Virus record (IMG/VR): IMGVR_UViG_3300042938_000662 | Span: 1-43,792 of that record | Strand: one strand, 5' to 3' | DNA from: a virus | DNA length: 43,792 nt | Shown: in pieces, positions 1 to 43,792 of the stretch | Numbering within the stretch: position 1 is the first letter of the stretch | How the letters are laid out: the number at the start of each line of letters is the position of its first letter | Notes under the pieces: model-generated | What the model was told of the DNA's origin: nothing | Database searches by the model: none | The model's input: the letters and a program-made list of their open reading frames with translations, nothing else | Made by a program: the position numbers and the translations under genes

Positions 1-2
1 AA

Positions 3-326
3 ATGAAGGCAATTTACCTATCGATTGGGATGATGAGTGCATTATTATCAAATAACTCCTATTCGCAAAAACTAGAACAAACAGTAAAAACAGAATTACC
101 TTGTTATAATACACAAGAACTCTTTAAGAGTCTCAGAGAGAAATTTAAAGAATTACCCTTACTAACAGGAAAAACAGATGATGACGCAAACTCAACAATG
201 AGTGTTTGGTTGAATCCTATAGAGAATGACTGGACAATAGTTGCAACTAAGAAAGATTTAAGCTGTGTTGTAGGATCAGGCACTGATATGAAAATAATTC
301 CGACCAGAAAAGGAACAAATATATGA
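3..326 (+). CDS. secreted hypothetical protein, 107 aa
   Basis: I do not recognise the family. Residues 1-21 look like a Sec signal peptide (Lys2, hydrophobic core, cleavage after SYS). The mature part is about 86 aa and has two cysteines (C34, C88) that could form a disulfide after export. The stop overlaps the ATG of the next gene (ATGA at 323-326), so the two are probably translationally coupled and may act together in the periplasm. The gene begins two bases into the window, so its promoter is not visible and a start further upstream cannot be excluded. Confidence 0.7.
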   Translation: MKAIYLSIGMMSALLSNNSYSQKLEQTVKTELPCYNTQELFKSLREKFKELPLLTGKTDDDANSTMSVWLNPIENDWTIVATKKDLSCVVGSGTDMKIIPTRKGTNI

Positions 327-1057
327 TTAAAAAACTAATAGCAATACTAGCATTAGTAACAAGTAGTGCATATGCTGATCCTACATTTACAGCGCAGGCT
401 TGGTTAGTAGCAGATAGTAATGGCAAAGTGCTCGAAGGCTCTAATATGACAGAGGTTCGTAGTATCGCAAGTATTACTAAACTAATGACTGCTATGGTTG
501 TATTAGACAGTGGCCAATCACTAACTGAAATCATTCCAAAAAAACTTTATAACAAACAGCTAACTAGGGAAACATTGATTGATTTAGCTATTGTTAAAAG
601 TGATAACAATGCCGCTAAGATGTTATGTGATTATTACCCCGGCGGGTACAATAACTGTATAGAAGCAATGAATCAAAAAGCAATAGCATTACAAATGATT
701 AACTCAACATTCACTGATCCAACTGGAAGATTTCATACCAATGTCAGCACAGCACATGATTTGATTAAGTTAGTATATGCGGCAAGCACATATCCGTTGA
801 TTGTTCATGCAAGTAATATGGATGCAGTTCGTTGGCCATTAACTAAGAAGAAAACTGTTGAGTTTAAAAACACAAACAGTCTAGTTGGTCACGGTTATAA
901 GTTCTTAGTCAGCAAGACAGGATTTATTAACAAAGCAGGAGGTTGTATCGTTATGATGATTGATACTGCAAATGGAATCAGGACCGTAGTCTTGTTGGGT
1001 TCAAAGAATACTAAAACACGTATTCCTGAAGCAAAGATGCTATCAATGCTTTATTGA
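323..1057 (+). CDS. secreted D-alanyl-D-alanine carboxypeptidase/endopeptidase (peptidase S11, PBP7-like)
   Basis: Predicted periplasmic serine peptidase acting on peptidoglycan peptide stems. A signal peptide covers residues 1-18 (cleavage AYA|D). All three penicillin-binding-protein active-site motifs are present in order: SITK at 50-53 (S50 nucleophile, K53), SDN at 93-95 and KTG at 198-200. At 244 aa it holds only the catalytic domain and lacks the C-terminal beta domain and membrane-anchoring helix of larger S11 enzymes, so it is closest to soluble PBP7/PbpG-type DD-endopeptidases. It is coupled to the secreted protein upstream. Likely roles are remodelling host wall crosslinks during infection or helping lysis. 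The S11 assignment is firm; carboxypeptidase versus endopeptidase is not decided. Its 3' end overlaps the convergent gene by 7 nt. Confidence 0.88.
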   Translation: MIKKLIAILALVTSSAYADPTFTAQAWLVADSNGKVLEGSNMTEVRSIASITKLMTAMVVLDSGQSLTEIIPKKLYNKQLTRETLIDLAIVKSDNNAAKMLCDYYPGGYNNCIEAMNQKAIALQMINSTFTDPTGRFHTNVSTAHDLIKLVYAASTYPLIVHASNMDAVRWPLTKKKTVEFKNTNSLVGHGYKFLVSKTGFINKAGGCIVMMIDTANGIRTVVLLGSKNTKTRIPEAKMLSMLY

Positions 1058-2106
1058 TTGCGTTCAGGGAACCAATCAGTCAGTACACCCTCACGATCTA
1101 AATCACTAGTGATACAATGTAATCCACCATCCCAAAAATAACGATGACGGAAGTTGCACACGTGAGGTGTGATACCGTGTCTGCTAAAAGCATCAAATGC
1201 TTTTTGATTATATCCATTGACAATAACATTCTTCTTGTCAACCACAATCATATTCACATCAAATACACTTTCTTCAACATAACCAACCCAATGATCCATC
1301 CATTGTTCAACATAGTTGGTAAAGTCTTCGTTTAATTCTTCTCCGGGTACCCACCACTTGCCTCTGTTCTTTTCTTTTAGATGATACCAACCATGCATTT
1401 TATGCCAAGATTCATTTGGTAGATATATAACTTCCCAGTCTGGAAAAGCACCACTATAACTGATACTTCCCTCAATACTTAAAATTAATCCAGGTACTAC
1501 CGGGCAAAAGGTACCATCGGTGTGACCACCTGTATTAGCCACGTGAACTCTATAGTTAGGTAATATGTTAGACAATCTAGCTTGGATTCTTTTTATTTCT
1601 TCTGTGTCAGTTACATCTTCAAACGTGCCAATCACCAAGTCTTTACCGATACGTGATATCATTGCACCATTACTATAATGGTTAATTTTGTCTTGCACTC
1701 CACGTATACCTGTAACAAACGCATTTTCTACTTTGTTACCTTGATTTAAAACATGTTTTTTTATACTGTTTGCCCATGATAGCGGTTCCGAATAAAATGT
1801 CTCACCTAACATTATAGTGTGGTCTCTTGGTTGCATAAAGTTAGGCTTACTTATAGATTTATCCTTTTTTATGTTATCGTATGCACACTCAATCGCAACC
1901 GATATATCAGGTCGTACAATTTCTACATTGAAACTTTTTAATAACGTTATTAGTTTTTGATAATCTTCTTCAGTTTCTTCTGCAATCTTATAAAATACTT
2001 TACGAACCTTTTCGTTTTTAATGTAATCATATAGTTCGGGAGGATACGATATACCTACTGCCATTGCTTTTAACTGGTCCCAATGTTGATAAACTGAATA
2101 CGTCAT
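1051..2106 (-). CDS. amidinotransferase / guanidino-group-modifying enzyme (GATM-like)
   Basis: Member of the amidinotransferase/arginine deiminase superfamily, which attacks the guanidino carbon of arginine with a cysteine. The motif GGHTDGTFC followed by PGLIL (around residues 193-209) resembles the histidine motif of glycine amidinotransferase, and GGLHCITSD near the C-terminus carries the likely nucleophile C331. An MQPRD motif lies near residue 91. I chose the ATG at 2106 (351 aa) rather than the TTG at 2121, because this ATG overlaps the stop of the preceding reading frame as ATGA (2106-2103). Domain length fits glycine amidinotransferases. The acceptor substrate cannot be read from sequence; arginine deiminase or dimethylarginine hydrolase activity remains possible. 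Confidence 0.82.
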   Translation of the reverse strand: MTYSVYQHWDQLKAMAVGISYPPELYDYIKNEKVRKVFYKIAEETEEDYQKLITLLKSFNVEIVRPDISVAIECAYDNIKKDKSISKPNFMQPRDHTIMLGETFYSEPLSWANSIKKHVLNQGNKVENAFVTGIRGVQDKINHYSNGAMISRIGKDLVIGTFEDVTDTEEIKRIQARLSNILPNYRVHVANTGGHTDGTFCPVVPGLILSIEGSISYSGAFPDWEVIYLPNESWHKMHGWYHLKEKNRGKWWVPGEELNEDFTNYVEQWMDHWVGYVEESVFDVNMIVVDKKNVIVNGYNQKAFDAFSRHGITPHVCNFRHRYFWDGGLHCITSDLDREGVLTDWFPERNQ

Positions 2107-2195
2107 AGTGTATCTGGCCAATCTCTAAAAAGTGCATGTTGTATATTGCCGCTGACAAATTGATTGAAACTCTTGTGCTTAGTTTCTAAGTCACC
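2103..2195 (-). other. out-of-frame C-terminal continuation of the DUF6614-like gene
   Basis: Read in the -1 frame relative to the upstream gene, this segment encodes 30 residues beginning GDLETKHKSF and ending ALFRDWPDTL, then TGA. The end resembles the FALYRDFPD-type C-terminus I recall for DUF6614 proteins. The TGA overlaps the ATG of the amidinotransferase gene (ATGA), the spacing used for most neighbouring genes. Both facts suggest that this frame is, or recently was, translated. No classical X XXY YYZ slippery heptamer is visible at the junction, so an indel is at least as likely as programmed slippage. Confidence 0.6.
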
Positions 2196-2404
2196 TCCAT
2201 CTGAGCCATTCCATTAAATTCCATCATAATATGCCATTCAGGCAAGTTCTCAATACTACGGAATCCCATCTTACATCTAGTGATACGATATGATTCCATT
2301 TTCTTTTCCAATACAAGGTGATCTAAGAATTGCTTCATATTGTTAACCCATTGTAGGTCGGGTATGTCTTCTGACTTGTCACACCAAATGTGATATATAT
2401 CCAT
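2186..2404 (-). CDS. DUF6614-like protein, N-terminal portion (frame breaks early)
   Basis: The 72-aa frame starts MDIYHIWCDK and contains a YRITRCKMGF stretch and a WHIMMEFNGMAQ stretch, which I recall from the DUF6614 family (about 100 aa, function unknown). The frame stops right after AQMEVT, but the -1 frame continues with a typical family C-terminus (2195-2103). Joining the frames after the GAG codon at 2197-2195 gives a 100-residue protein of normal family length. The start ATG overlaps the stop of the preceding gene (TAATG). Either the sequence has a 1-nt error, or the gene is a recent pseudogene, or it uses -1 frameshifting. The family name is from memory. Confidence 0.6.
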   Translation of the reverse strand: MDIYHIWCDKSEDIPDLQWVNNMKQFLDHLVLEKKMESYRITRCKMGFRSIENLPEWHIMMEFNGMAQMEVT

Positions 2405-2829
2405 TATAAAGTTCCTAATATTTCAAAACCCTGTAAATTTAACATATAGGGTTCAATCGATTCAAAATACAGAAATCGATAGCCTCGATTTCTATACATA
2501 GCACATTCAGTTTGTAAACTACGTAAACCTATTCTTGACTTAGGATTACTATAAGTCCAAGCGTGATGGTCTATTACAATATTCTTATCATCCCAAATGC
2601 GATACATACTCCAGGCTATTAATTTTTCTTGTTCATAATAACCGAACACCTCAGTATTCGGAATTGTGAATCTACCGGGTATCATCGGCATCACACTTTT
2701 AAATTTTTTATATAAGCAGTATTGTTTATAAACTCTATTTATTTCGTCTATTGGTATTGGATCTAACAAGTGTGCTTCTAAAGTAACACTGTATGTAGTT
2801 TTTGTTAAATCTATCCGTCCAAATTTCAT
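2404..2829 (-). CDS. GNAT-like acetyltransferase-fold protein, 141 aa
   Basis: Likely an N-acetyltransferase-fold protein. The central beta-strand pair (EVFGYYEQEKLIAWSMYR), a following strand (NIVIDHHAWTY), then an IGLRSL helix start and a late strand (YRFLYFESIEP) follow GNAT topology. The canonical Q/R-x-x-G-x-G/A acetyl-CoA loop is not clear, so activity is uncertain. It overlaps the DUF6614-like gene by one base and belongs to the same minus-strand run. A TATAAATA sequence lies just upstream (2834-2841), but it coincides with the last codons of the preceding gene. Confidence 0.5.
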   Translation of the reverse strand: MKFGRIDLTKTTYSVTLEAHLLDPIPIDEINRVYKQYCLYKKFKSVMPMIPGRFTIPNTEVFGYYEQEKLIAWSMYRIWDDKNIVIDHHAWTYSNPKSRIGLRSLQTECAMYRNRGYRFLYFESIEPYMLNLQGFEILGTL

Positions 2830-2832
2830 TAA

Positions 2833-3330
2833 CTATTTATATCGCCAAGTAACTACTGAATCTAATTCTTCCTGTGACCAATGGTTGTAATATCCCTTCT
2901 CACGGATCTTGTCACTTGCTTCATTGAGTTTATCTAGTTTAGATACTAGTAGCAATCCACATTCACCAAAGTTCATCTTAACTCCGTTGACATATTCAAC
3001 ACAGTCAGGATGATCTTCTAGTGCTACATAGTTACGTGGCATTAAGAAACTCTCATTATACACTTTAACTAACTCTGCCAATGCATCAGGCTGAATCATC
3101 TTGTGGTCAAAGTAGATAACAATAACATCTTTATCTTCTAGTTTACTTAGGTTTTGTTCTACCGTTGCAGGAATAATATCATGCGGAGAATAAACAATCT
3201 CTATTTTGTTGTTGATTCTTGCCTGTCTGGCATATGGGCAAGGAGGCCAGTTGCCTAATAAAGGATTAGGAGTTTCAACAAACTCTTTTATCCAAACAGT
3301 TAGTTTTTCTACAATATCTGCATAGTTCAT
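2833..3330 (-). CDS. conserved hypothetical protein, 165 aa
   Basis: I do not recognise the family with certainty. Visible features are an N-terminal helix (residues 1-20), a NWPPCPYARQARIN motif around residues 27-40 that recalls cysteine-containing CPxA-type motifs, alternating strands (DVIVIYFDH) and a C-terminal Trp-rich end. The start ATG overlaps the upstream stop (ATGA at 3330-3327), consistent with translational coupling in the 5.1-2.1 kb run. Nothing assigns a reaction. Confidence 0.6.
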   Translation of the reverse strand: MNYADIVEKLTVWIKEFVETPNPLLGNWPPCPYARQARINNKIEIVYSPHDIIPATVEQNLSKLEDKDVIVIYFDHKMIQPDALAELVKVYNESFLMPRNYVALEDHPDCVEYVNGVKMNFGECGLLLVSKLDKLNEASDKIREKGYYNHWSQEELDSVVTWRYK

Positions 3331-3596
3331 TCAATAGCCCTTTCATACAAGCTAGCATCACGTTTAGGAACATAATCGATTCCCGGTATAGGACTGAAAT
3401 CTTTAACTAATTCCTGTTTCATCTCATCACCATATTTCAATGTAATATAGCTGAATGTCTGTTTGTGCTTATCATTCATTCCTATGATTAGATATTGATA
3501 CCATCTCATTTTCTCATCAATGATTTTTTTGATGATTTGGTCATTTAGTATGTCATCAAAGTTATTGTTTTCACGGTAAAAAGTATAGTACTTCAT
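3327..3596 (-). CDS. hypothetical protein, 89 aa
   Basis: I do not recognise this gene. The protein is mostly charged and aromatic with no membrane segment or zinc motif. I chose the ATG at 3596 (MKYYTFYREN) because it shares its A with the stop of the preceding gene (TAATG), the usual junction here; a start four codons upstream at 3608 is possible. The 3' end overlaps the next gene as ATGA. Confidence 0.55.
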   Translation of the reverse strand: MKYYTFYRENNNFDDILNDQIIKKIIDEKMRWYQYLIIGMNDKHKQTFSYITLKYGDEMKQELVKDFSPIPGIDYVPKRDASLYERAIE

Positions 3597-3805
3597 TATT
3601 TTTTCCACAGTATAAAGTTTATGTAATCGGATTCAGTTTCAAAGTAAAAATCATATAGTCCACCATCACGTCCCGCAGGAACTTGACAATCATACCCCCA
3701 GTCAAATTCACAGTTTCGCTCACACCATTCAATGACTGGTTTTAACTGACCATAGCCAATCGTTATTTCAGTTTTGTACTGGGTATTTGGTGACACTGAC
3801 TCCAC
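3596..3805 (-). CDS. small hypothetical protein, up to 69 aa
   Basis: The product contains a WCERNCEFDWGYDC stretch with three cysteines and a C-terminal DFYFETESDYINFILW segment; I cannot name it. The frame has no ATG start. GTG at 3805 is the furthest upstream, but GTG at 3796 has a better-placed AAAGG ribosome site and is preferred, giving about 66 aa. It overlaps the dCMP deaminase gene by 29-38 nt. Confidence 0.5.
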   Translation of the reverse strand: MESVSPNTQYKTEITIGYGQLKPVIEWCERNCEFDWGYDCQVPAGRDGGLYDFYFETESDYINFILWKK

Positions 3806-4271
3806 CCTTTTGTAAAAAATCTATTCCAGCTTCATCTCTATATGTATCTCTATAAAACACACTTTTAATACCTGACTGAAAAATCATCTTAGCACAATGA
3901 ATACACGGTGCAGTCGTAACAAATAACGTAGCATCTTCGCTAGATTCCGTACTACCGGACACTTTAGCGATTGCGTTACTTTCAGCGTGAAGCACTTCAT
4001 CTTTAGTGACCAAGCGAAATCTACGATTTGATTCTACTGCTTTGTCATATTCTTCGTATGGATACAACTCTCCGTCCCAGTTATCGCCGGGCATGTATTC
4101 TTTGTATTCACAAGTGTTATCCCATCCAGTTGGCATACCGTTGTATCCATAACTTAGAATACGATTATCTTTCACAATAACTGCGCCCACTTGTCTGCGA
4201 ATTGCACTAGATAAGTTGCTGGTACGTTCTGCAACGTCCATGTAATAATCAATAAACTTTTGTTTCATCAT
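3768..4271 (-). CDS. deoxycytidylate (dCMP) deaminase
   Basis: Zinc-dependent deaminase that converts dCMP to dUMP and so feeds phage dTTP synthesis. The catalytic signatures are HAE at 95-97 (zinc ligand H95, proton shuttle E97) and PCIHC at 122-126 (zinc ligands C123, C126). Early residues SSAIRRQVGAVIV and SYGYNGMPTG are typical of phage and bacterial dCMP deaminases. Residues 53-90 hold a longer Cys- and acid-containing insert (CEYKEYMPGDNW), also usual in this family. At 167 aa it is full length. The start lies within the 3' end of the alpha/beta hydrolase gene (23-nt overlap). The assignment is firm. Confidence 0.9.
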   Translation of the reverse strand: MMKQKFIDYYMDVAERTSNLSSAIRRQVGAVIVKDNRILSYGYNGMPTGWDNTCEYKEYMPGDNWDGELYPYEEYDKAVESNRRFRLVTKDEVLHAESNAIAKVSGSTESSEDATLFVTTAPCIHCAKMIFQSGIKSVFYRDTYRDEAGIDFLQKGGVSVTKYPVQN

Positions 4272-5115
4272 TGCAATATTCTATAATAAACTTACGTGTT
4301 GTAGCACAATCATTTTCCCACATTGAAAAATGTGTGCTGTTTGGTATACTAACTATCTGTGTATCTGGAAATAAACTTAGTAATAAACCTTGGCCCGAAA
4401 TGGGTGTTTCAACTTCATACTCACTTATCATAGCCAATATTGGTTTTGTAAGTGATATATTTTTTGGATCAAATCCATTTGACTTATTCAATATCCAATA
4501 GTTATGTCTATCATTTATCATTAATCCAGGAACACGCCAGTTGCCATTGTTATAACTTGTATTAGTCACTAGTATTTCAGTTAATGCTTCTTCCCAGTTA
4601 GGTAGTCTATTTGACTTTGGTATAATCTTCTCGCTAATCTCTTTCAATCTTTTTTGTTTTAGTATTTCAATGTTAGTCTCAAAAAAATCAATATCAGGTA
4701 AATATTCATTCATTTCTTTATTCACTATATTTGGACCTATCAATATTACTTTATCAAAGTAACCATGTTCAGCAGAACACAATGCTACCGGAGTAGTAGA
4801 TGAAAATCCAACAATCGTTTTTGATTTATATTTTTTAGTTAATAAGTCAGTCACATCATTCACTTGTTTAGCATAACCCATTCTATCATATGAATAAAAC
4901 TCTGTTGATTTACCGTACCCGATCGGGTCAAATAGTATTACATCAATACCTGCTTCAACAAAGTATTCACTATGTGTCTTCCCTTCAGGTAACTTAAAGT
5001 CCCAAAATCCTCTAGGACTAATGCTTTGCCCGGGCAATATGAACAATAGATGATTATTGCTGGACTCAGAGTACCGTTTAAAATACGTACCGTTTATATA
5101 TCGTTCATCAATCAT
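4249..5115 (-). CDS. alpha/beta hydrolase, 288 aa
   Basis: Alpha/beta-hydrolase fold protein of unknown substrate. The oxyanion-side LPGQSISP motif follows strand 3, a FDPIGYGKS motif (62-70) matches the DxxGxGxS of the family, the nucleophile elbow is GFSST at 103-107 (S105) and the catalytic histidine is probably H262 in NSTHFSMWE. The acid is likely E232 or E234 in SEYEVETP. The elbow ends in Thr instead of the usual Gly, which is tolerated in some families. No signal peptide is present, so it acts in the cytoplasm. The start overlaps the upstream stop (ATGA). Confidence 0.78.
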   Translation of the reverse strand: MIDERYINGTYFKRYSESSNNHLLFILPGQSISPRGFWDFKLPEGKTHSEYFVEAGIDVILFDPIGYGKSTEFYSYDRMGYAKQVNDVTDLLTKKYKSKTIVGFSSTTPVALCSAEHGYFDKVILIGPNIVNKEMNEYLPDIDFFETNIEILKQKRLKEISEKIIPKSNRLPNWEEALTEILVTNTSYNNGNWRVPGLMINDRHNYWILNKSNGFDPKNISLTKPILAMISEYEVETPISGQGLLLSLFPDTQIVSIPNSTHFSMWENDCATTRKFIIEYCNDETKVY

Positions 5116-5351
5116 TTAACATAAAACTTCTTAATATGTGCTACGGCAGACTCATTGGGTAATACAAGTAGCACATGATTTGGTTCGCTATACTTTTTGC
5201 AAAAAGCTTGACCTAAATTAATTTCACCTTTGATTTGTTCGAACAGAAACTCTTTGCAAAAATCTTCTAATTCTTGTTCAGTAATACTAAAATCTTTTTG
5301 TCCTTTACCTAGACTTTGTAAGTCTAGTTGCTTTACCATATTATCAAACAT
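5112..5351 (-). CDS. small hypothetical protein, 79 aa
   Basis: Unrecognised. The frame is open to 5468, but the part above 5351 overlaps a well-supported gene in another frame. The ATG at 5351 lies one base after that gene's stop (TAA 5355-5353) and is chosen as start. The product is helical and acidic in the middle (EQELEDFCKEF), with two cysteines and no membrane segment. It ends in ATGA overlap with the hydrolase gene. Confidence 0.55.
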   Translation of the reverse strand: MFDNMVKQLDLQSLGKGQKDFSITEQELEDFCKEFLFEQIKGEINLGQAFCKKYSEPNHVLLVLPNESAVAHIKKFYVK

Positions 5352-5352
5352 A

Positions 5353-5892
5353 TTAATCCCACAAAGCTCTGTAATATTTACCAAACAATTCAAGTCCTTC
5401 TTGGATACGGTCTTCGTGTAACTGATGACCTTCAGCATCATACCAATGTGCATCAGGATTTTTATCAACCATCTGATATGTGGGTTCTATTTTACCTGTC
5501 ACTGGATTGGGGAATGTCTTATCACTTTTAATCCAATCATAGTCACTTTTACCATGATGATATTTGTCACTATAATCATCTACTGTAAGTTGTTGAAAGG
5601 ACCAAATCATTTTGTCTAATATAACATCCCATTTTTTTGCGGCTATTTCCCAAGATTCTTCGTGTGTTTCTTTATAGAAATCAAAACTCTCTTGGTCACT
5701 CCAATCTTCACCACCAACGTCCTCTACTATTCCACCTGGTACACCATGCTTTGTAGCTTTAAGTTGTAGTAGTGCTGGATAAATAATGTGTGCAAGAGTG
5801 TGATCAAAACTCCATGTATCAAACTTATCGATTTGAATATCAATTTTTCTTCTATTACCCTTTTTAGGAAAGGGCCCAATCTTAACTTTCAT
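5353..5892 (-). CDS. conserved phage hypothetical protein, 179 aa
   Basis: Looks like a widespread but uncharacterised protein of marine and freshwater T4-like phages. Typical segments are the basic N-terminus MKVKIGPFPKKG, an FDTWSFDHTLAHIIYPALLQL helix rich in aromatics, and a C-terminal LELFGKYYRALWD. It contains many His, Trp and acidic residues but no clear metal-binding pattern. The start overlaps the preceding stop (ATGA at 5892-5889). Function is unknown. Confidence 0.7.
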   Translation of the reverse strand: MKVKIGPFPKKGNRRKIDIQIDKFDTWSFDHTLAHIIYPALLQLKATKHGVPGGIVEDVGGEDWSDQESFDFYKETHEESWEIAAKKWDVILDKMIWSFQQLTVDDYSDKYHHGKSDYDWIKSDKTFPNPVTGKIEPTYQMVDKNPDAHWYDAEGHQLHEDRIQEGLELFGKYYRALWD

Positions 5893-6239
5893 TCTTTTTC
5901 CTTAACACTACCATCAACAAATACTAACATTTCTTCATTATGTTGTACTATGGCGTATTTTATATTCTTATATTTTTGTGCCAATCGTGCTAACTCACCT
6001 AATGTTTTACCTTGACATATGAACGTATTTGCTTCATACTCGTACAGATACATCATATCATTGGTACATTCAACAAACAGTTTATCAATAGTTGGCTTAG
6101 ATTCTTCATCTAAATCAATCAAAATCCCTTGCGCTTTAGCTTCCTTGTAAATCAAATGACGAATGCGATATGCAAATACTGATTCACCTACGTAAAAACC
6201 AATAACAAACACAACCAACAAAATGAGAATTTCAAACAT
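5889..6239 (-). CDS. single-pass membrane protein, 116 aa
   Basis: Residues 2-24 (FEILILLVVFVIGFYVGESV) form one transmembrane helix at the N-terminus. The remaining about 90 residues are a soluble domain with mixed strands (YLYEYEANTFICQGKTLGEL; IKYAIVQHNEEMLVFVDG), probably in the cytoplasm since positive residues (RIRHLIYK) follow the helix. The family is unknown to me. It sits 6 nt downstream of the MazG-like gene. Confidence 0.6.
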   Translation of the reverse strand: MFEILILLVVFVIGFYVGESVFAYRIRHLIYKEAKAQGILIDLDEESKPTIDKLFVECTNDMMYLYEYEANTFICQGKTLGELARLAQKYKNIKYAIVQHNEEMLVFVDGSVKEKE

Positions 6240-6245
6240 AGTAGA

Positions 6246-6527
6246 TTATTTAGTAATAGTTAGATTAGACCATTGTTTTAGTTTTTGAAACTTTGCTTTT
6301 TTAGCTTCTTTAAGGCCTTGTGTAGTCACACCTACCTTGTTATCCACAAGTAACTCAATCATTGCTTGCAAGTCTCCTATTTCTTTTTGTAATCGTTCCA
6401 TATTAGTAACGTTCATACCTTCCATCATTTGGTCAGGTCCAAATCTAAAACACTTGCTAACCTCTACAATAACCTCAGCACATTCTTCTTGTAGAATGGT
6501 CAGTATTTCTTTCGTATCATCATTCAT
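6246..6527 (-). CDS. MazG-like nucleotide pyrophosphohydrolase, 93 aa
   Basis: All-alpha NTP pyrophosphohydrolase-type protein expected to hydrolyse (d)NTPs or an alarmone to monophosphates. The metal-binding pattern is visible as EECAE at 14-18 and EIGD at 49-52, matching ExxE and ExxD with suitable spacing. Length fits the short single-domain phage type, which differs from two-domain bacterial MazG. Phage MazG proteins have been proposed to adjust nucleotide pools or host stress signalling; which applies here is not visible. The start overlaps the 3' end of the small membrane protein gene by 8 nt. Confidence 0.72.
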   Translation of the reverse strand: MNDDTKEILTILQEECAEVIVEVSKCFRFGPDQMMEGMNVTNMERLQKEIGDLQAMIELLVDNKVGVTTQGLKEAKKAKFQKLKQWSNLTITK

Positions 6528-6687
6528 ACCAAACTCCTAACTTATCAGTTATATATAAAAAAACTATTGCAAAATTAACTGCAAAAACTAATCCATCCAT
6601 ATAATATATCCATCTAGCCTTTAATGTGTAATCAGTGTTTACTAACAAGTAGCCAAAGAACATCATTGCAAGAAAATTCAATGTCAT
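6520..6687 (-). CDS. small two-helix membrane protein, 55 aa
   Basis: A short gene filling the space between the cupin-like and MazG-like genes. It begins MTLNFLAMMFFGYLLV and has two hydrophobic helices (about residues 3-16 and 33-46) separated by a basic loop. The ATG overlaps the cupin-like gene stop (ATGA at 6687-6684) and its own stop overlaps the MazG-like start, so its position in the coupled chain is exact. I know no family for it. Confidence 0.6.
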   Translation of the reverse strand: MTLNFLAMMFFGYLLVNTDYTLKARWIYYMDGLVFAVNFAIVFLYITDKLGVWYE

Positions 6688-7199
6688 TTAGTTTTCCTAT
6701 TCGCTTTACTCATAACATATTTTTCGTGATAGGGTTTCCAATCAGTTAGATAATGTTCGTGTTTTACCCACCGATCTCTACCTGTTCTTGTTTTAGTTAA
6801 GAAACCCCACTCACGTTCTTGTGGTCCCATAAAGAATAATGTAGTAGCACTAGTACCTTCATCAAGTTCAAGCCAGTGATACTCTCCTGCATTACGTTTG
6901 ATAATACTGCCTGGACCTCGCCAAGTTTGAAACTCGGTAATCATTTTACCTTCGTTATTAAAGACAGGTGTGTGTTCCCAGTAACCACCTTTCAATACGA
7001 CTGTCATATAACCCCAGGGATGGTCGTGCATAATAGGGTCGTCACTACGAACAATTTTGTGTAGTGTGACATTGAAGGGGAACCAAGTACGGTCTTTTAA
7101 GAACAAATAGTAACGGTGCATATAATCTAAACCTGTCCTACGATCAGGGATTAAACGATAACGACCTAGTTTGTTCATAATCTTGTGAAATAAACTCAT
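6684..7199 (-). CDS. cupin-like phage protein, 171 aa
   Basis: Probable cupin-fold protein. Residues 55-72 read PIMHDHPWGYMTVVLKGG, matching the H-x-H...G core of cupin motif 1 (H58, H60), with E75 following; motif 2 is represented by H108 in AGEYHWLEL. The pattern would hold one metal ion. Similar proteins are frequent in T4-like aquatic phages and are uncharacterised. It is the first gene of the 7199-1051 run. An AGGAG ribosome site (7206-7210) and a sigma70-type promoter (7223-7251) lie directly upstream. Confidence 0.68.
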   Translation of the reverse strand: MSLFHKIMNKLGRYRLIPDRRTGLDYMHRYYLFLKDRTWFPFNVTLHKIVRSDDPIMHDHPWGYMTVVLKGGYWEHTPVFNNEGKMITEFQTWRGPGSIIKRNAGEYHWLELDEGTSATTLFFMGPQEREWGFLTKTRTGRDRWVKHEHYLTDWKPYHEKYVMSKANRKTK

Positions 7200-7222
7200 T
7201 ACAATCTCCTATGCTATGTAAT

Positions 7223-7251
7223 ATTATAACATATAACTGATTTAAAAGCAA
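7223..7251 (-). promoter_or_regulatory. sigma70-type promoter, extended -10, for the 7199-1051 operon
   Basis: On the minus strand a TTGCTT -35 (7246-7251), a 17-nt spacer and a perfect TATAAT -10 (7223-7228) preceded by TG one base upstream (extended -10). A ribosome site AGGAG follows about 12 nt after the -10 and leads into the cupin-like gene. It sits just after a hairpin terminator, so it should begin a new transcription unit. Confidence 0.7.
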
Positions 7252-7265
7252 GAAATACATGTGGG

Positions 7266-7289
7266 AAAAGGGTGATTAATCACCCTTTT
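7266..7289 (-). terminator. rho-independent terminator (perfect palindrome)
   Basis: A perfect 24-nt palindrome: arm AAAAGGGTGA, centre TTAA, then the complementary arm TCACCCTTTT. It lies 22 nt after the stop of the 7571-7311 gene and before the next promoter. With a U-rich 3' arm it should stop minus-strand transcription; being symmetric it could also work on the plus strand. Confidence 0.75.
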
Positions 7290-7310
7290 CTTCGTCATCT
7301 CATTAAGAGA

Positions 7311-7571
7311 TTAAACCATACCCAATGCCATAGCACGGTAGCCTGCGGCTACTACTGCACGTGTTGGTGTACCCAAACGATACTTGGTGAATGTCTCACC
7401 ACGCTTGTTTGTACGCTTGTTAGCGTAAACAGCAAAACCACCGCGGATGCGAAGGTCGCTCACGGTTGCTGTTGGGTTAGCAATACCGAATCGTGCGGTG
7501 ATTTGCTTTGCAGTGAGTTCTTCACCGTTCTTTAGTGCCTCAAGTAAGGCTGTTTGCTTAGTTACGTTCAT
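7311..7571 (-). CDS. small helix-turn-helix-type DNA-binding protein, 86 aa
   Basis: Residues 1-45 (MNVTKQTALLEAL..., LTAKQITARFGIANPTATVSDLR) look like a winged helix-turn-helix: helix, turn after ARFG, then a recognition helix. The C-terminal part is basic (NKRTNKRGETFTKYRLG) and fits a wing followed by a tail. The frame is open to 7667, but the ATG at 7571 has an AAGGAA ribosome site and its own promoter, so it is preferred. It is expressed alone between a promoter and a terminator, which suits a regulator. Its targets are unknown. Confidence 0.65.
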   Translation of the reverse strand: MNVTKQTALLEALKNGEELTAKQITARFGIANPTATVSDLRIRGGFAVYANKRTNKRGETFTKYRLGTPTRAVVAAGYRAMALGMV

Positions 7572-7591
7572 TTTATTTTCCTTAAAAATTT

Positions 7592-7607
7592 CGTTGTTCT
7601 CACAACG
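7592..7607 (-). promoter_or_regulatory. 5'-end mRNA hairpin with GNRA tetraloop
   Basis: On the minus strand CGTTGT-GAGA-ACAACG forms a 6-bp stem closed by a GAGA loop (GNRA class). It would lie at the very 5' end of the transcript and could protect it from 5' decay or bind a regulator. It does not cover the ribosome site. Confidence 0.5.
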
Positions 7608-7614
7608 TGAATAG

Positions 7615-7643
7615 ATTATACGATACTTTCTGTTATCATACAA
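7615..7643 (-). promoter_or_regulatory. sigma70-type promoter for the HTH gene
   Basis: TTGTAT (7638-7643), a 17-nt spacer and a perfect TATAAT (7615-7620) on the minus strand. The transcript would start near 7608, directly at a hairpin (7592-7607), followed by the ribosome site of the 86-aa protein. Confidence 0.65.
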
Positions 7644-7667
7644 TATATATTGGACACCTTGTTTCAT

Positions 7668-8516
7668 TTAGATGTCCAAATACTTTAGCTGAAATACATC
7701 AGCTTGTTCGTCATGGCCCGAATAACCACGAGGATTACACACCACTCTGGTTGAACCAATCATATAATCAAATGGGTCATGCATATGACCATGAGTCCAT
7801 AATACAATCTGTGGGTTGTCCATAATGAATTCATCTAAGTCACTACGATAACCACCGTTCATATGTGTCTCGTATTGATATTTAGGATGAGTACTTTGTG
7901 CAGAAGGACCATGATGGCCTACAAACACAACCTTCTTATCCTTCATGTCGGGCAATACTGCTTTGAGATAACTCATTGTTTGATGATGACGTTTTATTGT
8001 ACTATCTGGATGTAATCTAGCAAACTCATGTTCATCATTACGAATAACACGGTAATCATTCATCATGCCATTCAATGTCAATATAGTTAGTCTATCGTTT
8101 CTATTACAGTCAGTCCATAGGGTAGCACCAATAAAGGACACTTCATTGATAACCTTGATATCACGTTCTAAGAAATAAACATTTGGATACTTGGCACATT
8201 CAGTACGCAGGTGATCTAAACTTTGATTCCATCTTCCATGATAAAACTCATGGTTACCTGCAACATAAACAACGTGAGGAAACTCTTTACTACAACGTGC
8301 AAGGAAGTCACGGAAGCGCAATGCTACCTTTTGTCTACGACCAAGGTCAGCAATATTGATATTGCTGTACATTCCATAATCCATTTCGGGATGATTGTGC
8401 AAGTCCTCTGCGACCATAATGTCGCCCGATAGGATAAGGACCTCAGCACCTTCTGTGTTCTTAAGGTCAATATCTTCAAACTCTAAGTGCAAGTCACTTG
8501 CTAATGCGATTTTCAT
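7668..8516 (-). CDS. calcineurin-like metallophosphoesterase, 282 aa
   Basis: Binuclear metallophosphoesterase, intact by motif: SDLHLE at 7-12 (D8, H10), SGDI at 30-33 (D32), AGNHE at 86-90 (N88, H89), VGHHGPS, and THGHMHD near the C-terminus. Substrate cannot be deduced; relatives cleave phosphodiesters, cyclic nucleotides or 5'-phosphates. I use the ATG at 8516 because it overlaps the upstream stop as ATGA (8516-8513); an ATG two codons earlier exists. A degenerate relative is encoded at 15564-16265. Confidence 0.85.
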   Translation of the reverse strand: MKIALASDLHLEFEDIDLKNTEGAEVLILSGDIMVAEDLHNHPEMDYGMYSNINIADLGRRQKVALRFRDFLARCSKEFPHVVYVAGNHEFYHGRWNQSLDHLRTECAKYPNVYFLERDIKVINEVSFIGATLWTDCNRNDRLTILTLNGMMNDYRVIRNDEHEFARLHPDSTIKRHHQTMSYLKAVLPDMKDKKVVFVGHHGPSAQSTHPKYQYETHMNGGYRSDLDEFIMDNPQIVLWTHGHMHDPFDYMIGSTRVVCNPRGYSGHDEQADVFQLKYLDI

Positions 8517-8827
8517 AACCATTTATGTGCTGTATATGTATTGAGGTAACGCACACTTGCCTTACCTTTTGTTGCAAAATATTTTTCTTCAAATCTATTA
8601 TACACTATAAACCATTTCTTTTGAACTGGACTGGGTGCATGACAACCTAAATAATGTAATCTACTAAAGATCCTACCTAATGTTTGACGATTAAGATTCC
8701 ATCCTGATGGATACCATCTTACCCTACTACGCCAGTTATATGCTTCACTTCGTCCGGTCTCTAAGCGATAATGAATGCGATATTTTTTATTAAGTTCTAT
8801 TGGTCTGTATTTTTGCGCTAACTTCAT
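8513..8827 (-). CDS. basic hypothetical protein, 104 aa
   Basis: Unrecognised. It is strongly basic and rich in Arg, Tyr and Trp (YRLETGRSEAYNWRSRVRWY; SRLHYLGCHAPSPVQKKWF), a composition typical of nucleic-acid-binding proteins, though no named motif is visible. The start is 1 nt after the lipoprotein stop and the end overlaps the phosphoesterase start. Confidence 0.55.
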   Translation of the reverse strand: MKLAQKYRPIELNKKYRIHYRLETGRSEAYNWRSRVRWYPSGWNLNRQTLGRIFSRLHYLGCHAPSPVQKKWFIVYNRFEEKYFATKGKASVRYLNTYTAHKWL

Positions 8828-8828
8828 T

Positions 8829-9998
8829 TTATTTCCCTACAGAAAAGTTATAGAGTGAACTAATACTTACAATGTTATTACCATAAGGTATGATTGAGTC
8901 AATGTGCTTTTTACCCTCAGCTAACACATGATAGCTTTCATGCAACACTTTGGTTTCCATAGTTGAGTATTTGATTCGCTGTACAACAAAACCACTATAG
9001 AAACTACTTGGTTCATCAATCGTTCTACTTAAGTAAAGATATCCGCTATCATACACTATATCTAGTACTATACCAAATCCTGATACTGACGGAATCGTTA
9101 TACTGTTTGTGAATAGCCCATTGACATTGTGATAAATCTTAGCAGGTCCTGATAGTCCCTTACAACATTGTTCAACTCCGGCTATGACAATATCATACTT
9201 CTTGTCATTGTTAAAATCAATCAACTCAACTGCAAACAATGCCTTACGTAATGTTTCTATCGGGAAACGATTATAATCAACTGTGAAAGTTCCGTCTTTG
9301 TTATTGATTAAGAAATATAAACCAGTACTTCTATAGTCATCAGTCAATACAATGTCAGGGTAACCATCACCGTTTATATCTGCGGCACTAGCCGAACTAC
9401 ATCTACAAAAATCAAGTACTGGTAACTCTACGTTTTTATAAGTACCGTCACGTTGACCTAACAACATCCGTTGACGCTCGCCCAAACCATTATCACTATC
9501 ACTACCAAAACAAGCAAAGAATACACTAGGCATACCGTTCTGCATAAAATCAGCTACGATTGCTTTACCTGCATGTAAGCACCCTTCAGTCTGATTGGGT
9601 TTAAGAATCTTATTAGTATTATCTACCCAAGTACCGTTAACTGATTGATAAAACTTGATATGACCTTTACGATTTAAATCTAATGGATTAATAATATTAT
9701 ATTCCATCGAATGTATAATCATACTATAAGTACCATCACGCATAAAATCAGCAAACGCCACTGCTGGTGGAACTGCCTCACCGCAGTTGAAACGATCACC
9801 GCATGGCTTCCAGTCAAGTGGGATATTCTGTGGACCTAGCACCTTTGCCGCCGCCATTTCATTTTCAAATGAAGATGCTAATACTGGAATAGGAGAAGAT
9901 TGTACTGGAACTATTTTAGTTTCAGTGACAAGAGTAGAACTCCCACCTCCACCGCATGCCGTCAATATCAAAGATAATGACAATACTGCTAATCTCAT
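8829..9998 (-). CDS. FG-GAP/VCBS-repeat lipoprotein, 389 aa
   Basis: Secreted lipoprotein with a probable beta-propeller. Residues 1-15 form a lipoprotein signal with lipobox LTAC (C15 acylated), followed by a Gly/Ser linker. Several repeats carry the FG-GAP/VCBS calcium-binding pattern: ADFMRDGTYSMII, VADFMQNGMPSVFF, ADINGDGYPDIVL and IDFNNDKKYDIVI. Such propellers usually mediate adhesion or ligand binding on the cell surface. A phage-encoded copy would be placed in the host envelope, perhaps to alter the surface or block other phages; that role is inference. The gene overlaps its upstream neighbour (ATGA). Confidence 0.82.
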   Translation of the reverse strand: MRLAVLSLSLILTACGGGGSSTLVTETKIVPVQSSPIPVLASSFENEMAAAKVLGPQNIPLDWKPCGDRFNCGEAVPPAVAFADFMRDGTYSMIIHSMEYNIINPLDLNRKGHIKFYQSVNGTWVDNTNKILKPNQTEGCLHAGKAIVADFMQNGMPSVFFACFGSDSDNGLGERQRMLLGQRDGTYKNVELPVLDFCRCSSASAADINGDGYPDIVLTDDYRSTGLYFLINNKDGTFTVDYNRFPIETLRKALFAVELIDFNNDKKYDIVIAGVEQCCKGLSGPAKIYHNVNGLFTNSITIPSVSGFGIVLDIVYDSGYLYLSRTIDEPSSFYSGFVVQRIKYSTMETKVLHESYHVLAEGKKHIDSIIPYGNNIVSISSLYNFSVGK

Positions 9999-10330
9999 GG
10001 CGTTACCAATTCAGTTATGTGTTTACAAGTACCACGATACATGTATCCAGGACACGTACAAGTTTTTTCATCAGTGTCAATAGAATAGATATTACCTTTA
10101 CTACCGGACACTTTGATGATTGTACTTTTTTCTTTGATTACCTTGAATGGATTAGGCTTTACTGGTGCAAACTTACGACCACGTTTATCTATAGTGATCG
10201 GGTTTTTGAAATAGACAGGAGTAGTAGAACCAACTTTGATATACGCAACCATTTTGGTTCCGTCAAGTAAGTATGTATGATTAGCAAGGTTGCTATCATT
10301 CCAAACTGTTGTTTCTACTACTGCTTCCAT
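9995..10330 (-). CDS. SWIM-type zinc-finger protein, 111 aa
   Basis: The C-terminus contains CTCPGYMYRGTCKH, the CxCx(n)CxH zinc-binding pattern of SWIM domains, preceded by the usual strand GNIYSIDTDEKT. SWIM domains bind DNA or protein partners. The N-terminal 75 residues are a separate region of unknown fold with a basic stretch (KRGRKFAPVKPNPFKVIKEK). An AAGGAA ribosome site precedes the ATG at 10330. The stop overlaps the lipoprotein start, although the products go to different compartments. Confidence 0.72.
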   Translation of the reverse strand: MEAVVETTVWNDSNLANHTYLLDGTKMVAYIKVGSTTPVYFKNPITIDKRGRKFAPVKPNPFKVIKEKSTIIKVSGSKGNIYSIDTDEKTCTCPGYMYRGTCKHITELVTP

Positions 10331-10339
10331 TTTTATTCC

Positions 10340-10831
10340 TTATAAGGGTCCTACTTCTGCTATTTCGGCCAATTCGCGGGCTTCTTCAGCAAGAGCCTCT
10401 GTCAACAACTTAAAGTCTCCACCATGATCGGATACGAACCAAGTAGCCACACCATTTACATTTCGCAAAATGTAATCGTATTCTTCTTCTTGACCGTCAA
10501 CCAAAAAGTGTTCATAGTCGGTGAAGTATGTAGCATCGGTGTTAGTCTCGCCACGATCACGACCATAGAATGTAGTCATGTTGCCATATTGGTTGTTAAA
10601 CTCAACCAATGTCATGTCATTGTCATAGTGACTGAAGGCATGTTTTGTGCCGATTGTTGGGGCCAAGCTAGAAATACTACCGAGGTCAATCAAGTCACGC
10701 AAGATGAAGGGATTAGAATAATGCTCAAGCAACATTTTACCGTTGTGAGCCAAGTAACCATCCCAGTGTGCATACACTTGACCGATTGTACCATCTGCAA
10801 ATTCGAGAGCGATTGTAGAACGTGTTGCCAT
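10340..10831 (-). CDS. conserved phage protein of the ATRSTIA type, 163 aa
   Basis: Begins MATRSTIALEFADGTIGQVY then AHWDGYL, a conserved start I recall from many phage and some bacterial proteins of unknown function. The rest is acidic, ending in a Glu/Ala-rich helix (EALAEEARELAEIAEVG). It has its own strong promoter and AAAGGAC ribosome site and is the last member of the 11.8-10.3 kb promoter-cassette cluster, which suggests early expression. No catalytic motif is evident. Confidence 0.7.
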   Translation of the reverse strand: MATRSTIALEFADGTIGQVYAHWDGYLAHNGKMLLEHYSNPFILRDLIDLGSISSLAPTIGTKHAFSHYDNDMTLVEFNNQYGNMTTFYGRDRGETNTDATYFTDYEHFLVDGQEEEYDYILRNVNGVATWFVSDHGGDFKLLTEALAEEARELAEIAEVGPL

Positions 10832-10865
10832 TTTGTAAGTCCTTTGTTTAACTGTTTAAGATTCT

Positions 10866-10894
10866 ATTATAGCACAATGTCCATTTATTGTCAA
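10866..10894 (-). promoter_or_regulatory. cassette promoter 1 (sigma70 consensus) for the 10831 gene
   Basis: Perfect TTGACA (10889-10894), 17-nt spacer and perfect TATAAT (10866-10871). The spacer begins ATAAATGG, and the leader after the -10 reads AGAATCTTAAACAGT then AAAGGAC, both shared with other cassettes in this window. The stop codon of the preceding gene lies inside the TTGACA. Confidence 0.9.
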
Positions 10895-11157
10895 ATTCTA
10901 TATGAGCAATAACCACGAATTTTGCTTTGCTTATTGGTAAAGCTTTCATTGAATTTTACTTCATAACCCTTGGCCTTAAGAGCCGCCATCAACGTTGACA
11001 GGTCACAGTCTTCCTCAAGGAAAGCATTACTGCCATTTTGATAACTGTAGGGAGTGATCTTGTCAGCAATGCCAAGTTTGACCAGTCGTGCTTTGGGGAA
11101 ACGTGCCCAAGCGTGTCCGGGGTCACCAAAAACTTTGATAGAAATTTTCTTAGTCAT
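10891..11157 (-). CDS. small conserved phage protein, 88 aa
   Basis: Starts MTKKISIKVFGDPGHAWARF, with strand-rich N-terminus and a central NAFLEEDCDLSTLMAALKAKG segment. I recall similar short proteins in diverse phages but know no function. It follows the 88-aa protein at 11167-11433 with a 9-nt gap and an AAGGACT ribosome site, so the two form a two-gene unit under the promoter at 11467-11495. Confidence 0.65.
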   Translation of the reverse strand: MTKKISIKVFGDPGHAWARFPKARLVKLGIADKITPYSYQNGSNAFLEEDCDLSTLMAALKAKGYEVKFNESFTNKQSKIRGYCSYRI

Positions 11158-11166
11158 CTTTAGTCC

Positions 11167-11433
11167 TTAGATAATGTTAACTTGTACGTCGTGGTTGACA
11201 CCTTGGAATGTACTACGAGTTCCGTAGCCCACTGGCACCTCTTTTTTGCCACAACTCTTGGCTAAATCACGGGAGCATTGTAGGTGTTGTAGTGCTGAAA
11301 TAACTGCAACACGGTGTGAACTGGTAGCAAAGTTTTCAATGTCAGAAACCTTACAGTACATACCAAATCCGTCAATGATAAAACGAATCTTTTGGCTATT
11401 GTTCATTCCGCTAACTAGTTGTTGTCTACGCAT
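11167..11433 (-). CDS. small hypothetical protein, 88 aa
   Basis: Unrecognised soluble protein with a helical middle (SHRVAVISALQHLQCSRDLAKS). The ATG at 11433 has an AAAGGAC ribosome site 6 nt upstream, which decides the start over the internal ATG at codon 10. First gene after a cassette promoter. Confidence 0.6.
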   Translation of the reverse strand: MRRQQLVSGMNNSQKIRFIIDGFGMYCKVSDIENFATSSHRVAVISALQHLQCSRDLAKSCGKKEVPVGYGTRSTFQGVNHDVQVNII

Positions 11434-11466
11434 TTTTGAGTCCTTTTCTTTACTGTCTAAGATTCT

Positions 11467-11495
11467 ATTATATACCCAAATCCATTTATTGTCAA
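11467..11495 (-). promoter_or_regulatory. cassette promoter 2 (sigma70 consensus) for 11433-10891
   Basis: TTGACA (11490-11495), 17-nt spacer, TATAAT (11467-11472). The 33 bp from the -10 through the ribosome site are identical to those of the cassette at 28158-28186, and the -35 to -10 segment is identical to that at 28480-28508. Confidence 0.9.
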
Positions 11496-11497
11496 AT

Positions 11498-11722
11498 TTA
11501 GGATACTTTGGAATCCATCATTTCTGACAGAATAAACTTGGCTACGTTCATTTGCTTGCGGGCAGCCTCAGTGCGGTTCATAGCTAACAACTCTTGGGCA
11601 TCTGATAGTATGCCCATCACGACCATTTCAAGACAGGAACATTTGGCCGTGATGCTGTTCATATATTGCTCACGGATAGCTTGTTCAGTCATACCGTAGC
11701 AGTTAGTTTCAAAGTTTGTCAT
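11498..11722 (-). CDS. small hypothetical protein, 74 aa
   Basis: Mostly helical (EQAIREQYMNSITAK; EMVVMGILSDAQELLAM; EAARKQMNVAKFILSEMM) and unrecognised. The frame is open to 11749, but that ATG is only a few bases after the -10 box; the ATG at 11722 has an AAAGGAC site and is chosen. Monocistronic after cassette promoter 3. Confidence 0.6.
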   Translation of the reverse strand: MTNFETNCYGMTEQAIREQYMNSITAKCSCLEMVVMGILSDAQELLAMNRTEAARKQMNVAKFILSEMMDSKVS

Positions 11723-11751
11723 TTCAAGTCCTTTTATCAATCTATACATGT

Positions 11752-11780
11752 ATTATAGACCCAAAACGATTTATTGTCAA
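11752..11780 (-). promoter_or_regulatory. cassette promoter 3 (sigma70 consensus) for the 11722 gene
   Basis: TTGACA (11775-11780), 17-nt spacer starting ATAAATCG, TATAAT (11752-11757). The leader differs from the other cassettes after the -10, but the -35/spacer start and the AAAGGAC ribosome site are shared. Confidence 0.88.
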
Positions 11781-11783
11781 CCT

Positions 11784-12425
11784 TTAGAACACATGGGATC
11801 CCAGTGCTTCATCCTTCACGCCAACACTTCCCTTCCAAAATGTGTTGAATGAAATCGATTTTCTAGGTAAACTTTCAGTAGATATTGGTTCTACAAAATG
11901 GCTACTATTAGATAAAAATAATATCATATGATTTTTAAGATTATTATGTTCTTCGGGTTTAGTCTGAATATCAGTTAATAAACTTTTTAATGAAACAAAT
12001 GATTTATTCTTAGTAATAAAATATGGAATCTCTGGCATAAATGATTCAACATATAGATTTAAGTTACTAGGATTATCATCTAAATATAATACTCCACTTA
12101 CTATACTAAATGGATGTACATGCTCATGGTGACTATGTCCTGGATCAGTGATATTCCCCCAACTATTAGTCATAACTAAATCTTCATAAAAATGACCTAG
12201 ATTAGCAGTATGATTAAGATATTGTTTACAATCTTCTAATATTAATCTTTGAGTTTCTTTGAATATATCTTTATCAAATAAGTTCATTTCATTACTAACT
12301 TTATTAGCAATATTATCTTTAAAAGATAATCCATCAAACTCATTATTAATAGTTTTAAAATCAATAATATCTGACATATCCTTTATTAAAACATATTTGT
12401 TTGATGTATTAAATAACATTTCCAT
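11784..12425 (-). CDS. 2-oxoglutarate/Fe(II)-dependent oxygenase-like protein, 213 aa
   Basis: Resembles phage 2OG-Fe(II) oxygenases of the putative TIGR02466 type. The segment TNSWGNITDPGHSHHEH with following VHPFSIVSGVLYL (about residues 86-115) provides an HxH-rich iron motif, and SSHFVEP (H176) with R188 and SISFN downstream fits the distal His and 2OG-binding Arg. Such proteins hydroxylate proteins or small molecules; the target here is unknown. The sequence is more AT-rich and Asn/Lys-rich than ClpP upstream, suggesting separate origin. It starts 2 nt after the clpP stop. Confidence 0.65.
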   Translation of the reverse strand: MEMLFNTSNKYVLIKDMSDIIDFKTINNEFDGLSFKDNIANKVSNEMNLFDKDIFKETQRLILEDCKQYLNHTANLGHFYEDLVMTNSWGNITDPGHSHHEHVHPFSIVSGVLYLDDNPSNLNLYVESFMPEIPYFITKNKSFVSLKSLLTDIQTKPEEHNNLKNHMILFLSNSSHFVEPISTESLPRKSISFNTFWKGSVGVKDEALGSHVF

Positions 12426-12427
12426 TA

Positions 12428-13015
12428 TTATTCTCGCTTTTCAATAATCTTATCAATCAATCCATAAGCAAGTGCTTCCTCTGCACTCATAAACTTATCA
12501 CGATCCATATCACGTTCAAATTCCTCAAACGTTTTACCGGCACTGTTGTGCTTGACATAGATATCGGTTAGTCGCTTTTTCAAGTATGTGATTTCTTTGT
12601 AACTGATTTCAATATCACTTTGCATACCACGTGCGCCACCACTTGGTTGATGAATCATATGTCGTGCATTAGGTAACATAAAACGTTTGCCGGGTGCACC
12701 TGCATTTGCAAGTAATGAACCCATTGAACATGCTTGACCCATAACGATTGTGTGGACATCCGGTTTAATAAACTGCATACAATCATAGATAGCCATACCT
12801 GCTGTAACACTACCACCGGGGCTATTAATGTACATTGAGATATCTTTCTCGCCTTCACTCTCTAAGAATAATAGTTGAGCAACGATTAGATTTGCCATTT
12901 GGTCGTGCACTTCACCTTCAAGCAAAATAACACGGTCACGCAATAGACGGCTGTAGATATCGTAACTACGCTCACCTTTAGCGGTTTGTTCAATGACGAT
13001 TGGGACTAGACTCAT
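12428..13015 (-). CDS. clpP: ATP-dependent Clp protease proteolytic subunit ClpP
   Basis: Serine protease that forms a tetradecameric chamber and degrades proteins fed by an AAA+ unfoldase. The catalytic triad is intact: S97 in GQACSMGS, H122 in HMIHQPSGG and D171 in [11 protein letters not shown]. The N-terminal [22 protein letters not shown] and the INSPGGSV motif (63-70) are classic. At 195 aa it is full length and would need little or no propeptide processing. It has its own promoter (13044-13072). The same window encodes ClpX with the ClpP-docking loop and ClpS, so a complete viral protease is likely, although mixed complexes with host subunits are possible. Confidence 0.95.
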
Positions 13016-13043
13016 AAACTTCCTTTATAAAAATATTTCTATT

Positions 13044-13072
13044 ATTATAACAAGTGTTTATGTGATTGTCAA
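13044..13072 (-). promoter_or_regulatory. sigma70-type promoter for clpP
   Basis: TTGACA (13067-13072), 17-nt spacer, TATAAT (13044-13049), with TG placed for an extended -10. The spacer lacks the ATAAATGG of the repeated cassettes, so this is a different promoter class. An AAAGGA-type ribosome site precedes the clpP ATG. Confidence 0.82.
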
Positions 13073-13085
13073 ATGATTTCGGTAA

Positions 13086-14654
13086 TTACCGTGTTTTGCG
13101 TTTTTTGCGGCCGGCACCACCGGTATCAGTATCAACAGGTTCAGTTGATCTGGGTTCTTTTCTGCGTTTCGGGTTAACAATATCAGCAGCCGCAACTTCA
13201 ACATCATCACCATATTCATCTGGTTGAACTACATCACCTGTAGCACCATCTGGACCCGGGTCTTCATAGTCTTGTGCATTTCTACCCAACTTAAAGCTAA
13301 ATCCTGCACTACTTGGTTCTTTAGCACTTGATTTGTTTTCTAATGTAACGACACCTTCTAGCTTAGATGGCCATTGTGTTGCAAAGGTTAACTCACCATT
13401 AGCATGATAATCAGTATATTGTTGTATGAAGTTCATTTCCAAAACTTGTAAGATAGTATCGGCAAACTCTGGAATAGCATTACCTTCATTTACAGATTGT
13501 GCGATTGTCTTTTTAATAAGATATACTAACTTGCCGCCATCGGTTGCTGTTTCACTATTAACATTAGCAAGTAATGGTTTATACGCCGCAGGTAATGATG
13601 TGCCATTGTTTATACTGTCAATACTTTGCTGTAATATCTTTGGAGCCTTAGCTGAGAACGGCAAGAACTTGTGCCATACTTTAGGAATACTATTTGGATT
13701 TACTTGATACAAGAAATCCATAATCTTAAATGCTTGAACGATAGTACTTGGACCAGTTGCATCTTTACCTGCTTGACATAACTCAATAAGTTTTACTGCG
13801 TTTCTTAGTTTACTATTACGTTTAATATCTTCACTAACTTTCAATCCAGATACAGCAGGAGCGGCACCACCACCAGTGCCTTTACTTGATATATTCAAGC
13901 TATGACTTGTCCCTGGATTAGTGATAGTAGCATAACTATCAGCAATATTGTTATTAGCCGCACTAGGGAAGTTCAATACCAATGAACCCATGTCACCGCC
14001 AAGCCATTCTTGGAACTGACGCTTTCTTGGGAAACGACTACGGTCATACAATAATGCTAGTACACCTAAGTATTCGCCGGCATAATCAACGATAGCCTTA
14101 CGTTCTTTTTCTTTTTCTTTTGTTACGTAGTTTTCAGGTAGTTGAACATATTCACCTGACACGATGTAAGTTGCAAGTTGTTGTACTACTTGTCCATATT
14201 CAGTGCTTGACAATACTTGATTGTTTTCAATAGTCTCGTATAAGTCTGACGCTGGTATATTTCTATCTGTGATTTTAATCAATGATGGTTTTAATAAAAC
14301 AGATTCTTTTGTACTACCACCAAATTCTTCATTCTTAGCTAACTGAGACATTGGTATTTCTCTGCCGTCTTTGGTTATTATAGTAACCTTTTCTCCCTTA
14401 AATTTACCGTCATCTTTAAGTTGGGTAAGACGATTAATCTCACTTGGTTTGATGTATACATCTTCACCGGTATAATTGTCAACAAATGGTTTGTTAGTTT
14501 TTATTTTATTGATTAACAAATTCCATCTTCCCGGCTCTTTGTTGATTTGTGTAGGAGTTAATCCGTTAGCAAATAATGTAGAAGGAGCATTAGGGTCCTT
14601 CTTTGCGGCTTCTGCCATAGCTAGGTTTTCAAGTAATGTTAATAAATCACGCAT
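13086..14654 (-). CDS. putative structural or packaged protein with capsid-targeting-like N-terminus, 522 aa
   Basis: Family not recognised. The N-terminus MRDLLTLLENLAMAEAAKK resembles the amphipathic targeting peptides of T4 internal proteins, with MAE|A as a possible prohead-protease cleavage site. The middle is mixed and includes a Gly/Ala/Ser segment around residue 260 (SSKGTGGGAAPA). The tail is acidic (YEDPGPDGATGDVVQPDEYGD) and the last residues are strongly basic (GRKKRKTR). Size and isolation from the enzyme operons suit a virion protein. A CATAAATA sequence (14661-14668), resembling T4-type late promoters, lies 6 nt before the ATG. Confidence 0.6.
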   Translation of the reverse strand: MRDLLTLLENLAMAEAAKKDPNAPSTLFANGLTPTQINKEPGRWNLLINKIKTNKPFVDNYTGEDVYIKPSEINRLTQLKDDGKFKGEKVTIITKDGREIPMSQLAKNEEFGGSTKESVLLKPSLIKITDRNIPASDLYETIENNQVLSSTEYGQVVQQLATYIVSGEYVQLPENYVTKEKEKERKAIVDYAGEYLGVLALLYDRSRFPRKRQFQEWLGGDMGSLVLNFPSAANNNIADSYATITNPGTSHSLNISSKGTGGGAAPAVSGLKVSEDIKRNSKLRNAVKLIELCQAGKDATGPSTIVQAFKIMDFLYQVNPNSIPKVWHKFLPFSAKAPKILQQSIDSINNGTSLPAAYKPLLANVNSETATDGGKLVYLIKKTIAQSVNEGNAIPEFADTILQVLEMNFIQQYTDYHANGELTFATQWPSKLEGVVTLENKSSAKEPSSAGFSFKLGRNAQDYEDPGPDGATGDVVQPDEYGDDVEVAAADIVNPKRRKEPRSTEPVDTDTGGAGRKKRKTR

Positions 14655-14672
14655 AATGAGTATTTATGCAAT

Positions 14673-15167
14673 TTAACACTTAAACAAATTTTGGTGCTTA
14701 AACCAGCGTCTACGGCCATGGGCGCTTTTTAATGAGATTCCATGACTCTTTAGTTTATCTCTGAACACAAAGAAGCTAGGACCATGACTCATAAGAGGAT
14801 CTTTCCCGATCTTTCTACGTTCAATACCCTGCACATCCCATTGATATTGATGGCACATTTCGTGCGCTAATGTAGTGATTAACCATTGCTGACAATACCA
14901 CTTGTCCATTAATCTGATCTTGCAGGAACTTCTATTCTTTATAGGTACATCATATGAACCATAGCACATACCCCAGTATTTTCTACAACGTGCCATGACT
15001 TCAATCTCGGGCATCTTTAATTTGTTGTTGAAAATTGTCTTATTAATCAGACGATAAAGCATTACAACTTCGTCACGGTCGGTCCTGTAACAAAGACGTT
15101 TTTGGTATGCTATTGGAGGTAACTCCTCACGCATAAGTTCTGCAAGATTGGCTTTTCTGAACATCAT
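14673..15167 (-). CDS. SprT-like zinc metalloprotease, 164 aa
   Basis: SprT/SPRTN-type fold. The zinc site is H102-E103-M104-C105-H106 (HExxH) with the third ligand probably H128 in SHGPSF. SprT-like domains are common in T4-like phages; the eukaryotic relative SPRTN degrades proteins crosslinked to DNA, but the phage role is not established. The C-terminus is basic (SAHGRRRWFKHQNLF), suiting DNA association. Start at 15167, or 15164 (Met-Met). A CATAAATA box at 15169-15176 touches the start codon, so if it is a promoter the mRNA would be leaderless. Confidence 0.82.
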   Translation of the reverse strand: MMFRKANLAELMREELPPIAYQKRLCYRTDRDEVVMLYRLINKTIFNNKLKMPEIEVMARCRKYWGMCYGSYDVPIKNRSSCKIRLMDKWYCQQWLITTLAHEMCHQYQWDVQGIERRKIGKDPLMSHGPSFFVFRDKLKSHGISLKSAHGRRRWFKHQNLFKC

Positions 15168-15264
15168 GTATTTATGATACTATTTTAACCCTATTAATAC
15201 ACATATTACGGAAAAAATGTACGGGTTTTGTGTCCGAGTAAATATATGTTTAGGAGAAAATTAA

Positions 15265-15564
15265 ATGGAAATTATTATAGCATTGGTGGTTTTTGGTGGC
15301 ATACTTTGGTTCTATTACAGCCGTGATGGGAAGAAATCAGATGAAGTAGTCACATCTGCCCCAGATAATGTCACTGCCCCTTACAAAGTTCCAGAGCCAG
15401 CCGCTACTACGCCGATTCCTTTGGTTGTGGAAGCAGTTAAACCTGTAAAAGCTAAAGCACCTGCTAAGCCAAAAGCACCAGCAAAGGCAAAAGCTCCGGC
15501 AGCTACAAAAGCCAAAGCCCCTGCTAAGCCTAGAGCACCAAAAGCTAAGCCGACTGTAGCTTAA
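15265..15564 (+). CDS. membrane-anchored Lys/Ala/Pro-rich protein, 99 aa
   Basis: Residues 2-18 (EIIIALVVFGGILWFYY) form an N-terminal membrane helix. From about residue 55 the protein is a repetitive Lys/Ala/Pro tail built from KAPAKP and KAKAPA units, similar in composition to histone H1-like tails. The tail should be cytoplasmic and disordered, able to bind DNA or other polyanions near the membrane. The ribosome site TAGGAG precedes the ATG. Its stop overlaps the next start (TAATG at 15562-15566). Function unknown. Confidence 0.65.
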   Translation: MEIIIALVVFGGILWFYYSRDGKKSDEVVTSAPDNVTAPYKVPEPAATTPIPLVVEAVKPVKAKAPAKPKAPAKAKAPAATKAKAPAKPRAPKAKPTVA

Positions 15565-16265
15565 TGAATATAGGGTTTGATGTTATTAGCGACCTAAATC
15601 TGGACGCTGAAGATAGCTTTGAATGGGAAGGTAAGGCTACAAGCCTATACCTAATCATAGCTGGAAATATAAGCAGTGATTTGCGAGTAATACATCAAAC
15701 TCTGGTTCATCTATCCAGATACTATCAAGGTATCTTTTATGTTGCAGGATCATTAGAACATGATAACTTGCACTTGGTAAAGAATAGATATTTAGAACTA
15801 GCACACATTTGTAAAGCAATCAAAAATGTAGCATTTTTGCATAGGCATGTAGTGATTATAAATGGTATCGCTATATTAGGCGCAAATGGATTATATGGGA
15901 GTAATTCGATTGCATCTACTACACTAGAAAAACTACATCTACATGCACAACATGTAGAAGATGTATCCTATATAGGTTCTAGTTTAGAAAAACTACAACT
16001 TCATTTAGACGTTAAAAAGATTATCATAGTCACACATTGTACTCCTAGTCCCGGATTATTCTTTGGAGAAGAACCAAATGATTTAGCGGATCAAATACCG
16101 TTAATACAAACACTTGGATGGGATTCAGAACATAAAGTGTGTAACTGGATTTATGGAAGTTTTAATAAAACAGTTGATACCACAATAGACAATGTTACTT
16201 ATATTAATAACTCATCCTATCATAGAGAACCCTATTGGGCAAAAAGATTTGAAGTAGAAGTTTAA
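15564..16265 (+). CDS. degenerate metallophosphoesterase-like protein (probable pseudoenzyme), 233 aa
   Basis: The calcineurin-like phosphoesterase layout is clear but the metal ligands are replaced. SDLHL has become SDLNL (9-13, N12 for His), GDI has become GNI (34-36), GNHE has become GSLEH (62-66), and the final GHxH has become YGSFN. Only VTHCTPSPGL keeps a histidine. All hydrophobic core segments remain, so the fold is probably kept under selection and this is not a decaying gene. It may bind a nucleotide or protein without cleaving, or antagonise the intact paralog at 8516-7668. It is coupled to the upstream membrane protein by a one-base overlap. Confidence 0.68.
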   Translation: MNIGFDVISDLNLDAEDSFEWEGKATSLYLIIAGNISSDLRVIHQTLVHLSRYYQGIFYVAGSLEHDNLHLVKNRYLELAHICKAIKNVAFLHRHVVIINGIAILGANGLYGSNSIASTTLEKLHLHAQHVEDVSYIGSSLEKLQLHLDVKKIIIVTHCTPSPGLFFGEEPNDLADQIPLIQTLGWDSEHKVCNWIYGSFNKTVDTTIDNVTYINNSSYHREPYWAKRFEVEV

Positions 16266-16567
16266 GCCTCTGCTTCTACTTTAATCTGTAATGGAAAGCC
16301 CTGACTGCGGGCATCTAATGTCACTTCAATGCCTTTTTGTTCAGCAATCTCATACGGTAACACAGCAACTACCGCACTTCCCTGATCGTGAATATTTACT
16401 GTTAATGAAGATGCAGTATCCTGATTGTAGTTAAAATACTCAATCAAACTATTAACCACAAAGTTCATACTGGTAACCTCATCATTGATATAAATGATTT
16501 TATACAATGGTGGTTCTGACAGAGCAAGATTTGGTTTGATTTTAATTTTTGTATCAGTTTTAGACAT
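16262..16567 (-). CDS. clpS: ClpS-like adaptor protein, 101 aa
   Basis: Adaptor that in bacteria delivers N-degron substrates to ClpAP. The sequence PPLYKIIYINDEVTSMNFVV followed by NSLIEYFNY aligns with ClpS, and the N-degron pocket residues appear conserved: N28-D29-E30 (bacterial NDD/NDE) and H60 in NIHDQG. C-terminal AVVAVLPYEIAEQKG also fits. I chose the ATG at 16567 (MSKTDTK), because the longer frame to 16606 runs through a hairpin in the leader. No ClpA is visible here, so it should work with host ClpA, or with phage ClpX in an unusual way. Confidence 0.88.
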   Translation of the reverse strand: MSKTDTKIKIKPNLALSEPPLYKIIYINDEVTSMNFVVNSLIEYFNYNQDTASSLTVNIHDQGSAVVAVLPYEIAEQKGIEVTLDARSQGFPLQIKVEAEA

Positions 16568-16584
16568 AATTTTCTTTTGTAAAT

Positions 16585-16606
16585 GTGTGCGAGTTACCCC
16601 GCACAC
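16585..16606 (-). promoter_or_regulatory. hairpin in the clpS leader
   Basis: Inverted repeat GTGTGCG / CGCACAC (7 bp, 8-nt loop) between the hsp20 stop and the clpS start. On the minus-strand mRNA it lies about 18 nt upstream of the clpS ATG. On the plus strand it is followed by TTGTTTT, so it might also weakly terminate transcription arriving from 15265-16265. Confidence 0.5.
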
Positions 16607-16624
16607 TTGTTTTAATGAAACACT

Positions 16625-16653
16625 ATTATATTATTTAGTGTAAGTAATAGCAA
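16625..16653 (-). promoter_or_regulatory. sigma70-type promoter for clpS
   Basis: TTGCTA (16648-16653), 17-nt spacer, perfect TATAAT (16625-16630), overlapping the last codons of hsp20. It would start a short clpS transcript beginning just before the 16585-16606 hairpin. Confidence 0.6.
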
Positions 16654-17080
16654 TAGACTTGGGCTTTTGTTCTTCAGGAACTTCACGTTTTAAGTGAATA
16701 CTTAAGATACCTAATTCTAAATGTGCGTTCTCAATTTCTACGTGATCCGCAAGACGGAACTCACGACGGAAATTACGTTCACTAATACCTTTGTGTAGAT
16801 ATGTAGGTTCCATATCAGTCTCAATACTATTCAATGCATGATTACCTTCAATGATTAAAAAGTTTTTCTCTTTAGTTACTGATAGATTATCAGGCCCAAA
16901 TCCTGCAACAGCAAGACTAATCATATATTCATCTTCATTAATCTGAACGATGTTGTATGGAGGATAGTTTGTTTGTTGTGCTTGATTTCGAGTTAGTTCG
17001 TCAAACATACGGTCGAAACCGACTGAGAACTTATGAATAGATGGAATATCTATGGAACGAAGGGTTAATTGATTTGTCAT
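16631..17080 (-). CDS. small heat-shock protein, IbpA/Hsp20 family, 149 aa
   Basis: ATP-independent holdase that binds unfolding proteins. The protein matches IbpA-type sHsps: N-terminal FSVGFDRMFDELTRNQAQ, then YPPYNIVQINEDEYMISLAV and AGF starting the alpha-crystallin domain, YLHKGISERNFRREFRLAD in its middle and GILSIHLKREVPEEQKPKSI at the end, with I-x-I-type residues near the C-terminus. Phage sHsps are known from T4-like cyanophages. The 5' leader has ROSE-like elements (described separately), the control used for ibpA in enterobacteria. It is flanked by bS21/ClpX upstream and ClpS downstream. Confidence 0.92.
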   Translation of the reverse strand: MTNQLTLRSIDIPSIHKFSVGFDRMFDELTRNQAQQTNYPPYNIVQINEDEYMISLAVAGFGPDNLSVTKEKNFLIIEGNHALNSIETDMEPTYLHKGISERNFRREFRLADHVEIENAHLELGILSIHLKREVPEEQKPKSIAITYTK

Positions 17081-17133
17081 GTTTTTCTCCTATAAGCAAG
17101 ATGACATATTTCAGACCCGACCATCGGCATCTG
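17075..17133 (-). promoter_or_regulatory. ROSE-like RNA-thermometer candidate in the hsp20 leader
   Basis: On the minus-strand RNA, hairpin I lies at 17133-17112 (CAGAU with one bulged G, CCGA, UGG loop, UCGG, GUCUG). Hairpin II pairs UGUCAU (17106-17101) perfectly with AUGACA (17080-17075), which contains the start codon. Inside it, UUGCU (17099-17095) faces the Shine-Dalgarno AGGAG (17091-17087) across a 3-nt loop, the U(U/C)GCU-against-AGGA arrangement of ROSE elements with a G-G mismatch. Both ribosome site and start codon would be masked until heated. A TATAAT -10 sits at 17145-17150 with a poor -35, so the leader is about 58 nt. Confidence 0.6.
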
Positions 17134-17144
17134 AATACATATTT

Positions 17145-17150
17145 ATTATA
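17145..17150 (-). promoter_or_regulatory. -10 element upstream of hsp20
   Basis: Perfect TATAAT on the minus strand, about 65 nt before the hsp20 ATG. No good -35 is found at 16-18 nt (the best is TAGATT), so an activator or a different sigma factor may be needed. Confidence 0.45.
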
Positions 17151-17185
17151 ATAAAAATATGCAAAAAAATCTACTATTTAGGAAC

Positions 17186-17401
17186 TTAAAAGTCTTTTTT
17201 TGGGAGACTCTGGTCTCTCAAAAATTTCTGCCATCTACGTTTAGCCTGGCTCTTTGCTAGTTTGCGTTTGATAGTGGGTTTTACATATTCCTGACGGTCA
17301 CGCACCTCTTGTAAGGTACCGTAGTCTGCGATAACTTTTTTAAATTTTCGCAATGCTTTGTCTACGTTTCCGTCCTGAACTAAAACCTTTCTACCTCTCA
17401 T
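17186..17401 (-). CDS. rpsU: ribosomal protein bS21, 71 aa
   Basis: Phage-encoded homologue of small-subunit protein bS21, which sits near the anti-Shine-Dalgarno region and affects initiation. The sequence keeps the bS21 pattern: VDKALRKFKK (14-23), GTLQEVRDRQEYVKPTIKRK (28-47) and a long basic helix (SQAKRRWQKFLRDQ). Length equals bacterial bS21. bS21 is the most common ribosomal protein reported in viral genomes. Its ATG overlaps the clpX stop (ATGA at 17401-17398), so it is made from the clpX transcript. It may bias host ribosomes toward phage messages; that effect is inference. Confidence 0.9.
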   Translation of the reverse strand: MRGRKVLVQDGNVDKALRKFKKVIADYGTLQEVRDRQEYVKPTIKRKLAKSQAKRRWQKFLRDQSLPKKDF

Positions 17402-18600
17402 ACTATAACTTTTGGCTCCAAAATTTGTTTTCTATCTATATTTATGTTTAATACCTTATTATCACGGTATTTTTTAGTAAAGAACATGTGTGGCATCAAT
17501 ACACGCTCAATCTCAGTATGCAATCCACGTGCCCCTGTCTTAAGTGACATTGTATTCTCTGCTAGTTGGTCTAATGCATCTTCGGTAAAGCTTAACTCAA
17601 TGTTATCTAAACTCAACAAATACTTGTATTGGTCAATGTAGTTATTCTTAATACCAGTCAATACTCTAACTAGTTCTTCTTTAGTCAAATCCTCTACATT
17701 TACCGTAGTAGTAAAACGTCCGATAAACTCGGGAATCATACCGAACTTAACTAAGTCATCCGGACTCACATCACTCAAATCACCCTCTTTACGCTGGTCT
17801 TTGATTTGTGCTCCAAATCCAATACTAGTACCAGTTTGTCTGCTACTGATAATATCTTTTAATCCAACAAATGCACCACCTGCAATGAATAAGATATTCT
17901 TTGTATTCACTTCAATCATATCACCACCGGGATGTTTGCGTCCACCACCAGCTGGAATACGACAAGTTGTACCCTCAACCATTTTTAGTAATGCTTGTTG
18001 AACACCTTCGCCTGACACATCACGTGTGATATTAGCACTCTCACCCTTACGTGCAATCTTATCAATCTCATCAATGAACACAATACCACGTTCAGCTAGT
18101 TTAACATCACCACCTGCGGCATTAAGCAACATACTAATCATTGACTCAACATCATCACCAACGTAACCTGCTTCTGTAATGCTTGTAGCATCAGCAACAA
18201 TAAAGGGCACTTTGAGATATTTGGCAACTGTCTTTGCTAGTAATGTTTTACCTGAACCTGTAGGTCCAACTAACAATACATTGCCCTTAGAAATCTCTAA
18301 GTCTTTTGGTGGACGATTAATACGTTTGTAATGATTGGCAATAGCTACACTCAATACTTTTTTAGCATTATGTTGTCCAATAACATGATTGTCTAAAAAA
18401 TCTTTAATAGATTCAGGATCATATGATACCATATCATCTGACACAAACTCATTTTTACCTTCTTCATCTACCATAAGTGTGTTGCATAGTTCTACACATT
18501 CACTACAAATGGCTACCTCTTCACTTACGATTAGTTTTTTTACATTATCTTTGTGATTACCACAAAATGAGCAATGGTTGAGTTTATTTTCTGTTGACAT
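17398..18600 (-). CDS. clpX: ATP-dependent unfoldase ClpX, 400 aa
   Basis: AAA+ hexamer that unfolds tagged proteins and feeds ClpP. Everything needed is visible: N-terminal zinc-binding domain with C10-x2-C13 and C32-x2-C35, Walker A GPTGSGKT (112-119), pore-1 loop GYVG (145-148), Walker B IVFIDEID (173-180), RKH pore loop (221-223), the ClpP-docking IGF tripeptide (260-262) and a sensor-2 GARGL near the C-terminus. At 400 aa it is slightly shorter than E. coli ClpX. The intact zinc domain, which usually binds adaptors, and IGF loop argue for full function with the clpP product. bS21 follows by translational coupling. Confidence 0.96.
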   Translation of the reverse strand: MSTENKLNHCSFCGNHKDNVKKLIVSEEVAICSECVELCNTLMVDEEGKNEFVSDDMVSYDPESIKDFLDNHVIGQHNAKKVLSVAIANHYKRINRPPKDLEISKGNVLLVGPTGSGKTLLAKTVAKYLKVPFIVADATSITEAGYVGDDVESMISMLLNAAGGDVKLAERGIVFIDEIDKIARKGESANITRDVSGEGVQQALLKMVEGTTCRIPAGGGRKHPGGDMIEVNTKNILFIAGGAFVGLKDIISSRQTGTSIGFGAQIKDQRKEGDLSDVSPDDLVKFGMIPEFIGRFTTTVNVEDLTKEELVRVLTGIKNNYIDQYKYLLSLDNIELSFTEDALDQLAENTMSLKTGARGLHTEIERVLMPHMFFTKKYRDNKVLNINIDRKQILEPKVIV

Positions 18601-18636
18601 ATTAATACTTATCTGTGTTATTTGTTTGAATGATTT

Positions 18637-19605
18637 TTATGGACAGTTGTCATCGGGTACTATACTTAACTCAATACTTTGAATCTGTTTGATAGCATCC
18701 TGCATATTAGTTACACTTAGTTCAATCTTATTTTTCTCTACACGATTTCCGTAGAATACTAGAGTAGAACCTACATCATAGAATGCGGCCTTTTTTCCTG
18801 CAACTGAATCGGGTACATAGCATTGTTGTAAAACGTTTTTATTCTCAAAGTTTTTAACGGTTAAAAGTATATTAGGTTTTTTCTGTTGTAATGTGTTTCT
18901 AACATTAGACACAATCACAACGTCATTAAACTTATATTGATTCTTTGTACCCACAACCCAATCTTTAGGATCTTTTGCCATGACAGTAATATTACCTGGA
19001 CTGTGCTTAAACAATCCATTACTACCATCTTCTAATATACCAAGTGCTTCGTTAAATGAAACAATGAAGTTATGATTCCATGATAACTCTAATGGGATTT
19101 CAATAATACCATTGCGATATGCATCAACTTTGAACTGATGAACACCTTGTGTTAACTTATATGCTTTCTTTGGGTAATCATTTAATACTTGATTCAACAA
19201 GCGATCACCGTTATTCTTACCATATAGATAAGTTTGATATTGATTACTGTGTTTATTAGCTTCAAAGTTTTTAACTTCTTTACCTAAACCTAGTATTCTA
19301 TCAGATAATTTGCTACTTGATACTTGAACATCAACAATAATCTGAATTTGATTTCCTGATTTAAATGTATTAATGATTTTGTAATCAGTTACATAACCGG
19401 CACTATAAACTAAAATTTCATCTTTAACTAGTTTATAGTTGACAGATTCACGTTCTGTGGTTACGACTGATCCAGCAACAATCTCAATCGCTGTTCTAAA
19501 AGCATTTAGTTTAGCTTCTTCGAACGTAGCACCTTGACCACTAACCTGTAGTGCATTTGCAAAGGGAGCTACCAGACACAACAAGCCTGATAAAAGTCTT
19601 TTCAT
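18637..19605 (-). CDS. secreted FlgT/LPP20-like protein, 322 aa
   Basis: Signal peptide at residues 1-18 (cleavage near ANA|L). Residues 20-100 resemble the N-terminal domain of flagellar assembly protein FlgT and related LPP20-type domains: VSGQGATFEEAKLNAFRTAI, a VNYKLVKDEILVYSAGYVTD segment and an IQIIVDVQVSSS strand. The C-terminal about 200 residues are strand-rich and unrecognised, with two cysteines (QQCYVP; DNCP end). Probably periplasmic. Its ATG shares a base with the stop of the upstream lipoprotein gene (TGATG), so both are made together and likely interact. Confidence 0.65.
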   Translation of the reverse strand: MKRLLSGLLCLVAPFANALQVSGQGATFEEAKLNAFRTAIEIVAGSVVTTERESVNYKLVKDEILVYSAGYVTDYKIINTFKSGNQIQIIVDVQVSSSKLSDRILGLGKEVKNFEANKHSNQYQTYLYGKNNGDRLLNQVLNDYPKKAYKLTQGVHQFKVDAYRNGIIEIPLELSWNHNFIVSFNEALGILEDGSNGLFKHSPGNITVMAKDPKDWVVGTKNQYKFNDVVIVSNVRNTLQQKKPNILLTVKNFENKNVLQQCYVPDSVAGKKAAFYDVGSTLVFYGNRVEKNKIELSVTNMQDAIKQIQSIELSIVPDDNCP

Positions 19606-20273
19606 CAGTTACCAAAGCGTTTACGCATATAAGTTGCGGCACGTTCAGTATCATGGTCCCAGCGAATAACTGCCTTGACAGTTTGTCTATCTACGATTTC
19701 AGCATCTTTGAGTAATGCGCCACGCAGTTTACCTTCAGCATTGTTACGAATGCTTTCACTTAATGTACGAACAACCTCGTTGTTGTTTTCACGGATAGCA
19801 AAGTTTGTGTCTTTACTAGCATCTGTATCGCTCATTTCAACATCCTCGTCGGACTTGATACGATTCTTAATGCGGTCTTGCGCTTTCTCTACGTTCTTAG
19901 TGACAGTATTGGCAAAGTTGTTAGAGCCGACACCTTCGTTCATAAAACGAATCAATCGTGCTTTGGCATCCATCTCTGCGGCAATAAATGCACGTTCACG
20001 TAATGCTTCACTATTGCCAAAACTGTTTGCATATCCAGTTACTTCGATAGCTCGGATCTCGCCCTTGACACACATTGCATCACTTACGCCGAACAGTCCT
20101 GTACCAAATGCACAAGACCATTCAATCTTGATACCCTGTCGTTTGAAACTAGAGGTAAGTTTTTGTGCATTGATTGCAGTAATGGGCGCAGATTCTACAC
20201 TTGCATTTTTTCTAGTTGATGAACACCCAGCCAACACTAATGCTACTGAGATTGCTAAAAGTTTGAGTTTCAT
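19605..20273 (-). CDS. LPP20-like lipoprotein, 222 aa
   Basis: Begins with a lipoprotein signal (MKLKLLAISVALVLAGCSS, lipobox LAGC). The middle contains a conserved EVTGYANSFGNSEALRERAF helix and acidic linker (KSDEDVEMSDTDASKD), followed by a strand IVDRQTVKAVIRW, reminiscent of LPP20-type envelope proteins whose ALRERA-like helix and final strand pack together. The frame opens at 20312, but the ATG at 20273 has a CGGAGT ribosome site and the signal peptide, so it is chosen. Upstream is a sigma70 promoter overlapped by a large dyad. Function in the host envelope is unknown. Confidence 0.68.
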   Translation of the reverse strand: MKLKLLAISVALVLAGCSSTRKNASVESAPITAINAQKLTSSFKRQGIKIEWSCAFGTGLFGVSDAMCVKGEIRAIEVTGYANSFGNSEALRERAFIAAEMDAKARLIRFMNEGVGSNNFANTVTKNVEKAQDRIKNRIKSDEDVEMSDTDASKDTNFAIRENNNEVVRTLSESIRNNAEGKLRGALLKDAEIVDRQTVKAVIRWDHDTERAATYMRKRFGN

Positions 20274-20288
20274 ATATACTCCGGTTTC

Positions 20289-20332
20289 GTTAAAGATGTG
20301 TTTATTATACACTATCTTTAACTAAACGTCAA
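20289..20332 (-). promoter_or_regulatory. promoter overlapped by an operator-like dyad
   Basis: TTGACG (20327-20332), 17-nt spacer and TATAAT (20304-20309) on the minus strand. A perfect 9-bp inverted repeat GTTAAAGAT / ATCTTTAAC (20289-20297 and 20314-20322) surrounds the -10, and inner GTGT/ACAC bases extend it to 13 pairs with one extra T. One arm is in the promoter spacer and the other in the transcribed leader, so it can only act as DNA: a probable repressor site. Confidence 0.65.
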
Positions 20333-21912
20333 CTGTTTTGGTTATTCTTTTGAATTTTGATGTAATCTTCAATTTGGGCACGTTCATTCTCTGACAGTAA
20401 ATCAGGATCATATTGCCCATTATCAATCATCTGAATCAAATACTCAAGGTACTTGGTATTGTAAAGGTATGTATTGGATGTTTCTTTGTTGATTACTATC
20501 CAATTCTTACCATCATACTTGTAAACCTTGTTTGGTAATACGTCTACACGGGTAAATACATCACCTTTTTCTGCAACATCAGGAAACTTAGGACCAAATC
20601 CACTACTAACTAGTTTACCCGAATCAACTGATAACTTTAAGAATTCGGGATGCTGACTAAACAACGCATCTCGTTGCATATGTTTACCGTCATATGCTAC
20701 ATATCCGCCCGGCAACTCTTTAAAGGGCAAATCTTGCTTTACTACCATAGTATGGTCTTCATCTGCTGTAGGTTCTTCTTTGGGAGCGACCATTGGCTTA
20801 GTATCAAAACTAACAAACGGTTTACTTAAATAAGGATGTTGTTCTAATATAGATTTTGGTTCTTCTTCTGGCTCTTCAAAAAGTTCATCTTTAACATCAC
20901 AAGATTTATTAGGACAGAAAGGACCTATACCCGGAGCATTGATTAGTTCAGTACCGCACATAAAGCAATGTAATGTAGGGTCACTTGGCTTTGGTTCTAA
21001 GTCTTTAAAGGCTTCATCTTCTTCCGGTGTTACTTCAATGTCATTAATATTTTGTTTAACACTTTGTTTAATCTGTTCAATCTGTTCGTCTGTTAATGGA
21101 CCATCATCTTGTTCATATTTTGGTTCATCTTTAACGGGTTCTTCTTTATCCCATTCTTTACTTGCATTGGCAGCTAACACTAATGCAATAGCTAGTGGAT
21201 CAAATACAATAACAAGTAAAATAATAACCCAACGTACTGCCGCTTCTAACATATTGTTATCAGCATTATCACCATAGATTAATGCGGCAATATATTTTAT
21301 CGGACCGACTTCTGCCTCAACCTTGCGTACCTCGGCAGCAATAGGGGCTCGTTCTTCATTAAGTGCTGTAATTTTTTTCTGTTCGGTTTCAATCTCGGCA
21401 AATAATCTAGTGCGCTCTTTCTGCTGACTTCTACGTATTTGCACCGCTTTATCAGCACCCGTTTCTGTTGTGCTTCGGCCCATAACTTGGTCCACAGCTT
21501 CATCCATTTGTTTAAGTGCTTTGCGATTGGCATCTATATTTTCCTTTGATGTTTTAATCTTTTCATCGTATAACGCAATTTTGTCTTGTACATCACCTGA
21601 GGTGATACCTTGTTCCATGTGTGCTTTACTCAAGAAGCCAAAGATACCCATACTGGTTAGTAATGCCAACGCAATTACCGCTGGTACTAGGTATAGTTTT
21701 AATAACCAACCAGCACGGTGCCAATATTTGCGTAGCCATACTGTAGCAGTAATCTTTCCTACTTCTAATATACCACCCATGATGATAACAGGAATAACCG
21801 CACCTGCAAAGATAGCGGTTAAGCCGATGATACTATACCAGGCAGCTACTGAACTTAACGATAGAGCCACTAACAATGTTAGATTTGAGAATGATAGAAA
21901 TTTTAAGCGCAT
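20329..21912 (-). CDS. membrane protein with coiled coil and zinc ribbon, 527 aa
   Basis: Three or four membrane helices at residues 9-95 (LTLLVALSLSSVAAWYSIIG; AGAVIPVIIMGGILEVG; LYLVPAVIALALLTSMG), then a coiled coil at about 105-205 (repeated KIK/ALKQMDEAVDQV/EIETEQKKITALNEE), another helix pair near 225-250 (WVIILLVIVFDPLAIALVLAA), an acidic linker, a zinc ribbon (CFMCGTE...CPNKSC, about residues 315-340) and a soluble C-terminal domain. This architecture is known to me from uncharacterised proteins of large aquatic myophages. It could organise the host membrane or replication. It precedes no tightly coupled gene. Confidence 0.7.
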   Translation of the reverse strand: MRLKFLSFSNLTLLVALSLSSVAAWYSIIGLTAIFAGAVIPVIIMGGILEVGKITATVWLRKYWHRAGWLLKLYLVPAVIALALLTSMGIFGFLSKAHMEQGITSGDVQDKIALYDEKIKTSKENIDANRKALKQMDEAVDQVMGRSTTETGADKAVQIRRSQQKERTRLFAEIETEQKKITALNEERAPIAAEVRKVEAEVGPIKYIAALIYGDNADNNMLEAAVRWVIILLVIVFDPLAIALVLAANASKEWDKEEPVKDEPKYEQDDGPLTDEQIEQIKQSVKQNINDIEVTPEEDEAFKDLEPKPSDPTLHCFMCGTELINAPGIGPFCPNKSCDVKDELFEEPEEEPKSILEQHPYLSKPFVSFDTKPMVAPKEEPTADEDHTMVVKQDLPFKELPGGYVAYDGKHMQRDALFSQHPEFLKLSVDSGKLVSSGFGPKFPDVAEKGDVFTRVDVLPNKVYKYDGKNWIVINKETSNTYLYNTKYLEYLIQMIDNGQYDPDLLSENERAQIEDYIKIQKNNQNS

Positions 21913-21919
21913 CTAATAT

Positions 21920-22126
21920 TTAGTCTTTAAATAGGTAGCCATAAGTGTTGATAAATTCTTCTACCCCCATTACATACCTGACGGGTATACCTGGACCTGT
22001 CTTAGTCATATAAGTTATCCAGTATATACCCTCATCACGTAATTTAATTTGTGTAACAGTGATTGTAGCACCATCTTCAAATACAAAAGATTTACCTATT
22101 AACTTCTGTAAGTCAGGTGGCATCAT
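21920..22126 (-). CDS. small hypothetical protein, 68 aa
   Basis: A compact beta-rich protein (IGKSFVFEDGATITVTQIKLRDEGIYWITY...) that looks like a small beta-barrel; family unknown. The start overlaps the upstream gene (ATGA at 22126-22123). Confidence 0.55.
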   Translation of the reverse strand: MMPPDLQKLIGKSFVFEDGATITVTQIKLRDEGIYWITYMTKTGPGIPVRYVMGVEEFINTYGYLFKD

Positions 22127-23364
22127 TTCGTGTTGTGATACACATCAAACTGTGCCCACTGACCTCTCCAGTTGTCGTGTTCACTATCCATTCCTTCATC
22201 ATCAAGTTCAGCACCATCATATACTAAACGTGTGACTACACTTGTACCTTGAATATCCCAGTTGAATACTTTAAGTTTCTTAGGTTCAAATACACCTTCA
22301 ATAGTTGTTTGAATACAACTGCCTTTGCCACCTTGTGTCCACATCAACCAGTAACCTTTACCTAAATGTTCTGGATAGAGTTCTTCTAATTCCTCAGCAC
22401 AATCATAACGACTATCTTCTTCTCCGTGTGCGTCACTAAAGAATGATTCAATGTCACCGTCATAGATTGTTTCACCTTCACTGTTCTCAATAGTCATATG
22501 AGTATCGTCTTGGTCAAAGCCCCAGAACGAATGTTTACCTTGATACTCATAGTAAGGCAAATCAAATTGTGCTGCCTTAGGAGTTTTATTTTCTTCGTAG
22601 TCATAGTTCTCGTTAAGAGCATCACTCAAATCATCTTCGTGTTCTTCACTACTCCAATGTTCATATTGTGCTTTCTTAATCTTATGTACGCCAATCTCAC
22701 GTGTACGACCCCAGATACGAATTGTGTATGTATCTTCAGGATAACTTTCTTGTAAAGAACCATCATCTTCTGTAGTCAACGTTTCAAACTCTGCTTTGAG
22801 TTCTTCCAATGCTTCTTCTAGTTCAGCTTCATCAACTAGTTCTTCATCATCTTCTGCGGTTTCTTTAGCCCATCGTGCAGTACGTTCTGCACTTTCTTTT
22901 TCTGCTATGACACCGGCTTCTGTTAGTTCTGTATCACTTTCACAGTAAGGACAAACCTTTCTAGGATCATCGATTTCAGTTCCGTCTTTAGCTACCCAAG
23001 ACCATTCAGCATCATAACTTTGCCCAGTCCACTTACAATTAGTGCATTTGTGAGTATGTGGTGGAGGCTCAGGTTCACTATGCCAGCTATCTTCATCACC
23101 TAGTTCGTATGTAACATCATACCCACCTTTACGGTCAGTCCAACAGTCATCATATTGAAACTCCCATTCAATCTCTACGTCATTCTCATAGGCATCATTA
23201 ATAACATCTTCATAATCATATGTGCCGTCAGCAATACCGTCTAGTATTACTTTAATCTCATCTTCTTCCTTGTCAGGATAGATTTCACTTAATAATGCTT
23301 CATCAATTTCAATAGCATATTGTCTATCGTGCTGATGCCATTCGTGTTTAACTATTGTTACCAT
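22123..23364 (-). CDS. very acidic zinc-ribbon protein, 413 aa
   Basis: I do not recognise the family. The protein is extremely rich in Asp and Glu, including long acidic helices (DEAELEEALEELKAEFE; CAEELEELYPEH). Near residues 105-145 there is a zinc ribbon: CTNCKWTG...CPYCESD. N-terminal SEIYPDKEEDEIKVIL and C-terminal EGVFEPKKLKVFNWDI segments suggest ordered domains at both ends. Such an acidic surface could mimic DNA or bind basic proteins, but this is speculation. An extended -10 (TG-A-TATAAT, -10 at 23384-23389) and an AGGAGA ribosome site precede the ATG. Confidence 0.65.
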   Translation of the reverse strand: MVTIVKHEWHQHDRQYAIEIDEALLSEIYPDKEEDEIKVILDGIADGTYDYEDVINDAYENDVEIEWEFQYDDCWTDRKGGYDVTYELGDEDSWHSEPEPPPHTHKCTNCKWTGQSYDAEWSWVAKDGTEIDDPRKVCPYCESDTELTEAGVIAEKESAERTARWAKETAEDDEELVDEAELEEALEELKAEFETLTTEDDGSLQESYPEDTYTIRIWGRTREIGVHKIKKAQYEHWSSEEHEDDLSDALNENYDYEENKTPKAAQFDLPYYEYQGKHSFWGFDQDDTHMTIENSEGETIYDGDIESFFSDAHGEEDSRYDCAEELEELYPEHLGKGYWLMWTQGGKGSCIQTTIEGVFEPKKLKVFNWDIQGTSVVTRLVYDGAELDDEGMDSEHDNWRGQWAQFDVYHNTK

Positions 23365-23389
23365 TAGATTCTCCTATTGAGTTATTATA

Positions 23390-24724
23390 TCATTTGTCGT
23401 CACGGAAACGAACAAATCTGGGGAAACGCAAACTGTAAGTACCATCTTGGTTCTGTGTAATCACATCACATAAGACTTCAGCAGTACGACCAATGACCAG
23501 ATTACGATTAGTCCAATAGTCATCTCTATCAACATCACTAAAGCCACTACCCACATTGACTGTAATCTCTTTCCCGTCGTCAACTCCATGACAAACAAGT
23601 GCTCCAAGTCTTCCCAAGTTTCTACCAGTTCCTTCTTCAACACCTACGACCTCCAAGTCTACAGTTAATGTTGGCTTCCATTTCATCCAGTCTGTGCTAC
23701 GTTTGCAGATATAAGGAGCTTCTAACTCTTTAATCATAATGCCTTCAAAGCCTGCGTTCACATTGTCTTTAGCATAACGCTCAAGCTGGTCTTTACCTGC
23801 GGCTGTATCTAAGTCAACCATGATGTGTGGTAGTAGTTCAACGTTAGGCATAGTGTCAACCACGTGCCGAATATGTTCAAGTATAGCAATACGTTTACGC
23901 AGTTGAGCATTCCAATGTCCTTCACGGAAATCACTTAATGGAATAATATCAAAGATATTGAACACACTATCGTCTGCTTGCACATCAGTCTTACGGCGAG
24001 CCTGTCGCATTAGTTCTTGGAATGTATTACCAATCACTTCACCGTCTAACACAAATCCGTTAATCAATGCGTTCTGATGTCCTCTAGCAATCTTAATCCA
24101 GTTGTCACGCACCTGTTCTTCAATGTGACCAAAGTTGTCAAACACTTTACCATTACGGCTATAACAAACAGTAGACACATCACCAAAGTCACTTGGAATA
24201 ACAAACATCAATACACGCACGCCATCAAGCTTAGGCTCTAAGCGTTTAGTGCCTTTCATCTCAGGACGACCTTCGCTATTAGTTGCTAGTTGACAACCAA
24301 ATACAGGAATCTCATACTCTGTTTTCTTACAGATTTTGTTGATTGTCTTTTCGCTAACACCTGCACGTAAATCTCTACGAATAACAGGAGCACAGAATGT
24401 ATTCCATTCACTGCTATCAAATCGTTCACTCATTTCATTGATGGCATCAAGTGCGGCATTGCCTGTCAATTGGCGATGCCCTAACTGATTAAGCAATGAA
24501 ATAAACTCATCCCAAGGATTCTCTGCATCAACAATACCAACTGTATCTGGTACTTTACGCACACCGAATGTGACATAAGGATTGTATGTAAGTTTAGACA
24601 AAAACAAGAAATTGATAGCATTGGTGCTACCTAGGACACTTGCCTCTAATGCTTGTTTGATAACGTCTTCCTTGTGTAGGCGGCTATCTGATTCGTTTAG
24701 TTTATTAATCCAACTTGCTGACAT
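23390..24724 (-). CDS. ATP-dependent DNA ligase, 444 aa
   Basis: Seals DNA nicks through a ligase-AMP intermediate. Nucleotidyltransferase motifs are present: motif I KLDGVR at 165-170 (K165 adenylylated), motif III VLDGEV, a FNIFDIIPL segment for IIIa, motif IV EGIMIKE and motif V WMKWKP. The C-terminal OB-fold follows (DLEVVGVEEGTGRNLGRLGAL). The N-terminal 150 residues match the helical DNA-binding region of T4-type ligases (e.g. RRDLRAGVSEKTINKI). Length is near T4 gp30 (487 aa). A replication/repair role alongside the FEN nuclease is expected. Confidence 0.93.
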   Translation of the reverse strand: MSASWINKLNESDSRLHKEDVIKQALEASVLGSTNAINFLFLSKLTYNPYVTFGVRKVPDTVGIVDAENPWDEFISLLNQLGHRQLTGNAALDAINEMSERFDSSEWNTFCAPVIRRDLRAGVSEKTINKICKKTEYEIPVFGCQLATNSEGRPEMKGTKRLEPKLDGVRVLMFVIPSDFGDVSTVCYSRNGKVFDNFGHIEEQVRDNWIKIARGHQNALINGFVLDGEVIGNTFQELMRQARRKTDVQADDSVFNIFDIIPLSDFREGHWNAQLRKRIAILEHIRHVVDTMPNVELLPHIMVDLDTAAGKDQLERYAKDNVNAGFEGIMIKELEAPYICKRSTDWMKWKPTLTVDLEVVGVEEGTGRNLGRLGALVCHGVDDGKEITVNVGSGFSDVDRDDYWTNRNLVIGRTAEVLCDVITQNQDGTYSLRFPRFVRFRDDK

Positions 24725-24727
24725 ATT

Positions 24728-25237
24728 TTATCCTGAGAATGGCCACGCCGTTGTTGCGACAAAAGGTGGACGGGGTTTAAGTTCTATTGTTTCAATAGTC
24801 TCATTATACACGTCCTCATCAATTTTGTCAACTACAAACGGACCCAAAATAGTAATAGTATCTTCTTCTACTTCCCATTCACTATAATCATATAGCCAGG
24901 CTGCACCACTACGTTCATATTCATCATTTGGGTCACCATTTGCCCAAAGTTCTTCGATTTCTTCTTTTTCTTCATCGGTGAAACTATCGTCAAACTCAAA
25001 GTCTACCGCACAAAGGTCCTCAAGTTCACAACCCCAACCGATTGTAGGATCGACACAATGATAACGGTCATCACTAAATGGTAGTTCATCCTCATTCTCA
25101 ACGAACCCTTGTCCCCATCGATACAGTTCGGTAACACTCCAGCCACGGATAGTACCATCAGGCATTTTTTTATAAACATCATAGAATGCCTCTACTGATT
25201 TTTTATCAGCGGGTTTAATACGATACAGTATTGTCAT
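24728..25237 (-). CDS. acidic conserved hypothetical protein, 169 aa
   Basis: Start chosen at ATG 25237 (MTILYRIK) with a strong AAGGAGA ribosome site; the frame is open to 25264. The product is acidic (DFEFDDSFTDEEKEEIEELW) and aromatic, similar in composition to the larger acidic protein at 22123-23364, with a repeated Trp/Tyr-Asp pattern (WLYDYSEWEVEED). Family unknown to me. It overlaps the upstream gene by 23 nt and ends 3 nt before the ligase start. Confidence 0.6.
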   Translation of the reverse strand: MTILYRIKPADKKSVEAFYDVYKKMPDGTIRGWSVTELYRWGQGFVENEDELPFSDDRYHCVDPTIGWGCELEDLCAVDFEFDDSFTDEEKEEIEELWANGDPNDEYERSGAAWLYDYSEWEVEEDTITILGPFVVDKIDEDVYNETIETIELKPRPPFVATTAWPFSG

Positions 25238-25658
25238 TATAATCTCCTTGTAAAAGCATATCAATATGTGCGGTCAACCAATCCACATTCAATCCATGTG
25301 ATGTGTAACCTTCAATCAAACATTTTTCATAACTTAAACCGGGCGGCACTTGCTTACCCTTTTTGTTCATAATATAAGCCATAGCAATAGTGTTATCATC
25401 TAATACTACATTAATCTTATTGTAGTAATATGGGTAACCTTCTAATCTATCTAATGCTTGTTCGCATTCAGGTGTGATACTCCACAACACACCTTCCATT
25501 GCACTACCGGGAACTAAGTCAATATCTGCATGGGTACGGAACTTTAACTCAAAGTTCTCTAACACACATTTGCCGAGACTGACCGCGTTTGGGCAACGAT
25601 TGTTCATCTCGGCAACGTTTGTGTTCATACCATACGCAAAATAATATTTGTTCATCAC
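25215..25658 (-). CDS. gamma-glutamylcyclotransferase-like protein, 147 aa
   Basis: The start MNKYYFAYGMNTNVAEM carries the YGxN nucleotide/substrate-loop motif of the GGCT/AIG2 fold, a GVLWSITPECEQALDRLEGYP segment follows with the expected catalytic glutamate E73, and a YIMNKKGK strand comes next. Family members cyclise gamma-glutamyl amines or peptides, releasing 5-oxoproline. Phage copies are widespread but uncharacterised. The start overlaps the upstream stop (ATGA at 25658-25655). Confidence 0.78.
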   Translation of the reverse strand: MMNKYYFAYGMNTNVAEMNNRCPNAVSLGKCVLENFELKFRTHADIDLVPGSAMEGVLWSITPECEQALDRLEGYPYYYNKINVVLDDNTIAMAYIMNKKGKQVPPGLSYEKCLIEGYTSHGLNVDWLTAHIDMLLQGDYNDNTVSY

Positions 25659-26083
25659 CAGCTACTGTTATAAAATACTTTCAATCCCAAGAACACTTCT
25701 GCCTTAGCATTGTTTACAAACTCAAGGTCTTGTTCATAGTAATGATTATCAGCAGGATTGCCAAAGAAGAAACCTTCTGTGTCTGGAAGTTGTTTATGAC
25801 GAATAGCTCGTTCAAGGTCATCCAAATCATCCCACGTTAGTTCTAACTCAATACCATTGAATGTAGCATCGCTATTGCCTGTACCTGGCATACCCTTGCT
25901 TCGCCAAAGACTTTCCATCCAACCATGCAAGTTAGGATGCTTACGCCAATAAGCAATCTCATATGGCTTAGTAACAGTTGTACTTACAAATTCATTAACT
26001 GTTTTATCAAACTCAGCAGTTTCATAATAATCATTGTATTGCCCTTTCTTGCCGGCAACATAAGCATACATATCTAGTCCCAT
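25655..26083 (-). CDS. conserved phage protein of the MGLDMY type, 142 aa
   Basis: Begins MGLDMYAYVAG and contains EIAYWRKHPNLHGWMESLW, a combination I recall in many phage proteins of unknown function, sometimes mislabelled phosphoglycerate kinase. The frame is open to 26116, but the ATG at 26083 has a very strong GGTGGAGG ribosome site 5 nt upstream and the conserved start. It has a C-terminal region with DDLDDLERAIRHKQLPD. No enzymatic motif is evident. Confidence 0.72.
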   Translation of the reverse strand: MGLDMYAYVAGKKGQYNDYYETAEFDKTVNEFVSTTVTKPYEIAYWRKHPNLHGWMESLWRSKGMPGTGNSDATFNGIELELTWDDLDDLERAIRHKQLPDTEGFFFGNPADNHYYEQDLEFVNNAKAEVFLGLKVFYNSSW

Positions 26084-26112
26084 AATATCCTCCACCTTTT
26101 TACGTTTATATT

Positions 26113-26241
26113 TCACTTGGTTTGTTCAACTGTTACCTGTTTAACTTTTTCTACACCGTTGTCAGCCATCTTAGCGATACCACTAAAGCCAACTGTTGAT
26201 ACAACGATACCAAGAACAAAGCCTACTATTAAATTTGTCAT
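26113..26241 (-). CDS. small membrane protein, 42 aa
   Basis: A short gene between two larger ones. It encodes a membrane helix (MTNLIVGFVLGIVVSTVGFSG) followed by a short charged tail (MADNGVEKVKQVTVEQTK). A CGGAGA ribosome site overlaps the end of the previous gene. I recall similar helix-GxxRMADxG proteins from T4-like phages. Function unknown. Confidence 0.68.
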   Translation of the reverse strand: MTNLIVGFVLGIVVSTVGFSGIAKMADNGVEKVKQVTVEQTK

Positions 26242-26242
26242 T

Positions 26243-26485
26243 TTAAATCTCCGGAAAGTTAAATGTTTGCCAATTTTCGGCATACTCTTTTTCTAAACAC
26301 TGTGCCGCATCAGTGTAACCATGATTGACTAATGTTTGTTTACACTCGTCAATAACTAATGAAAAGAATGTATGATAAGCCTTATCAGCATTTTCTGCTC
26401 CTAGCCATTTAGGCCAGGGCTCACCTTTAAAGTCAACATACAATCCTGCTTCGTTTGAAAGCTTTTTAAAAACTTCATTCATCAT
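26243..26485 (-). CDS. small conserved phage protein, 80 aa
   Basis: The ATG at 26485 shares its A with the previous stop (TAATG) and is chosen over 26521. The layout (short helix with LSNEAGLYV, then a FFSLVIDECKQTL helix and aromatic C-terminus) parallels the neighbouring gene 26485-26727, and such pairs are frequent in phages. I take them as distant paralogs of an uncharacterised family. Confidence 0.6.
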   Translation of the reverse strand: MMNEVFKKLSNEAGLYVDFKGEPWPKWLGAENADKAYHTFFSLVIDECKQTLVNHGYTDAAQCLEKEYAENWQTFNFPEI

Positions 26486-26727
26486 TAGATTCCAAAACGT
26501 TGTTTTAGTTGTCCTACACAATCTCTACGGAAACTATCTTCAATCTGATTACGATAGTCATCATAACCAGGACTCAATGTTTCCACAACATTGATACATT
26601 CTTTTGCAATCAACAATGCAAAAGTTTCTGGATCAAAGTCATATGTGTAAGTAGATTTATTTCCACCATCATCGATTTCAACATAGCCGCCGGCTTGCTT
26701 AAAAAGCAGTTCTATTGACATATTCAT
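26485..26727 (-). CDS. small conserved phage protein, 80 aa
   Basis: Contains LLFKQAGGYVEI, then a FDPETFALLIAKECINVVETL helix and ends LKQRFGI, the pattern (ELIxxECxxxV ... FGI) of a small phage family found in many T4-like genomes. Similar in plan to the next gene downstream. The start overlaps the upstream stop (ATGA). Confidence 0.63.
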   Translation of the reverse strand: MNMSIELLFKQAGGYVEIDDGGNKSTYTYDFDPETFALLIAKECINVVETLSPGYDDYRNQIEDSFRRDCVGQLKQRFGI

Positions 26728-27464
26728 ACAATCACCTTTACACGATTAAGTTGGGTAGTGTTATCTCTATGACCTTTAACAGTACCATAAATGTCATACA
26801 TCTTGCCTGCTTCTAAATCTTTTTTGTAAGCAAAGAATACAACTTGGTCATCACTATTGATACCTGTTACAAAATTTACATTGTAAGTTTGTGAGAACAC
26901 CGATCTCAATACTTCAATACTCGTTGATACTTTTTTACCAACAGTACCAATCAAACCACCTTGTGCAAAGTTAACACGCTGGTCTACAGTTTGTCGTACT
27001 ACACCACGCTCATAGCAACTTGGCAAGCTAGCAATCACTGCCAAATCATACGTGCTAGTGATAACATCACGATTGGAAATCACCATAGCATTGTTATCAA
27101 ACTCATTCAAGTGTTTACCTTGCAGGATTTTGAAAGTGAATGCCTGATAAAAAGCACGAACCTTTTTACCTTCTTCCCTAGACTCGTCGGTAATCAATGT
27201 AGTGTCAACCATCAAGCTTTCAATAATCTGACGATTGGAAAGTTTGTTTTGACTTTTATCGGACTCGGTCAATACACTCAGTTTAACATACGCACCGTTC
27301 GTGCGTTGTGCCTGACAAGCCGCGGCCCATACATCATCGGCATTAAGATTCAACACAACTTTTTTAGTGTTGGTCCTTGCACGATATGGAGTAACGTCAT
27401 CTGCATGACCCATACGTTGGATCTGACGATTAGACATATTTGATACGTTAGCAAATCCGTACAT
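26724..27464 (-). CDS. conserved hypothetical protein, 246 aa
   Basis: Not recognised. The N-terminus is polar (MSNRQIQRMGHADDVTPYRAR), the middle mixed, and the C-terminus VVFFAYKKDLEAGKMYDIYG with following VKGHRDN and NRVKVIV looks like the last strands of an OB-type barrel, suggesting nucleic-acid binding. It is separated by 10 nt from the 88-aa gene upstream and shares its promoter. Confidence 0.6.
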   Translation of the reverse strand: MYGFANVSNMSNRQIQRMGHADDVTPYRARTNTKKVVLNLNADDVWAAACQAQRTNGAYVKLSVLTESDKSQNKLSNRQIIESLMVDTTLITDESREEGKKVRAFYQAFTFKILQGKHLNEFDNNAMVISNRDVITSTYDLAVIASLPSCYERGVVRQTVDQRVNFAQGGLIGTVGKKVSTSIEVLRSVFSQTYNVNFVTGINSDDQVVFFAYKKDLEAGKMYDIYGTVKGHRDNTTQLNRVKVIV

Positions 27465-27474
27465 TGTTATCTCC

Positions 27475-27741
27475 TTAAACTTCTGTACCGTACTCGTAAA
27501 ACTTAACTGAAGGATCCAACTGTTTCAACTCAAAAGCCGCTTTAGTCAATGCCTTATAACGGGCGTGAACCTGACTACGGGGCAACTCACCATCGCAAGT
27601 CAAATTCTCAGGACTCAAATCACTGTCGATTGAATCGGCAATACTTTGACGATCCTTAGCATTTTGCAGGCTAAGTTCTTTGTTACCAAAGATTTTAGCA
27701 AAAGAGTTTTTACGATCCAAATACTGTGTAAGTGCTGACAT
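27475..27741 (-). CDS. small hypothetical protein, 88 aa
   Basis: Polar helical protein starting MSALTQYLDRKNSFAKIFG; unrecognised. First gene behind a cassette promoter, with an AAAGGAA ribosome site. It leads the unit 27741-25215 and possibly beyond. Confidence 0.6.
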   Translation of the reverse strand: MSALTQYLDRKNSFAKIFGNKELSLQNAKDRQSIADSIDSDLSPENLTCDGELPRSQVHARYKALTKAAFELKQLDPSVKFYEYGTEV

Positions 27742-27773
27742 TTTGTTTCCTTTATTTAACTGATTAAGACTCT

Positions 27774-27802
27774 ATTATATACCCAAAGTGATTTATTGTC
27801 AA
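27774..27802 (-). promoter_or_regulatory. cassette promoter 4 (sigma70 consensus) for the 27741 gene
   Basis: TTGACA (27797-27802), 17-nt spacer starting ATAAATC, TATAAT (27774-27779), leader AGAGTCTTAATCAGT then AAAGGAA. Confidence 0.9.
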
Positions 27803-27804
27803 CC

Positions 27805-28125
27805 TTAGGAGCCTGTTGTCACAAACAAGATTTCGGGACTGATTGAACTTTGTTTAAAAGCCTCAATAAAAATATGATGGTTGTCACCACTGATATCGAT
27901 AAGAGTATCAGCCGCAATGTACAATGACTTCCAAGTATTGCCGTCGATAGCAACCTCAGCGTCACCGGAACCATAAGTCTTATAGATAACTTTTGTAACA
28001 CCTTTGAAGGGATGAGTTTCATTCAAGTTATCGACCTCAAAGATTGACCAAACAGCAGTCAAACCGAGCTCGGTACGTGCTTTGTTGAAATAATCAAATT
28101 TAACGTCAAATTCTTGGTCTGTCAT
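27805..28125 (-). CDS. small hypothetical protein, 106 aa
   Basis: Soluble alpha/beta protein (FDVKFDYFNKARTELGLTAVW...YGSGDAEVAIDGNTWKSLY); no family recognised. Monocistronic between two cassette promoters with an AAAGGAC ribosome site, so probably an early gene. Confidence 0.62.
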   Translation of the reverse strand: MTDQEFDVKFDYFNKARTELGLTAVWSIFEVDNLNETHPFKGVTKVIYKTYGSGDAEVAIDGNTWKSLYIAADTLIDISGDNHHIFIEAFKQSSISPEILFVTTGS

Positions 28126-28157
28126 TTTGTGTCCTTTTCTTTACTGTCTAAGATTCT

Positions 28158-28186
28158 ATTATAGCAGAAAACCCATTTATTGTCAA
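28158..28186 (-). promoter_or_regulatory. cassette promoter 5 (sigma70 consensus) for the 28125 gene
   Basis: TTGACA (28181-28186), 17-nt spacer starting ATAAATGG, TATAAT (28158-28163). The leader matches that of the cassette at 11467-11495 base for base through AAAGGAC. Confidence 0.9.
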
Positions 28187-28190
28187 ATTT

Positions 28191-28451
28191 TTACATTGAC
28201 CAATAAGTCTCTGTTGCAGGATTACAACAGTGTGGGGTATCGGCATCAATTTCTATTTCTTTGCCGGACATTAGATTTTTGACTGTTTTCTTGGGGAAAA
28301 CAAAGGTGGGGTTCAGCACCTTGAAAGCTTCCAAAGTCTTGGCCGGCTGTGCTAAGGGATTCTGTGCGATAAACTGTAATGTTTCCATTACACCTAGACC
28401 CAAAAATTGTGCTTCTTTTTGGATATGCTTCAATGCTGTTTCTACTTTCAT
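28191..28451 (-). CDS. small hypothetical protein, 86 aa
   Basis: Start is ATG 28451 (MKVETALKHIQKEAQFLGLG) with a GAAAGG ribosome site; the frame above it only reads through the promoter. The C-terminus has a pair of cysteines (DTPHCCNPATETYWSM) and the middle is basic (FPKKTVKNL). Family unknown. Confidence 0.6.
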   Translation of the reverse strand: MKVETALKHIQKEAQFLGLGVMETLQFIAQNPLAQPAKTLEAFKVLNPTFVFPKKTVKNLMSGKEIEIDADTPHCCNPATETYWSM

Positions 28452-28479
28452 ACAATACCTTTCAACTGAATAAGACTCT

Positions 28480-28508
28480 ATTATATACCCAAATCCATTT
28501 ATTGTCAA
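28480..28508 (-). promoter_or_regulatory. cassette promoter 6 (sigma70 consensus) for the 28451 gene
   Basis: TTGACA (28503-28508), 17-nt spacer starting ATAAATGG, TATAAT (28480-28485). Identical from -35 to -10 to the cassette at 11467-11495. The stop codon of the preceding gene is inside its TTGACA. Confidence 0.9.
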
Positions 28509-28720
28509 ATTTTACTGTATTCTAGAACCGTTTCTTCACGTGCGGCCAAGATGATATCACGGACACGTTCACGGTCTATGCTGTCCCCATAGAATTCTGC
28601 ACCCTCAGGGAGACGGATTTTGTAAAGTTGGGTAGCTAAACTGATTTGGGTGCTGGTAAAGCCCTCTGGATAGATACCATTTGGACCATAGAAATCAAGC
28701 ATATATTGTGTGAAATTCAT
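28505..28720 (-). CDS. small hypothetical protein, 71 aa
   Basis: Start is ATG 28720 (MNFTQYMLDFYGPNGIYPEG) with an AAAGGAG ribosome site. Short acidic/aromatic protein with a final REETVLEYSKI helix. Family unknown; monocistronic early-type gene. Confidence 0.6.
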   Translation of the reverse strand: MNFTQYMLDFYGPNGIYPEGFTSTQISLATQLYKIRLPEGAEFYGDSIDRERVRDIILAAREETVLEYSKI

Positions 28721-28748
28721 AATAGCTCCTTTGACTGAATAAGACTCT

Positions 28749-28777
28749 ATTATAGATCCAAAACCATTTATTGTCAA
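28749..28777 (-). promoter_or_regulatory. cassette promoter 7 (sigma70 consensus) for the 28720 gene
   Basis: TTGACA (28772-28777), 17-nt spacer starting ATAAATGG, TATAAT (28749-28754), leader AGAGTCTTATTCAGT then AAAGGAG. The methyltransferase stop codon lies inside the TTGACA. Confidence 0.9.
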
Positions 28778-29544
28778 GTTTTAGTAGTTACAAAAACTTC
28801 AATGATTTTATCCGGACTAACGACTCCGGGCAGTTCCTGAATAACATATAGACTGGTATCATTATGTGTCCATTCATGCATTAGTTCCAAGAAATCAGGA
28901 CCATAATCATATGTAACTAACCAATTTTGTTCGCTACTACCATCATTGTTTCGATAGTGATATTCGGGAGGCTCTAAATGTATAATCTCATCGTTTTCTA
29001 TTTTTATTCTAGGACGACTTTTCGCCAAGCCCGGATGATATGATCTAGGTACACTAAAGACATGTTTACCTCCCGGTTTAAGTACACGCATTATTTCTTT
29101 TGCGGCCTTTTCAGGGTAGTTAATATGTTCAAATACATCTTGTGTGATAAAGTAATCAAATGTATTATCTGCGAATGTTAGCTGTTCTAAGTTTTGATTA
29201 GAATGAGTATCAGTTATTAAAGTGCCAAACTGTATTGAAGGGTCCCAATGTGAACTTGTATAAAAAGCAGATGCATTAGATATATGATTATCACTACCTA
29301 ATACACCTGCTTCATGTACAAGACTATGTTTATAATCCGAAAAATAAAAGTCTAGAACCATAATGAATCCTCTAGTTCTTGCACCAGTCCCACACATAAA
29401 ACAAGCATATGTGTTATTCCAACTCAAATCAGGATCTATTAATAATCTTCTATCGCATTTGCAAATATGACAATATCCATTTACAATGTGTTTAGAATAT
29501 GTGGCTACTATATCCTCTGTCTTTTTTATACTATCATAATCCAC
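28774..29544 (-). CDS. class I SAM-dependent methyltransferase with N-terminal zinc motif, 256 aa
   Basis: Residues 24-27 (CHIC) and 48-51 (CFMC) form a probable zinc site near the N-terminus. The methyltransferase core (Methyltransf_11 type) is shown by FDYFITQDVFEHINYPEKAA (motifs for SAM-dependent acid and helix) and EIMRVLKPGGKHVFSVPRSY. Motif I is less typical. Substrate unknown; similar Zn-methyltransferases often act on sugars or lipids in surface biosynthesis. It follows the 65-aa gene by 9 nt. Confidence 0.75.
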   Translation of the reverse strand: MDYDSIKKTEDIVATYSKHIVNGYCHICKCDRRLLIDPDLSWNNTYACFMCGTGARTRGFIMVLDFYFSDYKHSLVHEAGVLGSDNHISNASAFYTSSHWDPSIQFGTLITDTHSNQNLEQLTFADNTFDYFITQDVFEHINYPEKAAKEIMRVLKPGGKHVFSVPRSYHPGLAKSRPRIKIENDEIIHLEPPEYHYRNNDGSSEQNWLVTYDYGPDFLELMHEWTHNDTSLYVIQELPGVVSPDKIIEVFVTTKT

Positions 29545-29553
29545 GATAGTGTG

Positions 29554-29751
29554 TTAGCTTATTTTTGATTTCATTATATTCAACATAGCAACCTGACGGT
29601 CGATATCTTGTTTCAATACAACTGCTTTTTTCTCTAGTTCTGCAAATTCCATTTGCATAGCGATTACAGACTTTTCCATTGCTTTGGACATAACTGTTAG
29701 GTCTGCTATGCTCATAGTAAGTGTTAGAGAGTCGTTTAATGTTTCTGACAT
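29554..29751 (-). CDS. small coiled-coil protein, 65 aa
   Basis: Start at ATG 29751 with an AAAGGAA ribosome site (frame open to 29781). The whole protein is a helix with heptad pattern (KAMEKSVIAMQMEFAELEKK AVVLKQDIDRQVAML). Unrecognised; probably an oligomerising small protein. Confidence 0.6.
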   Translation of the reverse strand: MSETLNDSLTLTMSIADLTVMSKAMEKSVIAMQMEFAELEKKAVVLKQDIDRQVAMLNIMKSKIS

Positions 29752-29806
29752 GTTGTTTCCTTTAAAGTATATTCTATACATATAATTATCACAGGCAGTA
29801 GTGATC

Positions 29807-29830
29807 GAAAAAAAAGGCCCTAGAGCCTTT
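29807..29830 (-). terminator. rho-independent terminator after the 30103 gene
   Basis: Minus-strand stem AAAGGC / GCCTTT (29830-29825 and 29818-29813) with a 6-nt loop, followed by a run of U. It lies 4 nt after the stop of the 89-aa gene. Confidence 0.78.
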
Positions 29831-29833
29831 CTT

Positions 29834-30103
29834 TTATTTTTTAGTAGTGCCTTGATTTACAAAGCCATACATTTTTTCAGCAGTTTCAAGGATCTTGTCT
29901 AGACCGGGAAACTCAGGCATATTAACTGTAGAAACAAGTTGACCTGTTTTCTCATCACGTCTGGCACTTAGTTCCCAACCCTGGAACTTCATTTGATATT
30001 CGTGTTGTACCGCATCTTTAGCCATAGCCAAGATATCTGTGCGTAGTTCATAGCCGTTTTTGTTAAATTTAACTTCGGGCAATTTTGGTGTAAAGTCTGT
30101 CAT
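29834..30103 (-). CDS. conserved T4-like phage protein, 89 aa
   Basis: Reads MTDFTPKLPEVKFNKNGYEL then RTDILAMAKDAVQHEY and RRDEKTGQLVSTV ... PGLDKILETAEKMYGFVN, a conserved pattern I recall from uncharacterised proteins of cyanophages and pelagiphages. Mostly helical. Last gene of a coupled string of small genes ending in the terminator at 29807-29830. Start overlaps the upstream 43-aa gene (ATGA). Confidence 0.7.
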   Translation of the reverse strand: MTDFTPKLPEVKFNKNGYELRTDILAMAKDAVQHEYQMKFQGWELSARRDEKTGQLVSTVNMPEFPGLDKILETAEKMYGFVNQGTTKK

Positions 30104-30231
30104 TTTATTTCCTTAAAAGTGTATGTGTGTTGATTGTAGTTTGTTTTGACTGGAATGTCAACGGGTTTTGGTAATGTACCATAGTTAACCCACTCCCAAT
30201 CTTCGTCAGTCATAGGTTGCCATTGATTCAT
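30100..30231 (-). CDS. small hypothetical protein, 43 aa
   Basis: Begins MNQWQPMTDEDWEWVNYGTL; Trp-rich and unrecognised. Supported by ATGA overlaps at both ends (with the 27-aa gene upstream and the 89-aa gene downstream). Confidence 0.55.
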   Translation of the reverse strand: MNQWQPMTDEDWEWVNYGTLPKPVDIPVKTNYNQHTYTFKEIK

Positions 30232-30311
30232 TTTAGTTTACTCGCTTTGTAGTCTTTGATAGACTGTATTGCCTCTAGTAAACTGTTGAATAGTTGTTTA
30301 AGTGTGTTCAT
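30228..30311 (-). CDS. tiny hypothetical protein, 27 aa
   Basis: MNTLKQLFNSLLEAIQSIKD then YKASKLK: one amphipathic helix. It has a TTGGAGA ribosome site and ATGA overlaps on both sides, which makes it a credible gene despite its size. Confidence 0.45.
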   Translation of the reverse strand: MNTLKQLFNSLLEAIQSIKDYKASKLK

Positions 30312-30475
30312 AGAAATCTCCAATCTGATTGTTTGCGATGGAACTCGTAGGTCAATCGCTCAATGTCACCTGAATCTTGTGGATTACGGCTGACTATATA
30401 TTTTTCTAACTCTGTTCCGTAGGTGTCTGTAGAGAAACCTAGGAACACTAATAGCATTCCTAGAATTTTATTCAT
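30308..30475 (-). CDS. small exported or membrane protein, 55 aa
   Basis: Starts MNKILGMLLVFLGFSTDTYG, a signal-peptide-like hydrophobic segment followed by a polar tail (RLTYEFHRKQSDWRFL). Start at 30475 (1 nt after the upstream TAA) is chosen over 30532. Could be periplasmic if cleaved near TYG. Family unknown. Confidence 0.52.
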   Translation of the reverse strand: MNKILGMLLVFLGFSTDTYGTELEKYIVSRNPQDSGDIERLTYEFHRKQSDWRFL

Positions 30476-30476
30476 A

Positions 30477-30749
30477 TTACTTCTTAGCTTTCTTAGTGTT
30501 GAAAGCAGGAACCATTGCTTTAAACTGGTCACCCATTTCTGTGTAGAAGTCTTTGCTTGTGAAAATCATACCCAAGCTCATCATAGATTGCATTCCTGCA
30601 TCTGCGGCTGCTTTAGTGTATTTTGATTGTGCATCAACGAAACCGTGTAATGCTGTTTTGATGCCTTCGTGTTGAACTGTTTGTTCTACGAATTGTTTTT
30701 TTAAGTCTGAAACGCTATCAATAAAGGCGTAAGTTGCTGTGTTAAACAT
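30477..30749 (-). CDS. small helical protein, 90 aa (phasin-like composition)
   Basis: Start at ATG 30749 with an AGGAGA ribosome site. Fully helical with alternating Ala/Lys/Phe (FIDSVSDLKKQFVEQTVQHE; DAGMQSMMSLGMIFTSKDFY), ending in a Lys-rich tail. The pattern is reminiscent of small phasin-like proteins, but I cannot claim homology. A CATAAATA box at 30813-30820 could serve as a late-type promoter with a 60-nt leader. Confidence 0.58.
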   Translation of the reverse strand: MFNTATYAFIDSVSDLKKQFVEQTVQHEGIKTALHGFVDAQSKYTKAAADAGMQSMMSLGMIFTSKDFYTEMGDQFKAMVPAFNTKKAKK

Positions 30750-30815
30750 TTTATATCTCCTATGTGTGTGTTTAAAAGTTAGGTTTTTATGAAGAACCCG
30801 TAACTTCATATATAT

Positions 30816-31121
30816 TTATGCCGTCTTATAGATTTCTCTATATTTTGACATAGCCAATTCTCTGGCTAAGAACAATCTTAACTTGACATAATCACTTAAT
30901 TCCTCATCGTCATGTAAGGATGTTTCAATCTTTAGTATGATGCGACGGGAATTAACTAATATATCCTCATCACTAACTAGAACCTGATTTGGATCAAGTC
31001 CCCAAGTTCTAATTGCGATAAGTCTGTATGGATTACTTCTTAGAAGCTTCGGCTTTTTTATCGTCGGCTTTTGCAGGACTAGCAGGCTTTGCGTCACTTT
31101 TTGTGTCTGCCTTGGGAGCAT
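30816..31121 (-). CDS. hypothetical protein with unclear start, up to 101 aa
   Basis: The C-terminal two-thirds (SNPYRLIAIRTWGLDPNQVL; VSDEDILVNSRRIILKIE; YVKLRLFLARELAMSKYREI) look like a genuine conserved phage protein, and a similar one occurs in cyanophages as I recall. The only ATG in frame (31121) lies inside the gene 31033-31284, whose own reading frame is well supported, and has no usable ribosome site. The true start may be a rare codon near 31030, or the two frames may be joined by a frameshift. Confidence 0.45.
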   Translation of the reverse strand: MLPRQTQKVTQSLLVLQKPTIKKPKLLRSNPYRLIAIRTWGLDPNQVLVSDEDILVNSRRIILKIETSLHDDEELSDYVKLRLFLARELAMSKYREIYKTA

Positions 31122-31284
31122 CCTTTTTCTTAGCCAATTTCATTTCTTCTTTTGGTGCTTCTGCTTTAGCAGCCGGTGCTGTAGCTGCCGGAGCAGGTGT
31201 TGCTGGCTTTGCGGCAGGGGTTGCAGTCTGGGCAAATGCTGTCAATGACAATGCTGATAGGATTACGATTGCTAATGTTTTCAT
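31033..31284 (-). CDS. secreted Lys/Ala/Pro-rich protein, 83 aa
   Basis: Signal peptide at 1-18 (MKTLAIVILSALSLTAFA, cleavage AFA|Q), then a low-complexity tail of Ala, Lys and Pro (TPAAKPATPAPAATAPAAKA; KADTKSDAKPASPAKADDKK). AAAGGAA ribosome site. Exported and disordered, so it could coat envelope polyanions. Its Lys/Ala/Pro composition resembles the cytoplasmic-tail protein at 15265-15564. Confidence 0.62.
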   Translation of the reverse strand: MKTLAIVILSALSLTAFAQTATPAAKPATPAPAATAPAAKAEAPKEEMKLAKKKDAPKADTKSDAKPASPAKADDKKAEASKK

Positions 31285-31375
31285 TTTAAGTTTCCTTTAG
31301 GTTAATGAAGTAGATTTATATGTCTACATATATATAACGCGGTAGCTATTGATTCCGTTGACATAAATACATATT

Positions 31376-31867
31376 ATGTTATATATATCTTATCAGGGAA
31401 TTTACGACGGGCAAAACTATGAAGATGCCAATACTCCAAAACAAATAAACAAAGCACTTGGAAAAGGGTTTAGCTGTTTAATAGATGTTTGGCGCATTGA
31501 TAATAAACTCTATGTCGGGACTGAACAACCAGTTATTGAAGTAACCGAGAAATATATACAAGGTCCACGCTTCTGGATTAATGCTGTAAATGAGGATATG
31601 CAAACTTGGATAGCTACCCAATCAAGTACATTGTATCCAAACTACTTTAACTTTGCGGCAAGTACTCCACCTCCACCATATGCTACTGCTAGCAATGGTA
31701 AACTGATTACCCCGGGCACAGTACCTATCAATACTGATAGTGTTATGTTTTTACCAGAAATAAACGACCGTAGCTTATATACTATGGTTAAAGTAAAAAG
31801 CTACGGAATATGTAGTGGATTTTTAACCCTCATCAAGCGTATGCGTAACGAAGGTATTTGGTATTAA
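31376..31867 (+). CDS. hypothetical protein, 163 aa
   Basis: One of the few plus-strand genes. Sequence (MLYISYQGIYDGQNYED; LGKGFSCLIDVWRIDNKLYV; RFWINAVNEDMQTWI) has a strand-helix pattern weakly similar to TIM-barrel phosphodiester hydrolases of the GDPD type, without a clear active site. A Pro-rich piece (STPPPPYA) splits two halves. Preceded by TTGACA and a CATAAATA box (31362-31369) rather than a ribosome site. Ends convergently with the 54-aa gene. Confidence 0.55.
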   Translation: MLYISYQGIYDGQNYEDANTPKQINKALGKGFSCLIDVWRIDNKLYVGTEQPVIEVTEKYIQGPRFWINAVNEDMQTWIATQSSTLYPNYFNFAASTPPPPYATASNGKLITPGTVPINTDSVMFLPEINDRSLYTMVKVKSYGICSGFLTLIKRMRNEGIWY

Positions 31868-32028
31868 CCACCCCGACCGGTACGTCTAACTACACTTGCA
31901 CCACCGAATCCCTTACTTGGCTTAGGAGCTTTTTGTTCAGCTTTCTTGCCTGTCATCATTGGTGCGTTTTTCTTTTTAGCTTCATTGGCCATGTTAATAA
32001 ATGGATTGGGGTTTTTCTTTTCTGTCAT
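31864..32028 (-). CDS. small basic protein, 54 aa
   Basis: Encodes MTEKKNPNPFINMANEAKKK then NAPMMTGKKAEQKAPKPSKG and ends VVRRTGRGG. Very basic, disordered and Arg/Gly-tailed, so nucleic-acid or ribosome binding is plausible. Its start overlaps the preceding stop (ATGA). Confidence 0.55.
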   Translation of the reverse strand: MTEKKNPNPFINMANEAKKKNAPMMTGKKAEQKAPKPSKGFGGASVVRRTGRGG

Positions 32029-32429
32029 TTTCTTACCTTTACTGAATCTAAGTAACTTACTATATTACCATATAACTCAATCATCATAGCTATTTTGCTA
32101 TCATATAATCTCATGTATGGTTGTTTTTTCTTACCTTCAATCTTATTTACACCCAAGAAGAAGGGGCATTTGATTTTTTTATTGATCTCCATGACATACG
32201 CATGTTCACTAGTACCTTCTCTAAGTTTAAAATCACATTGATAATATTCAATCTCTGCCATTCTAAAAAGAAAATCACCGTACTCAGTAAGACGTAAACC
32301 ATCTTGTCTGCCGCTTACCCATATACGCATCATAAGGGAATCGGCACTTGAATCCACACTGTGGTTGTTAGGTAGTTCGGCCAATACGGCTTCGGTTATA
32401 ATTTGTTTAAGTGACTTGCGTTCACTCAT
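32025..32429 (-). CDS. conserved phage hypothetical protein, 134 aa
   Basis: Contains LRLTEYGDFLFRMAEIEYYQ and CPFFLGVNKIEG then KKKQPYMRLYDSKIAMMIEL, a combination I recall from uncharacterised T4-like phage proteins. The N-terminus SLKQIITEAVL includes an ITE|A sequence similar to prohead-protease sites. Small, mixed alpha/beta; function unknown. Confidence 0.65.
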   Translation of the reverse strand: MSERKSLKQIITEAVLAELPNNHSVDSSADSLMMRIWVSGRQDGLRLTEYGDFLFRMAEIEYYQCDFKLREGTSEHAYVMEINKKIKCPFFLGVNKIEGKKKQPYMRLYDSKIAMMIELYGNIVSYLDSVKVRK

Positions 32430-32715
32430 CTGGATAAACTTTACTGCCGTTGTTCATAAACACGACACTAAATTTATCAGTTTTAAACTGTGCGTTTAGT
32501 TTACGACACAGATTTCTTGCATGTCCTGGATTACTAAAACTGGTCTTTTTATATTTAGGAGTTGCGTCAGGATCTTGATAATGCTGGCTCTTTAGATTGA
32601 TAGGCTGACCATCATAGAAGACCGCCCATATACCTGCTGCCTCAACAATCTGGTCACATTTGTATGTTGTCTTGTCTACTAGTTCTAGTAATACATTAGG
32701 TTGTGTTCTACTCAT
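32422..32715 (-). CDS. small hypothetical protein, 97 aa
   Basis: Soluble, basic (TPKYKKTSFSNPGHARNLCRKL), with strand FSVVFMNNGSKVY at the end. Family not recognised. Overlaps the next gene by 8 nt and begins directly after the upstream TAA. Confidence 0.58.
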   Translation of the reverse strand: MSRTQPNVLLELVDKTTYKCDQIVEAAGIWAVFYDGQPINLKSQHYQDPDATPKYKKTSFSNPGHARNLCRKLNAQFKTDKFSVVFMNNGSKVYPDE

Positions 32716-32910
32716 TTACCATTTACCGCCGTTAATTTCTAGTTGTATAACAGCATCGTCATCATTTACTTTTTTGTTAAGTAAGTCATAGTTTTCTGCT
32801 ATTAACTTAGCTATCTCATCACGCAACATTTTAGCCTCTTCTATAGGCAATACTAATGTATTGCCCCTAGTGGCTGAAACCTTGTCAATGAAACGCTTTA
32901 TAATAATCAT
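32716..32910 (-). CDS. small coiled-coil-type protein, 64 aa
   Basis: One long amphipathic helix (LPIEEAKMLRDEIAKLIAEN YDLLNKKV) then an acidic end. The start overlaps the upstream stop (ATGA). Unrecognised. Confidence 0.55.
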   Translation of the reverse strand: MIIIKRFIDKVSATRGNTLVLPIEEAKMLRDEIAKLIAENYDLLNKKVNDDDAVIQLEINGGKW

Positions 32911-33371
32911 ATATTATTTATCAAGGCCTCAGCATCATCTTTAGTTTTAAACGGACCTTGATACTCATATCGCTGAATAAAGATGTATTTAGGGCAAAAA
33001 ATCACTTTATCTTCACTTCCTTGCTTAAACGTATACCATCCTGCGGCATAATAACACTTGCTTTTAGTCGTTTTGGTAAACAAATGAAGCTTGCGTTTAA
33101 TGTCTAATATAGAGTTATATACCTTAGCCGTAGTAGGATATTCGCTGAAAGGTACTTCTTTCTTTTCGCTACTAAACTTACTAAAGTTTTGAAACTCAAT
33201 CTGAGTTACTCGTTGAATAGCTTTGGTATTTTTATAATGAGTTTTGTTGCCGTTTAACTTAACTTCAAAGCCTGAGCCGTCTGCTAATACATTTCCTACT
33301 TTTTCATTGCCGTCAGTTACAATCCAGAACTGGTTCTTTACTACTGGTTTTGCGATTAGAGTTTTATTCAT
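32907..33371 (-). CDS. conserved hypothetical protein, 154 aa
   Basis: Begins MNKTLIAKPVVKNQFWIVTD, then strands (EKVGNVLADGSGFEVKL) and a basic central part, ending in a FIQRYEYQGPFKTKDDAEAL helix. I recall similar proteins in T4-like phages but no function. It has its own promoter (33391-33418) and starts the small-gene unit 33371-31864. Confidence 0.62.
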   Translation of the reverse strand: MNKTLIAKPVVKNQFWIVTDGNEKVGNVLADGSGFEVKLNGNKTHYKNTKAIQRVTQIEFQNFSKFSSEKKEVPFSEYPTTAKVYNSILDIKRKLHLFTKTTKSKCYYAAGWYTFKQGSEDKVIFCPKYIFIQRYEYQGPFKTKDDAEALINNI

Positions 33372-33390
33372 TATATTCCTTTGTTATCTA

Positions 33391-33418
33391 ATAATAACAT
33401 ATTTTCAGTTTAAGTCAA
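33391..33418 (-). promoter_or_regulatory. sigma70-type promoter for 33371-31864
   Basis: TTGACT (33413-33418), 16-nt spacer and TATTAT (33391-33396) with TG one base upstream. The -35 lies in the last codons of the radical SAM gene. Confidence 0.6.
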
Positions 33419-34934
33419 TAGATTTGGTTAACCTATTAAACAATAGCTTCTTGTATTCTTCAATATATAAATCTTTGTTAAAGGATATATCTTGCCATTG
33501 TACTTCTTTATACTTGACAGTTGAAATGTAATCATCCGTATATCCTAAATTCTTTAACGAAAATCCTATCTGCCCGGGCAAGCCTAGTCTATTACTATTT
33601 TGTGCCGTTGTATTAAACTCGTTTGCTAACTCAGTTGCAATCGTATTGTCTAAATGTTGATTTTTCCAATTGATCTTGGGACTATTTTGATCCGTATTTA
33701 GTTCGGTATAACCGTAATCTTTAAAATTCTTACCCAACTCACTATTAAAGGGAACTGCTTCATTCTTATACAGATTCAATCCATGAAAGATAAACGTATG
33801 TAACGGGATACTATCATCCATTAGTTGATTAAAAGTATGGCGCATAGAGTCTATTGGTTCTTCTGGTAATCCTAGTATAAAACTCCCGTGCATTGTTACT
33901 TGATTTCCATATCGTTCACGTATTTGTTTTATAGTATTGATTTGTTTTGCCCTATCAAACCCTTTACCAATTATTAATCCTGTGCGTTTATGTAGTGTCT
34001 CAATACCAAAATAAATCCCACGTAAACCTATATCATATAACTTATCAATCAATCCGTTGTTCTGTGCTATTAAATCTAAACGTGTGTAGGCCCAGAACTT
34101 GGGTTGAAAGGTCAATCGTTTAACTGTGTCGTGTAATATATCTAACTTGTATGTACTATCATTAAAGGTATCATCAAGTATATAAAAATTAGATACGCCG
34201 AACTTGTCATAGCTTGATTGCATTTCTTCATATAAGATATCACTGTGTCTAATAAAATCTAAGTTCTGTTTTCCATTCAATGGATAACTACAAAACTTAC
34301 ATTTAAAAATGCATCCACGTGCTATCTCTAATGGTAATACCTTAGCATTACCAACATCTAAATCTTCCCATTCAAATTTGCTATTGACAAAATCATAGTT
34401 ATCATTTGTTCTGTTATCAACTATTGTAATACCGTATAAATTTTTATAGCTATTGACTAGTGGTGTATTATTTTTTAAATGATTGGCAATAGATAGAATA
34501 CTGACTTCCCCGTACCCAATCACACTATAATCTATGTTCTTATCATTTAAGTTAGCGTGAGACTTTGTACCGCCTACTACAATTTTACAGTTATAGTTTC
34601 TGGATTTAATATGATTAACAACTTGAGTTTCAAAGTCAATACCCTGTGGCATAACTCCGGACAAGACAGGTTTATATGTTTTTGATCCGTCTGTGTTACT
34701 AGAGTCAATGATATTATTAAAGAAGGTTGTACTAAATCCTACAAACAATGTATTAACTGATACTGATTTGTCAATGACTTGTTTAAATTCTTCTAATGTA
34801 AATGCGTGTAGGTGATCTACAACTAAACAACTATATCCTTGTTGTCGTAGAGTATTGGCAATCTTATATGCACCGATTGCTTTATAGATAGTTACTGTGT
34901 CTGTTACATCAGTAAATATTACAGTATCATACAT
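33405..34934 (-). CDS. B12-binding-domain radical SAM protein, 509 aa
   Basis: Radical SAM enzyme with a [4Fe-4S] site C208-x3-C212-x2-C215 in ARGCIFKCKFCSYP. The N-terminal 150 residues have the Rossmann pattern of cobalamin-binding domains (NTLRQQGYSCLVVDHLHAFT; NYNCKIVVGGTKSH), although no clear DxHxxG is seen, so cobalamin may not be bound. The barrel continues with IGLRGIYFGIETLHKRT and GSFILGLPEEP, typical of the family. Reaction unknown: methylation or cyclisation of a peptide, sugar or cofactor is possible. It overlaps the SGNH hydrolase gene by 8 nt. Confidence 0.82.
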   Translation of the reverse strand: MYDTVIFTDVTDTVTIYKAIGAYKIANTLRQQGYSCLVVDHLHAFTLEEFKQVIDKSVSVNTLFVGFSTTFFNNIIDSSNTDGSKTYKPVLSGVMPQGIDFETQVVNHIKSRNYNCKIVVGGTKSHANLNDKNIDYSVIGYGEVSILSIANHLKNNTPLVNSYKNLYGITIVDNRTNDNYDFVNSKFEWEDLDVGNAKVLPLEIARGCIFKCKFCSYPLNGKQNLDFIRHSDILYEEMQSSYDKFGVSNFYILDDTFNDSTYKLDILHDTVKRLTFQPKFWAYTRLDLIAQNNGLIDKLYDIGLRGIYFGIETLHKRTGLIIGKGFDRAKQINTIKQIRERYGNQVTMHGSFILGLPEEPIDSMRHTFNQLMDDSIPLHTFIFHGLNLYKNEAVPFNSELGKNFKDYGYTELNTDQNSPKINWKNQHLDNTIATELANEFNTTAQNSNRLGLPGQIGFSLKNLGYTDDYISTVKYKEVQWQDISFNKDLYIEEYKKLLFNRLTKSIDLN

Positions 34935-35721
34935 TATTTTTAAAACTTTTTTCTACCTTCATATCAAATACTACATGTTCAGCCCATTTATGTAATGTCT
35001 CTATACCCGGATGTATATTATCTCTTGCCAAATCAACATGGTTTTCCAATGTTATATTTACTAAATCAATGTCCGGATTTGTAAACCAAGTGTAATCAAA
35101 ATAAGGTATGTCTTTACACATTACTTTAGCTGAATTTATTGCACGTTTAGCAAAACCCAATCCCTGATAATCATGTGTAACCCAACCAAAAGATAAAGGA
35201 TGCTCTTCGGCTGAAGTAATATTACCCGCAGACCAATCTTTAAGTCTTTTGTTTGGCATCATTTCTAAAACTCTACTAGGATCAGGCCAAATAGTCACTA
35301 TAGCTTTTGGTTTTATTCCGGCATTAAGAAAATCAGTAAGTAATGACCAGATCCTCATCACACTTGAATGTGGCATACCTAGATTAATAGTAGGTATATT
35401 AGTAATACGTTGTATATGTCCGGTGATAGTATTTTCTACATCAACGCCCACCCCAAACACATTGCTACATCCAAACACTGCGATTGAACATTCCCAATCA
35501 ATATCATTAAAATCTTTATCACATCGATAGCCGTGACTATTTACCTTGTATGATATTTCTTTACTACGCCATACCCAATCGATTGGCATTTTTTTTAAAG
35601 ATTGCTCATAGTTTTCTAAACTATCAGGGCCCATCCAATAGTTACATTTATCTTGATCCTGAATCAATAATCCATTTAAATGATCGTCTACGTTAGGGAA
35701 ATTATATTTTTTTGTCATCAA
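34927..35721 (-). CDS. SGNH/GDSL-like hydrolase, 264 aa
   Basis: The SGNH blocks are recognisable: block I AVFGCSNVFGVGV (81-93) with nucleophile S86 in GCSN, G115 in INLGMPHSS as block II, and block V D234-x-x-H237 in RDNIHPG. Block III is poorly defined (IWPDPSR instead of GxND). Enzymes of this type deacylate sugars or lipids, fitting a role in polysaccharide or lipid modification. Sandwiched between two radical SAM genes. Similar GCSxxxG proteins occur in cyanophages. Confidence 0.72.
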   Translation of the reverse strand: MMTKKYNFPNVDDHLNGLLIQDQDKCNYWMGPDSLENYEQSLKKMPIDWVWRSKEISYKVNSHGYRCDKDFNDIDWECSIAVFGCSNVFGVGVDVENTITGHIQRITNIPTINLGMPHSSVMRIWSLLTDFLNAGIKPKAIVTIWPDPSRVLEMMPNKRLKDWSAGNITSAEEHPLSFGWVTHDYQGLGFAKRAINSAKVMCKDIPYFDYTWFTNPDIDLVNITLENHVDLARDNIHPGIETLHKWAEHVVFDMKVEKSFKNNV

Positions 35722-35962
35722 ACGTTGTTAATCTAGTAACACCTTTGTGTTTAGTAAACAGATGGTCAGTATACTTACCGTCAATCTTTAATGGTAAATC
35801 TAAATGAATATGTAATATAGGTCCTATTTGGTCACTGATAACAGTATCATTGCCCACACTGCCTATCCATCGTATCTTTCCATGCATACCGGTCACTCTA
35901 GCCATAAACTCATATTTAGGCTTATAACGATGTTGTTCAAAATATTCAGCTAGACTTGCCAT
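35702..35962 (-). CDS. hypothetical protein, 86 aa
   Basis: Strand-rich protein (ARVTGMHGKIRWIGSVGNDT; GPILHIHLDLPLKI), likely a small beta-barrel. No family known to me. Its 3' end overlaps the SGNH gene by 20 nt and its start overlaps the upstream gene by 17 nt. Confidence 0.55.
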   Translation of the reverse strand: MASLAEYFEQHRYKPKYEFMARVTGMHGKIRWIGSVGNDTVISDQIGPILHIHLDLPLKIDGKYTDHLFTKHKGVTRLTTFDDKKI

Positions 35963-36146
35963 TTTTTAATTCCATAACAGGTAGAATACTATTATCAAAA
36001 ATCTGAGCCATTGTGTTATACAATCCCTTACGCTCTTCCGGTGTCATTCCTGATAACCAAGGAGGGCCATTTGGATCTTTGTCTAATCCATAATCATGTC
36101 GATATGTATAGCACATATCATTAATGATTTCTTCACGGGTTTTCAT
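35946..36146 (-). CDS. small conserved T4-like phage protein, 66 aa
   Basis: Reads MKTREEIINDMCYTYRHDYG then LSGMTPEERKGLYNTMAQIF, a conserved helical protein I recall from many T4-like phage genomes. Function unknown. Coupled to the twitch radical SAM gene by an ATGA overlap. Confidence 0.7.
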   Translation of the reverse strand: MKTREEIINDMCYTYRHDYGLDKDPNGPPWLSGMTPEERKGLYNTMAQIFDNSILPVMELKNGKSS

Positions 36147-37282
36147 GGCAACTTTCCTAGTACACTACAAGTGTCTTTTAATACATTATAAAATTCGGGT
36201 AATGATTCACTAAACTTTTGTTTTCTATGCTCATCAATAGTTATTATATACTGAAATGCTTTTTCTAGCAAGTGTTGGTTATCCAAAGTATTCATATAGT
36301 TTAATACTTGTATTGAATGTGGGTCAGTTAACTTGCTACACAAATATTCTTTTGTTTCTTTACTCAATGCATCTACGCTATAATAGTCTGGTCTAAACAC
36401 CATACCAATGAATGGTTTGGGTAGTTCTTCAACACGACACCATTCAATAAACTCATCAACATAAAATACAGTAAAGATACTCATGGTATGAGATATACTT
36501 AACATAAGATTACTATTCTCTTTACGTTTTTGTTTATAGTGTTGTATGTTCTCATACACTTCTGACCATACACCTGGCCATCTAGTATATTCATATACTA
36601 GACCAGTACCGTCAATACTTAACTGCATGTTGATAGCTTTAAACTTACTCCATCGTTCCCAAAATCTTTCGTCGGGCATGATAGTACAGTTGGTTGTATA
36701 GTGTATAGTTATGTTCTTTGCGTTATGTTCTATCAGATAATCTAGGTATTCTAAATGTTCTTCAATGCCACTAACGAATGGTTCACCACCTGGCATTTCA
36801 ATCAATATTAAATCATCAGATACACTTTTTATATTCGTTAAAAAGTTTGGTTCTGCATAATATCTATTATGAGGCCAAGATTTAGTTTCGGGGAATACTT
36901 TTTTAAGCTTATGTTCTTCAGTAAGCCATCTGCTACTTGCATAGCTTTTACACGTTCTACAAGCTAAGTTACATATGTTGCCAAATGGAACTGAAAGTAC
37001 TTTAAATGAGTTTAAGTCAGGTTCAGTCTCATTAAATACCGTTACCCAATCTCGTTGGCGTTTAGATAATATACCGGAAGCTTCGTCTTGCCAACATCTA
37101 CTACAACCTTCAGGCTTTTTTCCGTCTAGGAAATCTTGTTGTAGTTGTTTACGTTCATCACTTGCTAAGAAATCAGGTAAGTTTTTTGCAAGCATATTTT
37201 TATACTTACAACAAGGTCTAAAGTCTTGTTGAACTTCAATATCTAACCCTACCCAAGGGTAATAGCAAATGTGTTCATTCAT
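36143..37282 (-). CDS. radical SAM protein, twitch/SPASM-like, 379 aa
   Basis: Radical SAM site C104-x3-C108-x2-C111 in FGNICNLACRTCKSY. Auxiliary cysteines sit at the N-terminus (C6, C24, C25, C60, C63; RPCCKYKN, EGCSRCWQDE) in the order used by phage twitch-domain proteins, which may hold a second Fe-S cluster. Barrel segments include SDDLILIEMPGGEPFVSGIE and MQLSIDGTGLVYEYTRWPG. Such proteins modify peptides or small molecules, but the substrate is unknown. It lies in one operon with the other radical SAM gene and the SGNH hydrolase. Confidence 0.82.
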   Translation of the reverse strand: MNEHICYYPWVGLDIEVQQDFRPCCKYKNMLAKNLPDFLASDERKQLQQDFLDGKKPEGCSRCWQDEASGILSKRQRDWVTVFNETEPDLNSFKVLSVPFGNICNLACRTCKSYASSRWLTEEHKLKKVFPETKSWPHNRYYAEPNFLTNIKSVSDDLILIEMPGGEPFVSGIEEHLEYLDYLIEHNAKNITIHYTTNCTIMPDERFWERWSKFKAINMQLSIDGTGLVYEYTRWPGVWSEVYENIQHYKQKRKENSNLMLSISHTMSIFTVFYVDEFIEWCRVEELPKPFIGMVFRPDYYSVDALSKETKEYLCSKLTDPHSIQVLNYMNTLDNQHLLEKAFQYIITIDEHRKQKFSESLPEFYNVLKDTCSVLGKLP

Positions 37283-37485
37283 CAGTTATTTAACTGAAAC
37301 TTTTTTAAGTATTTTTTTGCAATGGAATAATCTTCTACAAATGGCTCATCTAGCATCTTACGATATTCGATAATGATTTCCATAGCATAGGACCGATCTT
37401 CATCTTCTAAAGATTCCCACCAAACTGCTAGTTCTTCGGGTGTTTTGTTTAAAATGTATTGTAAGTTGTTGTAATCTCTGTTCAT
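37282..37485 (-). CDS. small hypothetical phage protein, 67 aa
   Basis: Acidic helical protein (NKTPEELAVWWESLEDEDRS). Ribosome site AGGAG-like upstream; starts 2 nt after the preceding stop. No family known. Confidence 0.58.
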   Translation of the reverse strand: MNRDYNNLQYILNKTPEELAVWWESLEDEDRSYAMEIIIEYRKMLDEPFVEDYSIAKKYLKKFQLNN

Positions 37486-37486
37486 T

Positions 37487-37714
37487 TTATTCTCCTAGTT
37501 TTTCCCAAACGTATTCAGATTCTTTCATATATGCTATTGGTTGTAGCCAACCATTCTTTATAGCTTCCATAATCATAAGTTTATATTGTCTTGGGCAGTC
37601 ATTGCTAATCTCAAATCCAGCACGTGGCGCCATAAGAAATCCATTATGAATATGAAAGTCAGGGTCATCCTGTCGTATTGTTTTAATAGTTTTGTCAGGC
37701 GTAGTAAAGGTCAT
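37487..37714 (-). CDS. small conserved phage protein, 75 aa
   Basis: Contains APRAGFEISNDCPRQYKLMI and NGWLQPIAYMKESEYVWE, a pattern frequent in T4-like phages of aquatic bacteria. Function unknown. Start overlaps the upstream stop (ATGA at 37714-37711). Confidence 0.65.
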   Translation of the reverse strand: MTFTTPDKTIKTIRQDDPDFHIHNGFLMAPRAGFEISNDCPRQYKLMIMEAIKNGWLQPIAYMKESEYVWEKLGE

Positions 37715-38172
37715 TTTTCTTGGTCAGCTAATGTTGTGAAAAAGGTTTTAACTTTGGTATCATTATCCCAAGCTACAGTATAATCATTATCTTTATCAGA
37801 TAATACCAATGCCTCATCATATGTAACAACACGGTGACTGATAATCTGTTCCCCGATATACTCTTGGCTGAATTCCTTTGCCTTTTCCATTGTTACTGTA
37901 TCTAACGCCCATAATGTTTTGTCGTTGCCATAGTCGTCAGTGCCTACAGGTACCTCAATCATATAACGTTTACGGAAGGTATCAATAGATTCTACAAGAA
38001 CCCATTGTGTTTCTTTCTTAGTTAACATAAAACTTCCATCTCCATTATCTTTCCAAGTTAATGAATCACCTTCGACCCAACCCGTTTGTTCCAACATATC
38101 CGGTGGAAACTCCAAAATAAAGTCGCCGGTATCAGGATCTTCCTGTAATTCAACTGTCCAGCTAGTTTTCAT
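37711..38172 (-). CDS. AbrB/SpoVT-like N-domain protein, 153 aa
   Basis: Residues 3-52 (WTVELQEDPDTGDFILEFPP, then VEGDSLTWKDNGDGSFMLTK) have the swapped-hairpin pattern of AbrB-like DNA-binding domains (functionally 'P..ml...gw..GD.l.w'). The C-terminal 95 residues form a second unrecognised domain with acidic end. Such fusions are common in T4-like phages; they may be regulators. Coupled to the nuclease gene upstream (ATGA). Confidence 0.63.
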   Translation of the reverse strand: MKTSWTVELQEDPDTGDFILEFPPDMLEQTGWVEGDSLTWKDNGDGSFMLTKKETQWVLVESIDTFRKRYMIEVPVGTDDYGNDKTLWALDTVTMEKAKEFSQEYIGEQIISHRVVTYDEALVLSDKDNDYTVAWDNDTKVKTFFTTLADQEK

Positions 38173-39167
38173 ACTAAACTCCCTTGATAAGGACTATTCA
38201 ACCATTTTGCATATGTTTCAGCTTGCTCACTAATCTTAGTCAGCTCATACTTACCGCAGAACTTCATAAAGTGAATGCCAACCTGAGGGATAGTCGTAGT
38301 ACGAACACCCTCTTTAATACGTGCATCAACCAAGTCTTTGATTTCTTGGGGTTGTGCAGTCAGGTCAATAAGTACACGATTACGTTCATAGTCATCTTTT
38401 ACCCTATGCTCAACTTCATTGTGGTCTACCCAGCGTTGCAACATCATGTTGTTCCAATGAAAGCCTTGCTTATTTCTATCAGCATAAGCCTCAGTTAGTC
38501 CAACTTTGTTCTTACTACCTTTCTCACGTACCCCGGGATAAGCAGAAAATACATTGTCAGAACTATCACCACGCATACACTTCATAAAAAGATGCCATTG
38601 CGGGTCACCTAACAGTTTGGGTTCTTTAGTTTTCTTATCTTTAACAATCTTACCCTTGTCATCAAAATAACCGTCAAGTGTAATCAGTTGATTAGACACC
38701 CCATTATATTGCTTGACATTTTCATTGATAAGTTGAACATAGTCGGTATCGCTTGAAATGATAAAATGCTCATCGGTCGGATGTAAGTGAATAAAACGGG
38801 CAATCATGTCGTCAGCTTCAGCCCGTTCATGTCTGAGTACTGATACGTTTGTTTTTTCTTTTAGAAATGTAGTGAACTTTTCATAAGTATCCCAAAACAT
38901 TTCATTTTCTTCACGTTCTGTTTCAGTTTGTGATAGCGCATCAACCACACGATTTTTCTTGTAGGGCTCATAATGATCCTTACGCCAGCTACGACCTTCT
39001 AAGCAGAATACAACGTGATCGATTCCAAACTTGCGAACGATTTGATTAGTACTTGCTAGTGTTAAGTGAAGTGCCATGCCGATCTTTTCCCATGTATCAC
39101 TATTACGTGATGCAATGTGACGGGCACGGAAGAATGTGTTAGCAGTATCAATGAGTGCGTATTTCAT
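38169..39167 (-). CDS. FEN-family 5'-3' exonuclease / RNase H (T4 Rnh-like), 332 aa
   Basis: Structure-specific nuclease that removes RNA primers and 5' flaps. Catalytic metal-binding acids match FEN motifs: D7 in ALIDTAN, E117/D119/D120 in RAEADDMI, D140/D142 in SSDTDY and D201/D204 in MRGDSSDN. The basic arch (SWRKDHYEPYKKNR, 60-73) and helix-3-turn-helix-like region also fit. Length is near T4 RNase H (305 aa). Works with the phage DNA ligase in lagging-strand completion. It has a strong promoter (39197-39225) and heads the operon 39167-33405. Confidence 0.9.
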   Translation of the reverse strand: MKYALIDTANTFFRARHIASRNSDTWEKIGMALHLTLASTNQIVRKFGIDHVVFCLEGRSWRKDHYEPYKKNRVVDALSQTETEREENEMFWDTYEKFTTFLKEKTNVSVLRHERAEADDMIARFIHLHPTDEHFIISSDTDYVQLINENVKQYNGVSNQLITLDGYFDDKGKIVKDKKTKEPKLLGDPQWHLFMKCMRGDSSDNVFSAYPGVREKGSKNKVGLTEAYADRNKQGFHWNNMMLQRWVDHNEVEHRVKDDYERNRVLIDLTAQPQEIKDLVDARIKEGVRTTTIPQVGIHFMKFCGKYELTKISEQAETYAKWLNSPYQGSLV

Positions 39168-39196
39168 ATGTATAAAGGTAATGTTAATATGTATAT

Positions 39197-39225
39197 ATTA
39201 TACACTATGTTTGATTTATTGTCAA
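39197..39225 (-). promoter_or_regulatory. sigma70-consensus promoter for the nuclease/radical SAM operon
   Basis: TTGACA (39220-39225), 17-nt spacer starting ATAAATC, TATAAT (39197-39202). Same -35/spacer start as the cassettes but without their leader. The stop codon of the preceding gene lies inside TTGACA. Confidence 0.88.
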
Positions 39226-39632
39226 CTAACTTCTGTACGACCGTCACCTAAGTTTTTAGTACGGACCATACGTAAGTCACGGTTTGTAGGATCAGCTTGT
39301 TGTTGCTCATAGACCTCGAGCGCAATATTTCTGCAAATTGTTTGAAACCAACGATCCACCAACACATTGTCTGTGTCACTATCTTTTTGTTTGTAACCTG
39401 CACGAATCAGATTTAAAATGAACTTTTCATTCCAATCAAGTTCAAACGCACCATTGTTAACATCATTGGGATCAAGCTCCATACTCAGTATGTTGATGTA
39501 CGGCTCACCTGCTGCCGTTGCTTTTTCTTTAGCAGTAAGTTCGGGTGCAACTTTCTTTTCCTTAACCTTTTTAGGTTCAGGTTCAGATTTAACTTCTGGC
39601 TTCTTAAATAAGTTTTTTATTTTTTCAAACAT
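39222..39632 (-). CDS. conserved phage hypothetical protein, 136 aa
   Basis: Highly basic Lys/Glu/Pro-rich start (MFEKIKNLFKKPEVKSEPEP), then a conserved helical part (EKATAAGEPYINILSMELDP; WNEKFILNLIRAGYKQKD; WFQTICRNIALEVYEQ) seen in many large phages. Function unknown. Overlaps uvdE by 16 nt. Confidence 0.68.
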   Translation of the reverse strand: MFEKIKNLFKKPEVKSEPEPKKVKEKKVAPELTAKEKATAAGEPYINILSMELDPNDVNNGAFELDWNEKFILNLIRAGYKQKDSDTDNVLVDRWFQTICRNIALEVYEQQQADPTNRDLRMVRTKNLGDGRTEVS

Positions 39633-40648
39633 TTGTATCTTTCGTGTAGTTTAAAGCTGGCAAGATTTTTTGCCTTCGATTCGCACATCATATCAAAGTT
39701 ATCGATAAATGTCAATGCCCAATCGTTCACTGCTTCGTTCCAATAGTAATCACTATGTGCCCGAAGCTTCTGTTTACTGTATCCCGCTTCAATCAACGCA
39801 CCATGAGAGGGTAACTGTGATCCGGAATGTCCGACAAGTACATCTTCACGGCTGACGGAGTAATGTAAAGTAGGCCGAACACCACGCCAACTATCAATGA
39901 CCATTTTAACACGGTCGTCAGAAGGTTCGATGTATTCTCCTTCACGTATCCAATTATGGTGTATGTCCATGACCGTAGGTACGAGGTCAGATAATGATAA
40001 GCAGTCAGTAAGTCCATGTGTGTATTCCTCATTTTCTAGTGTTAGTGTGTTTCTTGCTTCGGGGCTGAGTCTTCCGTAAACATCTCTGATTCCTTGTGGG
40101 CCTCTACGCCCAGATATGTGTATATTAATCTTAAAATCCTGGAAATTTCTACCGAACCCCATCCATCTGGCCATATCTGCATGATATTCAAACTCCTCTA
40201 TACTCTTATTTACTACCTCATCACGGTCGCTTGCTAAAACTACAAATTGATCGGGATGAAATGAAAGACGTACATCATTTGCTCTAGCTGTCTCACCGAT
40301 GGGTGCAAACCATCGTTGTAAACTATTTTGTACATCAGTACTTTGCCAAAATTCTTTGTATCCATCCATAGTATAAAAACTAAGCATATCACTAGTAAGA
40401 CGAACCATACGCAATTCGGGTTCTAATGTAGCAACACGCTTAACCAATGCGTGAGTATTCATAATATTGCGTTTAGCAACATCCATAATCTTTTCTTCCA
40501 CTACACTACGGTTATTACGTTTTGCCCATGCTTGAGTAGTGCCACCCGTGTTAAGACCTTCGGCTGAAACAATCTCACCTTTGTGATTGATTTCTGCCCA
40601 TTTACAAGCAAAACCAATGCGTTTAATGTTAGTGTCAAAAGAGTGCAT
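39617..40648 (-). CDS. UV damage endonuclease UvdE/UvsE-like, 343 aa
   Basis: TIM-barrel endonuclease that nicks 5' of UV photoproducts. Characteristic elements: N-terminal KRIGFACKW, METAL-ligand-containing RLSFHPDQFVVL, FKINIHISGRRG, RNTLTLENEEYTHGL, VPTVMDIHHNWI and RAHSDYYWN near the C-terminus. These give the three-metal site of UvdE. Full length by family standard. It would give the phage independent repair of UV damage, sensible for a phage of sunlit water. Own promoter at 40679-40707. Confidence 0.88.
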   Translation of the reverse strand: MHSFDTNIKRIGFACKWAEINHKGEIVSAEGLNTGGTTQAWAKRNNRSVVEEKIMDVAKRNIMNTHALVKRVATLEPELRMVRLTSDMLSFYTMDGYKEFWQSTDVQNSLQRWFAPIGETARANDVRLSFHPDQFVVLASDRDEVVNKSIEEFEYHADMARWMGFGRNFQDFKINIHISGRRGPQGIRDVYGRLSPEARNTLTLENEEYTHGLTDCLSLSDLVPTVMDIHHNWIREGEYIEPSDDRVKMVIDSWRGVRPTLHYSVSREDVLVGHSGSQLPSHGALIEAGYSKQKLRAHSDYYWNEAVNDWALTFIDNFDMMCESKAKNLASFKLHERYKCLKK

Positions 40649-40678
40649 AGAAGTCCAAAGTGATAAATAATAAGATAT

Positions 40679-40707
40679 AGTGTAACATATTTACGCAATA
40701 AAGTCAA
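40679..40707 (-). promoter_or_regulatory. sigma70-type promoter for uvdE
   Basis: TTGACT (40702-40707), 17-nt spacer, TACACT (40679-40684) on the minus strand, followed by a GGA ribosome site. It lies in the 77-nt divergent space before the plus-strand gene at 40726; a GATAAATA box (40662-40669) faces the plus strand. Confidence 0.6.
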
Positions 40708-40725
40708 CTATTTACGGATATCATT

Positions 40726-41142
40726 ATGAAAATTACTGAAGTTATTACCGAAGCCGCAAACCCAGCACAACAAGCCGCTATTGCTATTGCTAAAAAGAAA
40801 GAGCAAGGAATAGATGAGGATTGGAACAAGGTCAACAGGAAAGACAAAACGTCCGGTATGAGCCGTAAGGCGGTAAAAGCATATCGTAGAGAAAATCCAG
40901 GTAGCAAATTGCAAACAGCAGTTACTACCAAACCTAGTAAATTAAAGCCTGGATCAAAAGCTGCCAAACGCCGCAAGAGTTTCTGTGCTCGTATGAGTGG
41001 CAACAAAGGTCCTATGAAAAAGCCTAATGGTAAACCTACTCCCAAAGCATTAGCACTACGCAGATGGAATTGCGAGAGTGTAGAGCAAATGGAAGAATTA
41101 GTAATGCTAGCTGAACAATATATTAGAAACCTTAAGAAATAA
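40726..41142 (+). CDS. basic DUF6321-like protein with capsid-targeting-like N-terminus, 138 aa
   Basis: Residues 43-115 (KTSGMSRKAVKAYRRENPGS; GSKAAKRRKSFCARMSGNKG; PTPKALALRRWNC) match a domain I recall as DUF6321 from cyanophages and other aquatic phages. The protein is strongly basic, as expected for DNA-associated packaged proteins. The N-terminus MKITEVITEAANPAQQ is close to T4 internal-protein targeting signals, with ITE|A as possible prohead-protease site. Followed by the M48-type gene after 1 nt. Family name is from memory. Confidence 0.68.
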   Translation: MKITEVITEAANPAQQAAIAIAKKKEQGIDEDWNKVNRKDKTSGMSRKAVKAYRRENPGSKLQTAVTTKPSKLKPGSKAAKRRKSFCARMSGNKGPMKKPNGKPTPKALALRRWNCESVEQMEELVMLAEQYIRNLKK

Positions 41143-41143
41143 C

Positions 41144-41821
41144 GTGCGAGCAAACGAATTCATTAGTGAAGCTATTAACCGTAGAGACCTGCTTAAAGGT
41201 GTAGCAGGCGCTGCCGCATTAGGTGCTACCGGTTTAGCTAAAGCAGGTGAATATCAAGATTTAGAAACTATAAAAAAAGAACCTGACGTTTGGATGCCTA
41301 GATTTGAACAACTGCAACAACGCAGTAATGGTATGCTGGGTAAGTTAATGCGAGCTGCCGGACCAGAATGGGCACAAAGACTGAAGGGTGCAAAAGTTAT
41401 TGTTATGTCAAATGACCAATGGGTTCAAGGAAATGCTGGCAATCGTACTGTCAGTCTTGACCTAACTGTGTTTTGGGATGCTCCTGACTCCACACTAGCA
41501 TTTGCTATAGCACACGAACTGGGACACATTGCCCTAGCACACAATGACCAGCCAGATCCTAAGAAAGCACGTCAGGAAGAAATGGATGCTGACGACTTTG
41601 CTATTAAGTTATGCAGGGCTTTGGGTTACAACAAAGTTGAGATGTTCAAGTTCTTGCATCAAAAACAATCTGATTACGACTTTTATAATAGTATAACTAA
41701 ACTACCTAATAGCAGTCATCCTAGTTATGACCAACGTATCAATCGTGCAGATCAAAAAGGATTTCAGTTATCAAAAGGTGGTGTTAAACAAATGAATACG
41801 CTAATGACACACTTAGCTTAA
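41144..41821 (+). CDS. M48-like zinc metallopeptidase with targeting-like N-terminus, 225 aa
   Basis: Zinc site H124-E125-L126-G127-H128 (HELGHIALAH) and third-ligand motif E146-M-D-A-D150 place it in the M48-type gluzincins. Residues 1-10 (MRANEFISEA) mimic prohead-targeting peptides with ISE|A; alternatively residues 13-34 (RRDLLKGVAGAAALGATGLA) look like a Tat signal (RRxLLK plus hydrophobic stretch). Start is GTG 41144, 1 nt after the preceding stop. So the protein is either packaged in the virion and injected, or exported by Tat. Substrate unknown. A terminator follows at 41839-41866. Confidence 0.72.
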   Translation: MRANEFISEAINRRDLLKGVAGAAALGATGLAKAGEYQDLETIKKEPDVWMPRFEQLQQRSNGMLGKLMRAAGPEWAQRLKGAKVIVMSNDQWVQGNAGNRTVSLDLTVFWDAPDSTLAFAIAHELGHIALAHNDQPDPKKARQEEMDADDFAIKLCRALGYNKVEMFKFLHQKQSDYDFYNSITKLPNSSHPSYDQRINRADQKGFQLSKGGVKQMNTLMTHLA

Positions 41822-42804
41822 GCTGTCTCAAACATTGCAGGATCCAACTCAAGGGATCCTTTTTTTACCTTCTTCTCGGCTTTAACTGTCTTAGTTATTG
41901 TACAGTTCATTGCAGTAATCATTGGGCTATATAACAGTATCTCTCTTGCCACTGTAGCAGTCTGACTAGTTATCTTACCATCACTATCCTTGTTCTGCTT
42001 ACGTCTTCCTGCAGTATAAGTTACATCATAATAACTGATAGATAGTTGACCTTGATTGTCGGTATAAAAAGTATCACCTGCATCACGGTTACAATACATA
42101 ACAAGATTGCCAGCTAAGTCAGATTGTTTACAAAAGTCCATTAGTTGTATATGTTGATTGTCATCGAACACCTGACTATAACTAGTGAAACTATCTCTAT
42201 AAGGTGGGTCAAAGAAGAACAATGCTTTGCCTTCAATATGCTTAGTACAAGCACTCCAGTCACCACAAAAGATATCAACCTTTTGTAAGAAGTTGTGCCA
42301 TTCAATCACGTTTTGCTTGTCATAGCATGATGTAGTTTGAGTTAATAAACCACAAGGTGTAGCATATCTACCTTTACTAGCTTGAGTAGTTTGCCAAATA
42401 CCATTAAAGCCAGTCTTCATTAAGAAATACAATGTAGCCGACTCAGTAGTTTTATTCCACTGAGAGTAGTTAGTTGTATATTCTGTACGTAGATTGTAAT
42501 AGAATGTTTTACGATCCACTTTACTTAGTGGCAAGTATTGAGATTCTAATGTATCCATTCTTGCGATAAAGTTAAGGTGATCTGTTTTGATAGCAGTATA
42601 GATGCCTACAATCTCAGGGTTAATATCGTTCATAATGAACTTCTTAACTGTGGGATTATTTTCGTAGATATGAATCATCATAGCACCACCACCGAAGAAG
42701 GGTTCTACAAAAGTGTCATAACCTGAGTATGGGATGCCGGGGTCAAGCTGGTACTTAGGTATCATCTTATTCTTGCCACCGGCCCAGATGTATAAAGGTT
42801 TCAT
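41818..42804 (-). CDS. DNA adenine methyltransferase (Dam/D12 class), 328 aa
   Basis: N6-adenine methyltransferase. The alpha-class order is seen: AGGKNKM at 8-14 (D12 motif with K11), FVEPFFGGGAMM (32-43, SAM motif I), catalytic DPPY at 199-202 (FFDPPYRDSFTSY) and a late GNLVMYCNRD segment. Length is slightly above T4 Dam (259 aa), with an extra C-terminus. The target is likely GATC or a similar palindrome but cannot be read. It starts 1 nt after the stop of a nuclease-like gene, suggesting a functional pair. Confidence 0.88.
   Translation of the reverse strand: MKPLYIWAGGKNKMIPKYQLDPGIPYSGYDTFVEPFFGGGAMMIHIYENNPTVKKFIMNDINPEIVGIYTAIKTDHLNFIARMDTLESQYLPLSKVDRKTFYYNLRTEYTTNYSQWNKTTESATLYFLMKTGFNGIWQTTQASKGRYATPCGLLTQTTSCYDKQNVIEWHNFLQKVDIFCGDWSACTKHIEGKALFFFDPPYRDSFTSYSQVFDDNQHIQLMDFCKQSDLAGNLVMYCNRDAGDTFYTDNQGQLSISYYDVTYTAGRRKQNKDSDGKITSQTATVAREILLYSPMITAMNCTITKTVKAEKKVKKGSLELDPAMFETA
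41839..41866 (+). terminator. rho-independent terminator for the 40726-41821 unit
   Basis: Plus-strand stem AGGATCC / GGATCCT (41839-41845 and 41854-41860), 8-nt loop, followed by a run of seven T (41860-41866). It lies inside the 3' coding end of the convergent dam gene, so the dam codons double as terminator. Confidence 0.8.
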
Positions 42805-42805
42805 A

Positions 42806-43774
42806 TTATATACTTATGTTTACATAGCCATCAGAAATTGCTTGAGAATCATGACCACGCTCACTCTTCCAGTCAAACTTCAATTTAGAAAATAATGATA
42901 AGTCATCAGTATCTGCAATGTTTACCATCTTCATTTTATCTTGGTCAATGATAACTAAACTATCCCAGTTATCAACTTCTTTGTACCATGCCAATACTGA
43001 TTTTCCTATTGTTCTATAAAAATCATCTGCTGATCTTTTAGTTAATAATTCACTAACCAATGTAGTAACATCACGGCCCGGATATAGTTGCGTAAAATAT
43101 GTTAACAATATTTCTTTTTTGTTAGTGTTAGTGTCAAACCATGATAACCATTTACTAAAACACTGACCTTTTGTTCTTTTAGTTTCTTTTGTTGGACCTG
43201 CCCTATGGCCCTCAAAAACTGTTAAATTTAGTTGGTCTTGTACACGTACTGCGTTGGCCAATGGCTTAAGACTTGCCCCGTTGTTTTTTAACTCCCGAAT
43301 ACCACCGGCTACTTTGCCGTCACCTTTACCCCCAGTACGCTCAAAGGTCCAACCTTGAATAACTAATGCAAGGTATAGTTCACCGACACCTAAACCTTTG
43401 CCTTTAAATCCAACTAAAGCCGGCAATAGACGTTGCCAAGTTTTGTTGTTTTTCAATGCTTCTGGATATAAATCTTCAAACTTGAGAATAAACGTAGTAT
43501 TAAACTTTTCACCACCTATCAAGTTATCTTCATTAAGAAGAATGTCAAGCATCTCATGACCATCTCCGCATTTACAGTGTTCAGTCCATGCAAATGCCAT
43601 AAAGTATTTACACCACGCCTTGAGTCCGATTTTTTTACTAGGCATCATCTTACGCTTAGTAAGAAGAAAGTTAACCTTTTTTTCAAAATCAGCAATATTC
43701 ATGTTGTTCATATTATTCATTGTAGTCTGCGTTGTCAATCTGATCTTGCCTAAATGCCCGGGCATCGGCTTCAT
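42806..43774 (-). CDS. putative PD-(D/E)XK nuclease-like protein, 322 aa
   Basis: Family uncertain. A plausible PD-(D/E)XK core is visible: helix with E132 in GLGVGELYLAL, D152 in GKGDGKVAGG and E161-L-K163 in IRELKNNGASLK, in the E...D...ExK order of this fold. C-terminal KFDWKSERGHDSQAI follows. The reading frame opens at ATG 43774 without a ribosome site; ATGs at 43720 (MNNMNNMNIADF) or 43699 are alternatives. Adjacent to dam, so a restriction-modification or host-DNA-degrading enzyme with self-protection is proposed. Confidence 0.55.
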   Translation of the reverse strand: MKPMPGHLGKIRLTTQTTMNNMNNMNIADFEKKVNFLLTKRKMMPSKKIGLKAWCKYFMAFAWTEHCKCGDGHEMLDILLNEDNLIGGEKFNTTFILKFEDLYPEALKNNKTWQRLLPALVGFKGKGLGVGELYLALVIQGWTFERTGGKGDGKVAGGIRELKNNGASLKPLANAVRVQDQLNLTVFEGHRAGPTKETKRTKGQCFSKWLSWFDTNTNKKEILLTYFTQLYPGRDVTTLVSELLTKRSADDFYRTIGKSVLAWYKEVDNWDSLVIIDQDKMKMVNIADTDDLSLFSKLKFDWKSERGHDSQAISDGYVNISI

Positions 43775-43792
43775 AGGTAAATGTCTCTAAAA

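Follow-up and report, generated by a model that had tools for sequence, protein, structure and literature searches.

ROSE is described as a bacterial RNA element (PMC4166951, PMC11342760). The locus studied here raises the question of whether a phage gene for a small heat-shock protein is preceded by an element of the same kind, and what such an element would do. The first-pass annotation of this DNA had proposed a ROSE-like RNA thermometer in front of an IbpA-type gene, and described the phage as having imported or evolved this chaperone switch. The window, by which we mean the whole stretch of DNA analysed, is a 43.8-kb viral record (43,792 nucleotides) with phage genes that include an exonuclease, a DNA ligase, a head-maturation-protease/ClpP-like protein and a virion structural protein.

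Architecture of the hsp20 leader

The protein encoded downstream of the leader is IbpA-like: in addition to its Pfam and PHROG matches (Table 1), it shares 42% identity with E. coli IbpA. The 62 nt before and into hsp20 contain, in this order, hairpin I, a linker, UGUCAU, C, UUGCU, UAU, AGGAG, AAAAAC and AUGACA. UUGCU and the Shine-Dalgarno sequence (SD) AGGAG can form U-G, U-A, C-G and U-A pairs around a G.G mismatch, as in ROSE, with UAU as the loop. In ROSE elements, U(U/C)GCU is imperfectly paired with the SD around a bulged or mismatched G in the 3'-proximal hairpin, and two to four hairpins lie directly upstream of a heat-shock gene; the window leader has this SD pairing and two hairpins, and its ORF is Hsp20. 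The first-pass annotation had thus placed the UGUCAU pairing at the start codon, the UUGCU facing the SD, the further hairpin upstream and the IbpA-like product correctly, at the coordinates of Table 1.

Table 1. Features at and around the hsp20 leader (window coordinates)
Feature	Position	Strand	Evidence
ClpS adaptor gene, downstream of hsp20	16262..16567	-	PF02617 E 1.5e-23
hsp20, IbpA-like small heat-shock protein gene, controlled gene	16631..17080	-	PF00011 E 1.9e-16; PHROG_432 E 2.7e-42
Whole ROSE-like element, two hairpins through second codon	17075..17136	-	Rfam RF02523 ROSE_3; covariance model R1
Shine-Dalgarno AGGAG, opposite UUGCU, G.G mismatch mid-pairing	17087..17091	-	sequence; ROSE_3 alignment
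UUGCU anti-Shine-Dalgarno, ROSE U(U/C)GCU motif	17095..17099	-	sequence; motif conservation
UGUCAU, lower stem of hairpin II, partner AUGACA 17080-17075 at start codon	17101..17106	-	sequence
Hairpin I, UUCAGAU-[G]-CCGA-UGG-UCGG-GUCUGAA, unpaired G at 17128	17110..17135	-	covariation; bacterial ibpA leaders; ROSE_3 consensus
T4-like late-promoter motif AATAAATA	17140..17147	-	sequence; 5 nt before hairpin I
Ribosomal protein S21 gene, directly upstream of hsp20	17186..17401	-	PF01165 E 5.6e-16
ClpX-like ATPase gene	17398..18600	-	Pfam AAA_2 + zf-C4_ClpX

Elsewhere in the window, a gene for a SprT-like metalloprotease (14673-15167, minus strand; PF10263) lies near the ClpS and ClpP-like genes. 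Two big ORFs (33405-34934 and 36143-37282, minus strand) resemble radical-SAM enzymes, by eye only.

The motif AATAAATA in front of hairpin I would be the late promoter for the hsp20 mRNA. T4 late promoters have a TATAAATA-type -10 element at a fixed distance from the transcript start. This motif and the unpaired G of hairpin I can both be placed in 56 non-redundant relatives, and in 49 of these the AAATA ends 8–12 nt before that G. From this spacing and the T4 geometry, the mRNA would be expected to start about 5–6 nt downstream of AATAAATA, at the base of hairpin I. WATAAATA occurs three times in the window against 14 expected from shuffles, a depletion that would fit avoidance of the late-promoter motif at sites other than promoters.

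Match to Rfam models and predicted folds

In a sub-threshold search of 301 nt against all 4227 Rfam families, ROSE_3 (RF02523) aligns end to end (model positions 1-69) with 17136-17075, scoring 27.5 bits with an E-value of 6.6e-4. The alignment reaches the AUG and stops at the start of the hsp20 coding region, and no second ROSE_3 match occurs in the whole window record. The core of hairpin I in ROSE_3, GAUGCCGA..UCGGGUC with its unpaired G, has identical core letters in the window leader. Because 27.5 bits is under the gathering cut-off of 43 bits, a scan at the default threshold gives no match for this leader; since the cut-off is not reached, we call the leader ROSE-like and not a member of ROSE_3. 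Every phage match is under the gathering score, the best phage leader reaching 38.2 bits. The first-pass annotation had named the ROSE (RF00435) and ROSE_2 (RF01832) models, neither of which lists the window leader even at E-values up to 10. ROSE_3 matches in the records L204 and L205 are both weak, that in L204 falling inside a long repetitive ORF, and were taken as chance.

In the predicted fold of the isolated leader both the SD and the AUG are closed. With about 45 nt of extra upstream sequence the prediction changes, and a competing long-range pairing of GUUCCU with AGGAG wins. We rejected this fold as functional because it needs RNA 5' of the late-promoter-like site, upstream of the expected transcript start, and because it is broken in L001, where the Hsp20 is 99% identical to that of the window and the counterpart of GUUCCU is UUCCAA.

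At 20, 37 and 50 °C, opening the window leader from SD to AUG is predicted to cost 8.5, 6.1 and 3.9 kcal/mol, respectively. The corresponding values for the E. coli ibpA leader, 10.5, 7.3 and 5.2 kcal/mol, fall with a similar slope. In RNAfold the window leader loosens gradually with temperature, with no sharp switch. Its single-sequence fold is not exceptional against shuffles (z -1.52). This z-score and the Rfam score under threshold are what one would see if an A/T-rich leader merely contained an ordinary SD that happens to pair; such a coincidence is contradicted by the covariation of hairpin I and runs against the motif enrichment and gene specificity described below, and we regard it as extremely improbable.

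Covariation and motif conservation among relatives

Hairpin I is strongly supported by covariation. Among 27 distinct hairpins, 99.3% of alignment cells are paired and 7 of the 10 pairs have two-sided changes; such changes are found in 81 cells, where shuffles give 26.4. When the 3' arm is shifted by 1–3 columns, just 21–40% of cells stay paired. The inner stem is found as CCGA/UCGG, CCCA/UGGG, CUGA/UCAG and CUCA/UGAG, and the outer stem as GUAGAU/GUCUAC, UCAGAU/GUCUGA, GUGAGU/GCUCAC and UCGGGU/GCCCGA. Despite this free change of sequence, one unpaired G is always kept. The MAFFT alignments A1 and A2 mis-register the stem and the SD and were excluded from the pair counts.

Of 76 non-redundant relatives, 69 carry the U(U/C)GCU..AGG motif, where shuffles would give 0.8, and 54 carry both motif and hairpin, where about 0.04 would be expected. 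UCGCU variants exist in nature in cyanophages and in L042 and L284. The UUGCU/SD core is conserved and nearly invariant; since it hardly varies, it has little covariation support of its own.

A further element of the earlier proposal, the stem that pairs with the start codon, exists in the window. Conservation of the GUCAU/AUGAC stem is limited to the freshwater hsp20 clade, where the stem is invariant; leaders of dnaK, of cyanophages and of marine phages have it in a weak form or lack it. A co-variation test of this AUG-blocking stem was not significant within groups. The covariation of phage leaders, which had been suggested as a check, thus bears out hairpin I strongly and finds the UUGCU/SD core conserved with little variation, while giving no basis for judging the AUG stem.

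Some relatives lack the UUGCU motif (L214, L238 and the pelagiphage-like L481-L488). In the dnaK leaders L214, L215 and L238-L241 and the pelagiphage-like hsp20 leaders L481-L488, UUGCU is replaced (CUCACUU, CUGUCU) and the hairpins are partly kept. This replacement represents either a loss or another anti-SD.

Spread among phages and gene classes

A scan of IMG/VR confirmed by tblastn gave 80 loci encoding a window-type Hsp20. The covariance model R1, built from eight freshwater hsp20 leaders with the window leader excluded, finds the window element with 62.4 bits (E 2.5e-12) and also matches the leaders of most relatives. In 34 viral records, all 48 matches of the model at E-values up to 0.05 precede one of three kinds of gene: hsp20 (30), dnaK (12) or a gene for a phasin-like protein (6). 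A regular expression for the SD motif, run over the fetched hsp20 and dnaK loci, matched no gene of another class, apart from three hits that are probably due to chance. With both the SD motif and the model matches confined to these three classes, we rejected a general late-gene motif. The pattern GATGCCGA..TCGGGTC was also run on viral contigs; its listed matches were not taken into any count.

By sequence, dozens of phages from fresh water and the sea have a ROSE-like leader before hsp20. Among isolates it is found in Sinorhizobium phage Phosso, Pelagibacter phage HTVC008M, Methylophilales phage Melnitz-3 and phage C48C1, and in the cyanophages P-RSM1, S-PRM1 and S-WAM2, with a degenerate form in S-TIM5. 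Isolate leaders were mostly recognised by reading; Melnitz-3 alone scores high with the model, and its leader reaches 34.1 bits with ROSE_3. In two further IMG/VR scans, cyanophage-like contigs carried the element throughout, in the UCGCU form; among pelagiphage-like contigs it was seen in those resembling HTVC008M. One 6.9-kb contig binned as a Pirellulales MAG (L297) has a phage-type Hsp20 with a phage-type leader and is probably a misbinned phage fragment.

In viral dnaK loci, the ROSE-like SD motif precedes dnaK in 71 of 80 cases (leaders among L206-L285; another example is L202:4354-4292, minus strand), mostly with the architecture of the hsp20 leader. An hsp20 that follows a viral dnaK often has its own ROSE-like copy. 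In a 524-kb record (G033) the order is ClpX, S21, putative switch, dnaK, putative switch, hsp20 and ClpS, which is the window order plus dnaK. In some dnaK leaders (L229, L237, L253, L267, L281 and L284) a further hairpin, GGGCN..GCCC, separates hairpin I from the SD and resembles the middle hairpin of bacterial ROSE.

The third class encodes a protein of about 90 residues (six model matches; loci L287-L291, e.g. L291:1281-1345); five of the six genes were read directly and the sixth was inferred from a near-copy record. Pfam gives no clear family for this small protein, and the name phasin-like comes from its look only. The window has a similar small phasin-like ORF at 30752-30477 (minus strand), with a CATAAATA motif upstream and no UUGCU before its SD.

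These data also bear on whether the leader regulates at all. Hairpin I might simply protect the late transcript as a constitutive 5' stabiliser or spacer, with the UUGCU/SD pairing as an inherited relic of no regulatory effect. The hairpin is placed where the transcript is expected to start, terminal hairpins stabilise mRNAs, as discussed for Pseudomonas ibpA (PMC3669281), and the melting in RNAfold is gradual, all of which would suit such a role. A relic, however, would be expected to decay or to occur before other late genes, whereas the SD-blocking motif persists across widely diverged leaders, with its specific U(U/C) variation, and is confined to chaperone-type genes. We therefore hold a purely stabilising role to be improbable.

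Relation to bacterial ROSE elements

The bacterial genes nearest to the phage Hsp20 proteins are alpha- and gammaproteobacterial ibpA genes, mostly with 41–49% identity. U(U/C)GCU is found before the SD in 64 of 79 bacterial ibpA-type loci, and 57 of these 64 leaders have a hairpin of the hairpin I kind (a stem, an unpaired G and CC..GG), against 1.5 expected. Since phage and bacterial elements have both hairpins in common, common descent would be the simplest reading. The presence of a ROSE-type element before a phage IbpA-like gene is thus upheld by the Rfam alignment, the common architecture of hairpin I, the U(U/C)GCU variation and the covariation.

In a protein tree, the phage small heat-shock proteins form long-separated phage groups; of those tested, Phosso alone falls inside the proteobacteria. 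The element is probably an old possession of phages and not a recent import by the window phage. As for the proposal that the chaperone switch was imported or evolved, an import was probably not recent, because the window Hsp20 lies in these long-separated phage lineages.

Proposed mechanism

In Pseudomonas, short ROSE elements made up of two hairpins, with hairpin I at the 5' terminus, have been proven to act as thermometers (PMC3669281). From this precedent and the predicted opening with temperature, we consider it likely that the window leader acts in cis as an RNA switch of the ROSE type, in its short form with two hairpins, which would open translation of a late chaperone gene upon heating.

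For this switch we infer the transcription start, the repression of translation and the response to heat as follows. Transcription from a phage late promoter would begin at the base of hairpin I, and the mRNA would carry at its 5' end a stable hairpin whose unpaired G is conserved. In hairpin II, the SD would be sequestered by the imperfect pairing of UUGCU with AGGAG around a G.G mismatch and, in the window clade, the start codon as well, by GUCAU/AUGAC. The 30S subunit would be largely shut out as long as the temperature is low. Warming, or possibly misfolded proteins that draw the chaperone away, would open the weak pairing and allow the chaperone to be made. The late promoter would thus set when the protein is made, and the RNA how much. 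In related phages the same switch before dnaK, and often again before the following hsp20, would form a small phage heat-shock regulon.

It is possible that the leader responds mainly to protein. In E. coli, IbpA binds the 5' UTR of ibpA and so represses its own translation, for which R93 is needed; basic residues at 97 and 98 are also part of the requirement, K98 being needed (PMC10474464). By analogy, phage Hsp20 or host IbpA might bind the leader and repress it until misfolded protein titrates the chaperone, with temperature acting indirectly. The E. coli precedent with its dependence on R93 speaks for this, as do the equivalents of R93 and R97 that the phage proteins, including the window Hsp20, keep; the strongly conserved hairpin I with its unpaired G also looks like more than a stability hairpin. 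However, the K98 equivalent is E in the window Hsp20 and T in L264, and the presence of the element in dnaK leaders would require regulation in trans. We give a mainly protein-responsive switch a minor share of belief. Autorepression by the phage Hsp20 is nonetheless a live possibility, either as an addition to the heat switch or as its rival.

The heat-opened switch can be extended, more speculatively, to an old phage-borne regulon of large or T4-like phages. ROSE-like elements and late promoters would together control hsp20, dnaK and the phasin-like gene, the small heat-shock protein, which keeps IbpA's RNA-binding arginine, would act in trans on these leaders, and chaperone supply late in infection would be set by temperature and by the load of misfolded protein. 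We offer this scheme tentatively and think it doubtful as a whole.

Discussion

ROSE-like switches appear to be widespread before hsp20 and dnaK of large and T4-like phages and to have gone undescribed so far. Our literature search, with most subscription journals outside its reach, returned no report of ROSE in a phage or before dnaK. The word thermometer is absent from the phage hsp20/dnaK papers PMC7674155 and PMC12619734. The first-pass annotation knew of no described phage example; this holds for ROSE in the literature searched, but not for RNA thermometers in general, as (pro)phage examples are known from lambda cIII, SPbeta blyA and a gut-phage sigma70 gene (PMC10586365, PMC11182007).

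Before hsp20, the element is found in marine cyanophages, pelagiphages, methylophages and freshwater jumbo phages, to which phage dnaK is to be added. Water temperature may therefore determine how much chaperone is made in a large share of T4-like phages. This bears on why phages carry hsp20, whether for virion assembly or for heat protection, and on how infections react when the temperature rises. More genes can be added to the few in phages that have been suspected of being under thermometer control, and dozens of diverse natural ROSE variants, with the conserved unpaired G in hairpin I among their features, are made available for structure-function work.

The known phage leaders resemble the candidate in the window in being cis-acting, temperature-dependent parts of a phage mRNA. 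They differ in that none is ROSE, none controls a chaperone gene and none has been reported over a large phage group. The blyA (PMC10586365) and sigma70 (PMC11182007) thermometers are of the fourU type, and lambda cIII works in the opposite direction, being open when cool. In bacteria, ROSE elements are known from small heat-shock genes, and ROSE-like thermometers have been known upstream of ABC transporter genes since 2024 (PMC11342760). The latter, too, place a ROSE-like motif outside small heat-shock genes, although the genes are bacterial, and the main text of that report contains no word beginning with phage.

With the ROSE_2 element of E. coli ibpA (RF01832), the window leader shares the UYGCU/SD logic and a hairpin I with an unpaired G before CC..GG; the E. 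coli leader differs in having an extra middle hairpin and scores 100 bits with ROSE_2, for which no match of the window leader is listed. The Pseudomonas ibpA thermometer (PMC3669281; RF02523) differs from the window element in its setting, a bacterial heat-shock gene as opposed to a phage gene behind a late-promoter-like site. Its AUG is predicted to be unpaired, while that of the window is paired in the predicted fold, and the window clade is A/U-rich, has the GUCAU/AUGAC lower stem and stays under the Rfam gathering score. Otherwise the two have much in common: about 62 nt, two hairpins with hairpin I at the (in the phage, expected) 5' end of the mRNA, a U(U/C)GCU motif imperfectly paired with the SD, a full-length ROSE_3 alignment, and an IbpA-type small heat-shock protein as the controlled product.
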